The notes beneath the pieces are model-generated. The model searched no databases and was not told where the DNA came from. It saw only the letters and a program-made list of their open reading frames with translations. From an uncultured Pelagibacteraceae bacterium (GTDB lineage: Bacteria; Pseudomonadota; Alphaproteobacteria; Pelagibacterales; Pelagibacteraceae), in contig CACGOM010000002.1 in assembly GCA_902574705.1 (NCBI GenBank), positions 44,066 to 108,065 of the forward strand: a stretch of DNA of 64,000 nucleotides. The letters are read 5' to 3'. Of this stretch, positions 1-64,000 are shown piece after piece. Position 1 is the first letter of the stretch; each line of letters begins with the position of its first letter. Made by a program: the position numbers and the translations under genes.

Positions 1-116
1 GTATTATCTTCGTTCCTGCCTACTAAATGAATTTCTTTACCAGAAGCATTCAATTGTTCTGCTAAATTTGACCCTATTGAACCTGTGGCACCAACTACTA
101 AATATTTGTCTGACAT
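1..116 (-). CDS. SDR-family NAD(P)-binding oxidoreductase, N-terminal fragment running off the window
   Basis: Minus strand from ATG at 116 reads MSDKYLVVGATGSIGSNLAEQLNASGKEIHLVGRNEDN, a TGxxGxxG Rossmann start. Confidence 0.75.
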   Translation of the reverse strand, partial: MSDKYLVVGATGSIGSNLAEQLNASGKEIHLVGRNEDN

Positions 117-144
117 ATATTTTTTAAAAAGTTATATATAGGTA

Positions 145-1635
145 ATGAAATTATTTTTTCTACTTGGAAATCAACTTTTTTCTGAAAGATACTTAGAAAA
201 ATTCAGAAAAGACCATACCTTTTTTATGGCAGAAGATTACCAACTATGTACCTATGAAAAACACCATAAACAGAAAATACTCTTATTTCTTTCTGCTATG
301 AGGTCGCATGCAGATAAACTAAAGAAAAATAAGTTCAAAATTAAATATCTGTCAATTGAGGATAAGTCGTTCAAATCAGATTATATAGAAAAATTAAAAA
401 AAATCATAAAGACACAAAAAATTACAGAAGTATCAAGTTTTGAGATAGAAGATAAATTTTTTGAAAAAAAAATTTCACAATTTTTTAAAAAAGAAAAAAT
501 TAAATGGAATGTCATTCAAACTCCAATGTTTTTAAACTCAAGAGAAAATTTTAAAAAATATTTATCAAATTCAAAAAAACCTTTTATGGCTGTTTTTTAC
601 AAAGAAACTAGAAGAGAGCTAGATATTTTAATGAAAAAAGATGGGAATCCTGAGGGTGGAAAATGGAGTTTTGATGACGAAAATAGAAACAAACTTCCTA
701 AAAATATAACAATTCCAAAGTTTCCTAAAATAAACGAAACGACACATACTAAAAAACTCAAACCGATAATAGAGAAAGTTTTTAAAGATCATCCCGGAAA
801 TACAAAAGAATTCTGGTTTGCTACTGAATATGAAGATGTTGTTAAATTACTTAATTTTTTTATTAAAGAAAAATCAAATTTATTTGGTGATTATGAAGAT
901 GCAGTTGATCAGAAAGATAACATATTATTTCACAGTGCATTAAGTCCTTACATAAACCTAGGTTTAATTACACCTCAGTTTATAGTTCAAAAAGTTTTAG
1001 ATTTTCACAGAAAACATAAAATTAAATTAAATTCTTTAGAAGGATACATTCGTCAAGTTATCGGATGGAGAGAGTTTATGAGAGGAATTTATCAAAGTTT
1101 TTCCGATGAAATGGAAAATGGAAATTTTTTCAAACATAATCGAAAAATGAAAAAATCATGGTACGAAGGATCAACCGACCTTCCACCTTTAGATCATTCA
1201 ATAAAAAATGCCTTAAATTATGGGTGGTCACATCATATTGAAAGATTAATGATTTTATCAAACATAATGAATCTCTGTGAGATTAAACCAACCATTGTTT
1301 ACAAATGGTTTATGGAAATGTTCGTCGACTCCTCCGATTGGGTTATGGTACCAAATGTTTATGGCATGGGTTTATTTAGTGATGGTGGAATATTTGCAAC
1401 CAAACCCTATATTTGTGGATCAAGTTACTTCATGAAAATGATGGATTTTAAAAAAGGGGATTGGTGCAATACTATGGATGGATTATATTGGAGGTTTATT
1501 AATCGAAATAGAAATTTTTTTTTAAAAAATCCAAGACTTTCAATGATGGTAAGAATTTTTGATAAAATGAAACCTGATAGAAAAAAACTAATCTTATCTG
1601 AAGCTGAAAAATTTATTAAACAAAATACATTTTAG
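145..1635 (+). CDS. Cryptochrome/photolyase-related protein, FeS-BCP / prokaryotic (6-4) photolyase type (COG3046-like)
   Basis: 496 aa; GYIRQVIGWREFMRGIY, WFMEMFVDSSDWVMVPNVYGMGLFSDGG, and C-terminal cysteines (NLCEIKPT, YICGSSYF, WCNTMDGLYWRF) typical of the Fe-S photolyase family. Confidence 0.9.
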   Translation: MKLFFLLGNQLFSERYLEKFRKDHTFFMAEDYQLCTYEKHHKQKILLFLSAMRSHADKLKKNKFKIKYLSIEDKSFKSDYIEKLKKIIKTQKITEVSSFEIEDKFFEKKISQFFKKEKIKWNVIQTPMFLNSRENFKKYLSNSKKPFMAVFYKETRRELDILMKKDGNPEGGKWSFDDENRNKLPKNITIPKFPKINETTHTKKLKPIIEKVFKDHPGNTKEFWFATEYEDVVKLLNFFIKEKSNLFGDYEDAVDQKDNILFHSALSPYINLGLITPQFIVQKVLDFHRKHKIKLNSLEGYIRQVIGWREFMRGIYQSFSDEMENGNFFKHNRKMKKSWYEGSTDLPPLDHSIKNALNYGWSHHIERLMILSNIMNLCEIKPTIVYKWFMEMFVDSSDWVMVPNVYGMGLFSDGGIFATKPYICGSSYFMKMMDFKKGDWCNTMDGLYWRFINRNRNFFLKNPRLSMMVRIFDKMKPDRKKLILSEAEKFIKQNTF

Positions 1636-1766
1636 TGAAAAAACAAAATCTACCTTCAAAAATTTGTCCAGTTTGTAACAGACCTTTTGTATGGAGAAAA
1701 AAGTGGAAACTTAATTGGGATAAAGTTAAATATTGTTCAAATAAATGTTCGAGGAAAACTAAATAA
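1635..1766 (+). CDS. DUF2256-family small zinc-ribbon-like protein
   Basis: Not in supplied ORF track. GTG start overlaps the preceding stop; translates to (M)KKQNLPSKICPVCNRPFVWRKKWKLNWDKVKYCSNKCSRKTK, matching DUF2256 pattern CxxCxRPFxWRKKW...YCSxxC. Confidence 0.88.
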   Translation: MKKQNLPSKICPVCNRPFVWRKKWKLNWDKVKYCSNKCSRKTK

Positions 1767-1775
1767 TAAACTTCC

Positions 1776-2009
1776 TTAACAACAAGAGCAGCTTTTCTTT
1801 TTGTTTGTTCTTTTTTCTTCTATTTTGTTATCTTTTTGAATTTCTGTTTTATGGGCAATTTCTGCCTTAGCCGCTTCTTTATGTTTTAACATTTTATTCT
1901 CAATGTATTCATAAAGTGAATTGAATCCCAACTTTGAGGCCTTCTTTTCTTCATAATTTTTTCTGCCTTTTAAGTTTTCGATTATTTTAAGTACTTGTGG
2001 GTTATTCAT
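1776..2009 (-). CDS. Small hypothetical protein with C-terminal SCSCC motif
   Basis: 77 aa ORF, charged, ends KKKSCSCC. Confidence 0.55.
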   Translation of the reverse strand: MNNPQVLKIIENLKGRKNYEEKKASKLGFNSLYEYIENKMLKHKEAAKAEIAHKTEIQKDNKIEEKRTNKKKSCSCC

Positions 2010-2049
2010 ACTTACTTTATCTCACAATTTTAAAAATATTCAAATAATA

Positions 2050-3192
2050 TTAAAAGTACTCACTTATCAATTTTGGTATATATTTTTTAAAATTAAAAAA
2101 TCCTTTATTACAATATTTCCACGCATTCTGATCAAGATTTCGATAAAGAAATTCTAAATTGTTTATTCCTACAGAATTTAAAAAATCCAAATTTTCTCCA
2201 ACACAAGGGTACAAAAAATAACTATTTTTTATTGTTTTTACTTCACTTATATCAATGATATCACTTTCAATAGAATTTTCATTTAAACGTCTTTTTTGGT
2301 CTTGAATCAGAGTATTTTTAAAATTTAGTGAATTTTCACTTATTTGAATATTTCTATTTTTGTTTGTATTAGAAACTAAATAAATTTTTTTAAATTTTTG
2401 ACTTTTAAAATCGCTAAATTCAAATGATAAACTGTTATCAAAAATTACTAAATTTTTTTCTTCAAGATTTTTAGGATTATTAAAATTTTTATCAAGAGCT
2501 ATATGAGTTTTACCAGTTACGATCGGCAATGCTTTTTCGTTCAACTTGATGTTATTATATCTATTATCCGTAAATTTATTTATATTCCACTCGCTTGCTA
2601 AATAATGTTTGCCCTGTGTTTGTATTCCCGCAACCCACCTCCAACCTAGTGTATTCGAAGCTGCATCGCCATCATATAAATGCTTCATAAAAAATTCTGC
2701 TCCTAATTGCCATGGTAATTTTAATGTAAATATCCAGATACTAGCAAACCACATTCTTGTGTGGTTATGTAAATAATTAAAATTTTTTAGTTCGTTTACC
2801 CAATCATTGAAACATTCTATATTAGTATTACCATCAATAGCATCTAGATATTCTTTTTTTTGTTTGTATTCCTCTCCAATTTTTTTTAATTCTGATAAAA
2901 AATCTATCCATACATTCGGTCTTAACTCTAACCAACCTTTCCAGTAAGTTCTCCATAAAACTTCTTGAATAAACTTTTCATTCTTAATAAATGAAAATTT
3001 TTTTAATGATTTATCAATTAGTTCTAATTCATTAATAACTCCATGAGTAATATATGGTGATAGACAGGATACATTTGATCTTTTATTTGGGCCATAATCA
3101 AAGTTTCTTTGTTTAGAATAGTCAGAGAGATTATTTTTTATAAATTGATCTAGTCTCTCAATCGCCGAGGCTCTTGAAGCTATAAAATTCAT
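2050..3192 (-). CDS. FAD-binding photolyase-domain protein lacking the usual N-terminal antenna domain
   Basis: N-terminal half contains FAD-domain motifs (SCLSPYITHGVI, EVLWRTYWKGW, NYLHNHTRMWFASIWIFTLKLPWQLGAEFFMKHLYDGDAASNTLGWRWVAGIQTQGK); C-terminal ~150 aa is a separate alpha/beta-like region. Confidence 0.85.
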   Translation of the reverse strand: MNFIASRASAIERLDQFIKNNLSDYSKQRNFDYGPNKRSNVSCLSPYITHGVINELELIDKSLKKFSFIKNEKFIQEVLWRTYWKGWLELRPNVWIDFLSELKKIGEEYKQKKEYLDAIDGNTNIECFNDWVNELKNFNYLHNHTRMWFASIWIFTLKLPWQLGAEFFMKHLYDGDAASNTLGWRWVAGIQTQGKHYLASEWNINKFTDNRYNNIKLNEKALPIVTGKTHIALDKNFNNPKNLEEKNLVIFDNSLSFEFSDFKSQKFKKIYLVSNTNKNRNIQISENSLNFKNTLIQDQKRRLNENSIESDIIDISEVKTIKNSYFLYPCVGENLDFLNSVGINNLEFLYRNLDQNAWKYCNKGFFNFKKYIPKLISEYF

Positions 3193-3196
3193 AATG

Positions 3197-3577
3197 TTAT
3201 TTTGATTTTTTTTTCTTGAGTCCTAACTTGTCGCTATGCCTTAGTCTTAAAATTACAATTGCTGATGCAATTAAAACAATTGCAACTGCTTCATAAACCA
3301 GTGCAGAAGCATCCATTTCTTTCCCTTGTAATATTATAAATCGCGCCAGCGCAGTAATAGCTATTAGTAGAGGTAAAGTAATACTAATAGATTGTTGACT
3401 CCAAAAAACTCTTACCATTGCCATAACCTCTAAGTAAAGAAACATTAAAAGTAGGTCTGCTAAATTTACAGATTGCTCTAAGATCATCCTTTTTAACTCT
3501 ATTCCAACAGCGATGACCGTACTAATTAAAATAATGCTAAGTAAAATAAATTGTAAATTTTTTGTTATCTTGTCCAT
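3197..3577 (-). CDS. psiE: Phosphate-starvation-inducible PsiE-family membrane protein
   Basis: 126 aa, four hydrophobic segments, PsiE-like pattern (LLLMFLYLEVMAMVRVFW...ALARFIIL). Confidence 0.75.
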   Translation of the reverse strand: MDKITKNLQFILLSIILISTVIAVGIELKRMILEQSVNLADLLLMFLYLEVMAMVRVFWSQQSISITLPLLIAITALARFIILQGKEMDASALVYEAVAIVLIASAIVILRLRHSDKLGLKKKKSK

Positions 3578-4029
3578 TAATCACCTTTTGTAAACGGCAG
3601 CCATTTTTCAATTGCTGATTTTGCTGGTCCATCATATGGAATTGAATATGAATTAGTGTTAGTTAAAACCTCAACACCTTTAGAAAATACAAACATAAAT
3701 AAAATTACAAATACTATTACCATAATTTTAGATGGATCATAGTTCTTGGATTTAAATACACTCACTGAACTTTTTTCAGCTTTGTGGAATTGTTTGAAAG
3801 TGTAATAAACTGCAAAGATTAAACCAATGTGTGCAATAAATGTACCAGCCCAACCAAATGCGAACGTAGTGTAAGAAAAAATATACAAACTAAAGACTGT
3901 AGACCAAATAAAACTTAAAACTAATAAAATTTGTAATCTAACTGTTTTTGGCAAAGCTCTTAGATCGTTTCTACTATCATCAAATAGTATGTTTGCTGAA
4001 TCTTTTAACCAATTTTTAATACCTTCCAT
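3577..4029 (-). CDS. Hypothetical membrane protein
   Basis: 150 aa with ~3 hydrophobic segments; overlaps psiE by one base. Confidence 0.6.
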   Translation of the reverse strand: MEGIKNWLKDSANILFDDSRNDLRALPKTVRLQILLVLSFIWSTVFSLYIFSYTTFAFGWAGTFIAHIGLIFAVYYTFKQFHKAEKSSVSVFKSKNYDPSKIMVIVFVILFMFVFSKGVEVLTNTNSYSIPYDGPAKSAIEKWLPFTKGD

Positions 4030-4088
4030 ATTTTATGAATAATTTAAAAGTTGATTTATACAAATGACAAATTGTCCTCTTAAAAGCC

Positions 4089-5267
4089 TTATCTTAGCTT
4101 ATTTTTGTGAAAGTTAATAAATCTTTCAACATTTGATTTATTAAAAGTTTTATTTTCCTCAAAGGAAACCTTTTTCATTGAATAAGCCCCACTTTTTGTA
4201 ACTCGAGATTGAATACTAATATTACCTTTATAAAGTTTAAGTTTAACTGACCCATTTACTGTATTTCTTTTAAGGTCAACAATTTTTTGAAGTTTAATTC
4301 TTTCTTTAGAATACCAATATCCATTATAAATTAATTCTGCATATCTAGACATTATCAGATCTTTTTTATGCATTGTTTCTTTATCTAAAGTTACAGACTC
4401 AATCGCTCGATGAGCATTTAATAAAAGAGTTCCACCTGGTGTTTCATAAACTCCTCTTGATTTTATTCCAATAAATCTATTTTCAACTAAATCCACTCTT
4501 CCGATTCCATTTTTTCCAGCCAATTGATTTAATTTTTCTAGAAGTTTTGCTGGGGAAAGTTTTTTTCCATTTAATCCTATTGGATCACTATTTTTAAAAT
4601 TTATTGTTACATACATTGGTTTATTTGGAGCTTTTTCAGGTGAAGTAGTTCTTTGAAAAATAAATTCAGGTGCAGAATTTTTTGGATTTTCTAAAACTTT
4701 ACCCTCAGTAGAAGTATGAAATAAATTATCATCTACAGAAAAAGGTGGCGCTCCTTTCTTATCTTTTGGAATTGGTATGCCATGTTTTTTTGCATACTTA
4801 ATTAAATCAGTTCTTGATTTTAATTTCCAAATTCTCCAAGGGGCAATAACTTTAATTTTTGGTCCAAAATAATGATAACCTAACTCAAATCTAACTTGAT
4901 CATTCCCTTTTCCTGTCGATCCATGTGATACTGCAAATGCTTTGTATTTTTTTGCAACTTTAATTTGATCTTTTGCAATTAAAGGTCTAGCTATTGAAGT
5001 TCCTAACAGGTAAAAACCTTCATATATTGCGTGACCTCTAATCATCGGAAAAACATAATCTTTGACGAATGTGTTTTTTAAATCATTAATAATTATTTTT
5101 TTGACACCAAGTTTTTTAGCGTTCCTAATAATTTTTTTTTTATCTAATTCTTGGCCTACATCAGATGTATAGGCAATTACTTCTGCATTATAATTTTCTT
5201 GTAACCACTTTAGTATAATAGAAGTATCCAAACCTCCTGAATAAGCGAGTACAATCTTTTTAGACAT
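4089..5267 (-). CDS. argG: Argininosuccinate synthase
   Basis: 392 aa; MSKKIVLAYSGGLDTSIILKWLQ, SHGSTGKGNDQVRFELG. Confidence 0.97.
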   Translation of the reverse strand: MSKKIVLAYSGGLDTSIILKWLQENYNAEVIAYTSDVGQELDKKKIIRNAKKLGVKKIIINDLKNTFVKDYVFPMIRGHAIYEGFYLLGTSIARPLIAKDQIKVAKKYKAFAVSHGSTGKGNDQVRFELGYHYFGPKIKVIAPWRIWKLKSRTDLIKYAKKHGIPIPKDKKGAPPFSVDDNLFHTSTEGKVLENPKNSAPEFIFQRTTSPEKAPNKPMYVTINFKNSDPIGLNGKKLSPAKLLEKLNQLAGKNGIGRVDLVENRFIGIKSRGVYETPGGTLLLNAHRAIESVTLDKETMHKKDLIMSRYAELIYNGYWYSKERIKLQKIVDLKRNTVNGSVKLKLYKGNISIQSRVTKSGAYSMKKVSFEENKTFNKSNVERFINFHKNKLR

Positions 5268-5271
5268 TTAT

Positions 5272-5781
5272 TTAAGAGCAATTTTTCTTTGCAGAATTAT
5301 ATGCTTTAGTAAAACCTAAAAGTGAATAGTGATCTATTGTTTGCGATCCAGATTTATTATAACCTGTCACCATAATTCTAGATCCTTTTTTTAAAGTTTT
5401 GATCATTTTTTTTTCAACTTTACTTTCAGATATCCATGCGAAATTCTCTTGAGCTATATCAAATTTATATTTAGATTTACCTGAGGTCGCAGTTATTGAA
5501 TTTTGATTATTGTATTCATAACCAGAAGTAATACTTACTTCATCAGAAACTTTGTCATTAGGTCTAAAGCTTACAAAAAGTCTTGCATCTCTCAAATTTT
5601 TCTTTGGAGCCTGTAAGACAGGTATGGATTGAGCAAAACAAACTTTTTTTTCACCATCAATAAAAATAATTGTCTCCCAATCTTTATATTTTCCAATTTT
5701 CTTAACCTCTTGTGAAAAAGCCGCTGAATTTAAGATCAAAGCTGAGATTAATATAAATATAGCTTTTTTAATTAAGGACAT
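5272..5781 (-). CDS. Invasion-associated locus B (IalB)-family secreted protein
   Basis: Signal peptide, then DWETIIFIDGEKKVCFAQS...VSFRPNDKVSDEVSITSGY pattern. Confidence 0.75.
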   Translation of the reverse strand: MSLIKKAIFILISALILNSAAFSQEVKKIGKYKDWETIIFIDGEKKVCFAQSIPVLQAPKKNLRDARLFVSFRPNDKVSDEVSITSGYEYNNQNSITATSGKSKYKFDIAQENFAWISESKVEKKMIKTLKKGSRIMVTGYNKSGSQTIDHYSLLGFTKAYNSAKKNCS

Positions 5782-6812
5782 GGGTTTGGATAAATTTTTT
5801 GTATTTCATTTAAGTCTTTTATAATTTCACTGCTAAGTTTTATATTTACACTTTCAATATTTTCTTTCAACTGTTCCGTTGTCGTTGCTCCTATTATTAC
5901 AGATGTCATAAAGGGTTGTATTTCACAAAACTTTAATGACATTTGAGTAAAATTTATGTCATATTTTTTTGCTATTTTGAAATATTCCTCAACAGCATTT
6001 TCCATATTTGGTTTTTGATATCTTGTCCAAAAGTCTCCATCACGATCAATTCTTGACCCTTTAGGCATAACCCCATTCCTGTATTTTCCTGTTAAATATC
6101 CAGAGGCTAATGGCGAATAAGCTAAGCATCCAATTTCATCTCTTATTGATATTTCAGCTAAACCAACCTCATAACTTCTATTAAGTAGATTATAAGGATT
6201 TTGTATGGACATCATTCTTGGCAAATTAAGTTCTTTCGAAAGTTGCAGAAATTTACTTGCTCCCCATGGTGTTTCATTTGATAGACCTATATAACGTATT
6301 TTTCCTGATTTAATATATTTTTGTAGTTCTATTAAAACATCTTCAATTTTATTCCACTCATCTTCATTATCATTATGCTGATAACCTAGTCTACCAAACA
6401 TATTAACATTTCTTTCTGGCCAGTGAAGTTGATACAAATCTATATAATCTGTTTTTAACCTTCTAAGACTCCCATTCAAAGCTTCTTCAAGATTTTTTCC
6501 TACAAAACTATTCTCACCATTTCGCAAATACTCTCTTGCAGGTCCCGCAACTTTTGTTGCAAGAACTACTTTGTCTCTTTTTCTTGTTTTTTGAAACCAG
6601 TTTCCAATTATAATCTCCGTATGCCCAAAAGTTTCAGCCTTTGGTGGTACCGAATATAACTCTGCAGTATCCCAGAAATTAACTCCATGATCTAAAGCTA
6701 GATCCATTTGCTCGCATCCTTCAATCTCCGAATTTTGCTCACCCCATGTCATAGTACCGAGACAAATTGTGCTTACTTTTAAGTTAGTGTTGCCTAAATT
6801 CTTATAATTCAT
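5772..6812 (-). CDS. Aldo/keto reductase (Tas-like)
   Basis: 346 aa; LGTMTWGEQN, FWDTAELYSVPP, YIDLYQLHWPER. Confidence 0.92.
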   Translation of the reverse strand: MNYKNLGNTNLKVSTICLGTMTWGEQNSEIEGCEQMDLALDHGVNFWDTAELYSVPPKAETFGHTEIIIGNWFQKTRKRDKVVLATKVAGPAREYLRNGENSFVGKNLEEALNGSLRRLKTDYIDLYQLHWPERNVNMFGRLGYQHNDNEDEWNKIEDVLIELQKYIKSGKIRYIGLSNETPWGASKFLQLSKELNLPRMMSIQNPYNLLNRSYEVGLAEISIRDEIGCLAYSPLASGYLTGKYRNGVMPKGSRIDRDGDFWTRYQKPNMENAVEEYFKIAKKYDINFTQMSLKFCEIQPFMTSVIIGATTTEQLKENIESVNIKLSSEIIKDLNEIQKIYPNPCP

Positions 6813-6882
6813 AATTTTTAAGTATTAATTATTTATCTTTTGACAGCTTGAAAATAAACTAAAATATTATTATATAAGGCTA

Positions 6883-7650
6883 ATGGAATTTAATAGAGAA
6901 AATATTCTAAATAAATCATCGACTGTAAAAAAAGCAGTTGTCATGGATGAGGGCTTAAGAGCTTATATGCTAAAAGTTTATAATTATATGGCCTCTGGTG
7001 TTTTGTTGACAGGAGTTCTGGCGGCACTATTTTTTCAATTATCCGGTGGGTATAATATACAAGTCACTAGCCTTGGAATAACGGGTTTAAATTCATTTGG
7101 ATATGCAATCTTTGCGTCTCCGTTAAGATGGGTGGTTATGTTAGCACCACTTGCAATAGTTTTTTACATGAGTTTTGGAATAAATAAAATGAGTTCAGCG
7201 AAAGCACAGATTGTGTTTTGGATTTTTTCAGCATTAATGGGGATTTCATTATCATCAATTTTATTAGTTTATACCGGAGAGAGTATTGCCAGAGTATTTT
7301 TTATAACTTCGGCGACATTTGGCGCAATGAGTATTTATGGTTATACTACAAAGAGAGATCTTACAAAATTAGGATCATTTTTATTTATGGGCTTAATAGG
7401 AATTATAATAGCTTCGTTGGTAAATTTATTCTTACAGTCACCGAAAATGTATTTTGTAATATCAATTTTAGGTGTTTTAATTTTTGTTGGTTTAACAGCT
7501 TACGACACTCAAAAAATTAAAAATATGTATGTCTCATCTGATAGTGGTGAAGTAATGGGTAAAAAGGCTGTTATGGGCGCATTAACATTATACTTAGATT
7601 TTATAAATTTATTTATAATGTTGTTGAGATTATTTGGTCAAAGAAGATAA
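6883..7650 (+). CDS. Bax inhibitor-1/YccA family membrane protein
   Basis: 255 aa, 7 hydrophobic segments, conserved AYDTQKIK and LYLDFINLFIMLLRLFG ending. Confidence 0.93.
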   Translation: MEFNRENILNKSSTVKKAVVMDEGLRAYMLKVYNYMASGVLLTGVLAALFFQLSGGYNIQVTSLGITGLNSFGYAIFASPLRWVVMLAPLAIVFYMSFGINKMSSAKAQIVFWIFSALMGISLSSILLVYTGESIARVFFITSATFGAMSIYGYTTKRDLTKLGSFLFMGLIGIIIASLVNLFLQSPKMYFVISILGVLIFVGLTAYDTQKIKNMYVSSDSGEVMGKKAVMGALTLYLDFINLFIMLLRLFGQRR

Positions 7651-7652
7651 GT

Positions 7653-7991
7653 CTAAAGTTTCTTCCAGTTAATATTTTTAAGCAATTCTTTTAAAAGGTA
7701 TGAATTTTTTACAATTCTTCCCTTTGTATCTGTTATGGAGTATTTAAGATTTTTGTTAACTGGCTTGAATGTTTTACAAATATTATAGACGGCGTTTTCT
7801 GATGAATTTTTAAAAACACTAAAAGCAACCTGTTTGCCTGATATTTTTAAACCATAATCTTTCCAAGAACCATTTGATACCATCTTGGCATATAAATCTA
7901 AAATTACTTTAAGCTCGTCTTTTTCAAAAAAATATTTTTGGTTTTCATTTGATTGTGAATTATTAATTACTAATTTTAAGTGCTTATTCAT
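7653..7991 (-). CDS. DUF2794-family protein
   Basis: 112 aa; FEKDELKVILDLYAKMVSNGSWKDYGL...VAFSVFKNSSE resembles alphaproteobacterial DUF2794. Confidence 0.75.
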   Translation of the reverse strand: MNKHLKLVINNSQSNENQKYFFEKDELKVILDLYAKMVSNGSWKDYGLKISGKQVAFSVFKNSSENAVYNICKTFKPVNKNLKYSITDTKGRIVKNSYLLKELLKNINWKKL

Positions 7992-8535
7992 TTGTTTTAT
8001 ATTTATTAATCAATTTAATTTGAAAAGCAGTAAATATAAACGTAATGGGCAAAAGTCCCCAAACTTTAAAATTTACCCAAAATTCCTCTGATTGAGTGCG
8101 CCATACAATTTCATTTAATAATGCTAATGAAAAGAAAAAGTACATCCATCTAATATTTAAAATTTTCCAACCCTCTTCATTTAGGCTTAAAGCATTACCA
8201 AGTATTTTTTTTAGTATTGGTTCATTCGTAAAATATTTTCCAAATAAAAGCGCTAAGCCAAATAGAATATTGATTATTGTTGGCTTGATATAAATAAAAA
8301 CTGGATTATCAAAGTATATTGTTAGTCCTCCGAAGAATGTTATTAATAAACCGCCTAACAAAGGAATCATTGGAACTCTTTTTTCTAAAAACCAAACTAA
8401 AATAACCGCAAGTATCGTTGCTATTATAAATGGAATTAATGCAACCTTGATATCTTTCCCACTACTATAATATATGTATAAAAATAGCGCTAGAGGACCA
8501 AAGTCTGTGACAAATTTTACAAAAGATTTATTCAC
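7984..8535 (-). CDS. yciB: Septation protein A / YciB-family inner-membrane protein
   Basis: 183 aa; FVTDFGPLALFLYIYY, LNEEGWKILNIRWMYFFFSLALLNEIVWR, FWVNFKVWGLLPITFIFTAFQ. Confidence 0.93.
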   Translation of the reverse strand: MNKSFVKFVTDFGPLALFLYIYYSSGKDIKVALIPFIIATILAVILVWFLEKRVPMIPLLGGLLITFFGGLTIYFDNPVFIYIKPTIINILFGLALLFGKYFTNEPILKKILGNALSLNEEGWKILNIRWMYFFFSLALLNEIVWRTQSEEFWVNFKVWGLLPITFIFTAFQIKLINKYKTNE

Positions 8536-8613
8536 TGTGTATTTATTAACAGATTAACAAATCATTAAAATTTTTTCTATTGATTTTTTTTTTCAAATAC
8601 CCATACTATTAAT

Positions 8614-8934
8614 GTGCCAATTCAAAAAGCAAAATTTTCAATCGGTGATGTTGTAAAACATAGACACTTCGATTTTAGGGGTGTTATATATGATGTTGAT
8701 TTTGAATTTAATAATTCTGAAGAGTGGTACCAATCAATACCCAAAAATGTAAGACCAAGAAAAGATCAACCATTCTACCACTTACTTGCCGAAAATGAGG
8801 AAATTACATATGAGGCATATGTTTCAGAGCAAAATTTATTATCTGATGACTCTGGGGAGCCAATTAAGCATCCTTTAATAAATGAGATTTTTAGCGGAAA
8901 AAAAGGGTCTAGTTATTTTAAGCCCTCAAATTAA
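8614..8934 (+). CDS. hspQ: Heat shock protein HspQ (hemimethylated-DNA-binding YccV-like)
   Basis: GTG start; FSIGDVVKHRHFDFRGVIYDVDFEF...QPFYHLLAENEEITYEAYVSEQNL. Confidence 0.93.
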   Translation: MPIQKAKFSIGDVVKHRHFDFRGVIYDVDFEFNNSEEWYQSIPKNVRPRKDQPFYHLLAENEEITYEAYVSEQNLLSDDSGEPIKHPLINEIFSGKKGSSYFKPSN

Positions 8935-9005
8935 TTAATTAGCCAACATTTAAACACATTTAACCCCAAACAAAGACAAACATTAATAATACATATAATG
9001 AATAT

Positions 9006-9062
9006 CTTTGATCAGGAGTTCAAACATTCCCTATTTATCTCCCTCAGAGCTCTTGATCAAAG
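9006..9062 (+). promoter_or_regulatory. 16-bp stem-loop in ccmC leader
   Basis: 9006-9021 (ctttgatcaggagttc) pairs with 9047-9062 (gagctcttgatcaaag): 16 contiguous pairs including two G-U as RNA, 25-nt loop. Confidence 0.6.
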
Positions 9063-9105
9063 TGATTTAAAATATAATTTTCACAAAATATGTTATAAAA
9101 AAAAT

Positions 9106-9813
9106 ATGTTTGAGTATTTCAACCCTTACAGAATTTTTAAGATTAATTCTATTTTACAAAAAATTATTTTTTTTTGTTTTATATTGGTCTTAAGTATAGG
9201 TCTTGTTGAGGCTTTATTTCTATCGCCAGAGGATTATTTACAAAAAGACTCAGTAAGAATTATGTATGTGCATGTTCCTGCAGCATGGATATCTTTAGGA
9301 ATATTCTCAACAATAGCATTTTTATCAATTTCAGTTTTTATTTTTAAAAATAAAAATTTAATTTTAATTTCAAAAAGTTTAGCACCGTCTGGAATACTAT
9401 TTACTCTTATCGCTTTAGTCACAGGATCAATCTGGGGAAAACCTACCTGGGGAACATGGTGGGCTTGGGATGCAAGAATTACTTCTATGTTGGTATTATT
9501 GATCCTTTACGCTCTTTATCTTTTATCCTTTAGAATTTTCAAAGATCAAGTTAGATCGAATAAAATTTCCTCTATGATTGCAATTTTTGGTGCAATAAAC
9601 ATACCTGTAATTAAATTTTCTGTAGATTGGTGGAACACATTACACCAACCAGCTTCAATTAGTTTAACTGAAAAATCAGCGATACATTCCTCAATGTTAG
9701 TACCACTTGTTATAATGACTGCGGCATTTGCCCTATTTTCAGTTTTGATTTTTTTAATGAAATATAATACAGAACTGATAAAAATTAAGAATAAAGGATT
9801 AAAAAGACTATGA
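9106..9813 (+). CDS. ccmC: Heme exporter protein CcmC
   Basis: WWD motif WGKPTWGTWWAWDARITSMLVL; ORF extends in frame to 8998 but homology-like sequence starts near ATG 9106. Confidence 0.93.
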   Translation: MFEYFNPYRIFKINSILQKIIFFCFILVLSIGLVEALFLSPEDYLQKDSVRIMYVHVPAAWISLGIFSTIAFLSISVFIFKNKNLILISKSLAPSGILFTLIALVTGSIWGKPTWGTWWAWDARITSMLVLLILYALYLLSFRIFKDQVRSNKISSMIAIFGAINIPVIKFSVDWWNTLHQPASISLTEKSAIHSSMLVPLVIMTAAFALFSVLIFLMKYNTELIKIKNKGLKRL

Positions 9814-10040
9814 TATCAGATTTAATTTTAATGAACGGTTATGGACTTTATGTTTGGTCCGCTTTCGCATTTACATTGTTAGGTTTTTTGAGTCTATATG
9901 TCATTATAAGTTTACAGTTAAAAAAAGAGCAAAAAAGATTTGAAGAAAATTTCTCAGCGCTTACAGACGAAAAATATAACGTTGCAATTAATCAAGAAAT
10001 TTACAAAGAAATTTTAAAATACTCTGGCTCAAAAATTTAA
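9810..10040 (+). CDS. ccmD: Heme exporter protein CcmD
   Basis: 76 aa, single TM (NGYGLYVWSAFAFTLLGFLSLYVIISLQL), between ccmC and ccmE. Confidence 0.8.
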   Translation: MISDLILMNGYGLYVWSAFAFTLLGFLSLYVIISLQLKKEQKRFEENFSALTDEKYNVAINQEIYKEILKYSGSKI

Positions 10041-10052
10041 CTTTAATATTTC

Positions 10053-10475
10053 ATGTATGGGAAAAAAGTTAAATTAAGGATTTTATTTCTCTCTTTAATA
10101 TTAGCAGTATTAATACTGACTGTTTTCCTAGTTCTTAAATCTTTAGAAGAAAATGTAGTTTATTTCATTTCTCCATCTGAAATAAAAGAATTAGGAGAAA
10201 TTGATTATAATAAAAAATATAGGGTTGGTGGAATGGTAAAAAAAAATTCTGTTAATATGAGCGCAGATTATGTAAAATTTATTATCACTGATTTCAAAAG
10301 TGAAATAAGTGTAAAATATTCTGGAGTAATTCCAAATCTTTTTATAGAGGAAAAAGGCGTTGTAGCAGAAGGATTCCTTAAGGACAGAAATTTTTTAGAA
10401 GCATCAAAAATTTTAGCTAAACACGATGAAAACTATATGCCACCAGAGGTTAAAGAAGCATTAAAGGAAAAATAA
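10053..10475 (+). CDS. ccmE: Cytochrome c maturation heme chaperone CcmE
   Basis: 140 aa; heme-binding [13 protein letters not shown]. Confidence 0.95.
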
Positions 10476-10476
10476 G

Positions 10477-12339
10477 GTGTTAAATTTAATTGGAAATTAC
10501 TCCTTAGTTTTAGCTTTAACTATATCAATAATAATAATATTTTTATCTTTCAAAACTTTTAAATCAAAAGAAAATATTACATTTAATATTTTTTTTATAA
10601 TTTCATCACAATTTTTTTTAATCTGCATAAGTTTTCTAACATTACTACTTGCCTTTGTATATTCGGACTTTAGTAATTTGGCTGTATATTTTAATTCACA
10701 TAGTTCAAAACCATTATTTTATAAAATATCTGGTACGTGGGGTAATCATGAAGGAAGTTTGCTACTATGGTTATTAGTTTTAAGTTTGTTTAATTTGATT
10801 TTCTACATTAAATCAAAAAAGCTTTTAAATGCATTTAGAAGTTTAACGATTTTCTTTCAACAAATAATTATTTTAGGTTTTTTACTATTTATATTTTTTA
10901 CATCTAACCCATTCCAATTAGTTATACCAACTCCTATTGAGGGATTAGGTCTTAATCCTATTCTACAAGATCCTGCATTGGCTATTCATCCGCCAATTTT
11001 ATATTTAGGATATGTAGGTTCTTCAATAATTTTTTCATCTTCTCTCTCAGCATTAGTTTGTAATTATGTAAATAAGGAATGGGCAAGTGATATAAAAAAA
11101 TGGACTTTAATTTCTTGGATCTTTTTAACTGTTGGTATCATGCTAGGATCTATTTGGGCTTATTATGAATTAGGTTGGGGTGGTTTTTGGTTTTGGGATC
11201 CTGTAGAGAATGTTTCATTAATGCCTTGGCTTTGTTTAACCGCATTATTACACTGCACATCGGTCCTGAAAAAAAGATTAAATTTAAAATCTTGGACTAT
11301 CATACTTGCTATAAGTACCTTTATTTTAAGTATGAGTGGAACATTTTTAGTAAGATCTGGAATTTTAAATTCAGTCCATACTTTTGCTAATGACCCTGAA
11401 AGAGGATTATTTATTTTGATTTTTTTAACTTTTTTAATTTTAATTTCCCTAATTATATATTTTAAACACAACAATTTTAATCAAGAAAATAAATCATTTA
11501 TCTTTAGTAAAGAGTCTGCAATTGTAATTAATAATTGGTTTATGATGTATTTTCTTTCGGTAGTTTTGATTGGTACTGTTTATCCAATTTTTTTGGAAGC
11601 GATTACTAATGAAAAAATTTCGGTGGGGCCACCTTATTTTAATCAACTAATAATTCCCTTTTTAATTCCTTTTTTGATTATAATGGCCTTAGGGCCAAAA
11701 CTTGAATGGATAAAAAACAAAAAAGTAAGGGTTAAATTGACAAAAATTATTTTATTTGTTTTATCAATTTTTATTTCATATCTAATTGTAAGGCATTTCA
11801 GTACTAAAGTATTGTATTTAACAATTCTTATTTCCCCATCTTTGTATCTGTTCTTTATCTCTGTAATTGATCTAAATGATGAAAAACTAAAATTATCTCA
11901 AAAATTATCTCATTTTGGATTTAGTATATTAATAGTAAGTATTATTTTGAATAGTTTATTTAGTGAAGAAGTTTCAGTTAATTTAAAAAAAGGCGAAGAA
12001 AGACAATTGTCCAATTATTTACTTAAATTTAAAAATATTACTAAAACAGAAATTGATAATTTTACATCCTTAAAGGCAGAAATACATGTAATACAAAATA
12101 ATAAAGAACTAAAATTTTATCCTGAGCTTAGATTATATAAAGTGCCGGAAACAATAACTAGCGAGGCCGATATTAAAACTAATTTATTTAATGATAATTT
12201 AGTTGTTGTTAACTATTTGAAAGATACTGACTACTTAAACATTCGTTACCAAAAAAAACCTTTTATGTTATTAATCTGGATTTCTGCGATATTGTTAGCG
12301 ATTGGAGGCATGATAGGTTTAAGGAAAGATTTTAAATGA
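10477..12339 (+). CDS. ccmF: Heme lyase subunit CcmF
   Basis: 620 aa; GTWGNHEGSLLLW, WWD-domain ELGWGGFWFWDPVENVSLMPWL; GTG start. Confidence 0.96.
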   Translation: MLNLIGNYSLVLALTISIIIIFLSFKTFKSKENITFNIFFIISSQFFLICISFLTLLLAFVYSDFSNLAVYFNSHSSKPLFYKISGTWGNHEGSLLLWLLVLSLFNLIFYIKSKKLLNAFRSLTIFFQQIIILGFLLFIFFTSNPFQLVIPTPIEGLGLNPILQDPALAIHPPILYLGYVGSSIIFSSSLSALVCNYVNKEWASDIKKWTLISWIFLTVGIMLGSIWAYYELGWGGFWFWDPVENVSLMPWLCLTALLHCTSVLKKRLNLKSWTIILAISTFILSMSGTFLVRSGILNSVHTFANDPERGLFILIFLTFLILISLIIYFKHNNFNQENKSFIFSKESAIVINNWFMMYFLSVVLIGTVYPIFLEAITNEKISVGPPYFNQLIIPFLIPFLIIMALGPKLEWIKNKKVRVKLTKIILFVLSIFISYLIVRHFSTKVLYLTILISPSLYLFFISVIDLNDEKLKLSQKLSHFGFSILIVSIILNSLFSEEVSVNLKKGEERQLSNYLLKFKNITKTEIDNFTSLKAEIHVIQNNKELKFYPELRLYKVPETITSEADIKTNLFNDNLVVVNYLKDTDYLNIRYQKKPFMLLIWISAILLAIGGMIGLRKDFK

Positions 12340-12854
12340 AAATAAAATTACAATTTATATTTGTTTTTTTAATAATCATATTTGTTTTATCAATTTTTTT
12401 TAAAAGCTTGTTTGAAAATAAAAATTATATTCCAGAGAAAATAATTAATAAACTAGACAATCAATCAATTACAGAATTCTACTCGAGTAAAAATTATAAA
12501 TTAAAAGATTTATTCTCCCCTGAAGAATATATCATACTTAATATCTGGGCCTCATGGTGTGTGCCTTGTAGACAAGAACATTTACATATAACAAATCTTT
12601 CAGTTGTTGATAATTTGAAAGTTGTTGGACTAAATTACAAAGATAAAAAAAATAATGCAGGAAAATTTCTGAGTGACCTTGGAAACCCTTACGATATAAT
12701 ATTAATAGATAAGAATGGAACAGAATCTATATTTTTAGGAGCTTATGGTGTTCCAGAAACATTTTTAATTGACAGTGAATTGAATATTTTAAAAAAGTAT
12801 ATTGGACCAATTAATTTGGAAGATGAATTAGAGATTAAAAAATTGATCAAATGA
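12336..12854 (+). CDS. ccmG: Thiol:disulfide interchange protein CcmG/DsbE
   Basis: NIWASWCVPCRQEH thioredoxin motif, GAYGVPETFLID. Confidence 0.93.
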   Translation: MKIKLQFIFVFLIIIFVLSIFFKSLFENKNYIPEKIINKLDNQSITEFYSSKNYKLKDLFSPEEYIILNIWASWCVPCRQEHLHITNLSVVDNLKVVGLNYKDKKNNAGKFLSDLGNPYDIILIDKNGTESIFLGAYGVPETFLIDSELNILKKYIGPINLEDELEIKKLIK

Positions 12855-13228
12855 TTATAAAATTATTCAAATTAATATTTATTTTATTTTTCATAAATTT
12901 TTCAATTTTTTCTGCTTTTGCAGAAAACAAGAAAGTTGAAGAAATTTCAAAGAATCTAAGATGTTTAATTTGTCAAGGTCAATCTGTTTACGACTCTAAT
13001 TCTGAATTTGCTCTAAGTGTAAAGATTTTGATTTCAGAAAAATTAATATCAGGCAGCACAGAAAGTGAAATATATGATTTTCTAAAATCTAAATATGGTG
13101 ATTGGATTGTTTATGAACCAGAATTTAATAAATCAACTTTACTATTATGGATATTACCTTTATTTTTGTTTATTTTTGGAGGTCTTTTAATTGTTAGAAA
13201 AGTAATTATAAATAGATCAATAAAATGA
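12851..13228 (+). CDS. ccmH: Cytochrome c maturation protein CcmH (CycL-like)
   Basis: LRCLICQGQSVYDSNS (LRCxxC) and C-terminal TM. Confidence 0.95.
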   Translation: MIIKLFKLIFILFFINFSIFSAFAENKKVEEISKNLRCLICQGQSVYDSNSEFALSVKILISEKLISGSTESEIYDFLKSKYGDWIVYEPEFNKSTLLLWILPLFLFIFGGLLIVRKVIINRSIK

Positions 13229-13746
13229 AATTCATAAATAATTTGTTTAAAATTTGTTTAGCAGTATTTTTATTAACCATACAAAATGTGTACGGCGAGG
13301 AAAATCAAATTATTGAAAAAGACCACGAATGGAACTTTTATTCAGGAATGTTTGATTTCAGTGATGATGGTAAAAGATCATCTTTATTTGGAATTCAACA
13401 TCAAAATGAAACACTTACCAGGGAAAGTATTTTTGGCACTATATCCCCAGTAACAGGCTTCATGATGACCGCGGATAATGCAACTTATGCCTACACAGGA
13501 GTACAAGCTCAATATAAAGTTGGTAAATTAAATATTATACCAAGCTTTACACCTGGGTTATATGGAGAGGGAAGTGGTAAGGATTTAGGTCATATTTTAG
13601 AATTTAAAAGTGAAGTACAATTATCAATAGATATTTTTTCAAACAGTGAACTGGGTTTTTCATATAATCATATTTCAAATGCTAGCCTAGGCGATAAAAA
13701 TCCTGGGGCCAATAGTTACATGTTTAACTTTTTAAAAAGATTCTAA
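13225..13746 (+). CDS. PagL-like lipid A 3-O-deacylase / acyloxyacyl hydrolase family
   Basis: Signal peptide; C-terminal LEFKSEVQLSIDIF...FSYNHISNASLGDKNPGANSYMFNF resembles PagL His-Ser-Glu site. Confidence 0.7.
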   Translation: MKFINNLFKICLAVFLLTIQNVYGEENQIIEKDHEWNFYSGMFDFSDDGKRSSLFGIQHQNETLTRESIFGTISPVTGFMMTADNATYAYTGVQAQYKVGKLNIIPSFTPGLYGEGSGKDLGHILEFKSEVQLSIDIFSNSELGFSYNHISNASLGDKNPGANSYMFNFLKRF

Positions 13747-13761
13747 AATAATAATATAAAT

Positions 13762-14913
13762 ATGAGATTAAAAGATTGTCATAACTTTAACGATTTTAGA
13801 AAACTTGCAAAAAAGAAATTACCCTCACCTATTTTTCATTATATAGATGGTGCGGCTGATGATGAAATAACTTACGGAAGAAATACCAGCTCGTTTAACG
13901 ATGTAGATTTAGTTCCAAATGTTTTAAGGGGAGTAGAAGATATAGATTTATCTACTACAATCTTTGGAAAAAAAATTGATTTACCATTTTACTGTTCACC
14001 AACGGCGTTGCAAAGACTTTTTCACTACGATGGTGAGAGAGCTGTAGGTAAAGCTGCCCAAAAATTTAATACAATGTTTGGCGTATCGGCACTAGCTACA
14101 GTAAGTGTAGAGGAGATATCCTCGATAATTGACACACCTAAGATGTTTCAATTTTATTTTCACAAAGATAGAGGTCTAAATGACTCATGTTTAGAAAGAG
14201 CTAAAGCTGCAAAGTTTGATGTAATGGCCTTAACAGTAGATACTATAACAGGTGGAAATCGTGAAAGAGATTTAAGAACTGGATTTACCTCACCTCCAAA
14301 ACTAACTTTATCAAGCTTATTTAGTTTTGCTACCAAACCAATGTGGGGAATAAATTATTTAACAAAGGGTAAATTTGAGCTACCACATCTTCAAGATTAT
14401 GTAAAAGAAGGCACAAGCACAAATACCTCTATCGGAAATTATTTTTCAACGATGTTAGACCAATCTATGAATTGGAATGATGCAGAAAAGTTATGTTCCC
14501 AATGGGGAGGCCATTTTGCACTTAAAGGAGTTATGAGTGTAGATGATGCAAAAAGAGCTGTTGATATTGGATGTACAGGTATAATGGTTTCAAACCATGG
14601 AGGAAGACAATTAGATGGATCTAGATCACCATTTGATCAGTTAGCAGAAATAGTTGATGCTGTTGGTGACAAGTTAGATATTATTTGTGAAGGAGGTTTC
14701 CAAAGAGGAACTCACATGCTTAAAGCTTTATCTTTAGGAGCTAAGGCATGTGCTGGAGGCAGATTATATCTTTACGCACTCGCTGCTGCAGGTCAAGCTG
14801 GAGTTGAAAGAGCTTTAGGACAATACAAAGCAGAATTAGAGCGAGATATGAAATTAATGGGATGTAAAAAAATAAGCGACCTTAATAGAAATAACTTACG
14901 ATTTAGATCATAA
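13762..14913 (+). CDS. FMN-dependent alpha-hydroxy-acid oxidizing protein (LldD-like), copy 1
   Basis: 383 aa; KLPSPIFHYIDGAADDE, GIMVSNHGGRQLDGSRSPFDQL. Confidence 0.93.
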   Translation: MRLKDCHNFNDFRKLAKKKLPSPIFHYIDGAADDEITYGRNTSSFNDVDLVPNVLRGVEDIDLSTTIFGKKIDLPFYCSPTALQRLFHYDGERAVGKAAQKFNTMFGVSALATVSVEEISSIIDTPKMFQFYFHKDRGLNDSCLERAKAAKFDVMALTVDTITGGNRERDLRTGFTSPPKLTLSSLFSFATKPMWGINYLTKGKFELPHLQDYVKEGTSTNTSIGNYFSTMLDQSMNWNDAEKLCSQWGGHFALKGVMSVDDAKRAVDIGCTGIMVSNHGGRQLDGSRSPFDQLAEIVDAVGDKLDIICEGGFQRGTHMLKALSLGAKACAGGRLYLYALAAAGQAGVERALGQYKAELERDMKLMGCKKISDLNRNNLRFRS

Positions 14914-16065
14914 ATGAGTCTAAAAAATTGTTATAACTTTGAAGATTTTAGAAACTTAGCAAGAAATAAACTTCCTTCTCCGATTTTTCATTATATTGAT
15001 GGTGGATCAGATGATGAAGTAACTTTAAAAAGAAATACCAGCGCTTTTGATGAATGCGATTTAGTTCCAAATATTTTAGCTAGTGTTGGTACTCCAGATT
15101 TGTCTACTACAGTATTCGGAAGAAAAATTGATATGCCAATATTTTTATCACCAACTGCAATGCAGAGACTATACCACCCAGATGGCGACAAAGCCTCAGC
15201 AAAAGCCGCTGCTAAATTTGGAACCTTTTATAGCATGTCAACAATGGCTAATAATTCGATTGAAGAAATAGCAAATATTTCAAGTGGACCAAAACTATTT
15301 CAACTTTATGTTCATAAAGATAAATCTATAACCGATGATTTGATAGAAAGATGCAAAAGATCAAATTTTGATGGCATGTGTCTGACCGTTGATACATTAG
15401 TTGCAGGAAATAGAGAAAGAGATCACCGGACAGGCTTTACTACACCACCTAAATTAACTCTAAATAGTTTGATTAATTTTGCTATTAAGCCAAAGTGGGT
15501 ATTTAATTATTTAATAAATAAAAAATTTGAACTTTCTAATGTTGTTAAAAAAACGGATAAAGGTACTAATATTACTAAATCAGTGATTGAATATATTAAC
15601 GAGCAATATGATCCATCAATGAATTGGAAAGATGCGGAGTACTGTGTAAAAAAATGGGGCGGCCCATTCGCATTGAAAGGAGTAATGTCAGTTGAAGACG
15701 CAAAACGCGCTGTAGATATAGGATGTACAGCAATTATGATATCAAACCATGGTGGCAGACAATTAGACGGCTCTAGATCACCATTTGATCAGGTAAAAGC
15801 AATTTCTGACGCAGTTGGAGATAAATTAGAAATAATTTTAGATGGAGGTATCAGAAGAGGTACTCATGTGCTTAAAGCGTTAGCTGCGGGCGCAAAAGCC
15901 TGTAGCTTTGGAAAAATGTTTCTGTTCTCTTTGGGCGCAGGCGGGCAACAAGGCGTTGAACATTTATTAAAAATAATGCATGATGAAATCTATAGAAACA
16001 TGGTTCTAATGGGATGTAAAAATTTAGATGAGCTGAACAGCAAAAAAATAATTTATAGAAAATAA
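14914..16065 (+). CDS. FMN-dependent alpha-hydroxy-acid oxidizing protein (LldD-like), copy 2
   Basis: 383 aa, directly adjacent and collinear paralogue of 13762..14913; same FMN motifs. Confidence 0.93.
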   Translation: MSLKNCYNFEDFRNLARNKLPSPIFHYIDGGSDDEVTLKRNTSAFDECDLVPNILASVGTPDLSTTVFGRKIDMPIFLSPTAMQRLYHPDGDKASAKAAAKFGTFYSMSTMANNSIEEIANISSGPKLFQLYVHKDKSITDDLIERCKRSNFDGMCLTVDTLVAGNRERDHRTGFTTPPKLTLNSLINFAIKPKWVFNYLINKKFELSNVVKKTDKGTNITKSVIEYINEQYDPSMNWKDAEYCVKKWGGPFALKGVMSVEDAKRAVDIGCTAIMISNHGGRQLDGSRSPFDQVKAISDAVGDKLEIILDGGIRRGTHVLKALAAGAKACSFGKMFLFSLGAGGQQGVEHLLKIMHDEIYRNMVLMGCKNLDELNSKKIIYRK

Positions 16066-16078
16066 AATGGAGTGTTAA

Positions 16079-17242
16079 ATGAAATTAGCAAAAAGTTTAG
16101 AAAATTTAGGAACAGAAACAGCCTTTTCAGTTTTAGCTGAGGCAAAAAAATTAGAGGCCAAAGGTCATCCAATGATACACATGGGATTGGGTCAACCAGA
16201 TTTTAAAACACCTAAGCATGTAGTAGAAGCTGCAAAAAAAGCTTTGGATGATGGCCACCATGGTTACGTAATGTCAAACGGAATACCTGAGTGCAGACAA
16301 GCTGTAACAAGATGGATAAAAAAACGTTACAATACAGAAGTAGATTTTGAGAGGATTTTAATCATGCCTGGCGGAAAACCTACTATGAGTTATGCAATTC
16401 AGTGTTTTGGTGAACCGGGTGCAGAAATAATTCACCCAACTCCTGCTTTTCCTATTTATGAGTCTATGATTAATTATACTGGATCAACATCGGTTCCATA
16501 TGATTTAACTGAAGATAAAGATTTGAAATTTAGTGCAGAAAAAATTCTTTCATTAATTACTGATAAAACTAGATTATTAATTTTGATTAACCCAAATAAT
16601 CCAACAGGAAGTTTTGTTGAAAAATCAGAAATTGATAAAATAGCAGAAGGCTTAAAAAAATATCCACATGTAACAATATTAAGTGATGAAATTTATAGTA
16701 GACAGATTTTTGATGATAAAGAAATGCCTACTTTTTTTAATTACCCTGAATTAAGAGAAAGACTAATTGTTCTTGAGGGATGGAGTAAAGCCTACTCCAT
16801 GACAGGATGGAGACTTGGATGGAGTTTTTGGCCAAAGGATCTAGTTCCTCATGTTAATAAACTTTTAATTAATAGTGTATCGTGTGTAAACGCAGCAGCT
16901 CAATTTGCTGGAATTGCAGCTTTAGATGGTCCGGATGACTCTATAGACGATATGATGAAACATTTTACAGAGAGAAGAAAAATAATTCACGAAGGTCTTA
17001 ACAGTTTACCAGGTGTTGAATGTAGCTTACCCGGTGGAGCTTTTTATGCATTCCCTAAAGTAATAGGCACTGGAATGAATGGTGAAGAATTTTGTAAAAA
17101 AGCAATGCACGAAGCGGGCGTGGCGATAGTACCAGGTACAGCTTTTGGTAAAACTTGCAAAGATTATGTAAGGTTTAGTTTTGCATGTTCTCAAGATAAC
17201 ATTACAAATGCATTAGAGAATCTCAAAAAAATGTTGGGTTAA
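16079..17242 (+). CDS. Pyridoxal-phosphate aminotransferase class I/II
   Basis: 387 aa; GLGQPDFKTPKHV, NPNNPTGSFV, LEGWSKAYSMTGWRLGW. Confidence 0.93.
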   Translation: MKLAKSLENLGTETAFSVLAEAKKLEAKGHPMIHMGLGQPDFKTPKHVVEAAKKALDDGHHGYVMSNGIPECRQAVTRWIKKRYNTEVDFERILIMPGGKPTMSYAIQCFGEPGAEIIHPTPAFPIYESMINYTGSTSVPYDLTEDKDLKFSAEKILSLITDKTRLLILINPNNPTGSFVEKSEIDKIAEGLKKYPHVTILSDEIYSRQIFDDKEMPTFFNYPELRERLIVLEGWSKAYSMTGWRLGWSFWPKDLVPHVNKLLINSVSCVNAAAQFAGIAALDGPDDSIDDMMKHFTERRKIIHEGLNSLPGVECSLPGGAFYAFPKVIGTGMNGEEFCKKAMHEAGVAIVPGTAFGKTCKDYVRFSFACSQDNITNALENLKKMLG

Positions 17243-17286
17243 TTGTTGTATATTTTTTAATAGAATTTTTTATAATATAAAAATAT

Positions 17287-18660
17287 ATGAATGATCAAAT
17301 TCAATTGGAACTTAAAAACCTTTTAAACAATAGATTTTCAACATCAGAGTCAACGCGTGCAAATTATGCTAGAGGGGAAGACACCTATGATCCAATTTTA
17401 TCAAAAGCAGTAGTATTTCCAGAAACTAATGAGGAGGTTTCAAAAATACTGAGATTATGTAATGAGCATAAAATTCCTGTGGTGCCATTTGGAACAGGTA
17501 CATCGCTTGAGGGAAATGTTGTCGGTAACGAAAAAGGTATTACCATTTGTTTAGAAAAAATGAATAAAATTTTAAGTGTTAATGTTGAAGATTTTGATTG
17601 TAGGGTTCAGGCTTGTGTCACAAGAGAACAATTAAATGATTACTTAAGAGAGGATGGAGTTTTTTTTCCAATAGATCCTGGCGCAAATGCAGCAATTGGC
17701 GGCATGGCTTCAACATCCGCATCAGGAACAATGGCTGTGAAATATGGTACCATGAAGACTGTTATTTCAGGTTTAACCGTAGTTTTACCCAACGGTGATA
17801 TTATAAATACAGGCGGTAGAACTAAAAAAACTTCAGCAGGTTACAATTTAACAAATTTATTTATTGGGTCTGAAGGTACATTGGGAGTCATAACAGAAGT
17901 TCATTTAAGGTTATCACCTATACCAGAAAGTATAATGAGCGCAGTATGTCATTTCCCAAGTTTAGAAGATGCTGTACAAACAGCTCAGCAGGTTATTCAA
18001 TATGGAATACCAATTGCAAGGATTGAAATGCTAAACAAAGATCAAATGGGGATTAGTATTAACTATTCAAAATTGAAAGATATTCAAGCAGTACCGACTT
18101 TATTTTTTGAATTTCATGGTTCAGAGTCTTCTAACAAAGAGAATATTACAATTGTAGAAGAAATATCCAAAGAAAATAAGGGTAGTTCATTTAAATGGGC
18201 TAAAGATTTAGAAGAAAGAAATAAACTTTGGAAAGCAAGATGGGATGTATACTATTCTGTTAAAGCTCTAATTAAAAATGGAAGGGTTTATTCAACAGAT
18301 GTGTGTGTTCCTATTTCAAAAATAACAGAGTGCGTAAATTTTGCAGAGCAGCAAGCAAAAAAATTTGGAGTTCGAGCACCTATGGTTGGCCATTTGGGAG
18401 ATGGAAATTTTCATGTTATTTTACCGTTTGATCCACAAAAAAAAGAAATGTACAAAAATATTAGAGCATTTAATGATACGTTGATAAAAAAAGCTTTAGA
18501 ATTAAACGGGACTATTACAGGTGAACATGGTGTAGGGTTGCATAAAAAAGAGTATCTGTTAGAGGAGCATCCTGATAATATTCCAGTAATGAAATCAATT
18601 AAAAGAACTATTGATCCGAATAATATAATGAACCCAGGTAAAATTTTTGATTTAAATTAA
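17287..18660 (+). CDS. FAD-linked oxidase (GlcD / D-lactate dehydrogenase-like)
   Basis: 457 aa; VPFGTGTSLEGNVV, DPGANAAIGGMASTSASGTMAVKYGTM, NGTITGEHGVGLHKKEYL. Confidence 0.92.
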   Translation: MNDQIQLELKNLLNNRFSTSESTRANYARGEDTYDPILSKAVVFPETNEEVSKILRLCNEHKIPVVPFGTGTSLEGNVVGNEKGITICLEKMNKILSVNVEDFDCRVQACVTREQLNDYLREDGVFFPIDPGANAAIGGMASTSASGTMAVKYGTMKTVISGLTVVLPNGDIINTGGRTKKTSAGYNLTNLFIGSEGTLGVITEVHLRLSPIPESIMSAVCHFPSLEDAVQTAQQVIQYGIPIARIEMLNKDQMGISINYSKLKDIQAVPTLFFEFHGSESSNKENITIVEEISKENKGSSFKWAKDLEERNKLWKARWDVYYSVKALIKNGRVYSTDVCVPISKITECVNFAEQQAKKFGVRAPMVGHLGDGNFHVILPFDPQKKEMYKNIRAFNDTLIKKALELNGTITGEHGVGLHKKEYLLEEHPDNIPVMKSIKRTIDPNNIMNPGKIFDLN

Positions 18661-18662
18661 TA

Positions 18663-19616
18663 ATGAAAAAAATTTTAATTACTAGAAAACTACTAAAATC
18701 TTGTGAGGAAAAAGCCTCTAAAATATTTAATGCAAACTTTAATGATAATGATGAATTATATTCTCAATCAAAAGTAATTGAGATGAGCCAAGGATGTGAT
18801 GGTATTTTAACATCTTTAACTGATAAAATGGACGCTGAAACAATAAATAAATTACCCGATAGTGTAAAAATCCTGTCAAATTTTGCAGTTGGATTTGGAA
18901 ATATAGATTTAGAGGCGGCTAAGAAAAGAGGAATAGCAGTTACAAATACTCCTGATGTACTTACAGATGCAACAGCTGAAATTGGAATATTATTAATTTT
19001 AGGAGCATGTAGAAGAGCATCCGAAGGGATTCAAAGTGCCAAAGATAGTAATTGGAAGTGGTCGGCAGATTATTTGATTGGAAAACAACTGACTGGCGCA
19101 AGATTAGGTATTCTTGGAATGGGTAGGATTGGTCAGAAAATTGGAAAAATTGCAAAGTCTTTAGGAATGATTATTCATTATCATAACCGTTCAAAATTAA
19201 GTGAAGAAAAGGAACAAGGTGCAATATATCATGATAACTTGAAAGACTTACTTTCAGTTTCAGATGTTTTATCAATTTGTTGTCCAGCCTCAAAAGAAAC
19301 AGTTGATATGATAAATAAAGATACAATTGAATACTTACCTAAAGGCGCAGTTGTTACTAATGTGGCTAGAGGTGATATTGTTGAAGACGAAGCATTAATA
19401 GATGCATTAAACCGTAGAAAAGTTTACGCAGTTGGGTTAGATGTTTACAAAAATGAGCCAAATTTAAATCCTGGATATTTAAAACACAAAAGTGCTTTTA
19501 TTCTTCCACACCTTGGTAGCGCAACAAAAGAAACAAGAACAGCAATGGCAAATCTTGCAATAGATAATATTGATGAGTTTTTCAAAACTGGAATTTGTAA
19601 AAACAAAGTAAACTAA
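18663..19616 (+). CDS. D-2-hydroxyacid dehydrogenase (glyoxylate/hydroxypyruvate reductase-like)
   Basis: 317 aa; LGILGMGRIGQKIGKIAKSLGM, VTNVARGDIVEDEALIDAL, GLDVYKNEP, LPHLGSAT. Confidence 0.92.
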   Translation: MKKILITRKLLKSCEEKASKIFNANFNDNDELYSQSKVIEMSQGCDGILTSLTDKMDAETINKLPDSVKILSNFAVGFGNIDLEAAKKRGIAVTNTPDVLTDATAEIGILLILGACRRASEGIQSAKDSNWKWSADYLIGKQLTGARLGILGMGRIGQKIGKIAKSLGMIIHYHNRSKLSEEKEQGAIYHDNLKDLLSVSDVLSICCPASKETVDMINKDTIEYLPKGAVVTNVARGDIVEDEALIDALNRRKVYAVGLDVYKNEPNLNPGYLKHKSAFILPHLGSATKETRTAMANLAIDNIDEFFKTGICKNKVN

Positions 19617-19716
19617 AAGCCAAAATTTCAATCTGTAATTGTAAAAAAAGTTAGAAAAAGAAAATTTAACTCATGTTAATTAGTATCTTTCTAAGGACAA
19701 TTTGGGTTTTTTATGC

Positions 19717-19744
19717 TTAACTTCGCAAGTTAATTAATTAACTT
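19717..19744 (+). promoter_or_regulatory. Competing hairpins upstream of dctP
   Basis: TTAACTT(19717-19723)-CGC-AAGTTAA(19727-19733)-TTAA-TTAACTT(19738-19744): the middle arm can pair with either flank; followed by AGAGGAGAG SD. Confidence 0.5.
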
Positions 19745-19767
19745 CAATAAGAAAAAGAGGAGAGAAA

Positions 19768-20925
19768 ATGGTTAAAGAAAATAAAAAGTCTCTGAAGAAA
19801 ATTTCTTCAAGACGAAAGTTCTTTAAGGCAGCAGCAGCAACTGGTGCAGCAGCAACAGCAGCTGTAGCTATGCCTAACCTTGCATTAGGAAGTGGTCATA
19901 CTACTCTTAAAATGCAAGCTGCTTGGCCAAGTGGAGCTAACATATTCTTCGAAATGGCAGGTGATTATGCGAAGATGGTTAGTGATATGTCAGGTGGAAC
20001 TTTAAAAATAGACCTTCAACCAGTTGGCGCTGTTGTTAAAACATCAGAAATTGGTGATGCTGTAAGTTCAGGTGTATTAGATATGGGTCACTGGGTGACT
20101 GCATATTGGTACGGTAAAAACGCAGCAGCTTCATTATTTGGAACTGGTCCTTCATACGGTATGTCATCTCAAGAAGTAATGGGATGGATGGAATATGGTG
20201 GAGGAAGAGCACTATACGAAGAAACTTTAGCAAAAGTTGGATATGACTATGTTGGATACTTCCACATGCCAATGCCAGCTCAGCCTTTTGGATGGTTCAA
20301 AAAGAACGTAACAAAAGTTTCTGATGTTAAAGGAATGAAGTATAGAACAGTTGGTCTTGCAACAAACGTTCTTACTGCAATGGGAATGGTAGTTAGACAA
20401 TTACCGGGTGGTGAAATTCAACCAGCAATGAAAACTGGATTGATTGAAGCTGCTGAGTTTAACAACCCAACTTCAGACTCTCAGTTTGGTATGCAGGATG
20501 TTTCTAAACATTATCATTTAGGATCATTCCACCAATCTCAAGAGATGTTTGAGATTCCAATTAACAAGAAAAAACTAAACAGTTTATCTCCGGCACATCA
20601 AGCAATTTTGAAAAATGCTGCGTATGCTGCTAACTCTGATAACTATTTCAAAGCGTTAGTAAGATACTCAGCTGATTTATCTAAATTGATGAATGAGCAT
20701 AAGGTAAACGTTTACCAAACTTCAGATGAAATCCTAGCTGAACAATTAAAAGGTTGGGACAAAGTGATCGGCGACTTTAATGCAAAAGATCCATTCTTTA
20801 AAAAGATCGTAGACTCACAAAAATCATATGCGAAAAGAGTTATGAAGTACTTGCTGATGAATCAGCCTAACTACAGACTTGCGTATGAAAATGAGTTTGG
20901 TTCACTAGCTAAGGTTAAAATCTAA
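19768..20925 (+). CDS. dctP: TRAP transporter solute-binding subunit DctP (Tat-type signal, TakP-like family)
   Basis: SSRRKFFKAAAATGAAATAAVAMPNLALG twin-Arg signal; MKYRTVGLATNVLTAMGMVVRQLPGGEIQPAMKTGLIEAAEFNNPTSD. Confidence 0.93.
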   Translation: MVKENKKSLKKISSRRKFFKAAAATGAAATAAVAMPNLALGSGHTTLKMQAAWPSGANIFFEMAGDYAKMVSDMSGGTLKIDLQPVGAVVKTSEIGDAVSSGVLDMGHWVTAYWYGKNAAASLFGTGPSYGMSSQEVMGWMEYGGGRALYEETLAKVGYDYVGYFHMPMPAQPFGWFKKNVTKVSDVKGMKYRTVGLATNVLTAMGMVVRQLPGGEIQPAMKTGLIEAAEFNNPTSDSQFGMQDVSKHYHLGSFHQSQEMFEIPINKKKLNSLSPAHQAILKNAAYAANSDNYFKALVRYSADLSKLMNEHKVNVYQTSDEILAEQLKGWDKVIGDFNAKDPFFKKIVDSQKSYAKRVMKYLLMNQPNYRLAYENEFGSLAKVKI

Positions 20926-20952
20926 TTTAAACTTAGTATACAAACTTAATTT

Positions 20953-20977
20953 AAAGGGGGGTTATTTACCCCCCTTT
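20953..20977 (+). terminator. Rho-independent-type hairpin between dctP and dctQ
   Basis: AAAGGGGGG-TTATTTA-CCCCCCTTT followed by TT. Confidence 0.85.
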
Positions 20978-21027
20978 TTATTATAAACAGTTGAAATTTT
21001 TTAATTATAGTAGATATTGATTTGCTC

Positions 21028-21615
21028 ATGAGATCATTCATTAAATTTGCAGATACACTCAGTACTTCAATGGGAAAAGCTTTTTCCTGGTGTATAGTGG
21101 TTTTAATGGGCGGTACTTGTTATGAAGTGTTTATGGCCTATGCATTAAACGCACCAACCCTCTGGAATTTCGATTTTAGTTTGCAAATGTATGGAGCAAT
21201 TTTTATGATGGCTGGAGCTTATACACTTAGTACTGAAGCACATGTTAGAGGAGATGTAATTTACAGACTTTTTCCAGTTAGGGTACAAGGTTCAATCGAT
21301 TTAGTATTGTATTTCATTTTCTTCTTTCCCGGCGTTTTAGCGCTAGCTTTTTATGGTTGGGATTATGCAGCTCAGGCCTGGAAGATAAAAGAGACAAGTT
21401 GGAACAGTCCAGCTCAAATTCAAATTTATATGGCAAAATCAATGATACCGCTTGCTGGTATTTTATTAATTATACAAGGTATTAGTGAAGTGTTTAGATC
21501 AATAATTTGTATTCAAACTGGTCATTGGCCAAAAAGAGCATCAGCAGACGCTGAAGAAACAGAAAAAGTTTTAATGAGAACTTCACAAGATCAGGATCAA
21601 AAAGATGTTATTTGA
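21028..21615 (+). CDS. dctQ: TRAP transporter small permease DctQ
   Basis: 4 TM segments, ends overlapping DctM; ATG at 21028 preferred to TTG at 21022. Confidence 0.88.
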   Translation: MRSFIKFADTLSTSMGKAFSWCIVVLMGGTCYEVFMAYALNAPTLWNFDFSLQMYGAIFMMAGAYTLSTEAHVRGDVIYRLFPVRVQGSIDLVLYFIFFFPGVLALAFYGWDYAAQAWKIKETSWNSPAQIQIYMAKSMIPLAGILLIIQGISEVFRSIICIQTGHWPKRASADAEETEKVLMRTSQDQDQKDVI

Positions 21616-22966
21616 GCTAACCAATCCGGAAATTGCAATTATGATGATGGGACTTTTCCTGTTTGCAGTATTATTAGGTTTTCCAATTGCTTTCACGTTA
21701 ATGGCAATGGGAATAGGATTTGGTTATTATGCTTATTACGATCCAGCCTTAATGGAAAATATTTTTGATAACCGGATTTTTAGATTATTTATAAATAATA
21801 CCTATTCGGTTATGGACAATACAGTTCTTACAGCTGTACCATTATTTTTGTTTATGGGGTATTTGGTTGAAAGAGCTGGAATAGTAGCAAGACTATTTTT
21901 TGCTATAAGATTAGCCTCCCATGGATTACCTGCTTCAATGGCAGTTGCCGCTTTAGTAACTTGCGCTTTATTCTCCACAGCAACTGGAATTATAGGTGCT
22001 GTGGTAACACTTATGGGATTATTAGCTTGGCCAGCTATGATAAAAGCTGGTTATGACAAGAAATTTGCTTCAGGTATAATTTGTTCAGGGGGTTGTTTAG
22101 GAATATTAATCCCACCAAGCATTATGCTTATTGTATACGCAGTCATAGCTCAGTTATCTCCTTTAAGATTATTTGCTGCAGCTATATTTCCTGGTTTAAT
22201 GTTAGCTGCATTGTATATCGGATATGCTATTTTTAGAGCTTGGCTAGACCCATCAATTGCACCGAAGCCTCCAAAAGAAGAAATTCCTCCAAGGGCAGTT
22301 ATATTAAGAGAAGTTTTGGTTTCTTTTTTACCTTTATTCTCTTTAATTATTTTAGTATTGGGAACAATTTTGGCTGGAATAGCTACACCAGCAGAGGCTG
22401 CTGCTGTGGGCGCATTCGGTGCGCTAGTGCTGTCATATTTTTATAAAACTCTTAAGTGGAAAAATTTTAAAGAGTCTGTATTTTTAACAGCGAAAACTAC
22501 TGCAATGATCATGTGGTTATTCATTGGTTCTTGGACATTTGCTGCAGTATTTTCTTATCTAGGCGGCCACGAAGTCTTTGAACATTTCTTTAAATCAATG
22601 AACTTACAACCTTGGCAATTTTTAGTAATTACTCAAATAATAATTTTCTTACTCGGATGGCCGTTAGAATGGACAGAGATACTAATTATTTTCGTTCCTA
22701 TATTTTTACCTTTAGTAGAATTTTTTGGAGTCAATCCATATTTTTTTGCAATGTTAATTGCTTTAAATCTACAAACCTCCTTTTTAACGCCACCAATGGC
22801 GATGTCAGCTTACTATCTTAAAGGTGTTCAATCGAGAAATGTTGAATTATTAGATATATTTAGAGGAATTATGCCTTTTCTTGCGATAGTAATATTGGCA
22901 ATGTTTTTAATGTATATGTTTCCTGGTATCGCACTTTGGTTACCAGAAACATTGTTTGCAAACTAA
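21605..22966 (+). CDS. dctM: TRAP transporter large permease DctM
   Basis: 453 aa, ~12 TM; GCLGILIPPSIMLIVYAVIAQLSPLRLFAAAIFPGL. Confidence 0.95.
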   Translation: MLFELTNPEIAIMMMGLFLFAVLLGFPIAFTLMAMGIGFGYYAYYDPALMENIFDNRIFRLFINNTYSVMDNTVLTAVPLFLFMGYLVERAGIVARLFFAIRLASHGLPASMAVAALVTCALFSTATGIIGAVVTLMGLLAWPAMIKAGYDKKFASGIICSGGCLGILIPPSIMLIVYAVIAQLSPLRLFAAAIFPGLMLAALYIGYAIFRAWLDPSIAPKPPKEEIPPRAVILREVLVSFLPLFSLIILVLGTILAGIATPAEAAAVGAFGALVLSYFYKTLKWKNFKESVFLTAKTTAMIMWLFIGSWTFAAVFSYLGGHEVFEHFFKSMNLQPWQFLVITQIIIFLLGWPLEWTEILIIFVPIFLPLVEFFGVNPYFFAMLIALNLQTSFLTPPMAMSAYYLKGVQSRNVELLDIFRGIMPFLAIVILAMFLMYMFPGIALWLPETLFAN

Positions 22967-22968
22967 CA

Positions 22969-24303
22969 ATGGATGTTTTTAACCTATCTGTAAAACAACT
23001 AACTAAGAAAATAAAGGATGCACAACTGACCTCAGTTGATCTTTGCAAGGCTTATATTGAAAGAATAGATAAATTCGAAAAAGATATTCATGCATGGGCC
23101 CATTTTGATAAAAAAAATTTGTTAGAAAAAGCTGAAGAGTCAGACAATAACAGAAGATCTGGAAAGCCATTAGGATTATTACATGGAATACCTGTTGCAT
23201 TAAAAGATATAATTGGAACTTTTGACATGCCAACAGAGTGCGGAAGTGTATTAAGAAAAGGATTGTCAGCCTCTCAGGATGCTGAAATAGTAGATTTGCT
23301 TAAATCAGAAGGAGCAATAATTATGGGAAAAACAGCGACTTCTGAATTAGCTTATTACAGTCCTAGTAAAACCAAAAACCCACATGATTATACAAGAACA
23401 CCTGGTGGATCTTCTAGTGGGTCCGCAGCTGTAGTAGCTGCACATATGGCTCCTTTATCTATAGGATCTCAAACAGGTGGTTCAATTATAAGACCAGCAT
23501 CGTATTGTGGTGTTGTTGGTTATAAACCTTCATTTGGTTTAATATCCAGAAACGGAGTTCTTAAAACATCTGAAAATTTGGATCATGTAGGTGTATTTGG
23601 AAAAACAGTTGAAGATGTTGCCTTATTAGCAAAAGTGTTAATAAAAAAAGATTCTTACGATAAATCAACAATTCACTATTCAACGAGCTCAATGTTAGAA
23701 GAAACTAATAATCCACCAGCTTTTGAACCAAAATTTATCTTTTATAAAACAGAGAGCTGGAAAAAAATAGATAAAAAATCAAGAGATGCATTTGAGTATT
23801 TCATAAAATCATTTAAAAAAAATATAGAAGTATTTGATACTCCTTCGTACTTTAAAGACATTAAAAAATTTCACCAAATAATACATGAAACTGATATGGC
23901 AAATAATTTTTATAATTACTTTAAGAAAAGTAAAAAAAAATTGTCAAAACAAATGCAAGAGGCTATTTCAAGAGGAATTAAATATTCAGCTAAGGATTAT
24001 GCCGAGGCCAAAGATTTTATGAGCAGAAGTTATGACTCTTATAAAGAAGTATTTGAGGATTATCATGGTGTAATCTCACCATCAAGCACTGGTGTTGCTG
24101 ACAAAGGATTATCAAGCACTGGAAGTCCTGAATTCTGTACTGTTTGGTCTTTTATGGGAACACCTTCAATTTCTTTACCTTTACTAGAAGGAGAAAATAA
24201 TTTACCATTAGGAATTCAGCTGATAGGCAATAAATATGATGATTTAAGATTCATGGGCATTGCAAATTGGCTGGAGAAAGAAAGTGAAAAATTTAATGAA
24301 TAA
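22969..24303 (+). CDS. Amidase (amidase signature family)
   Basis: GIPVALKDIIGTFDMPTECGS, TPGGSSSGSAAVVAAHMAPLSIGSQTGGSIIRPASYCGVVGYKPS; likely start ATG 22969. Confidence 0.93.
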   Translation: MDVFNLSVKQLTKKIKDAQLTSVDLCKAYIERIDKFEKDIHAWAHFDKKNLLEKAEESDNNRRSGKPLGLLHGIPVALKDIIGTFDMPTECGSVLRKGLSASQDAEIVDLLKSEGAIIMGKTATSELAYYSPSKTKNPHDYTRTPGGSSSGSAAVVAAHMAPLSIGSQTGGSIIRPASYCGVVGYKPSFGLISRNGVLKTSENLDHVGVFGKTVEDVALLAKVLIKKDSYDKSTIHYSTSSMLEETNNPPAFEPKFIFYKTESWKKIDKKSRDAFEYFIKSFKKNIEVFDTPSYFKDIKKFHQIIHETDMANNFYNYFKKSKKKLSKQMQEAISRGIKYSAKDYAEAKDFMSRSYDSYKEVFEDYHGVISPSSTGVADKGLSSTGSPEFCTVWSFMGTPSISLPLLEGENNLPLGIQLIGNKYDDLRFMGIANWLEKESEKFNE

Positions 24304-24472
24304 AATTACAACAATTATAGGACTAGGATTTGCTATTTTCTTTCTCGTAGGATTAGCAACTACTCTAACAAGATCAATGCTAATAACAGTTTTAGATGTA
24401 GTGCCAGTATATATTCTTATGGGTGCTGCAATTGCAATGATGATTTACGAAGCTTTCTTCGATAAAAAATAA
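24296..24472 (+). CDS. Small two-TM hypothetical protein
   Basis: MNKITTIIGLGFAIFFLVGLATTLTRSMLITVLDVVPVYILMGAAIAMMIYEAFFDKK; overlaps amidase end. Confidence 0.6.
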   Translation: MNKITTIIGLGFAIFFLVGLATTLTRSMLITVLDVVPVYILMGAAIAMMIYEAFFDKK

Positions 24473-24491
24473 TTTAAACTGAATTTGTAAA

Positions 24492-25394
24492 TTGAAAGAT
24501 ACTAATAAAAGTTTTTTTCCATATTTATTATTACTTATCCATCCAGTATTTATGTCTACTAACTTAATTGTTGCCCGAGGTGGTGTTGAATTTGTGCCTC
24601 CAATTTCTCTTGCATTTTGGAGATGGTTATTTGTTTTCTTAATTTTAATTTTTTTCAATTTTTTAGTGTTAAAGAGAGATTTTTCAAAGTTTAATTTCAA
24701 AAAAGAGTATTTTAAATTATTTGTCCTTGGGGCGACTGGTTGCGGTATTTGTGGAGCTTTTCCTTTTATTGCGGGTCAAACTACCACCGTAATAAATATG
24801 GGCATTATATATACATCTTCACCAATATTTATAATTTTAATTTCATGTTTATTTTTTGGGGAAAAATTCAATTCTATTAAAATATTAGGCCTTCTCTTGT
24901 GTCTTGTTGGTGTTTCTATAATAATTACAAAGGGTAATTTAGAATTACTTCTAAATTTCAAATTTAATCCAGGAGATATTTGGATATTAGGTGCTGCAAT
25001 TGGATGGGCTATCTACTCTATTTATTTATATAATTGGAAAACAAATTTAACGGATTTCTCAAGATTTACTCTAATTTCATTTTTTGGGGCAATAAGTCTG
25101 TTTCCCTTTTATCTTTTTGAAGAGATTAATATTGCGAGTACTATATTTAATACAAATTTTTTCAAATGGACTTTATTTGCATCAATATCTCCTGGGATTA
25201 TTGCGTTTAGTTTATATACAATTACCCAAAGATATTTGGGAGCAACAGTGACAGGTTTTACGTTATATTTATATACTATTTATGGATCTTTTTTTGGAAT
25301 AATATTTTTTGACGAAACACTTGAATACTTCCATTATATTGGAGCATTATCAGTGTTTATAGGAATATACTTGGTAAAAAAAAAAACTAAATGA
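24492..25394 (+). CDS. EamA/DMT-family transporter
   Basis: 300 aa, ~10 TM, two EamA repeats; TTG start. Confidence 0.88.
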   Translation: MKDTNKSFFPYLLLLIHPVFMSTNLIVARGGVEFVPPISLAFWRWLFVFLILIFFNFLVLKRDFSKFNFKKEYFKLFVLGATGCGICGAFPFIAGQTTTVINMGIIYTSSPIFIILISCLFFGEKFNSIKILGLLLCLVGVSIIITKGNLELLLNFKFNPGDIWILGAAIGWAIYSIYLYNWKTNLTDFSRFTLISFFGAISLFPFYLFEEINIASTIFNTNFFKWTLFASISPGIIAFSLYTITQRYLGATVTGFTLYLYTIYGSFFGIIFFDETLEYFHYIGALSVFIGIYLVKKKTK

Positions 25395-26200
25395 GACTAG
25401 ATAAAGTGACTGTTGGATATATCTTCGTATTATTATTTTTAATTTACCTTGCAATTATAATAATGATTTATTTTTCCCAAAGATCACTAATGTATCATCC
25501 AACAGAAAATAATTACTTAGACGAAAATCAATTAAACCATAAAGTAGATAAAATAAAGATTTCATCTGATTATGAACTTACCTCATGGTATTTTGAAAAA
25601 AATAAGAATTTCAAAACTTTATTATTTTTTCATGGAAATGCAGGTACTCTAGAAAACAGAATTTATAAATTAAATGATCTTTCCAAACTAGATTTAAATT
25701 ATTTAATTATTGCATATAGAGGTTTCAGTGGAAATAATGGCAAGCCAACCGAGCAAGGTTTATACAAAGATGCAAGAGCTGCAAAGTACTGGTTAAACTT
25801 AAATAACATAAGTGATCAAAATATAATAGTTTACGGTGAGTCATTGGGCACAGCTGTTGCTATAGACTTAGCAAAAGATCATAAGTTTGCTGGCATAATA
25901 TTGGAGTCGCCTTTCACTTCAATGTTGAAACTTTCAAGAAAATATTATCCCTGGTTACCAACAGGATTATTGCTGAAAGACAAATATGAAACAAATAAAA
26001 AAATAAAAAAAATATTTTCTCCAATACTCATTTTACACGGAAGAAAAGATGATATTGTTCCATTCGAGATGGGAGAACAGTTATTTATACAAGCTAACGA
26101 ACCAAAATATAATTATTTCGTTGATAATGATGATCATATGATGGACTTTAATAATGATCTACTTAATTCAATTAATCAATTTATATCAAGCTTAAAGTAG
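25391..26200 (+). CDS. Alpha/beta hydrolase
   Basis: FFHGNAGTLENR, VYGESLGTAVAIDLA, ILHGRKDDIVPF. Confidence 0.9.
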   Translation: MRLDKVTVGYIFVLLFLIYLAIIIMIYFSQRSLMYHPTENNYLDENQLNHKVDKIKISSDYELTSWYFEKNKNFKTLLFFHGNAGTLENRIYKLNDLSKLDLNYLIIAYRGFSGNNGKPTEQGLYKDARAAKYWLNLNNISDQNIIVYGESLGTAVAIDLAKDHKFAGIILESPFTSMLKLSRKYYPWLPTGLLLKDKYETNKKIKKIFSPILILHGRKDDIVPFEMGEQLFIQANEPKYNYFVDNDDHMMDFNNDLLNSINQFISSLK

Positions 26201-26245
26201 ACACAATTTAAACAAATCATTTCCATTAATAAACTTTATACCCAA

Positions 26246-26800
26246 TTGATGAAATACTTATTCGTCTTTATATTTTTTATATTTAATAATGTTTATTCTG
26301 ATACAAAAAATATGGAAGACGAATATTTTTTTATTGGAAAAATGGATTCTTATAATAAAGATTTCACTCTGTATTTTAAAACACGAGAAAAAGCTATTTT
26401 ATCTAAAGGTGAAGATTATAATTATATAACCGACTATCCACAAGATCTATATATATACAATCATAAGTTAAAAACCGACGAGCCTTTAATTACTTATGAA
26501 TGGTTTCCTTCATATGTAAGAAGATTATCACATAATTATGAATATCCTGTTTTTCCAGAGGATTTTGCATATTATTTAATGGAAGATAATAATACTTTAA
26601 TTTTAGTAAGCGCAAATAAAAATTTTTTTGAAAACTTAAAATTTGATATTGCATTAAAAAAAATTAGTAAAATAAAAGAAAAGGGAAAAATTAGTTTTAT
26701 TATTTCCTCCTACGCAAAAAACTGTGGATTTAAAGATATTTCAAGCACTCTAAAATGCAAAATCTATAAACCACTGATATCAACTAATTTAATAAATTAA
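26246..26800 (+). CDS. Hypothetical secreted protein
   Basis: 184 aa ORF with N-terminal signal-like segment. Confidence 0.5.
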   Translation: MMKYLFVFIFFIFNNVYSDTKNMEDEYFFIGKMDSYNKDFTLYFKTREKAILSKGEDYNYITDYPQDLYIYNHKLKTDEPLITYEWFPSYVRRLSHNYEYPVFPEDFAYYLMEDNNTLILVSANKNFFENLKFDIALKKISKIKEKGKISFIISSYAKNCGFKDISSTLKCKIYKPLISTNLIN

Positions 26801-27714
26801 TTAGCTTGAACAAAGGCATTCGCAAAATTCTCTGATACAAAAATTTCTAAATCATCTTCTTTTTCACCTAAACCAAGAGCAATAATAGGTATTTTAAATT
26901 TTCTTGCTGCTGCAATCAGTATCCCACCCTTTGCTGTACCATCTAGTTTAGTCATAATTAATCCAGTTATAGGTATTATTTTATTAAATTCATCAATTTG
27001 ATTCATTACATTTTGTCCAGATGTTGCATCCAATACAAGAAGCACTTCATGAGGAGCGCTATCATCAAATTTTTTAATTACCTTTGCAATTTTTTTGTAT
27101 TCCTCCATCAAGTTTTTTTTATTTTGTAGTCTACCTGCGGTATCAATAATTACTTCATTGTAATTATCCTTTTTTGCGGCATCTAAAGATTTAAAAGCAA
27201 CTGAAGCAGGATCTGAACCAGGGTCAGACTTAATAATTCCTACGTTTATTTTATTTGCCCATTGTTCAAGCTGATCTATAGCAGCAGCTCTAAATGTATC
27301 ACAAGCAGAAAATAAGACCTTGTTATTATTTTCTTTTAATTTTTTTCCAATTTTTCCAATTGAAGTTGTTTTTCCCACTCCATTTACGCCAGATACTAAA
27401 ATTATATTTAACTTATCTTTTGAATTAAAAAAATCTTTTCTTTCTAGGGGCTTCATTAAATGTAAAATATAACCTTTTAGCAAGTCATTAATTTCTTTTA
27501 TGACATCTTTACTTGGATCAATTTTTTTTTGAGATATAATATCTTTAATTTCATTAGCAGCGTCTACCCCAACATCTGAAGAAATCAAGAAATCTTCAAT
27601 TTTATTTAAATTTTCTTCATCTATTTCTTTTTTGATTATGATCTCTTTAAGTCCTGATGAAAAAGCATCAGCACTTTTTTTAAAACCGATTTTAAATTTA
27701 TCGAATATTCCCAT
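26797..27714 (-). CDS. ftsY: Signal recognition particle receptor FtsY
   Basis: GVNGVGKTTSIGKIGKKL, DTFRAAAIDQLEQWA, DTAGRLQNKKNLM, TKLDGTAKGG. Confidence 0.96.
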   Translation of the reverse strand: MGIFDKFKIGFKKSADAFSSGLKEIIIKKEIDEENLNKIEDFLISSDVGVDAANEIKDIISQKKIDPSKDVIKEINDLLKGYILHLMKPLERKDFFNSKDKLNIILVSGVNGVGKTTSIGKIGKKLKENNNKVLFSACDTFRAAAIDQLEQWANKINVGIIKSDPGSDPASVAFKSLDAAKKDNYNEVIIDTAGRLQNKKNLMEEYKKIAKVIKKFDDSAPHEVLLVLDATSGQNVMNQIDEFNKIIPITGLIMTKLDGTAKGGILIAAARKFKIPIIALGLGEKEDDLEIFVSENFANAFVQAN

Positions 27715-28532
27715 TATATTTTGATTTCAAATTCTTTAATATCTGAAACTGGACCAGTCATAGAAATAATATTATTATATTTAATATTCAAAGGACCTTC
27801 TTTAAAATAAATGTTAGTATTATTACCGGATAGTTTTTTTTCAAATGCAACAACGCCTGTCGCACAGGCAGCTGTACCACAAGCTTTTGTTAAACCCGCT
27901 CCACGCTCCCAAACATTAATAAATATATTTGAAGAGTCCTTCATTTGTGCAAAAGTGACATTAATTTTTTCAGGAAATAATTCATGATTTTCAATTAATG
28001 GGCCTATTTCTTTTAAATCATATTTAAAACAATCATCTACAAAAAAAACTATATGTGGATTTCCAACATTTAATGCAAAACCATTTTTAAATTCTAAATC
28101 GTTTATTTTTATATTAATATTTCTAATGTCTATATCGCTAGATAAAGGAATTTTTTTCCATTCAAAAATAGGCTCACCCATTGTAAGCCTTATACTATTT
28201 TGAGAAATTTTTTGAGCTTTTAGTATTCTATTTGATGTTGCTATAACAGCCTCTTCTTTTCTTTCTTCATCACATAAAATTTTTGCAACACATCTACTTC
28301 CATTTCCGCATGCTTCAACTTCTTCTCCATCAGAATTATATATCGTTATTGGATTATGATTAGGAGTATTCTTGTCAATTTCATCAATAAATATTAATTG
28401 ATCAAATCCAATTTTGTCTCTTTTACTTAGTTCAACAATTTTTTCCTTATTGATAGATATAAATTCTTTTCTTCTATCAACAATTAAAAAGTCATTCCCT
28501 AGACCATCCATTTTGTAACCTTTAAATTCCAT
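27714..28532 (-). CDS. dapF: Diaminopimelate epimerase
   Basis: MDGLGNDFLIVD, EACGNGSRCVA, KACGTAACATGV. Confidence 0.96.
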   Translation of the reverse strand: MEFKGYKMDGLGNDFLIVDRRKEFISINKEKIVELSKRDKIGFDQLIFIDEIDKNTPNHNPITIYNSDGEEVEACGNGSRCVAKILCDEERKEEAVIATSNRILKAQKISQNSIRLTMGEPIFEWKKIPLSSDIDIRNINIKINDLEFKNGFALNVGNPHIVFFVDDCFKYDLKEIGPLIENHELFPEKINVTFAQMKDSSNIFINVWERGAGLTKACGTAACATGVVAFEKKLSGNNTNIYFKEGPLNIKYNNIISMTGPVSDIKEFEIKI

Positions 28533-28594
28533 ATATATTTATGTTTATCTTATTTGTTGACATTTTGAACCTCTATTATAGTTTATCGCAATTT

Positions 28595-28691
28595 CCGCAA
28601 ATACAGCATTTTGCGGTGTCTTTGGTAACAAAGAGATCGACACCAGTCAGCGAGAGTTCGCCCACTGGTGCGATAGCTGCTGGGTAAAAAT
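28595..28691 (+). ncRNA. Structured RNA leader upstream of ffh (candidate cis-regulatory RNA)
   Basis: CCGCAAA-tacagcat-TTTGCGG (28595-28616); CTTTG-GTAA-CAAAG GNRA hairpin (28620-28633); CACCAGT...ACTGGTG (28641-28670) capped by GCGA-GAGT-TCGC (28650-28661). GC-rich against an AT-rich background. Confidence 0.65.
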
Positions 28692-30050
28692 ATGTTTGAA
28701 AATTTAACTAATAAATTTGAAGAAATTTTTTCTTCTTTAAAAAAAGCTCCTTCTCTAAATGAGTCTCAAGTTGATGAGGGTCTGAGAAGTATTAGACAAG
28801 CTTTATTAGAAGCGGATGTTTCGTTAGATGTTACAAAAAACTTTATAGACAAGGTAAAACCCAAAGCACTCGGTCAGGAAATAATCAGATCAACATCGCC
28901 AGGCCAGATGATTGTTAAAATAGTTTATGACGAATTAGTAAATATATTAGGGGAAAAAAATATAGAAATAAATTTAAATGCAGTCCCACCTGTTACAGTT
29001 ATGATGGTAGGACTTCAAGGTTCAGGAAAAACCACTTCAACAGCTAAGCTTGCTAGTTATTTAGAAAAAAATAATAAAAAAAAGGTTATGATGGTTAGTT
29101 TAGATATATATAGACCAGCTGCTCAAGAGCAATTAAAACTTCTTGGTGAACAAAATAATTTAAACACTCTTCCAGTAATCGATGGACAATTGCCAACCGA
29201 AATTTGTCAAAGAGCAATTAATGCAGCTAAACTAAATGGAAGTGATGTTATTTTATTTGATACCGCTGGAAGAACTCAAATAGACTTACAAATGATGAGT
29301 GAAATAAAGCAGATAGAAAGTATTATTAATCCAACAGAGGTAATGTTAGTAGCAGATTCTTTAACAGGACAAGTTGCAGCAAATGTCGCAAAAGAGTTTA
29401 AAACAACAGTAAACTTAACTGGAATAATTTTAACGAGATCGGATGGTGATGGGAGAGGTGGTGCAGCCTTAAGCATGAAATATGTTGCGGAAGTGCCAAT
29501 CAAGTTTTTAGGATCTGGAGAAAAAATTGAAAATCTTGAAGTTTTTCATCCTGATCGTATAGCAAATAGAATTTTAGGCATGGGGGATATTGTATCTCTT
29601 GTGGAAAAAGCATCAGAGGATTTTGATAAAGAAAATATTAAAAAAACTGAAGAAAATTTAAAAAAAGGACAATTTTCTCTTGAAGATTATTTATCTCAAC
29701 TCAGACAAATGAAAAAAATGGGAGGTATAGAAGGAATTATGTCATTTTTGCCTGGAGTTTCAAAAATGAAATCTCAAATGGACCAAGCAGGAGTTGATGA
29801 AAAAATAATTTCAAAAAATGAAGCAGTAATTTTATCTATGACCAAAAAAGAAAGAGCAAATCCGAAAATTATTGACGGCTCTAGAAAAAAAAGAATTGCT
29901 AATGGTTCTGGAACTGACATAGCCACTATCAATAAATTGTTAAAACAATTTAAAATGATGTCTGAAATGATGAAAAAGATGTCCAAAGGAGATATGAAAG
30001 GAATGGCAGATAAAGGAATACCGCCTGAACTTTTTAATCAATTAAAATAA
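28692..30050 (+). CDS. ffh: Signal recognition particle protein Ffh
   Basis: GLQGSGKTTSTAKLASYL, DIYRPAAQEQL, DTAGRTQID, TRSDGDGRGG, Met-rich C-terminus. Confidence 0.97.
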   Translation: MFENLTNKFEEIFSSLKKAPSLNESQVDEGLRSIRQALLEADVSLDVTKNFIDKVKPKALGQEIIRSTSPGQMIVKIVYDELVNILGEKNIEINLNAVPPVTVMMVGLQGSGKTTSTAKLASYLEKNNKKKVMMVSLDIYRPAAQEQLKLLGEQNNLNTLPVIDGQLPTEICQRAINAAKLNGSDVILFDTAGRTQIDLQMMSEIKQIESIINPTEVMLVADSLTGQVAANVAKEFKTTVNLTGIILTRSDGDGRGGAALSMKYVAEVPIKFLGSGEKIENLEVFHPDRIANRILGMGDIVSLVEKASEDFDKENIKKTEENLKKGQFSLEDYLSQLRQMKKMGGIEGIMSFLPGVSKMKSQMDQAGVDEKIISKNEAVILSMTKKERANPKIIDGSRKKRIANGSGTDIATINKLLKQFKMMSEMMKKMSKGDMKGMADKGIPPELFNQLK

Positions 30051-30069
30051 ACAAAAAGGAGAACATAAA

Positions 30070-30501
30070 ATGTTAAAACTTAGGTTATCAAGAGGCGGAA
30101 CTAAAAAAAGACCTATATATAAAATAGTCGTTGCAGAAAGTAAGTTTGCAAGGGATGGAAGATTCATCGAAAAATTAGGTTTTTTTAATCCCTTACTACC
30201 AAAAGAAAAAAAAGAAAGAATAGGTTTAGAAAGTGATCGAATAAAATACTGGTTAAGCCAAGGAGCACAACCAACCACCAGAGTTGCTAGAATTTTAGGA
30301 GAAAATAATTTTATTCCAATGCCGGAAGCAGGAAATAATCCCAACAAAGCTATTCCTAAAAAAGAGAGAAACAAAGAGGAGGAACAACCAAAGGCAGCTG
30401 ATGCTCAAAAGCCAGCAGCAGAAGCCAAGAAAGAGGAAGCTAAGCCAGCAGCGGAAGCTAAGCCAGCAGCAGAAGCCAAGAAAGAGGAAGCTAAGAAATA
30501 G
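30070..30501 (+). CDS. rpsP: 30S ribosomal protein S16 with A/E/K-rich C-terminal extension
   Basis: MLKLRLSRGGTKKRPIYKIVVAESKFARDGRFIEKLGFFNPL; tail with (K)PAAEAKKEEA repeats. Confidence 0.96.
   Translation: MLKLRLSRGGTKKRPIYKIVVAESKFARDGRFIEKLGFFNPLLPKEKKERIGLESDRIKYWLSQGAQPTTRVARILGENNFIPMPEAGNNPNKAIPKKERNKEEEQPKAADAQKPAAEAKKEEAKPAAEAKPAAEAKKEEAKK
30409..30495 (+). repeat. 36-bp perfect direct repeat within rpsP tail
   Basis: aagccagcagcagaagccaagaaagaggaagctaag at 30409-30444 and 30460-30495, offset 51 bp. Confidence 0.9.
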
Positions 30502-30508
30502 TAAAAAA

Positions 30509-31198
30509 ATGTATAAGGTCAAAATATTTACATTATATCCAGAATTTTTTCCTGGCCCGTTTGATAAAGGAATTTATGGAAATGCACTAAAGAAAAAAAT
30601 TTGGGATATCAAAATTGTGGGTATTAGAGACTTTGCTGAGGATAAACACAAAACGGTCGATGACACCCCCTATGGTGGAGGATCTGGGATGGTAATGAGA
30701 GCAGATGTAATTGCTAATTCTCTAGATAATAATTTAGAGAAAAATGAAAAAGTTTATTACCTTAGTCCAAGAGGAAAATTGCTAACCCAAGAAATAGCAA
30801 AAAAAATTTCAAAAGAAAAATCTCTAAATATTTTATGTGGTCATTTCGAAGGAATAGATCAAAGAGTTATAGATAATAGAAATATTGAGGAAATTAGTAT
30901 CGGTGATTATGTGATTTCTGGAGGTGAAACAGCTTCGTATGTTGTGTTGGATAGTGTTTTGAGATTATTGCCTGGAGTTTTGGGAAATGAGGACTCAATA
31001 CTCTATGAAAGCTTTGAAAACGGACTTTTAGAATATCCACAATATACAAAACCTCAAATTTGGCAGAAAAATAAGGTTCCAGAGGTCTTATTATCAGGAG
31101 ATCATGCTAAAATTAAACACTGGCGTTTATCTCAATCTGAGGCTATAACACGCGACCGAAGACCAGATTTGTGGCAAAAACATAACAAAAAAAATTAA
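30509..31198 (+). CDS. trmD: tRNA (guanine-N1)-methyltransferase TrmD
   Basis: [56 protein letters not shown]; upstream ORF extension into rpsP tail is not homologous-looking. Confidence 0.96.
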
Positions 31199-31202
31199 TA
31201 TA

Positions 31203-31784
31203 ATGAAAAACATTGAAGAAATTAATAATTTAAAAGTAAAAGAGATTATTGCTCAAAAAAAACATCCTGAATTTTTCCCTGGAGATATTATTAAAGTTGG
31301 AGTTAAAATCACAGAAGGCAAAAGAGATAGAATTCAATATTTTGAGGGAGTTTGTATTGCTAAAAAAAACAGAGACATAAATTCATCATTTACAGTTAGA
31401 AAAATTTCTTTTGGTGAAGGGGTTGAAAGAACTTTTGCACTTTATAGCCCAGTAGTGGGAACTATTAAAGTAATTAGATCTGGAAAAGTTAGAAGAGCAA
31501 AACTTTATTATTTAAGAGATAGAACTGGTAAATCTGCAAGAATTTCAGAGAAAATTAAAAAGAAAATTGGAATTGATTTAGAAACAAAAATTCAAGAAGT
31601 CACAGAAGAAAATGTAGCTACTCCATCTGCAGAACAAGTTAAAAAAGAAGATACTAAATCTGTAGAAACTGCAAAAGCAGATCCCAAATTAAAAGCTGAA
31701 GCACCAAAAGTAGAGATAAAAAAAGAAGATTCTAAGCCAAAAGATAAAGCTGAACCTACGAAAAAAGAAGAGACAAAAGAATAA
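31203..31784 (+). CDS. rplS: 50S ribosomal protein L19 with K/E-rich C-terminal extension
   Basis: [55 protein letters not shown]; long low-complexity tail. Confidence 0.96.
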
Positions 31785-31804
31785 GAAAATATAATTTTTT
31801 CTAA

Positions 31805-33208
31805 ATGCCTAAAACCCTTTATGATAAAATTTGGAATGAACATCTTGTTCATGAGCAACAAGATGGTACTTCTTTATTGTTTGTTGATAGACATTTAATA
31901 CATGAAGTTACAAGTCCACAAGCGTTTGAAGGTTTAAGAAATTCTCAAAGAAAAGTAAGACAACCAAGTCTTACCTTAGCTGTTGCAGATCATAATGTTC
32001 CAACTACTGATAGATCAAAAGGAATTTCAGATGAGGAGTCAAAAATCCAAGTTAATACACTAGATTCTAATTGTAAAGAATTTGGGATTCAAATTTTTGG
32101 AATGAATGATAAAAGACAAGGTATTGTTCATATAATAGGTCCCGAACAAGGTTTTACACAACCGGGTACAATAATTGTATGTGGAGATAGTCATACCGCA
32201 ACACATGGAGCTTTTGGAGCATTAGCCTTTGGTATTGGTACTTCAGAGGTTGAGCATGTTTTAGCAACACAAACTTTGGTTCAAAAAAAATCAAAAAATT
32301 TTAGGATAAATGTTAATGGCAGTCTACCTATCGGAGTAACCTCTAAAGATGTAATTTTACAAATTATTGGAAAAATAGGTACCGCTGGTGGAACTGGGTA
32401 TGTCATTGAATATTCTGGAAACTTAATTTCATCTTTAAGTGTAGAAAATAGAATGACAATCTGCAATATGACTATTGAAGGTGGAGCGAGAGCTGGATTA
32501 ATTGAACCAGATCAAAAAGTTTTTGATTACTTAAAAGGTAAACCAATGTCTCCCAAAGGGAAAAATTGGGATAAAGCACTCGAGTATTGGAAAACCCTTA
32601 AATCAGACGAAAATGCTAAATTTGATAAAGAGGTAAACCTCGATGGTAAAGATATAAAGCCAATGGTAACTTGGGGCACTTCACCTCAAGATGTATTGAC
32701 TATAGATGAAAATGTTCCAAATCCAGAAGCCGAAACAGATTTAGATAAAAAAAACTCAATCGAAAGATCTTTAAAATACATGGGTTTAAAACCTGACACA
32801 AAAGTTAAGGATATTAAAATTGACAAAGTTTTCATAGGCAGTTGTACGAATGGAAGAATTGAAGATTTGAGAGAAGCGGCAAAAATTTTAAAAGATAAGA
32901 AAATTGCAGGTCATGTAAATGCAATGGTAGTGCCTGGCTCAGGACTAGTTAAACAACAGGCAGAGCAGGAAGGACTTGATAAAATATTTATAAATTCAGG
33001 TTTTGAATGGAGAGAGCCTGGATGCTCAATGTGTTTAGCAATGAATGCTGATAAACTTCAGCCAGGAGAGAGATGCGCATCAACATCAAATAGAAATTTT
33101 GAAGGAAGACAAGGCAGAGGAGGAAGAACTCACCTAGTGAGTCCCGGTATGGCTGCAGCTGCAGCAATTTCTGGAAACTTAGACGATGTTAGAAAGTATC
33201 AAAACTAA
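31805..33208 (+). CDS. leuC: 3-isopropylmalate dehydratase large subunit
   Basis: 467 aa; [40 protein letters not shown]. Confidence 0.97.
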
Positions 33209-33813
33209 TGCAAAAATTTGATAAATTAAAAAGTATCCCGGCATATTTACCAATAGTAAATATTGATACAGATATGCTAATTCCAAAACAATTTCTTAAA
33301 ACAATTAAAAGAACTGGTCTTGGTAAAAATTTGTTCTTTGAAATGCGATACGATGATCAAGGAAATATTATCAAAGATTTTATTTTAAATAAAGAACCAT
33401 TCAATAAATCAAAAATCTTGATCGCTGGTAAAAATTTTGGATGTGGCTCTTCAAGAGAACATGCTCCATGGGCATTACTAGATTTTGGAATTACTTGTGT
33501 AATAAGTTCAAGTTATGCTGATATTTTTTATAATAATTGTTTTAAAAATGGAATATTGCCAATCGTATTAGATGATGAAAAAATTAAACAAATTTCAGAG
33601 TATTCTAACAGAAAGGAAGAAATTGAAATAGATTTAAAAAATCAAAAAATATTATTTGGAAATAATGAAATTATTTTTGAAATAGACTCATTTAAAAAAA
33701 AATGTCTTTTAGAAGGTTTAGACGATATAGCATTATCTTTAGAAAAAACTGATAAAATATTATCTTTTGAAAAAAATTTAAAAAATTCAAAACCATGGAT
33801 TTTTAATGATTAA
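33208..33813 (+). CDS. leuD: 3-isopropylmalate dehydratase small subunit
   Basis: [39 protein letters not shown]. Confidence 0.97.
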
Positions 33814-34912
33814 AATCAAAAAAAGAAAATTTCTACTTTTGCCAGGAGATGGGATTGGACCCGAAGTAGTTGCTGAGGTAAAAAAAATTATTGTTTGGTT
33901 TAATAAAAATAAATCTTTAGATTTTGAAATTGATGAAGATTTAGCAGGCGGCGTTTCATATGATAAACATGGAACTCCAATTACTGATGAAGTATTTTAT
34001 AAAGCATTAGAATCAGAGGCTGTAATATTAGGTGCTGTGGGTGGTCCCAAATGGGATAATGTTGAATTTTCAAAAAAACCAGAGAGAGCATTACTAAAAC
34101 TAAGAAAAGAGTTAAAACTTTTTGCAAATCTAAGACCTGCGATCTGCTTTGAACAACTAGTCGAAGCATCAACACTCAAACCTGAAATAGTTTCAGGATT
34201 AGATATTATGATAGTACGAGAACTAACAGGAGGAATTTACTTTGGAGAACCAAGAGGAATTAAACCAATTGATAATGGAGAAAGAAAAGGAATTAATACA
34301 CATACCTATACAACAAGTGAAATACAAAGAGTTGCTAGAGTAGCTTTTGATTTAGCAAAAAAAAGGCAAAATAAAGTAACTTCTTGTGAAAAATCAAATG
34401 TAATGGAGGCAGGGTTACTTTGGAGAGAAGAGGTTCAAGACTTACATGATAAAGAATATAATGATGTAAAACTTGATCATATGTTAGCTGATAATTGTGC
34501 AATGCAACTTTTGAGAAATCCCAAACAATTTGATGTAATTGTCACAGACAATCTGTTTGGAGATATGCTTTCAGATCAAGCATCTATGTTAACAGGATCA
34601 CTTGGACTTTTACCATCAGCATCTCTAGGGGCTAAAAACAAAGAGGGACAGATGAGAGCAATGTATGAGCCGATTCACGGATCAGCTCCAGATATAGCAG
34701 GAAAAGGTATAGCAAATCCAATAGCAACTATTTTAAGTTTTGCTATGGCCTTAAGATATTCTCTTGATTTAGATAAAGAAGCAAATGCACTTGAGAAAGC
34801 GGTCCACGATGTATTGAATGAAGGTTTAAGAACAAAAGATATAATTTCTAAAGGAAAAAAAGAAGTTTCCACATCTCAAATGGGTGATGCGATAATTTCA
34901 AAATTGCAATAA
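33806..34912 (+). CDS. leuB: 3-isopropylmalate dehydrogenase
   Basis: [53 protein letters not shown]. Confidence 0.97.
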
Positions 34913-34938
34913 TTAATCATTTATTTTAAGGTCCTCAA

Positions 34939-36702
34939 ATGCCAAATTACACAGCACCAGTAGAAGATATGATGTTTCTTTTCGATAAGTTAAGAAATAA
35001 TAAAAATTATAATGAAATTGAAAAGTATAAAGAAGTAAATTCAGAACTTGTAAAAAATATATTAGAGGAAGCAGCTAAAATAAATCAAAACATAATTTTA
35101 CCACTTGCTAAAATAGGCGATGAAAACCCAACTGTTTTAGAAAATGGCATTGTTAGAACACCCCCAGGATATAAGGAAGCTTATACTAAATTTATAGAAG
35201 ATGGATGGACTTCTTTATCTTGTGATCCTAAGTATGGCGGCCAAGGAATGCCAAAGACAGTAAGTGCATTTTTCGATGAAATGTTATCATCTGCAAGTTT
35301 ATCATTTAAATTATATAGCGAACTAAGTATTGGTGCGTATAATTGCATTAATCATCATGCTACTGAAGAAATAAAAAATAAATATTTACCCAAGATGGTA
35401 GAAGGCAAATGGAGTGGTACCATGTGTTTGACGGAACCAGTATGTGGTACGGATCTAGGATTACTTAAAACGAAAGCAGAAGAACAAAAGGATGGAACTT
35501 ACAAATTAAATGGTCAAAAAATATTTATTACATCAGGCGATCATGATTTGACAGAAAATATTATTCATCTTGTTATTGCCAGAGCAACTGACTCACCAAA
35601 AGGAACTAAAGGGATTAGTTTATTCCTGGTACCAAAATTTAAAGTAAATAATGATGGATCCTTGGGACAAAGAAATGGAATTTCAACGGGCTCTATTGAA
35701 AGTAAAATGGGTATAAAAGGATCTGCAACGTGTGTTTTAAATTTTGACGATGCCGTTGGATATATGATAGGTCCAAAAAATAAGGGTTTAAACTCAATGT
35801 TTACTATGATGAACTTAGAGAGAATTGTTGTCGGAATACAGGGGCTTGGAATTTCAGAAACAGCATACCAAAACTCTTTAAGTTATGCCAAAGAAAGAAA
35901 ACAAGGAAAAACAAATAATAGTAAATCAACAAATGGTGCAGATATAATAATCGAGCACGCCGATATTAGAAGATCGCTTCTTAATATGAAATCCATAATT
36001 GAGGGTGAAAGAGCGTTATGTTTTTGGTTATCACAACAAACCGAGGTGAGTTTATATCACAATGATGAGGACATTAGAAAAGAAGCATCTGATTATGTTT
36101 CTTTAATGACACCAGTTGTTAAAACAATGTTTACTGATTTAGGTATGGAAATTACCAGTGATGCAATGCAAGTTCACGGTGGGTATGGATATACTAAAGA
36201 CCAAGGTATTGAGCAGCTCTATAGAGACAATAGAATAACCCCAATTTATGAAGGAACAAATTCTGTTCAAGCTTTAGATTTAGTTTTTAGAAAATTAGTC
36301 AATAAAAATGGGGATATAATTGATAAATATTTGAATATGATCAGAAATGATTTTAATAAATCTGAACATAAAATTAAACCATTTATTGATGATTTTAATA
36401 ATAGCTTAGATACATTAAATAAGTTCACACTTTGGATAAAAGATAAACTTAATAATTCAAAAGATGATGCAAGCGCTGCATGCAATGATTATTTAAAAGC
36501 TCTAGGTTTTGTTTCTATTGCTCATTCTTGGATAAAAGTCTTGGAAATTTGTTTTGAAGATTATGATAACAATAAAACTTTCTATGAAGACAAAATTCAA
36601 ACGGCTAAGTTTTATTTTAAAAGAGTTCTACCTAGAGCTGAAAATCACTTTAAAACAGCATCAACTGGAAGTGATTACATAATGAACTTTAAATTTAATT
36701 AA
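34939..36702 (+). CDS. dmdC: Acyl-CoA dehydrogenase, probable 3-methylmercaptopropionyl-CoA dehydrogenase DmdC
   Basis: 587 aa; MCLTEPVCGTDLG, MQVHGGYGYTKDQGIEQLYRDNRITPIYEGTNSVQALD; adjacent to dmdB and dmdA. Confidence 0.88.
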   Translation: MPNYTAPVEDMMFLFDKLRNNKNYNEIEKYKEVNSELVKNILEEAAKINQNIILPLAKIGDENPTVLENGIVRTPPGYKEAYTKFIEDGWTSLSCDPKYGGQGMPKTVSAFFDEMLSSASLSFKLYSELSIGAYNCINHHATEEIKNKYLPKMVEGKWSGTMCLTEPVCGTDLGLLKTKAEEQKDGTYKLNGQKIFITSGDHDLTENIIHLVIARATDSPKGTKGISLFLVPKFKVNNDGSLGQRNGISTGSIESKMGIKGSATCVLNFDDAVGYMIGPKNKGLNSMFTMMNLERIVVGIQGLGISETAYQNSLSYAKERKQGKTNNSKSTNGADIIIEHADIRRSLLNMKSIIEGERALCFWLSQQTEVSLYHNDEDIRKEASDYVSLMTPVVKTMFTDLGMEITSDAMQVHGGYGYTKDQGIEQLYRDNRITPIYEGTNSVQALDLVFRKLVNKNGDIIDKYLNMIRNDFNKSEHKIKPFIDDFNNSLDTLNKFTLWIKDKLNNSKDDASAACNDYLKALGFVSIAHSWIKVLEICFEDYDNNKTFYEDKIQTAKFYFKRVLPRAENHFKTASTGSDYIMNFKFN

Positions 36703-36703
36703 A

Positions 36704-38332
36704 ATGAATAACTACGAAAAAAATCTGGAAAAAAATAACGCAAATTTTATTCCTTTAACTCCTTTAAGTTTTTTAGAAAGAGCAAAAGATATCTATCCAA
36801 ATTATGAAGCTCTAGTTTATGAGTCAAGAAGCTATACTTGGACCGAGGTGTACAAAAGATGTATTAAATTTGCAAGTGCTCTAGAAAAAATTGGTATTGG
36901 TAAGGGAGATACTGTTTCAGTAATGGCATTTAATACTCCTGAAATTTTCGAAGCACACTATTCTGTACCTATGACAGGTGCAGTTTTAAATACAATTAAT
37001 GTAAGACTAGATGCAAAAACTGTTTCTTATATTCTCGACCACAGTGAAGCCAAAGTATTCATTGTTGACAGACAACTACATTCTATCATTGAAAAAGCAC
37101 TCACAACGGTCAAGAAAAAACCCATTATAATTGACATTCAAGATAATTTTGCCGATCAAAAATTATTAAAAAAAATAGGTGAATATGATTATGAAAGTTT
37201 TTTAAAATCTGGAGATGAAAATTATGTTTGGCGAAGACCAAAAGATGAGTGGGAGGCAATTTCATTGAATTATACCTCTGGAACTACTGGAAATCCGAAG
37301 GGCGTAGTTTATCACCATAGAGGATCATATCTAATGTCTACTGGAAGTGCTGTTGCCTGGAATATGCCGAATAGACTAAATTTTCTAACTGTTGTGCCAA
37401 TGTTTCATTGTAATGGATGGGGCTATCCATGGACCATACCTATGCTAAACGGAAAGACAGTTTGTTTAAGAGCTATAGATATAAAAAAAATATTTGAATT
37501 AATTGAAAAACATAAAATTACCCATTTTGGTGGAGCGCCTATAGTATTAAATATGATTACTGGAGCTTCTCAATCTGATCAAAAAAAGTTAAATCATAAA
37601 GTTCATGTTCTTACTGCTGGGGCTCCCCCACCAAGTATAATATTCAAAAAAATGAAAGCATTAGGTTTTGAAGTTATGCATGTTTATGGATTAACTGAAA
37701 CATATGGACATATAACTCAATGTGCTTGGAACGATGAGTGGAATTCGCTTGATGAAGATAAGCAAAATGAAATAAAGGCAAGACAAGGTGTAAGATATCC
37801 AAATACCGAAGATGCAATGGTTATAGATCCAGATACTATGAAACCGGTACCTAAAGATGGAAAGTCAATGGGTGAAATAATGATTAGAGGAAATATTGTT
37901 ATGAAAGGTTACTTTAAGGATAAAGAAGCTACTGAAAAAGCTATGGCAAATGGATGGTTTCATTCTGGAGATTTAGCAGTAATGCATCCTGATGGGTATA
38001 TAAAGATACAAGACAGATCAAAGGATATAATTATTTCTGGAGGTGAAAATATTTCTTCTATTGAAATTGAAAATACTTTAGCAAAGCATCCCGCAGTTTC
38101 GATTGCTGCAGTAGTTGCAAAATCTGATGAAAAATGGGGAGAGGTACCTTGTGCTTTTATTGAAAAAGTAAAAGATAAAGATGTTTCAGAAAAAGAACTT
38201 ATAGACTTTTGTAAAGAGAGTTTAGCTGGGTTTAAAGTTCCAAAAAAAATTGACTTTAGGGAACTGCCAAAAACATCTACAGGTAAAATACAGAAATTTG
38301 AACTAAGAAAAATAGCAAGGAATTTAAATTAA
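36704..38332 (+). CDS. dmdB: AMP-binding acyl-CoA ligase, probable 3-methylmercaptopropionate-CoA ligase DmdB
   Basis: 542 aa; NYTSGTTGNPKGVVYHHRG, GWFHSGDLAVMHPDGYIKIQDRSKDIIISGGENISSIEIE; between dmdC and dmdA. Confidence 0.88.
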   Translation: MNNYEKNLEKNNANFIPLTPLSFLERAKDIYPNYEALVYESRSYTWTEVYKRCIKFASALEKIGIGKGDTVSVMAFNTPEIFEAHYSVPMTGAVLNTINVRLDAKTVSYILDHSEAKVFIVDRQLHSIIEKALTTVKKKPIIIDIQDNFADQKLLKKIGEYDYESFLKSGDENYVWRRPKDEWEAISLNYTSGTTGNPKGVVYHHRGSYLMSTGSAVAWNMPNRLNFLTVVPMFHCNGWGYPWTIPMLNGKTVCLRAIDIKKIFELIEKHKITHFGGAPIVLNMITGASQSDQKKLNHKVHVLTAGAPPPSIIFKKMKALGFEVMHVYGLTETYGHITQCAWNDEWNSLDEDKQNEIKARQGVRYPNTEDAMVIDPDTMKPVPKDGKSMGEIMIRGNIVMKGYFKDKEATEKAMANGWFHSGDLAVMHPDGYIKIQDRSKDIIISGGENISSIEIENTLAKHPAVSIAAVVAKSDEKWGEVPCAFIEKVKDKDVSEKELIDFCKESLAGFKVPKKIDFRELPKTSTGKIQKFELRKIARNLN

Positions 38333-39442
38333 ATGAAAGCCTTTTCTATTGCTAAATCAAGAAGGATAAGAAGTACGCCTTATACATCTAGAATCGAAAA
38401 GCAAGGTGTTACAGCTTATACAACATATAATCATATGTTATTACCAGCAGCTTTTGGATCCTTAGAAGACTCTTATCATCATTTAAAAAAAAATGTTCAA
38501 ATATGGGATGTTGCTGGTGAAAGGCAAGTTGAGGTAAGAGGAAAAGACTCAGCAAAATTAGTTCAAATGATGACTTGTAGGGATCTATCAAAGTCTAAAG
38601 ATGGTAGATGTTATTATTGTCCAATTATTGATGATGATGCAGGAATAATTAATGACCCTGTTGTACTTAGACTAAGGGAAGATAGATGGTGGATTTCAAT
38701 TGCAGACTCTGATGTAATTTTATTTGCAAAGGGGTTGGCTATAGGTAATAAATTTGATGTAAAAATATTTGAGCCTAATGTAGATATTATGGCTATTCAA
38801 GGTCCTAAGTCATTTGGATTGATGGAAAAAGTTTTTGGAGAAAAAATTACTAATTTGAAATTTTTTGGTTTTGATTATTTTGACTTTAAAGGAACAAAAC
38901 ATTTAATTGCAAGATCTGGATGGTCTAAGCAGGGTGGTTATGAAATTTATGTAGAGAATACAAAATCTGGATTAGAACTTTATGATCATTTATTTGAAAT
39001 AGGAAAAGAATTTAATGTAAAACCAGGATGTCCAAATCTTATTGAGAGAATAGAAAGTGGGCTTTTATCATATGGTAATGATATGGATCTTTATGACAAT
39101 CCTTTCGAGTGTGGATTTGATAAATATGTGAATTTAGATTCTGATGTAAGTTTTTTAGGCAAAGATAAATTGAAAAAGATAAAGTCAGAGGGAATTAAGA
39201 GAAAATTAATGGGGCTTGTTATTGATGTAAAAGAAATAAGTATGACAAAGTCTTTGGATGTTAAAGATGAAAATAATAACTTAATTGGTGAGTTAAGATC
39301 GGCATGCTTCTCACCACATTTTAATAAAGTCATCGGCATTGCTATGATTAAGAAGCCATTTTATACACCATCTCAAAATGTGAAAGTTGATATAAATGGT
39401 AATATTTGCAACGGAAAAGTTTGTGATTTACCATTCATTTAG
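38333..39442 (+). CDS. dmdA: Dimethylsulfoniopropionate demethylase DmdA
   Basis: 369 aa; [60 protein letters not shown], closely matching recalled Pelagibacter DmdA. Confidence 0.95.
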
Positions 39443-39462
39443 TATAACATCACATAATTATC

Positions 39463-40461
39463 ATGAATATTTGTATTGTGGGAGCAACAGGAAACGTTGG
39501 TAGAAAAATTTTAGATGTACTAGATAAAAAAAATTTTTCTTTTGATCAACTCTATCTACTTGCTTCAGAAAAAAGTGTGGGAAAAAAAATCCTTTTTAAA
39601 AAAAAGGAGTACGTAGTATCCAATTTAGAAGAATTTGATTTTTCTAAATGTGATATTTCCTTTTTTTCAGCAGGTGGAAAAATAGCAGAAAAATTTGCAG
39701 AAAAAGCTGCTAGACATTCAATTGTAATTGACAACTCAAGTTTTTTTAGAATGGATCCAGATGTTCCATTAATTGTACCACAAGTAAACTCAGACGATCT
39801 CATCAATATTAAAAAGAATATAATTGCGAATGCAAATTGCTCAACTATTCAAATGGTAATTGCTTTAAAACCGTTACATGAAATATTTAAGATAAAAAGA
39901 ATAGTTGTTTCAACATATCAGTCAGTTTCTGGAGCAGGGAAAGATTCAATGGATGAATTAATAGATCAAACAAAACTCGCTCTGGATAATAAAAAAATTA
40001 ATTCGAAAAATTTTACAAAACAAATTGCATTTAATGCAATTCCACATATCGATGATTTTTCAAATGACGGTTATACAAAAGAAGAAATGAAAATGATTAA
40101 TGAGACAAAAAAGATATTAGATAAAAGTGTTGATGTAACTGCAACATGTGTAAGAGTTCCAGTGTTAGTATCTCATGCAGAATCTATAAATATTGAATTT
40201 GAAAAAGAATTTACTTTAGAAAAAGTAAAAAATTTGTTGGAAAATGCAGAGGGCTGTAAAGTTGTGAATGATCAAAAAGATGGTGGATACATTACACAAC
40301 TTGAGGCAGCAGGCAGGGATGAAACTTTTATTTCTAGAATAAGAAAAGATAATACAAATGAAAAGGCTATAAATCTTTGGATAGTTTCTGATAACTTATT
40401 AAGAGGTGCGGCTCTAAACGCTGTAGAAATAGCAGAGGCATATATTAAAACAAAGCAATGA
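39463..40461 (+). CDS. asd: Aspartate-semialdehyde dehydrogenase
   Basis: VGATGNVGRKILDVLDK, IIANANCSTIQMV, STYQSVSGAGKDSMDEL. Confidence 0.96.
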   Translation: MNICIVGATGNVGRKILDVLDKKNFSFDQLYLLASEKSVGKKILFKKKEYVVSNLEEFDFSKCDISFFSAGGKIAEKFAEKAARHSIVIDNSSFFRMDPDVPLIVPQVNSDDLINIKKNIIANANCSTIQMVIALKPLHEIFKIKRIVVSTYQSVSGAGKDSMDELIDQTKLALDNKKINSKNFTKQIAFNAIPHIDDFSNDGYTKEEMKMINETKKILDKSVDVTATCVRVPVLVSHAESINIEFEKEFTLEKVKNLLENAEGCKVVNDQKDGGYITQLEAAGRDETFISRIRKDNTNEKAINLWIVSDNLLRGAALNAVEIAEAYIKTKQ

Positions 40462-40838
40462 ATAACAATCCACTATCACCTCACATACAAATATATAATT
40501 GGCATATTTCATCATTAGTTTCTATTTCACATAGGATAACAGGGGTTATTAATATTTTAGCCTTAACTTTAATTTGTTTTTGGGTATGGATGTTACTTTT
40601 GGGTAGTGAAAGTTATCAAGTTGTATTTAATTTTTTAAATTCATTTTTCGGCAAACTTTTTATAATTAGTTTTGTTTGGTCTTATTCCTTTCAAATACTT
40701 AGTGAAATTAGACATTGGTTTTGGGATTTAGGTTATGGTTTTGAATTGAAGACTTCTAGAATAACTGGAATATTAGTAATCTTAGGATCAATAATTATAA
40801 CAACTGTTTTATATTCAATGAGAGGGATATTATTGTAA
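40458..40838 (+). CDS. sdhC: Succinate dehydrogenase cytochrome b556 subunit
   Basis: SPHIQIYNWHISSLVSISHRITGV, EIRHWFWDLGYGFEL. Confidence 0.94.
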   Translation: MNNNPLSPHIQIYNWHISSLVSISHRITGVINILALTLICFWVWMLLLGSESYQVVFNFLNSFFGKLFIISFVWSYSFQILSEIRHWFWDLGYGFELKTSRITGILVILGSIIITTVLYSMRGILL

Positions 40839-41161
40839 TGTTAAGTGCTACAAAAAAATGGTTATCAATTAAATTGAGCTCAGTAATTATGGTTCCTTTT
40901 ATGATATGGTTTTTACTGAAGTTTGTAACTATTTACGATGAAAATCATTCAATTATATTAGAATTTTTTTCAGATCCTACAAGCTCGATTATTTTCATAA
41001 TATTCGTTATTATTACTTTCTTCAATTCTGCACTAACTATAAGTGAAATATTCGAGGATTATATTAATAGCGAAAAGACAAGAAAATTTGCAAATATGAT
41101 GGTTTATTTGTCATCTTTTATTATTCCTACAATTACAATAATCACTCTTAACAAATTATAG
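40838..41161 (+). CDS. sdhD: Succinate dehydrogenase membrane anchor subunit
   Basis: 107 aa, 3 TM, between sdhC and sdhA. Confidence 0.88.
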   Translation: MLSATKKWLSIKLSSVIMVPFMIWFLLKFVTIYDENHSIILEFFSDPTSSIIFIIFVIITFFNSALTISEIFEDYINSEKTRKFANMMVYLSSFIIPTITIITLNKL

Positions 41162-41164
41162 AAT

Positions 41165-42940
41165 ATGAAATCTTATAAAATTATTGATCACACTTATGAT
41201 GTAGTAGTTTTAGGAGCTGGAGGCTCAGGTCTTAGAGCAGCGGTTGGACTTAGTGAAGCGGGATTAAAAACTGCCTGTATTTCAAAAGTATTTCCGACTA
41301 GAAGCCATACCTCAGCTGCGCAGGGAGGAATTTCTGCAGCTTTAGGAAATATGGGGGAAGATGATTGGCGTTGGCATATGTATGACACTGTTAAAGGATC
41401 AGACTGGTTAGGAGATCAAGACTCAATAGAATATTTGTGTAAAGAAGCACCAAGAGCAGTACTCGAATTAGAGCAATATGGTGTACCTTTTAGTAGAACA
41501 CAAGATGGAAAAATTTACCAAAGACCTTTTGGAGGAATGACAAAAAATTATGGAAATGGAACAGTTCAGAGAACTTGTGCAGCAGCAGATAGAACTGGAC
41601 ATGCAATCCTTCATACACTTTATGGTCAAGCATTAAAACATAATACTGAGTTTTTTATTGAATATTTTGCTTTGGATCTTTTAATGAAAGATGGTCAATG
41701 CAAAGGATTAATTGCATGGAATTTAAATGATGGAACTCTTCATCGTTTTAGATCACATATTACAATTATTGCTACTGGTGGATATGGAAAAGTTTACTAC
41801 TCTGCCACTTCTGCCCACACTTGTACTGGTGATGGAAATGCAATGGTATTAAGAGCAGGTCTTCCATTGCAAGATATGGAATTCGTTCAATTTCATCCGA
41901 CTGGAATTTATGGTCATGGAACTTTAATTTCAGAGGGAGTAAGGGGTGAAGGAGGATATCTTTTAAATTCTAAAGGTGAGAGATTTATGGAAAAATATGC
42001 ACCGAAGGCAAAAGATTTAGCTTCAAGAGATGTTGTAAGTAGATCAATTGCAATTGAAATTAATGAAGGAAGAGGAGTTGGAAAAGAAAAAGATCATGTC
42101 CATCTACACTTAAATCATTTAGATCCAAAAGTAATTGATGAAAGATTACCTGGGATCGCAGAGTCATCTAGGTTATTTGCTAACGTTGATGTAACCAAAG
42201 AACCAATTCCCGTAGTCCCAACTGTTCACTATAACATGGGCGGAATACCAACAAACTATAAAGCTGAGGTTTTGACAGTTAATGGTTCAGAAAAAACTGT
42301 TCCAGGATTAATGGCGATTGGAGAAGCGGCATGTGTTTCTGTTCATGGTGCTAATAGATTAGGTTCAAATTCTTTAATAGATTTAGTTGTCTTTGGAAGA
42401 GCCGCTGCAAAAAGAGCTGCAGAGTTGGTTAAACCAGGCATGCCTCACGAAGTTATTTCAAATTCAGAGACAGAAAAATGTATAGAAAGATTTGATAATT
42501 TAAGAAATGGAAATGGAGATAATAGAACAGCGGATTTAAGAATTTCAATGCAAAAAACTATGCAATCAAAATGTGCGGTTTTTAGAACAGAAAAAACTTT
42601 AAAAGAGGGAGTAAATGAAATTAGAAAGCCGTTTGAAGGAATGGATAATATAAATGTTAAAGATAAATCATTAATTTTTAACACTGATTTAGTAGAAACT
42701 TTAGAATTCGATAATCTAATAAGACAAGCAATTACAACAATGGACTCTGCATATAGCAGAAAAGAGAGTAGAGGAGCTCATGCTAGAGAAGATTTTCCAA
42801 GTAGAGATGACCAGAAATATATGAAACATACCTTATCATGGTGTGAAGGAAGCAAATCAAAAATTGCTTATAGGGATGTTCATAAATCTACTCTAACAAA
42901 TGAAGTACAATACTTTCCACCACAAGAAAGAATTTATTAA
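41165..42940 (+). CDS. sdhA: Succinate dehydrogenase flavoprotein subunit
   Basis: 591 aa; [59 protein letters not shown]. Confidence 0.98.
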
Positions 42941-43713
42941 TGGTCCAAATAAACCTTCCAAAAAATTCAGAAATAAAAAAAGGATATTACTATAAAGATA
43001 AAACTGGGTCTAAAAATATTAGAAAAGTTAATATTTATAGATGGGATCCAGCAACAGGAGAAAATCCTAGAATAGATACTTATGAGGTTGATATGGACAA
43101 TTGTCCATCCAAAGTTCTAGATTTGTTAAATAAAATTAAAAATGAAATTGATCCATCCGTTGCATATAGAAGATCATGCGCACATGGAGTTTGTGGTTCT
43201 TGTGCAATGAATATGGATGGGAAAAATGGTCTAGCTTGTACTAAGCCTCATTCAGAAATTAAGGGTGACATAAATATTTATCCCTTACCACATCTAAAAG
43301 TTTTAAAAGATCTAATTGGAGATTTGAGTACACTGTACAAACAATATGAGTCTGTTCAACCATGGTTAAAAACAACAAAAAAAATAGATGATACAGAACA
43401 TTTACAAACAAAAGATGATAGATCAAAATTAGATGGTTTGTATGAATGCATAATGTGTGCGTGTTGTTCGACTTCTTGCCCAAGTTACTGGTGGAATGGT
43501 GAAAAATATTTAGGTCCTGCAGTCTTATTACAGGCTTACAGATGGATAATAGATAGTAGAGATGAAGATAGAAAAGAAAGATTAAAAAAAGTTGCTGATG
43601 AGTTAAAGCTTTATAGATGTCATACAATTATGAACTGTACTAATGCATGCCCTAAAGGTTTAAATCCTGCAAAAGCTATAGCTTCTATCAAAAAAATGCT
43701 TGCAACTGGCTAA
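42940..43713 (+). CDS. sdhB: Succinate dehydrogenase iron-sulfur subunit
   Basis: [50 protein letters not shown]. Confidence 0.98.
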
Positions 43714-43734
43714 TTATATAATTAAATAATTTCA

Positions 43735-45228
43735 ATGAATTTAATACAACATTACATTAATGGTAAAGTTGTTTCAGGAGACTCAAAAAGAAAAGGCAAA
43801 GTATTTAATCCTGCAACTGGAAATCAGGAGTCCGAAGTTTTGTTAGGAACAAAGTCTGATTTAGATAAAGCAGTTGAATACGCAAAAAAAGCATTCTTAA
43901 CTTGGTCGGTAAAACCACCAATTCAAAGAGCAAGAGTCATTTTTAAATATAAAGAACTAATTGAAAAAAATTCTGATGAACTAACAAAACTAATTGTTTC
44001 AGAGCATGGCAAAGTTTATGAAGATGCTAAAGGCTCACTTACAAGGGGTCTAGAGATAGTTGAGTTTGCTTGTGGAATTCCTCAAATGTTAAAAGGTGAA
44101 TTTACTGAGAATGTTGGAACGGAGATTGATAGTTGGTCAATAAGACAACCATTAGGAGTTTGTGCTGGAATAACACCATTTAATTTTCCAGCTATGGTAC
44201 CAATGTGGATGTTTCCAATGGCCATAGCATGTGGAAATACATTTATATTAAAACCTTCAGAAAAAGATCCATCATGCTCAATTAGATTGGCTGAATTATT
44301 TAATGAAGCTGGATTGCCGGAAGGAGTTCTAAACGTAGTAAACGGTGATAAAGAAGTTGTAGATGCAATATTAACTAATAAAGATATTCAAGCCGTTAGT
44401 TTTGTAGGATCTACTCCAATTGCAAAATATATTTATGAAACAGCTGCAAAAAATGAAAAAAGAGTTCAAGCGTTGGGAGGAGCTAAAAACCATTGTGTTG
44501 TAATGCCAGATTGTGATCTGGATCAAGCTGTAAATGGATTAATGGGGGCCGCTTATGGCTCAGCTGGAGAGAGATGTATGGCTCAATCAGTTGCTGTAGC
44601 AGTTGGCAATGTAGGTGATAAACTGGTTAACGAATTAGCAAAAAAAGTAGAAGCATTAAAAGTTGGCCCAGGTATGGATAAAAACTCAGAGATGGGCCCT
44701 CTAGTTACCAAAGAACATCTAGAAAAAGTTAAAGGATATGTAGATTTAGGAGTGAAAGAAGGAGCAAATTTAGTTGTTGATGGAAGAAATATTAAACTCC
44801 AAGGATATGAAAATGGTTTTTATATAGGCGGGTGTTTGTTTGATAATGTAAAAAAAAATATGAGAATTTATAAAGAAGAAATATTTGGCCCGGTTTTATC
44901 AGTGGTAAGAGCTAAAGATTTTGAGGAGGCTACAAAGTTGATTAATGAGCATGAATTTGGAAATGGCACAAGCATCTATACTAGAGATGGAGATGTAGGA
45001 AGAACTTTTGCGAGCAAAATTAAAGTTGGTATGGTAGGTATAAATATTCCTATACCTGTCCCGGTTGCATTTCACAGCTTTGGTGGGTGGAAAAGATCCT
45101 TATTCGGAGACCAACATATGCATGGTCCTGAAGGAGTAAGGTTTTATACAAAATTGAAAACTATAACTTCAAGATGGCCTTCTGGCGTTAGATCAAATCC
45201 TGAATTTATAATGCCTACGATGAAGTAA
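43735..45228 (+). CDS. mmsA: CoA-acylating methylmalonate-semialdehyde dehydrogenase
   Basis: 497 aa; FNFPAMVPMWMFPMAIACGNTFILKPSEKDP, YGSAGERCMAQSVAVAVG, PVAFHSFGGWKRSLFGD. Confidence 0.94.
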   Translation: MNLIQHYINGKVVSGDSKRKGKVFNPATGNQESEVLLGTKSDLDKAVEYAKKAFLTWSVKPPIQRARVIFKYKELIEKNSDELTKLIVSEHGKVYEDAKGSLTRGLEIVEFACGIPQMLKGEFTENVGTEIDSWSIRQPLGVCAGITPFNFPAMVPMWMFPMAIACGNTFILKPSEKDPSCSIRLAELFNEAGLPEGVLNVVNGDKEVVDAILTNKDIQAVSFVGSTPIAKYIYETAAKNEKRVQALGGAKNHCVVMPDCDLDQAVNGLMGAAYGSAGERCMAQSVAVAVGNVGDKLVNELAKKVEALKVGPGMDKNSEMGPLVTKEHLEKVKGYVDLGVKEGANLVVDGRNIKLQGYENGFYIGGCLFDNVKKNMRIYKEEIFGPVLSVVRAKDFEEATKLINEHEFGNGTSIYTRDGDVGRTFASKIKVGMVGINIPIPVPVAFHSFGGWKRSLFGDQHMHGPEGVRFYTKLKTITSRWPSGVRSNPEFIMPTMK

Positions 45229-45246
45229 GTCATAAAAAGGAAATAA

Positions 45247-46206
<960 letters not shown>

Positions 46207-47367
46207 ATGAATATCCACGAACATCAAGCTAAGCAGATATTAAAAAAATATGGTGCTGCTGTGCCAAATGGAATTTTTGGATTTTCAGTTGAAGAAGTTA
46301 TAAAAAAAGCGAAGACACTTAATACAAAACAATTTGTATTGAAAGCACAAATCCATGCTGGTGGGAGAGGAAAAGCAGGAGGAGTTAAAATACTAGATAA
46401 TATTCAAGATTTAACTACAGCGTCAAAAGAAATGATGGGGAAAGTTTTAATCACACATCAAACCGGACCCGCAGGTAAAGAAGTGAAAAGACTCTATGTT
46501 GAAGAGTCCTCAAACATTAAAAAAGAGTTTTACTTATCTTGCTTAGTTGATCGCACCAGTTCGAAAATTGCATTTATATCAAGTGACCAAGGGGGGATGG
46601 ATATCGAAGAAGTTGCAAAGTCTAATCCAGAAAAAATTGTAACAACAAAAGTAGAATTACTTGAAGATATAAAAGAAGAAGACTGTAAAAAAATAATTAA
46701 AATATTCAATTTGGATGAAAATACATCTCTTCAAGGAATTAAATTAATTAAATCTATATATAAAATGTTTATTTCTAATGATGCAAATTTAGTTGAAATA
46801 AATCCTTTAATACTAACAGAAGAAAATAATTTACTTTGTCTAGATGCTAAAATGAATTTTGATGATAATTCAATTTTTAGACATCCAGAAATTTTAGAAT
46901 TAAGAGATCTTAATGAGGAAGACCCAACCGAGATAGAGGCAAGTAAACATGATTTAGCATACATAAAATTAGATGGAAGCATTGGATGTATGGTGAATGG
47001 AGCTGGTTTAGCTATGGCAACAATGGATATTATAAAGTTATACGGTGAAGAACCAGCAAATTTTTTGGATGTTGGAGGTGGAGCATCAAAAGAAAAAGTT
47101 TCTGCTGCATTTAAAATTATTCTGTCTGATAAAAATGTTAAAGGAATATTGATCAATATTTTTGGTGGGATTATGAGATGTGATGTTCTTGCTCAAGGAG
47201 TTGTTGATGCAGCGAAAGAAATTAAAATTAATGTACCACTAGTTGTTAGGTTAGCCGGTACAAATTTTTTAGAAGGAAAAAAGATTTTGGATAATTCAGG
47301 GTTAGAAATAATTTCAGCTTCAGACTTATCTGATGCAGCACAAAAAATAGTAAAGGAAATTAAATAA
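46207..47367 (+). CDS. sucC: Succinyl-CoA synthetase beta subunit
   Basis: [49 protein letters not shown]. Confidence 0.98.
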
Positions 47368-48242
47368 TGTCAGTTTTGGTCAACAAAGATACAAAAGTAA
47401 TATGCCAAGGATTTACGGGTTCGCATGGCACCTTTCATTCTGAACAATCAATTAAATATGGAACTAATCTTGTAGGTGGAGTTACTCCAAAAAAAGGAGG
47501 TCAAATACATTTAGAAAGACCAGTATTTAATACAGTAAAAGAAGCAAAAAATGAAACTGGAGCTAATGCTACTATGATTTATGTTCCAGCAAAATTCGCA
47601 GCTGCTGCTATCATCGAAGCAATCGATGCTTCAATTGAATTAATTGTTTGCATAACCGAGGGAATACCAATTTTAGACATGCTTAAAGTAAAGCAGAAAT
47701 TATCCAAGTCTGATTCTCGTTTAATAGGACCAAACTGTCCTGGAATTATTACACCCGATGAATGTAAAATTGGAATAATGCCTGGCAATATACACAAAAA
47801 AGGGTCAGTAGGTATTGTTTCTAGATCTGGAACTTTGACTTATGAAGCTGTAGCTCAAACAACAAAAAACGGTTTGGGGCAATCTACTTGTATAGGTATT
47901 GGAGGTGATCCAATAAATGGAACTAACTTTATAGATTGTTTAGACTTATTTTTGAATGATCCTGAAACAGAGTCTATTTTAATGATAGGTGAAATTGGTG
48001 GATCAGCAGAGGAAGAGGCATCTGAATTTGTTAAAAAACATAAAATTAAAAAACCAATGGTTGGTTTTATAGCTGGTGTAACAGCTCCACCCGGAAGAAG
48101 AATGGGGCATGCAGGTGCTATAATTTCTGGAGGAAAAGGTGGTGCGATAGAAAAAATACAAACAATGGAAGATGCAGGAATAATAATAGCAAAATCTCCT
48201 GCAGAAATAGGAAAAACACTTCTAAACAAATTGTCTAATTGA
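47367..48242 (+). CDS. sucD: Succinyl-CoA synthetase alpha subunit
   Basis: [53 protein letters not shown]. Confidence 0.98.
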
Positions 48243-48275
48243 AAAATATATATATCCTCAATATAATAATCCAAA

Positions 48276-51152
48276 ATGAGCATTTCCAGTAATCGTAAAC
48301 TTGAGGAGACTTCCTTTTTAAGTAAGTCTAACAGTGCTTTCATTGAGCAAATGTATCTTAAATATATCAATAAAGATCCAAATCTTGCTAGTGAATGGAA
48401 AAACTATTTTGATAATTTAAAAGAAGATACCTCTGTTGCAATTAAAGAATTAGAAGGCCCTTCTTGGGGTAAAAAATCTAATATTAATTCTGAGCAATTA
48501 GAAAATTTAATTTTTAACAGAAAAGAAATTAAAAATACAAATGATTTTAAAGAGTCGAATAATGAATCAATAAAAGCAATTGCGTTAATAAGAGCTTACA
48601 GAATAAGAGGACATTTGTTAGCAAAGCTTGATCCTTTAGGTCTATCCAAAACAGAATATTTAGATGAACTTCATCCAGATTATTATGGTTTTAAAAAAGA
48701 AAATTATGACAAGCCAATTTTTTTAAATGGAACAATTAATAAAAATTATTCATCGATTAAAGAAATATTATCATTTTTAAGAAAAACCTATTGTGGATCT
48801 ATTGGATATGAATTTATGCATCTGTCTGATCCTGAAGAGAGAAAATGGTTTAGAGATAGAATCGAATTAGATGAAAAAGGAATTTCATTCACTAAAAATG
48901 GAAAAATTGCAATTTTAAATAAGTTGATCCAAGCCGAAGGTTTTGAAAAATATCTAGCTAAAAAATATGTTGGTACTAAAAGATTTGGTTTAGATGGTGG
49001 AGAGTCATTAATTCCAGCTTTGGAACAAATTATAAAAGTTGGTGGCCAGTATGCAGTTAAAGAATTAAAAATTGGAATGCCACATCGAGGTAGATTAAAT
49101 GTTTTAGCCAATCTTTTACAAAAATCTTACAAAAGAATATTCAATGAATTTGCTGGTGAATATGGAGATATATCAAAAGACAGTACTGGAGATGTAAAAT
49201 ATCATTTAGGAGCTTCTTCAGACAGAGAATTTGATGGTAATTCTGTTCATATAAGTTTGACTGATAATCCGTCTCACTTAGAGGCTGTTAATCCAGTGGT
49301 TTTAGGGCAAACAAGGGCAAAGCAATTTTTTCATAAAGATATAAAGAGAAAAAAAGTAATACCTATTTTATTGCACGGTGACGCTGCATTTGCTGGACAA
49401 GGGATTGTCGCAGAATGTTTTGCAATGTCAGGTCTACCAGGTCACAATACTGGCGGAACTATTCATATAATTGTTAATAATCAAATTGGATTTACTACAA
49501 GCCCCCGTTTTGCAAGATCCTCACCTTACCCATCAGATGTTGCTAAAATGGTTGAGGCACCGATATTACATGTAAATGCAGATGATCCAGAGGCAGTGGT
49601 ATATTGCGCAAGAATAGCAACAGAATTTAGACTACAATTTAATCGCGACGTTGTAATAGATTTAATTTGTTATAGAAGATTTGGCCACAATGAAGGAGAT
49701 GAGCCTTCCTTTACACAACCTTTAATGTATAAAAAAATTAAGTCTCACAAAACAAGTTTGAGCATTTATGGTGAGAAATTAGTTGGTGAAAAAACAATTT
49801 CCCTTGATGAATTTGAAAAACAAAAATCTGATTTCAAAAATTTACTTGATCAGCAGTTTCAAACTGCAAAAGATTATAATCCTAAAATTGAGTGGTTTGA
49901 AGGCACTTGGTCAAGATACAAACCTCAAAAAGGAAAAGATATAAGGGGCGTTAGTGGTTTTGATACAAAAGAATTAATTAAAATTTCTGAAAAAATACAT
50001 AAAATTGATGAGAAGCTTAATGTTCACAAAACAATAATAAAGATTTTTAATAATAGACACAAATCAATTCAGGAAGGAAAAAATATAGATTGGTCTACTG
50101 CAGAAGCGCTAGCTTTTGGTTCTCTTTTAGTAAAAGGTAATCCAATAAGACTAGTAGGACAAGACACAGGCAGAGGTACATTCAGTCAAAGACATTCAGT
50201 TTTAAGAAATCAAATTGACAATAGTAGATATATACCTCTTAATAATATTTCAAAATCTCAAAAACAATTTGAAATAGTTGATAGTTTATTATCAGAATTT
50301 GCAGTTTTAGGTTTTGAATATGGTTATAGTTTAGTAGAACCAGAAACATTAGTTCTCTGGGAAGCACAGTTTGGAGATTTTGCTAATGGTGCACAAGTTA
50401 TTATTGACCAATTTATAGCTTCTGGTGAAAGAAAATGGGCTAGAGCTTCTGGATTGGTCTTGCTTCTACCCCATGGGTATGAAGGTCAAGGACCTGAACA
50501 TTCATCTGCTAGACTGGAGAGATTTTTACAATTATGTGCAAAAGATAACTTGCAGGTCATGAATGTAACTACACCTGCAAACTATTTTCATGCTTTAAGA
50601 CGGCAAATAACTCGAGATTTTAGAAAACCACTAGTTATAATGACTCCAAAATCTCTTTTGAGACACAAGCATTGCGTTTCAAATTTAGAAGATTTTAGTA
50701 AAAAAAATTCTTTCCATAGAATTTTATGGGACCATGCATTAGACGATAAATATGGATTTATTAAATTAAAAAGTCCCAAAGATATCAATAAAGTTATTAT
50801 CTGTTCAGGTAAAGTTTACTTTGATTTACTTGAGGAAAGAGAAAAAAATAAAAGAAATGATATTTTATTACTTCGAGTTGAACAATTATACCCATTTCCA
50901 GCAAGATCTTTAGCAAAAGAACTAAAACCATATATTAAAAGTGCTAAGTTTTACTGGTGTCAAGAAGAGCCAAAAAATATGGGTGCATGGTTTTTTGTGA
51001 GGGATTATATTGATTGGACTTTACAACACATAAAAGCTAAAAATAATAGAATTTCTTATATTGGAAGAGAATTTGCTTCAACACCAGCAACGGGATATGC
51101 TAAAAGACATTTGGCCCAGCAAAAAGAAATTATAGACGAGGTATTTGAATAA
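48276..51152 (+). CDS. sucA: 2-oxoglutarate dehydrogenase E1 component
   Basis: 958 aa; [75 protein letters not shown]. Confidence 0.98.
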
Positions 51153-51154
51153 AA

Positions 51155-52447
51155 ATGAGCGAAGAAATTGTTGTTCCAGTTTTAGGCGAAAGTATTACAG
51201 AGGCTACTGTTTCTAAATGGTTAAAGAAATCTGGAGAAAATGTAAAAGCTGATGAGCCAATTGTTGAATTGGAGACAGATAAGGTCAATCTTGAAGTACC
51301 ATCCCCAGTCAATGGAGTTTTGACAAATATCAAAACAAAAGAAGGAGAAACTGTAAAGGTTGGAGCTTTATTAGGTGTAGTAACCGAGGGAGAAAAAACA
51401 GAAACTGCAAAGATAGAAAAAATTAAACCTGAAACAAAAAAAGAAAAAACTTCAGAAGAAAAGTCCAACGTACTCAATTTTGAAAAAACTAAACCTTCAC
51501 AACCCAAAATTTTTGAAGAAAAAAACACACAAGAGCCATTAATTTTAACTGATGAAATAAAAAAAGCAGAGACACCAAAAGCAAATTCCAATTTAAAATT
51601 GTCTCCTGCTGTAAGAAAGATTGTAGAAGAAAAAAATATCAATATTTCTCAAGTTCAAGGAACAGGAAGAGATGGCAGAGTTTTAAAAGGCGACTTAATA
51701 AATTTGATGTCTTCAAAACCTTTACCAAACCAGAGGAAATTAGAAAAAGGACAAGAGGAACGTGTTAAAATGACAAGACTAAGACAAACTATTGCTACAA
51801 GACTAAAAGAAGCTCAAAATTCTGCAGCTATGCTAACAACTTTTAATGAAGTTGATATGAGCGCAATAATAAAAATGAGAAAAGATAATCAAGAAGATTT
51901 TCAAAAAATTTTTGGAATTAAACTAGGATTTATGTCATTTTTTGTGAAAGCATGTGTTTTGGGATTAAAACTTTATCCAAGTATTAACGCTGAGGTCGAC
52001 AACGATCATATAATTTATAAAAATTACTATAATATAAGTTTTGCTGTTGGCACTGAGAGAGGTTTAGTAGTTCCTGTTTTAAGAGACGCTGACGAATTGT
52101 CTTTTGCTGACATTGAAAAAAATATTAAAACAATTTCCGAGAAAGCTAGAGATGGAAATTTATCTATTGAGGATCTTCAAGGAGGTACTTTTACCATCAG
52201 TAATGGTGGAGTTTATGGATCGATGTTGTCGACACCAATCTTAAATCCGCCTCAATCAGGAGTTTTAGGTATGCATAATATTGTAGAAAGACCAATAGTA
52301 GTTGAGGGTCAAATACAAATTAGACCTGTAATGTATCTTGCTTTGTCATACGATCACAGAATTATAGATGGAAAAGACTCTGTTTCATTTTTAAAAACAT
52401 TAAAAGAAAACTTAGAAGATCCAAGAAGATTATTTTTAAATATATAA
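51155..52447 (+). CDS. sucB: 2-oxoglutarate dehydrogenase E2 (dihydrolipoyl succinyltransferase)
   Basis: 430 aa; [15 protein letters not shown] lipoyl site, [42 protein letters not shown]. Confidence 0.97.
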
Positions 52448-52450
52448 ATT

Positions 52451-53851
52451 ATGTCAGAAAAATTTGATGCAGTTGTTATTGGGGGCGGACCAGGTGGCTA
52501 TGTTTGTGCTATTAGACTTGCACAACTTGGAAAGAAGACAGCTTGTATAGAGTCAAGAGGATCTCTAGGAGGAACATGTTTAAACGTTGGATGTATTCCG
52601 TCAAAAAGTTTATTAAATTTGTCTGAAAACTACCAAAAGGCAAAGAACTTTGACAAAATTGGAATAGAAATTGGTTCCTTAAAACTTAATCTTCCTAAAA
52701 TGATGAAGAATAAAGAAAAAGCAGTAACAGTATTAACTAAAGGTATAGAATTTTTATTTAAAAAAAATAAAGTTACATATTTTAAAGGAACAGGTTCACT
52801 TACAGGATCTAATGAAATATCTGTAATATCTTCAGGTAATAAAAAAGAAAACATCGAAGCAAAAAATATTATTTTAGCCACAGGTTCTGAGGCAGTGTCA
52901 TTACCCGGCATCGAATTTGATGAAGAAAAAATAGTTTCATCCACTGGAGCTTTATCTCTAAAAGAAATCCCTAAAAAATTAGTCATTGTTGGTGGTGGAT
53001 ATATAGGATTAGAAATGGGTTCTGTTTGGTCAAGACTAGGATCTGAAGTTCAAGTTGTAGAATTTCTTGACCACATAACGCCCGGTATGGATAAAGAGAT
53101 ATCTCATGAATTTCAAAAATTACTGAAGAAACAAGGAATTAATTTTAACTTAAAAACAAAAGTAGAAACAATTACCAAAAATAATAATTTAGTTAAAATA
53201 AATACTATCGATGATCAAGGAAATAAAAAACAATTAGATTGTGATGTAGTTCTAATTTCTGTTGGAAGAAAACCCAATACCAACAACTTAAACCTAGATA
53301 CACTTGGAGTTCAAAAAGATGAAAAAGGAAGAATTAAAATAAACAATAAATTTCAAACAAATATAAAAAATATTTATGCAATTGGTGATGTAATTGAGGG
53401 CCCAATGTTAGCTCATAAAGCAGAGGAGGAAGGCATAGCTGTTGCAGAAATTATTGCAGGTCAGTCAGGTCATGTGAATTATGATATAATTCCTGGTGTT
53501 ATCTACACCTCTCCAGAAGTAGCTTCTATTGGCAAAACTGAAGAACAGCTTAAAGATCTAAAAACAGATTATAAAGTTGGAAAATTTCCTTTTATGGCAA
53601 ACTCAAGAGCCAAGGCAATTGATGAACCAGAAGGGTTTGTAAAAATATTAGCAGACTCCAAAACAGATAGAGTTCTTGGTGTACATATGATTGGTCCCCA
53701 CGCTGGAGAATTAATTGCTGAAATGGCCGTTGCTATGGAATTTGGTGCAAGTTCAGAGGATATTGCAAGAACATGCCATGCTCACCCTACTTTCTCTGAG
53801 GCCGTTAAAGAAGCTGCCTTATCTGTAGATAAACGTCAAATACACTCTTAA
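52451..53851 (+). CDS. lpdA: Dihydrolipoyl dehydrogenase
   Basis: GGGPGGYVCAIRLAQLG, GGTCLNVGCIPSKSLLN, CHAHPTFSEAVKEAAL. Confidence 0.97.
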   Translation: MSEKFDAVVIGGGPGGYVCAIRLAQLGKKTACIESRGSLGGTCLNVGCIPSKSLLNLSENYQKAKNFDKIGIEIGSLKLNLPKMMKNKEKAVTVLTKGIEFLFKKNKVTYFKGTGSLTGSNEISVISSGNKKENIEAKNIILATGSEAVSLPGIEFDEEKIVSSTGALSLKEIPKKLVIVGGGYIGLEMGSVWSRLGSEVQVVEFLDHITPGMDKEISHEFQKLLKKQGINFNLKTKVETITKNNNLVKINTIDDQGNKKQLDCDVVLISVGRKPNTNNLNLDTLGVQKDEKGRIKINNKFQTNIKNIYAIGDVIEGPMLAHKAEEEGIAVAEIIAGQSGHVNYDIIPGVIYTSPEVASIGKTEEQLKDLKTDYKVGKFPFMANSRAKAIDEPEGFVKILADSKTDRVLGVHMIGPHAGELIAEMAVAMEFGASSEDIARTCHAHPTFSEAVKEAALSVDKRQIHS

Positions 53852-53903
53852 ATTATTCAACTTAATATTTCACTTTTAATTAAAACTCTTATAATAATTA
53901 CAT

Positions 53904-54224
53904 ATGGCAAGGGCAAAAAAATCAAAAGATAATTTTTTTGTAAGATTTTGGAATGGGCAACTCTCTCTTCCAATGTCGTACTGGGGTGTAGGTATAGGAT
54001 TAGGAATAGTATATGGTTTTCTCGTAGGAATTATAACGCTTGGTCTAGGAATGAGCGATGATGCTATGTGGGGATTTATAATTCCATTCCAAATTTATAC
54101 TGTTGTTGGAATTTGGAGATCATCCGATAAATACAAAGGACCTAAATTTTGGGCGATACTTGCAAAAATAGCTGTGATAATTGGGATAATTTCTAATTTT
54201 GCATCAATGTTAACTGGTTATTAA
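53904..54224 (+). CDS. Small hypothetical membrane protein
   Basis: 106 aa with 3 TM segments. Confidence 0.65.
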   Translation: MARAKKSKDNFFVRFWNGQLSLPMSYWGVGIGLGIVYGFLVGIITLGLGMSDDAMWGFIIPFQIYTVVGIWRSSDKYKGPKFWAILAKIAVIIGIISNFASMLTGY

Positions 54225-54230
54225 TTTTTC

Positions 54231-54256
54231 TTAGCCCCTCTATATAGAGGGGCTAA
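54231..54256. terminator. Perfect palindromic bidirectional terminator
   Basis: TTAGCCCCTCTATATAGAGGGGCTAA, between convergent genes, T/A-rich on both flanks. Confidence 0.88.
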
Positions 54257-54265
54257 CTTTAATTA

Positions 54266-54391
54266 TTAATATTCATAACAGTAAGTTGTACAACTATTAC
54301 CATAACAACTAGTAGTACAATACGAGTATCCAGCTATCGCATTTCCACTAAGTAATGTTGTTATACTAAGTATAATTAATATTTTTTTCAT
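54266..54391 (-). CDS. Small secreted Cys/Tyr-rich peptide
   Basis: ATG at 54391 preceded by AAAGGAGGTAAA SD; MKKILIILSITTLLSGNAIAGYSYCTTSCYGNSCTTYCYEY with signal peptide. Confidence 0.7.
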   Translation of the reverse strand: MKKILIILSITTLLSGNAIAGYSYCTTSCYGNSCTTYCYEY

Positions 54392-54462
54392 TTTACCTCC
54401 TTTGTTATAATTAAGATAATCATGCTTTAAAATTTTTGTATGTGAAAAATTCTGGTAAATAC

Positions 54463-54499
54463 TGGACAAATCCATAATTTTATAGATTTTATTTGTCCA
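54463..54499. promoter_or_regulatory. Inverted repeat TGGACAAAT-N19-ATTTGTCCA, candidate operator
   Basis: 9-bp perfect arms 54463-54471 and 54491-54499, ~30 bp upstream of the HTH-like gene start. Confidence 0.5.
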
Positions 54500-54528
54500 A
54501 TATTTCGGTTAGAATTTCTTTAATAAAA

Positions 54529-54990
54529 ATGGCAAAGCTAAGAGAAATTTCATCGATAGAACATGGGCTAACAGAAGCTATTAAAAATCTTAAATCAAAA
54601 GCGATTGAAGAAGTAACAGGCAAAAGTGAGTCTTTTTTAAGAAAATGCAGTGATCCAGATTTAGACCAACAACTTGATCATAGAGACGCTGTGAAAATTG
54701 ATAAAGCGTGTGTTCAAAAAGGCTTAACACCCTACCTTTTAAGAGCTCATGAATATATTATTCAAAAAGAGCTTAAAAACGTAGTAACTGATCAAAAAGA
54801 TTTAAATGAACTTTTGACAAAGTTTACAATTTTACATGGTCATTTATTATCAGTTATTAATTCTGCAAAAAGTAGCAATGGTCATAAAGGAGAACAAATT
54901 TCAGCAGTTGAAAAAAAGGATATTTTTGCTGCTTTCGAAGCTTTGGAAAATAAGATTCATAAAATTAAAACAACAATTGAAAGCAGCTAA
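54529..54990 (+). CDS. Predicted HTH DNA-binding regulator (hypothetical)
   Basis: From ATG 54529: MAKLREISS...KAIEEVTGKSESFLRKCSDPDLDQQLDHRDAVKIDKACVQKGLTPYLL looks like a CII/Cro-type HTH followed by coiled-coil. Confidence 0.5.
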   Translation: MAKLREISSIEHGLTEAIKNLKSKAIEEVTGKSESFLRKCSDPDLDQQLDHRDAVKIDKACVQKGLTPYLLRAHEYIIQKELKNVVTDQKDLNELLTKFTILHGHLLSVINSAKSSNGHKGEQISAVEKKDIFAAFEALENKIHKIKTTIESS

Positions 54991-55673
54991 TGCAACTTCT
55001 TTTAGTAACAATTCTACCATCAATCCTAATAGTTTTATTCTTTGTCAAATCAGATAGATTTAAAGAACCAACTAAAGAAATCGTAAAAGTTTTTTTTCTA
55101 GGAATTCTAATCACTATTCCAGCTTATTTTTTAAACTCATATTTAAGTCAAATATGGTACTCAACAAATGCTAGCGAAGGACTTATCTCATCATTTCTTA
55201 CCGCGGCACCAGTTGAAGAAGGTTTAAAATTATCAGTTTTATATTTCTTTGTATATAAAATGAAAGATTTCAATGAGCCAATAGATGGAATTGTTTATGG
55301 CGTAAGTGTTTCGCTCGGTTTTGCAACTTTGGAAAACATTTATTATGTTTATCTTCTTGCAGATTATTTTGAAACAGCTTCAATGACATTAGCAATATTA
55401 AGATCATTTTCTGCAATCCCTGCACATGCAGTTTTTGGTATATTTATGGGTTATTTTTTCATGAAATATGTGTTTATTAAAAAGGGTGATAATTTAATTT
55501 TCGCATTTGTAGTGCCATTTGCTTTACATGGTTGTTATAACTTATTTACATCCTCTAATTTTTTTGTCTCGTTAATACTTATATTAATTGCATGGATTGT
55601 AGCTATACGAATGTTTTCAAGACTAAAAAAAACTCAAAAGACAAAACGAAGAGAATATGAAAAAAAATTGTAA
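54990..55673 (+). CDS. PrsW-family intramembrane metalloprotease
   Basis: APVEEGLKLSVLYFF, YGVSVSLGFATLENIYYV, IPAHAVFGIFMGYFF, PFALHGCYN. Confidence 0.88.
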   Translation: MQLLLVTILPSILIVLFFVKSDRFKEPTKEIVKVFFLGILITIPAYFLNSYLSQIWYSTNASEGLISSFLTAAPVEEGLKLSVLYFFVYKMKDFNEPIDGIVYGVSVSLGFATLENIYYVYLLADYFETASMTLAILRSFSAIPAHAVFGIFMGYFFMKYVFIKKGDNLIFAFVVPFALHGCYNLFTSSNFFVSLILILIAWIVAIRMFSRLKKTQKTKRREYEKKL

Positions 55674-56268
55674 ATTATTTTTTTTAATTACAATATTTTT
55701 ATTTCTAACAAATTTGTCTTTTTCTGAAGAAATAAGAACACGTTTTGGTTTCTTTATTAATTTACCAAACGACTTTGTTGCAATTCAGGATCAGAACATT
55801 GGTGAATTAATGAAAGAATATGATGGATCAGATATGGACAAAGAATTTTTCAATGAATTTATGGCTGGATCGAAAAAAAATGATATGAATATAGAATACT
55901 ATTTTCCTGAAAAAATTAATCCAGAGCGAAATTCAATAAATTTAAATTATCAAAAAGATACTAGTCTTGATGAAATTATTACACAAGTTGATTTACAAAA
56001 AGATGTATGCCCTTATTATCTGCAAGTTTATCAAGACTTATTTAATCGAAATGTTAAACAATATTACTGCAAATTGAATAATAATTTTAAAAATAAATAT
56101 AAAAACGTTATTCATTTAAAGCATGATGGACCTTTTAAAAATACTTACATGATACAATATCAATTCGATGTAATGAGAAAGATGGTTACATTAACAATTG
56201 GATGCCAATATGAAAATTGCAAATATATGGAAAAAGTTGGAATTAATATAATTAAATCGATTAATTGA
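55657..56268 (+). CDS. Hypothetical secreted protein
   Basis: 203 aa; signal peptide FFLITIFLFLTNLSFSE resembles that of the downstream channel protein (FLTNVSFSE). Confidence 0.65.
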   Translation: MKKNCKLFFLITIFLFLTNLSFSEEIRTRFGFFINLPNDFVAIQDQNIGELMKEYDGSDMDKEFFNEFMAGSKKNDMNIEYYFPEKINPERNSINLNYQKDTSLDEIITQVDLQKDVCPYYLQVYQDLFNRNVKQYYCKLNNNFKNKYKNVIHLKHDGPFKNTYMIQYQFDVMRKMVTLTIGCQYENCKYMEKVGINIIKSIN

Positions 56269-56293
56269 CGTGATTGAAGAATTTAAAAAATAT

Positions 56294-57829
56294 ATGAGGA
56301 ATTTTTTTTTAATTTTAATATTAATTTTTTTGACAAATGTATCTTTTTCTGAAGATAATTTATTTCATGAAGATGAAATTGTAGCTTGTTCCAATTTTTA
56401 TGATGCTGTAAAAAAAAGCAGTAACCCTAGAGTGAAAAACCTTTTTCCTAGATATTTATATAATGATTTTGGTTTTAAAATAAAAATCTTCGATAATGAC
56501 GGTGAATGGACACCGTTTAGAGATGAATATGGAAATATAAAAATTGGTGAGGTTTACTCTTATAAGACGCTAGACCTCATAAAACCCGAAGATAGCATTG
56601 TAAATATTAATGGAGAAAAACTTGAAACCTTAGATCAGTTTTATTCTGTAGCATATTATGACGAGGTAGAAATACTTAGACTTGATTTGTTAAATCAAAA
56701 TGGAGAATCTTATCAAGCAACAATAGAGTCACATGCTAACGCTTGGTCTTTTATTGATTATAGTTTAGAGGATATTTATATCTCAGATATAGATATTAAA
56801 AAGGGCACAACAACATTTACCCTAAGGGAGTCTTTTCAATTTAATTTTGATTTAGAAAATAATGATAATGAAAATTCACATCCATTACATGCGCTTGCAA
56901 AAAAATATCTTATCAATACTAAAGATGCAGATAATCCTTTCATTCATGTTTGTAAACCAACAATTGAGGAATTTGAATATTCAGGATTAACAGATCCATT
57001 AGATAACGATACTTTAAATTTAGTAAAATCTGATCAAGATTTAATTCAAAATTCATACAAGATCACCCCTTACCTCGCGCCATTTCAGAGTTATGACAAT
57101 GTAAGAGTTTCAAATAAGAGGATAAGTGTTCAAACCGTTAGAAATCAGTTTAATCTAAGATCCTTTCCATTTGATAAACAAATTATTAAGTATCAAATAG
57201 GAAACGGTACATTTGAAGTTGATGATATATTGTTTTGGCCACAAGCATTTACAATAAAAACTTTAAATCACTTTATGAAACTTGACGATATTTCAGGATG
57301 GCAAAAAAAAAAATATGACATCAAAAGAATTTTACATCGAGATACAGTTGATGTTGGTGGAGAATATAGAGACGCAATCAGTATTGAAATCGAATTAGAA
57401 AGAAAGCATGGCTATTATATTTTTAAAGTAATTTTACCAATAATTCTAATATTATCAGTTTGCTGGTCTGTGGTATGGGTCGATCCTAAAGAATTAGAAG
57501 CAAGACTAACTATAACAATTGTTTGCTTACTTTCATTAATTGCATATAATTTTGTTATTGATGCTGAATTACCAAAATTAGAGTATCTTACGGTATTAGA
57601 TTGGATTGTTCTAATTTCTTATTTTTATGCAACTGTACCTAATTTTTTAAGTATAATTTCATTCAGACTACAAAAAACTGATTTAAGGTTAAGTAATAAA
57701 CTTGAAGTGATTAGTAAAAGATATGGCCTTTCCTCTTATGTTTTAGGTATTTTTATAATTGTTTGGATAAATGCATTTTCTAATCCAGACAACTCAAGTA
57801 GCCTTATTAGTTGGATGGTTCCCTATTGA
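56294..57829 (+). CDS. Pentameric ligand-gated ion channel homologue with PDZ-like N-terminal region, copy 1
   Basis: Signal peptide; PDZ-like IKPEDSIVNINGEKLETLDQF; Cys/Pro-loop NLRSFPFDKQIIKYQIG; M1-M3 YYIFKVILPIILILSVCWSVVWVDPKELEARLTITIVCLLSLIAYNFVIDAELPKLEYLTVLDWIVLISYFYATVPNFLSII; M4. Confidence 0.85.
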   Translation: MRNFFLILILIFLTNVSFSEDNLFHEDEIVACSNFYDAVKKSSNPRVKNLFPRYLYNDFGFKIKIFDNDGEWTPFRDEYGNIKIGEVYSYKTLDLIKPEDSIVNINGEKLETLDQFYSVAYYDEVEILRLDLLNQNGESYQATIESHANAWSFIDYSLEDIYISDIDIKKGTTTFTLRESFQFNFDLENNDNENSHPLHALAKKYLINTKDADNPFIHVCKPTIEEFEYSGLTDPLDNDTLNLVKSDQDLIQNSYKITPYLAPFQSYDNVRVSNKRISVQTVRNQFNLRSFPFDKQIIKYQIGNGTFEVDDILFWPQAFTIKTLNHFMKLDDISGWQKKKYDIKRILHRDTVDVGGEYRDAISIEIELERKHGYYIFKVILPIILILSVCWSVVWVDPKELEARLTITIVCLLSLIAYNFVIDAELPKLEYLTVLDWIVLISYFYATVPNFLSIISFRLQKTDLRLSNKLEVISKRYGLSSYVLGIFIIVWINAFSNPDNSSSLISWMVPY

Positions 57830-57840
57830 TAAAAAATAGT

Positions 57841-59382
57841 ATGAGTAAAAAATTTAATATAATTTATTTGTTGTTTTTATATTTTATATTTTTTTCTTTT
57901 AATGCTGAGTCATCAATGTCCCCAAAATGTTTTGAATTATTTGATAAAATTAAAAACTCTCAAGACCCCTTAATTTCTAATTATCAAAATTATGAAAACT
58001 CTACGTATGGTTTTGATTTAGACATGTTTTTGGGCTTTAATGATGAAGGTGAACGTGAATGGCTTTTTAAAAGAGATGAAAATAATTATCCTCTAGTAGG
58101 AAGGCATACTTCTGAAAGTTTGATAAATAAAATAAAAACTGGAGATAAAGTAATCAGTGTTAATGGCCAAGAAATAAATTTATTAAACGACGATGAATTA
58201 TCTGATTTATTTCTTGTTACAGAAAATAACGAAAATGTTGTTTCAAATATTGTATTTGAAAGAAATGGAAAAAAATTCGATTTTGATCTTGAAATAATAC
58301 TTGAGTATCATCAAGATGATCTAATTAAATTTTATATATCAAATATAAGTGAGATCTCGCAAATAAAATCCACTTATAAAGCTGATGTTTATTTACAAAC
58401 TTCAGTAGATTATGATTATGACACAGACTCACTTCCACTTGGAAAAATAATTTTTGATACTTTGGTATATAAAAACGAAAAAGATGAATGGGACTGGCAG
58501 CAATGTGATTGGATACCAGAGGAAAAAATAATAGAATACAATATTCCTGATCCTTCACATGAGTTAGTTTTTTTTAATGCTGTTAATGTAAATAAAAATA
58601 CGCAAATTAAAAATATAAGTATATATCCTTGGTCAGAAAAAATCGGAGATGATGTAGATTATGACTATTCAACAGTTGATTCTTACACAAATGGTACTTT
58701 TGAATTTAAAAATGACTTCGATTTAAAAACCTTTCCGTTTGATAAACAAAAACTAATTTTTCAAATTGCATACCAAAATGATTTAGACGAATACTTATTA
58801 GATTATGGAAAGGATACAATTAAAGCTTTAGAATATACTGCACAAAATATAAATATAAGTGGATGGAATATTGTAAAGCATGATATTAAAAATACTTTCT
58901 ATAAAAGTCCAACAGGTGATAATTACAGTGGAATAGAAATTTCTTTAGAAATTGAGAGAAAAACTGGATATTATATTTATAAAGTAATAATACCTATATT
59001 ACTTATACTTCTAGTTTGTTGGTCTGTAGTATGGATTGATCCCGAAGAATTAGAGTCAAAGCTTACAATTACAATTGTATGTTTACTATCACTAATAGCT
59101 TATAACTTTGTAATTGATAAAGAGCTTCCAAAATTAGAGTATCTCACAGTTCTTGATTGGATAATATTGGTATCTTATGTTTATGCAACAATACCAAACT
59201 TTTTAAGTATAATAACCTTTAAACTTCATAAAAATAAATATTGGACAAAAATAGATAAAATAAATTATTTAAGTAAAGTTGTTGGTCCAACATCATATTT
59301 ATTAATAATATTTTTAATAATAATCATAAATGTCAATAAGTATCCTGACACATCGGGTAAATTAATTGCATGGATGTCATAA
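57841..59382 (+). CDS. Pentameric ligand-gated ion channel homologue with PDZ-like N-terminal region, copy 2
   Basis: Start ATG 57841; PDZ-like IKTGDKVISVNGQEINLLNDDEL; DLKTFPFDKQKLIFQIA; YYIYKVIIPILLILLVCWSVVWIDPEELESKLTITIVCLLSLIAYNFVIDKELPKLEYLTVLDWIILVSYVYATIPNFLSII; M4. Confidence 0.85.
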   Translation: MSKKFNIIYLLFLYFIFFSFNAESSMSPKCFELFDKIKNSQDPLISNYQNYENSTYGFDLDMFLGFNDEGEREWLFKRDENNYPLVGRHTSESLINKIKTGDKVISVNGQEINLLNDDELSDLFLVTENNENVVSNIVFERNGKKFDFDLEIILEYHQDDLIKFYISNISEISQIKSTYKADVYLQTSVDYDYDTDSLPLGKIIFDTLVYKNEKDEWDWQQCDWIPEEKIIEYNIPDPSHELVFFNAVNVNKNTQIKNISIYPWSEKIGDDVDYDYSTVDSYTNGTFEFKNDFDLKTFPFDKQKLIFQIAYQNDLDEYLLDYGKDTIKALEYTAQNINISGWNIVKHDIKNTFYKSPTGDNYSGIEISLEIERKTGYYIYKVIIPILLILLVCWSVVWIDPEELESKLTITIVCLLSLIAYNFVIDKELPKLEYLTVLDWIILVSYVYATIPNFLSIITFKLHKNKYWTKIDKINYLSKVVGPTSYLLIIFLIIIINVNKYPDTSGKLIAWMS

Positions 59383-59450
59383 TTTATAATTGTCCAAAAT
59401 AAATCATTCTATTTCACAGGAAATTTAAAAAAGGAAATCTTATATTAATT

Positions 59451-59473
59451 CTGTAAGGCAAAAAGCTTTACAG
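59451..59473 (+). promoter_or_regulatory. Stem-loop just upstream of small ORF
   Basis: CTGTAAGGC-AAAAA-GCTTTACAG, 9 pairs including one G-U. Confidence 0.5.
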
Positions 59474-59485
59474 AAAGGATAGAAG

Positions 59486-59629
59486 ATGACTTTGAAGCAA
59501 TATTTAATAGCTGGTGTTATAGAGCAAGCTATTGTTCTAGGGGTGATTTTGCCAGCTACTGGATGGTGGTTTAGCTTTTTTGCTCTAACTGCTGTTTGGA
59601 ACTTAGTTGCTGGTGGATTTGGCAAGTAA
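59486..59629 (+). CDS. 47-aa hydrophobic small protein
   Basis: Not on plus strand of ORF track. MTLKQYLIAGVIEQAIVLGVILPATGWWFSFFALTAVWNLVAGGFGK; SD-like aaaggatagaag upstream. Confidence 0.6.
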   Translation: MTLKQYLIAGVIEQAIVLGVILPATGWWFSFFALTAVWNLVAGGFGK

Positions 59630-59649
59630 CTATGTGTGGTATAAAAATA

Positions 59650-59681
59650 TAGATCTGGGAGAAATTCAACTCCCAGGTCTA
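59650..59681 (+). terminator. Hairpin after small ORF, probable terminator
   Basis: TAGATCTGGGAG-AAATTCAA-CTCCCAGGTCTA, 12 pairs with one G-U; no clean T-run. Confidence 0.6.
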
Positions 59682-59745
59682 AAATATTAATTTATAACTC
59701 TTTGTTTTTATATATTCTTATCAATTAAAGAATCGCCTAAAATTA

Positions 59746-61705
59746 ATGAAAATACCTGTTTTATTACCAAATATATTTGATCATCCTTTTACGTACGAGT
59801 CAGATAAAAAGATTGAAGTTGGCAAATACGTTTTAGTTCCGTTTGGAAAGACAGATTCAATAGGTGTTGTATGGGATCAATTTGAGAAAGAAAAAAATAA
59901 GAAAACATTTAAAATTAAAAAAATCAAAAAAATTTTAAATATCAATAAACTCAACGAAAATTTTATAAAATTTTTAAATTGGTTTTCAGAATATAATATT
60001 GTGCCAAAAGGTATGGCTTTGAAGCTTCATTTATTAAGCAGTGAGGCAATAGAAGATTTAAAAGAAAAAGAATATCTGAAATTCAATGAAAAACACTATT
60101 TTAATAAATATGAATTAAGTAAAGAACAAAATGATGCGTTTAAGGATTTAATAAAAAAAGATAAAAAATTTAGGACACATGTGATTCAAGGAACCACAGG
60201 ATCAGGAAAAACAATCGTATACTTTAATGCAATAAAGAAAAAAGTTGAAGAAGGATATCAGGCATTAATTTTATTACCAGAAATAGGATTAACAAATGAT
60301 TTTGAAAAAAAATTTGTAGATTTTTTTGGCTTCAGACCTGCTATTTGGCACTCATCTGTAACAAAAAAAAATAAAAAAATTATCTGGAGTGGATTAGCTT
60401 CTAATAAAATAAAGGTGGTAATTGGTGCAAGATCAGCACTATTTTTACCTTTTAAGAATTTAGGCTTAATAACTGTGGACGAAGAGCATGACCAGTCTTA
60501 CAAACAAGATGAAGGTGTAATTTATAACGCACGTGATATGGCAATTTCTAGAGCAAAGTTTGAAAATGTGCCAATAAATCTTATTAGTGCAGTGCCTTCG
60601 GTTGAAACATACAATAATATTAAATTAAAGAAATTTGAGTACTCACGAATATTGAATAGATATAAAGATGCAAACCTACCAGATCATGAAATAATTGATT
60701 TAAAAAAATATAAATTAGAAAAACAAAAATGGATTTCTTCAAAGACTATTGAAAAAGTAAAATCTCACCTTCTTAGAGGAGATCAGGTCCTATTTTTTTT
60801 TAAATAGGAGAGGATTTTCTCCTTTTGTTTTATGTAAAAAATGTATCAATGTATTTTCCTGTCCTAATTGTTCAATCAATCTTGTATTTCACAAAAAAAA
60901 TAATCAATTGCTTTGTCATTATTGCGGACATAAATCCGACCTAAATAGGAATTGTGTTGAAGGAAATAAATGTGACCCAGCTTTTTCTGGTCCTGGAGTT
61001 GAAAAAATATCTGAAGAGGTAAATTCTATTTTTCCAGAATTTAAGTCAGTAATTTTTTCTAGTGATACAATGAATAAAAAATCTTCAATAAATATTTTAG
61101 ATGATATTATTGATAATAAAATTAATATTCTAATTGGAACCCAAATGGTTTCTAAAGGATTTCATTTTCCTAATTTAAATTGTATTGTTGTTCTAGATAT
61201 TGACTTAACATCACAAGGACATGATTTACGTGCTGCTGAAAAAAACTTACAATTGTATCATCAACTTTCTGGAAGAGCAGGTAGAGCTGGCAAACCGGCT
61301 AAAGTTTATTTTCAAACTTATAATATAAACTCAGATGTTATATCTCAAATTACTGATCAAGATCCTTTTTTATTTTTAGATAAGGAATTAATTTTAAGAA
61401 AAAATTATTCTTTACCGCCATTTGAAAGATTTATAGGTATTATAATTACATCATCAGATGAAGACAAATTAAAAGAAGAATCATTCATCCTACATGATGA
61501 ATTAAGCAAAAATTTAAATTGTAAAGTTCTAGGACCTGTAGAGGCTCCAATATTTAAAATTAAAAAAAATTTCAGGAATAGAATTTTAATTAGAGCAAAA
61601 AAGGATGTAAAAATTCAAAAAAAATTGTCTGAAATTCTTAAGATCCACAAGTCCAGAAGTGGAATAAAACTAATAGTTGATGTTGACCCAATAAGCTTCA
61701 ATTAG
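59746..61705 (+). CDS. priA: Primosomal protein N' (PriA helicase), reading frame interrupted at a T9 tract (60793-60801)
   Basis: N-part GTTGSGKTIVYF, ITVDEEHDQSYKQDEGVIYNARDMA; removing one T continues VLFFLNRRGFSPFVLCKKCINVFSCPNCS...LLCHYCGH and SGRAGRAGKPAKVYFQTYN. Confidence 0.9.
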
Positions 61706-61811
61706 CCCTATAAAATAACCCTTTTTTTGGATTCTGAAACTTGATCAGGATAATTTGGTATGGTATTTAATCGTCAATTTTTTAAAAATTCTTAAGAAAA
61801 TAGGGAACAAA

Positions 61812-62366
61812 TTGACTGATAATAAAGTAACTTTTGCAAGTACGAATAGTTATTCCCAAGCATTATACGAGCTAGGAAATGAAGCTGGTACGTTAAGTGA
61901 AATAGAAGATCAGGCAATAGCCATTCTTAAATTAGTTTCAGAAAATGAAGAAGTAAAAAACTTTATTAAAAATCCGATAAACAAAATTGACCAACAAGCA
62001 GCTGCTTTTGATTTAATTTCTGACAAGTTAAATTTAAATAAATTATTAAAAAAATTTTTAAACTTTGTAATAACAAAAAGAAGACTTTTTTATATAGAAA
62101 AAATAATTGAGGACTTTATCGATACATGTTCAAAAAATAGAGGTGAAATAAAAGCAGATCTTTCATCATCTAAAGAGTTAAATGAAACAGAAATATTAAA
62201 AATAAAAGATGAATTAGCTTCTAATTTTGGAGCAAATATAAAATTAAACTATAAATACGATCCAAGTTTAATAGGTGGTTTAATCATAAAAGTTGAAAGT
62301 ACTATGATTGATACTTCTATAAAGAGTAAATTAAAACAATTAGAAACAAAAATGGTAGAGGCATAA
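61812..62366 (+). CDS. atpH: ATP synthase F1 delta subunit
   Basis: SYSQALYELGNEAG, IKADLSSSKELNETE, DPSLIGGLIIKVESTMIDTSIKSKLKQL; probable TTG start at 61812. Confidence 0.92.
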   Translation: MTDNKVTFASTNSYSQALYELGNEAGTLSEIEDQAIAILKLVSENEEVKNFIKNPINKIDQQAAAFDLISDKLNLNKLLKKFLNFVITKRRLFYIEKIIEDFIDTCSKNRGEIKADLSSSKELNETEILKIKDELASNFGANIKLNYKYDPSLIGGLIIKVESTMIDTSIKSKLKQLETKMVEA

Positions 62367-63899
62367 ATGGAAATAAATCCTTCAGAAGTTACAAAGATAT
62401 TAAAAGAGCAAATAAAAAACTTTGGCGATAAAGCAGAAGTATCTGAGGTAGGACAAGTGCTATCTGTAGGTGATGGTATTGCAAGAATATACGGCTTGAA
62501 CAATGTTCAAGCTGGAGAAATGGTAGAATTTTCAGATGGATCTAAAGGAATGGCACTTAATCTGGAAAGTGATAATGTTGGTGTTGTAATATTTGGAGAC
62601 GATAGAGCTGTAAAAGAAGGAGACACAGTAAAAAGAACTGGAGCAATTGTAGATACACCAGTTGGAAAAGAATTATTAGGTAGAGTAGTTGATGGTTTAG
62701 GAAACCCTATAGATGGCAAAGGAGCTTTAGATAAAGGAATAAAAAGAAGCAGGGTAGAAATTAAAGCACCAGGAATTATCCCAAGAAAATCAGTGAGCGA
62801 ACCAATGCAAACTGGACTAAAATCAATTGATAGTTTGGTTCCTATTGGTAGAGGTCAAAGGGAATTAATCATTGGAGATAGACAAACTGGAAAAACAGCA
62901 GTTGCAATTGATGCAATCATTAACCAAAAAAAAATAAATGACTCAGGTGATGAAAAACAAAAATTATATTGTGTATATGTTGCAATAGGTCAAAAAAGAT
63001 CAACAGTAAGACAAATTGAAAAAACATTACAAGAAGCTGGGGCAATGGAATACACAACAATTGTTGCAGCAACAGCATCAGATGCTGCGCCACTTCAATT
63101 TTTAGCACCATATACTGGGTGTACCATGGGAGAGTATTTCAGAGACAATGGAATGCACGCACTTATAATCTATGATGATCTTTCAAAACAAGCAGTTGCA
63201 TATAGACAAATGTCTCTATTATTAAGAAGACCACCGGGACGAGAAGCATATCCTGGAGACGTTTTTTATTTACACAGTAGACTGCTTGAGAGAGCTGCAA
63301 AATTGAGCGATGAACACGGTGGTGGATCACTTACAGCACTTCCAATTATTGAAACTCAAGGAGGTGACGTTTCTGCTTTTATTCCAACAAACGTAATTTC
63401 AATTACCGATGGTCAAATATTCTTAGAAACTGAACTTTTTAATCAGGGAATAAGACCAGCTATTAACGTCGGTTTATCAGTATCTAGAGTTGGATCTTCA
63501 GCACAAACTAAAGCAATGAAAAAAGTTTCAGGTTCAATGAAGCTTGAATTAGCTCAATATAGAGAAATGGCTGCATTTGCTCAGTTTGGTTCAGATTTAG
63601 ATGCATCTACTCAAAAATTATTAAATAGAGGTTCAAAACTTACAGAACTTTTAAAACAAAAACAATATTCACCTATGACGGTAGCTGAGCAGGTAATCTC
63701 AGTATTTTGTGGGGTAAAGGGTCATCTCGATGATATTGAACAAAAAGATATAGCAAGTTTTGAGTCCAAGATTATCGAAAAATGTAAATCAGAAAAACCA
63801 GAAATAATTAATTCAATTACTTCCTCTGGAAAGTTAGATGAGGATAGCGAAAAAGCACTAACAGAATTAATTAGTGAATTAAAAAAAAATCTTAATTAA
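62367..63899 (+). CDS. atpA: ATP synthase F1 alpha subunit
   Basis: 510 aa; [74 protein letters not shown]. Confidence 0.98.
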
Positions 63900-63905
63900 T
63901 TAAAT

Positions 63906-64000
63906 ATGGCAAGTTTAGACGATTTAAAAAAAAGAATATCTAGCGTAAAATCAACGCAAAAAATTACCAAGGCTATGAAAATGGTTGCTGCAGCAAAACT
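63906..64000 (+). CDS. atpG: ATP synthase F1 gamma subunit, N-terminal fragment
   Basis: [32 protein letters not shown], runs off window. Confidence 0.95.

Follow-up and report, generated by a model that had tools for sequence, protein, structure and literature searches.

Pentameric ligand-gated ion channels with a PDZ domain, encoded beside a PrsW-containing gene module in a Pelagibacterales genome

Two channel genes and the module upstream

The window, by which we mean the whole 64,000-nucleotide stretch of DNA analyzed here, belongs to G000, a genome of the SAR11 type (Pelagibacterales) that is 86% complete and totals 1.07 Mb over 40 contigs. It carries two adjacent genes for pentameric ligand-gated ion channel (pLGIC) subunits (Table 1), close relatives of which are present in uncultured Pelagibacteraceae single-cell genomes. 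Both ORFs are intact from ATG to stop, on the same strand, and spaced 11 nt apart. Upstream, and read toward the channels, which stand at the end, the order is a secreted-peptide gene, a CII-like regulator, the intramembrane protease PrsW, and the secreted protein c15, the last being an optional member of the arrangement. A preceding sequence-only reading, which dealt with the channel genes, had missed this PrsW-linked module; it is the larger finding and the strongest clue. We are highly confident in the identity of the locus as a PDZ-bearing pLGIC with a PrsW-linked module.

Table 1. Positions of the channel genes, their domains, and the neighboring module genes in the window
Feature	Position	Strand	Remarks
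c3, small membrane protein	53904..54224	+	With the module in 19 of 52 pLGIC loci
Small secreted peptide gene, family A	54266..54391	-	About 41 aa, 21 aa when mature; Sec signal plus GYSYCTTSCYGNSCTTYCYEY; divergent from the regulator gene
c2HTH, CII-like (Phage_CP76) helix-turn-helix regulator	54529..54990	+	Pfam PF06892, E 7.8e-6
PrsW, glutamic intramembrane protease	54990..55673	+	Pfam E 3.4e-35, NCBIfam E 2.3e-41; EExxK, FxxxE, and H intact
c15, secreted protein	55657..56268	+	203 aa; overlaps PrsW
pLGIC1 (gene 1)	56294..57829	+	511 aa; signal peptide, Cys-bearing N-helix, PDZ, ECD, M1-M4
PDZ domain of pLGIC1	56453..56746	+	aa about 54-151; family profile, AF2, Foldseek
Glu402 codon, M2 -2' residue of pLGIC1	57497..57499	+	Gap-free alignment to GLIC chains
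pLGIC2 (gene 2)	57841..59382	+	513 aa; architecture as pLGIC1
PDZ domain of pLGIC2	57991..58293	+	aa about 51-151; sub-threshold Pfam match, family profile, AF2 strands and helices
M2 pore helix of pLGIC2	59050..59118	+	aa 404-426 in the model

The claim of the sequence-only reading that these are two adjacent pLGIC subunits, each with an FPFDKQ Pro-loop and M1-M4, was borne out by HMM searches, PDB matches, AF2, and Foldseek. Specifically, pLGIC1 and pLGIC2 matched NCBIfam LGIC_1 (E 9e-28 and 4e-31, respectively), their top single-sequence PDB matches were ELIC chains (6hjx; E 4e-15 and 1e-19), and DeCLIC was the top profile match for the ECD-TMD (E 2e-34). The AF2 model of pLGIC2, built on a 47-sequence alignment (pLDDT 87.9, pTM 0.80), comprises a PDZ domain, the ECD, and four transmembrane (TM) helices, and it retrieved pLGICs through Foldseek at about 1e-20. 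The Cys-loop-type beta-sandwich and four-helix pore, which had been proposed as a structural check, are therefore present in the pLGIC2 model, and in pLGIC1 the same succession of beta-sandwich ECD and four TM helices was recognized by alignment and HMM. P299, D301, and R373 (the pre-M1 Arg) are invariant across the 47 sequences. Further, M2 of pLGIC1 aligned without gaps to the GLIC PDB chains, including the Glu at -2', reproducing the match given in the earlier reading; from this Glu and the homology to GLIC, cation conductance can soundly be predicted. The animal-type Cys-loop is not found, as the Pro-loop has no flanking Cys; the sole periplasmic cysteines of pLGIC2 are C30 and C222. In every pLGIC-family feature that could be tested, the proteins conform; it is their architecture that is new, and not the kind of protein.

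The periplasmic PDZ domain and the conserved pore

The PDZ-like signatures noted earlier in the N-terminal regions turned out to mark true PDZ domains, as judged by profile search, AF2, and Foldseek. Single-sequence Pfam scans were insufficient for PDZ in both proteins (pLGIC2 gave a sub-threshold E of 0.016, the scan of pLGIC1 alone gave no PDZ match, and the best of 32 family members reached 7e-6), and a family profile and fold comparison were thus needed. A profile built from 17 N-terminal regions matched the PDZ tandem of an Aquifex RseP/S2P homologue (E 7e-12), as well as many HtrA PDZs, periplasmic Do, and other proteases, and the NCBIfam matches for the PDZ region were SpoIVB, DegP, RseP, and CtpB. 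The AF2 model of the pLGIC1 N-terminus had a pLDDT above 90 over most of the PDZ core, and its top Foldseek matches were almost all PDZ-containing proteins (HtrA, DegS, DegP, CtpA, and RseP), with a best probability of 1.0 and E-values of only about 1e-3 for this small domain. The family consensus is GF...GDxIxxxNG, including the GD-x-I-x-x-x-NG segment, and in the carboxylate-binding loop ([Y/F/L/I]GF) the Gly is invariant and the Phe is present in 90% of the 17 sequences. The conservation of this loop suggests that peptide binding has been kept, and the sensing of a peptide or protein by the PDZ domain is plausible.

In nearly all members of the family, PDZ-bearing or PDZ-less, the periplasmic part contains two cysteines and no more, at constant positions. 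In pLGIC2 they fall in the N-helix (C30) and the ECD (C222), and one small clade has lost or moved both together. Because the two are co-conserved, they probably pair in a disulfide, so that the N-helix would be clamped to the ECD and the PDZ domain would form an insert between the clamped points. The predicted bond is different from the Cys-loop disulfide.

The two channels had been described as near-identical, which holds for much of the pore (M1 79%, M2 86%, and M3 79% identity) but fails for M4 (44%), the ECD (25%), and the PDZ domain (22%), with 36% identity overall. High pore identity is family-wide and is thus no special evidence for the co-assembly of pLGIC1 and pLGIC2: 160 pairs whose ECDs have diverged to a similar degree have a mean of 73%, and the window pair ranks 16th. 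In the tree, the two are old paralogues and not sisters; this, together with 22-25% identity outside the pore, rules out a recent tandem duplication. Each channel is under purifying selection, with a dN/dS of about 0.15, a value that, with the intact ORFs, also rules out pseudogenes or relics. By region, dN/dS is 0.03-0.12 in the TM segments versus about 0.3-0.4 in the PDZ domain. Between pLGIC1 of the window and that of genome L035, dS is 0.13 in the PDZ domain, 0.14 in the ECD, and 0.76 in the TM segments; in the comparison with L037, dS is saturated in the PDZ domain and 0.88 in the TM segments. Recombination thus appears to have replaced the periplasmic part while leaving the pore constant, a pattern expected of a sensor under changing demands.

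Distribution of the channels and their link to PrsW

Among 398 Pelagibacterales genomes, 46 encode a pLGIC and 27 encode a long form, in agreement with the earlier remark that such channels would be unusual in SAR11. Long and short (PDZ-less) forms were assigned by the start point of the family alignment, and length is a firm proxy for the PDZ domain in the module clade (f1), with some long N-termini of groups f2 and g5 missing the PDZ profile. Of the 27 long-channel genomes, 17 have a single channel, three have two long channels, and seven have a long and a short one. L035, whose pLGIC1 is 91% identical and likewise lies in the lpd-to-priA locus, has no second channel gene; in L036, the second slot is taken by a different lineage; and a close relative of pLGIC2 occurs in L037 only (90-91%). 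Since the pair is mostly absent from long-channel genomes, homopentamers would be the usual state, and the subunits are predicted to be able to work as such; the window pair may form either two homopentamers that differ in their sensors or a mixed channel.

The sequence-only reading had proposed a heteromeric channel. As a general rule, an obligate heteromer is ruled out by these co-occurrence data and by the phylogeny. Occurrence as isolated single genes, which that reading had named as evidence against itself if exclusive, is the prevalent form and not the only one, pairs being present in some genomes. That the window genes themselves form an obligate heteropentamer is improbable: the close spacing, the nearly identical pores, and the tandem or near pairs in about nine other genomes, often a PDZ form with a PDZ-less form, speak for it, but most long-channel genomes have a single channel, L035 does without pLGIC2, different lineages fill the second slot, and pore identity is a family-wide trait.

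PrsW follows the long channels. Of the 27 genomes encoding a long pLGIC, 21 also encode PrsW (odds ratio 45, p 1e-16, a statistic that treats related genomes as independent), as do four of the 19 with a short pLGIC only (p 0.27), and in 16 genomes it lies within 2 kb; six long-channel genomes are without it. In many loci, the last 4-26 nt of PrsW, up to its stop, are shared with the start of the pLGIC gene, which suggests translational coupling. In f2 genomes, PrsW and the pLGIC are neighbors too, but they converge or stand in the opposite order, and the two genes also overlap in a gammaproteobacterial MAG (L048), on a contig that is possibly misbinned (GC 0.30). Such repeated adjacency at different chromosomal sites indicates a link that exceeds shared ancestry at one site. 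PrsW as such is found in 48 of the 398 genomes, 23 of which lack any pLGIC, and is thus not dedicated to channels. Its EExxK, FxxxE, and His motifs, located in TM helices, are conserved across 23 relatives, and its dN/dS is 0.04-0.09. With an NCBIfam score of 141.8 versus an equivalog cut-off of 225 bits, the window PrsW is a member of the family, and not an equivalog of the Bacillus protein.

The remaining module genes show a similar affiliation. Every c15 homologue found has PrsW, a pLGIC, or both as a neighbor. The c2HTH regulator is present in 17 of 148 genomes and in 31 of 52 pLGIC loci, and a CII-like regulator lies directly upstream of a pLGIC, without PrsW, in another alphaproteobacterial family (G655 and G732). 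No anti-sigma factor was seen in the module. All 15 distinct modules with regulator, PrsW, and pLGIC also have a small ORF with a Sec-type signal, located upstream of the regulator and in the opposite orientation, where dinucleotide shuffles would lead one to expect 0.62; the detection rule was written after the first peptides had been seen. Given that a small signal-peptide or membrane ORF occupies 24 of 101 other gaps, its presence is weaker evidence than the shuffles imply. Five unrelated peptide families fill the slot (one Cys-rich, one with SPNxYGGYN repeats, one with NWDNSS/NGIYDN repeats, and two others). Three families were searched for, in 148, 148, and 93 genomes, and had clear matches in module genomes only, the others being marginal; L043 has a second copy of family A elsewhere. 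We regard the secreted peptide as part of the module. L036 and L037 have pLGIC1 proteins that are 91% identical and peptides that are unrelated, and such swapping of peptide families between near-identical receptors weakens the case for the peptide as a receptor-specific agonist.

Two other affiliations were rejected. Phage or plasmid cargo is ruled out, as no related locus is present in IMG/VR, INPHARED, or PLSDB, and so is a known defense system, as PADLOC gave no defense match among the window genes.

Possible function of the module

Both the channel and the module have partial counterparts among known systems. The window channels share with GLIC and ELIC the ECD fold, the Pro-loop, the pre-M1 Arg, the four TM helices, and, for GLIC, an M2 that aligns without gaps, including the -2' Glu. 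In contrast, GLIC and ELIC chains have about 310-320 aa and lack both the PDZ domain and the Cys-bearing N-helix. To our knowledge, no PrsW or CII-like partner has been described for either. DeCLIC also has an extra periplasmic N-terminal region, but it consists of two jelly-roll lobes (PMC9897478, PMC12664993), whereas the window channels have a PDZ domain between the N-helix and the ECD. A published survey of pLGIC domains and partners describes the same principle, sensor domains added in the periplasm and operonic partners around a pLGIC core; the surveyed partners bind small molecules, whereas PDZs bind peptides, and a text search of the survey found no mention of PDZ domains or proteases. 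A 2016 inventory of pLGICs mentions Pelagibacter in passing and discarded terminal domains (PMC4795631). In the open-access PMC literature, we found no report of a PDZ domain on a pLGIC or of a link between PrsW and a pLGIC. The closest relatives of the window PDZ, the RseP-type and HtrA PDZs, recall the DegS/RseP and PrsW/RasP systems of regulated intramembrane proteolysis, in which RsiW of Bacillus is cut at site 1 by PrsW and the DegS PDZ senses unfolded outer-membrane proteins (PMC10202637); here, it is an ion channel and not a protease that bears the PDZ domain.

The best explanation, which we put forward tentatively, is that a cation pore of the GLIC type is gated by a PDZ domain that recognizes peptides or protein C-termini in the periplasm, and that PrsW is the functional partner of this channel. 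The subunits would form inner-membrane cation channels, the window pair providing the same pore with different sensors and possibly mixed pentamers. As with the PDZs of proteases, the periplasmic ligand of the PDZ domain would be a peptide or the accessible C-terminus of a protein, and, because a disulfide probably joins the N-helix and the ECD around the PDZ domain, binding could be passed to the ECD and alter gating. PrsW would most likely make or remove the PDZ ligand or, alternatively, cut a membrane protein presented by the channel complex; either way, envelope proteolysis would be coupled to cation flux. The CII-like regulator would control expression of the module. This mechanism is proposed because the nearest PDZs, those of RseP/S2P, DegS, DegP, and CtpA, all belong to envelope proteases, and because PrsW tracks the long channels with its motifs kept, M2 is conserved, and a peptide accompanies every module. 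The gene overlaps, the paired cysteines, and the exchange of the periplasmic part over a conserved pore are also in its favor, whereas PrsW genomes lacking a pLGIC, long-channel genomes lacking PrsW, the other gene orders in f2, and the frequency of small ORFs in other gaps speak against it. A more far-reaching version, in which the PDZ domain reads peptides or C-termini that PrsW generates or removes, possibly from the variable secreted peptides of the module, and in which regulated intramembrane proteolysis would have an ion current as its output, we consider doubtful, and the exchange of peptide families counts against the peptide as a specific agonist.

Other readings of the same genes must be weighed. 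It is conceivable, though somewhat unlikely, that small molecules or protons gate these channels at the classical ECD site, as in ELIC and GLIC, the PDZ domain being a dock or assembly element for PrsW or envelope proteins. The ECD, the Pro-loop Asp, and the pre-M1 Arg are conserved, primary amines gate ELIC (PMC3119659), and PDZ-less relatives in the same genomes follow the gene for a Tat-type flavin amine oxidase in seven of seven cases, a neighbor that suggests small-amine ligands for the PDZ-less class. A mere dock, however, agrees poorly with a PDZ domain that is the most variable region of the protein (dN/dS about 0.33-0.4, 22% identity between the paralogues) and that nevertheless retains its peptide-binding loop; a sensor fits better. 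PrsW might also cut the channel subunit itself, for turnover or periplasmic release, with the PDZ domain governing access, much as the PDZs of RseP restrict the access of substrates to its own active site (PMC10202637). The preference of PrsW for the PDZ form over the PDZ-less form and the overlapping genes are in keeping with such cleavage, but the very strong purifying selection on M1-M4 as a pore and the six long-channel genomes without PrsW make it quite unlikely.

Finally, the locus could serve competition or defense, the variable peptide being a bacteriocin- or decoy-like effector that PrsW matures or confers immunity to, and the channel its receptor or a depolarizing effector. The five peptide families with cassette exchange between close relatives, the sporadic distribution, the trypsin-like and PDZ-CHAT protease genes that flank some copies, and the occurrence of PrsW in polymorphic toxins, where it acts as a releasing peptidase (PMC3482391), would all accord with this. 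Yet there is no PADLOC match, no toxin or transport gene, and no copy in the phage and plasmid collections searched, and we regard such a role as very unlikely.

The role of pLGICs in the bacterial cell is a long-standing question, with GLIC, ELIC, and DeCLIC known mainly as structures. A PDZ-channel that is genetically tied to a protease and a regulator offers a concrete partner and a class of ligand for pLGIC function, and it would extend what pLGICs can sense to peptides or proteins and connect regulated proteolysis with ion channels. In SAR11, which is among the most abundant groups of bacteria in the ocean, the combination of PDZ-channels with a protease module points to an undescribed form of bacterial sensing of envelope proteins or peptides.

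Genes adjoining the PDZ-type and PDZ-less channels

Some PDZ-type pentameric ligand-gated ion channels (pLGICs) are adjoined by two genes, one of which encodes a trypsin-like protease (Trypsin_2, E 1e-20), the other a PDZ-TPR-CHAT protein of 1,200-1,500 aa. The channel neighborhood therefore contains additional proteases. In one clade of short, PDZ-less pLGICs, the channel gene is immediately preceded at every locus (7/7) by a gene for a flavin amine oxidase that bears a Tat-like signal (RRKFIKTSLLGL). Because receptor and amine-degrading enzyme are adjacent, this arrangement suggests that the clade responds to amine ligands, as does ELIC. Further, a second, extremely divergent pLGIC-like protein had a tree branch length >6.

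Coordinates of features at the pLGIC loci (L, loci from other genomes)
Feature	Position	Strand	Remark
Trypsin-like protease and PDZ-TPR-CHAT neighbors of PDZ-pLGICs	L045:6623-12250; L043:9470-15074		also L023, L092
Amine oxidase and short pLGIC	L021:7830-10387; L089:6587-9112; L090:7689-10297		also L091, L093, L094, L101
CII-like regulator and pLGIC, PrsW absent	L113:6476-8327; L114:6662-8480
Second pLGIC-like protein	L030:53-1312	-	genome G009, single-contig assembly
47-aa membrane protein MTLKQYLIAGVIEQAIVLGVILPATGWWFSFFALTAVWNLVAGGFGK	window 59486-59629	+	kept downstream of pLGIC
priA, two ORFs	window 59746-61705

The downstream flank

The 47-aa membrane protein follows the pLGIC in several loci at differing chromosomal sites (L022, L035-L037, L089, L091), and at L028 a variant sits upstream of the regulator. 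In the window, priA is divided into ORFs of 353 and 265 aa, while relatives carry a single ORF of about 650 aa; the split is a frameshift, either genuine or a sequencing error.

Regulator, PrsW and channel in other combinations

In another alphaproteobacterial family, the CII-like regulator lies directly 5' of a 450-461-aa pLGIC with PrsW absent, and the regulator-channel association is thus wider than the PrsW association. PrsW also occurs without a pLGIC (L075, L077-L084), often beside a membrane-protein pair (one member of about 280-310 aa, the other of 277-288 aa) or, alternatively, other secreted proteins. SAR11 PrsW seems to be a hub for exchangeable envelope modules.
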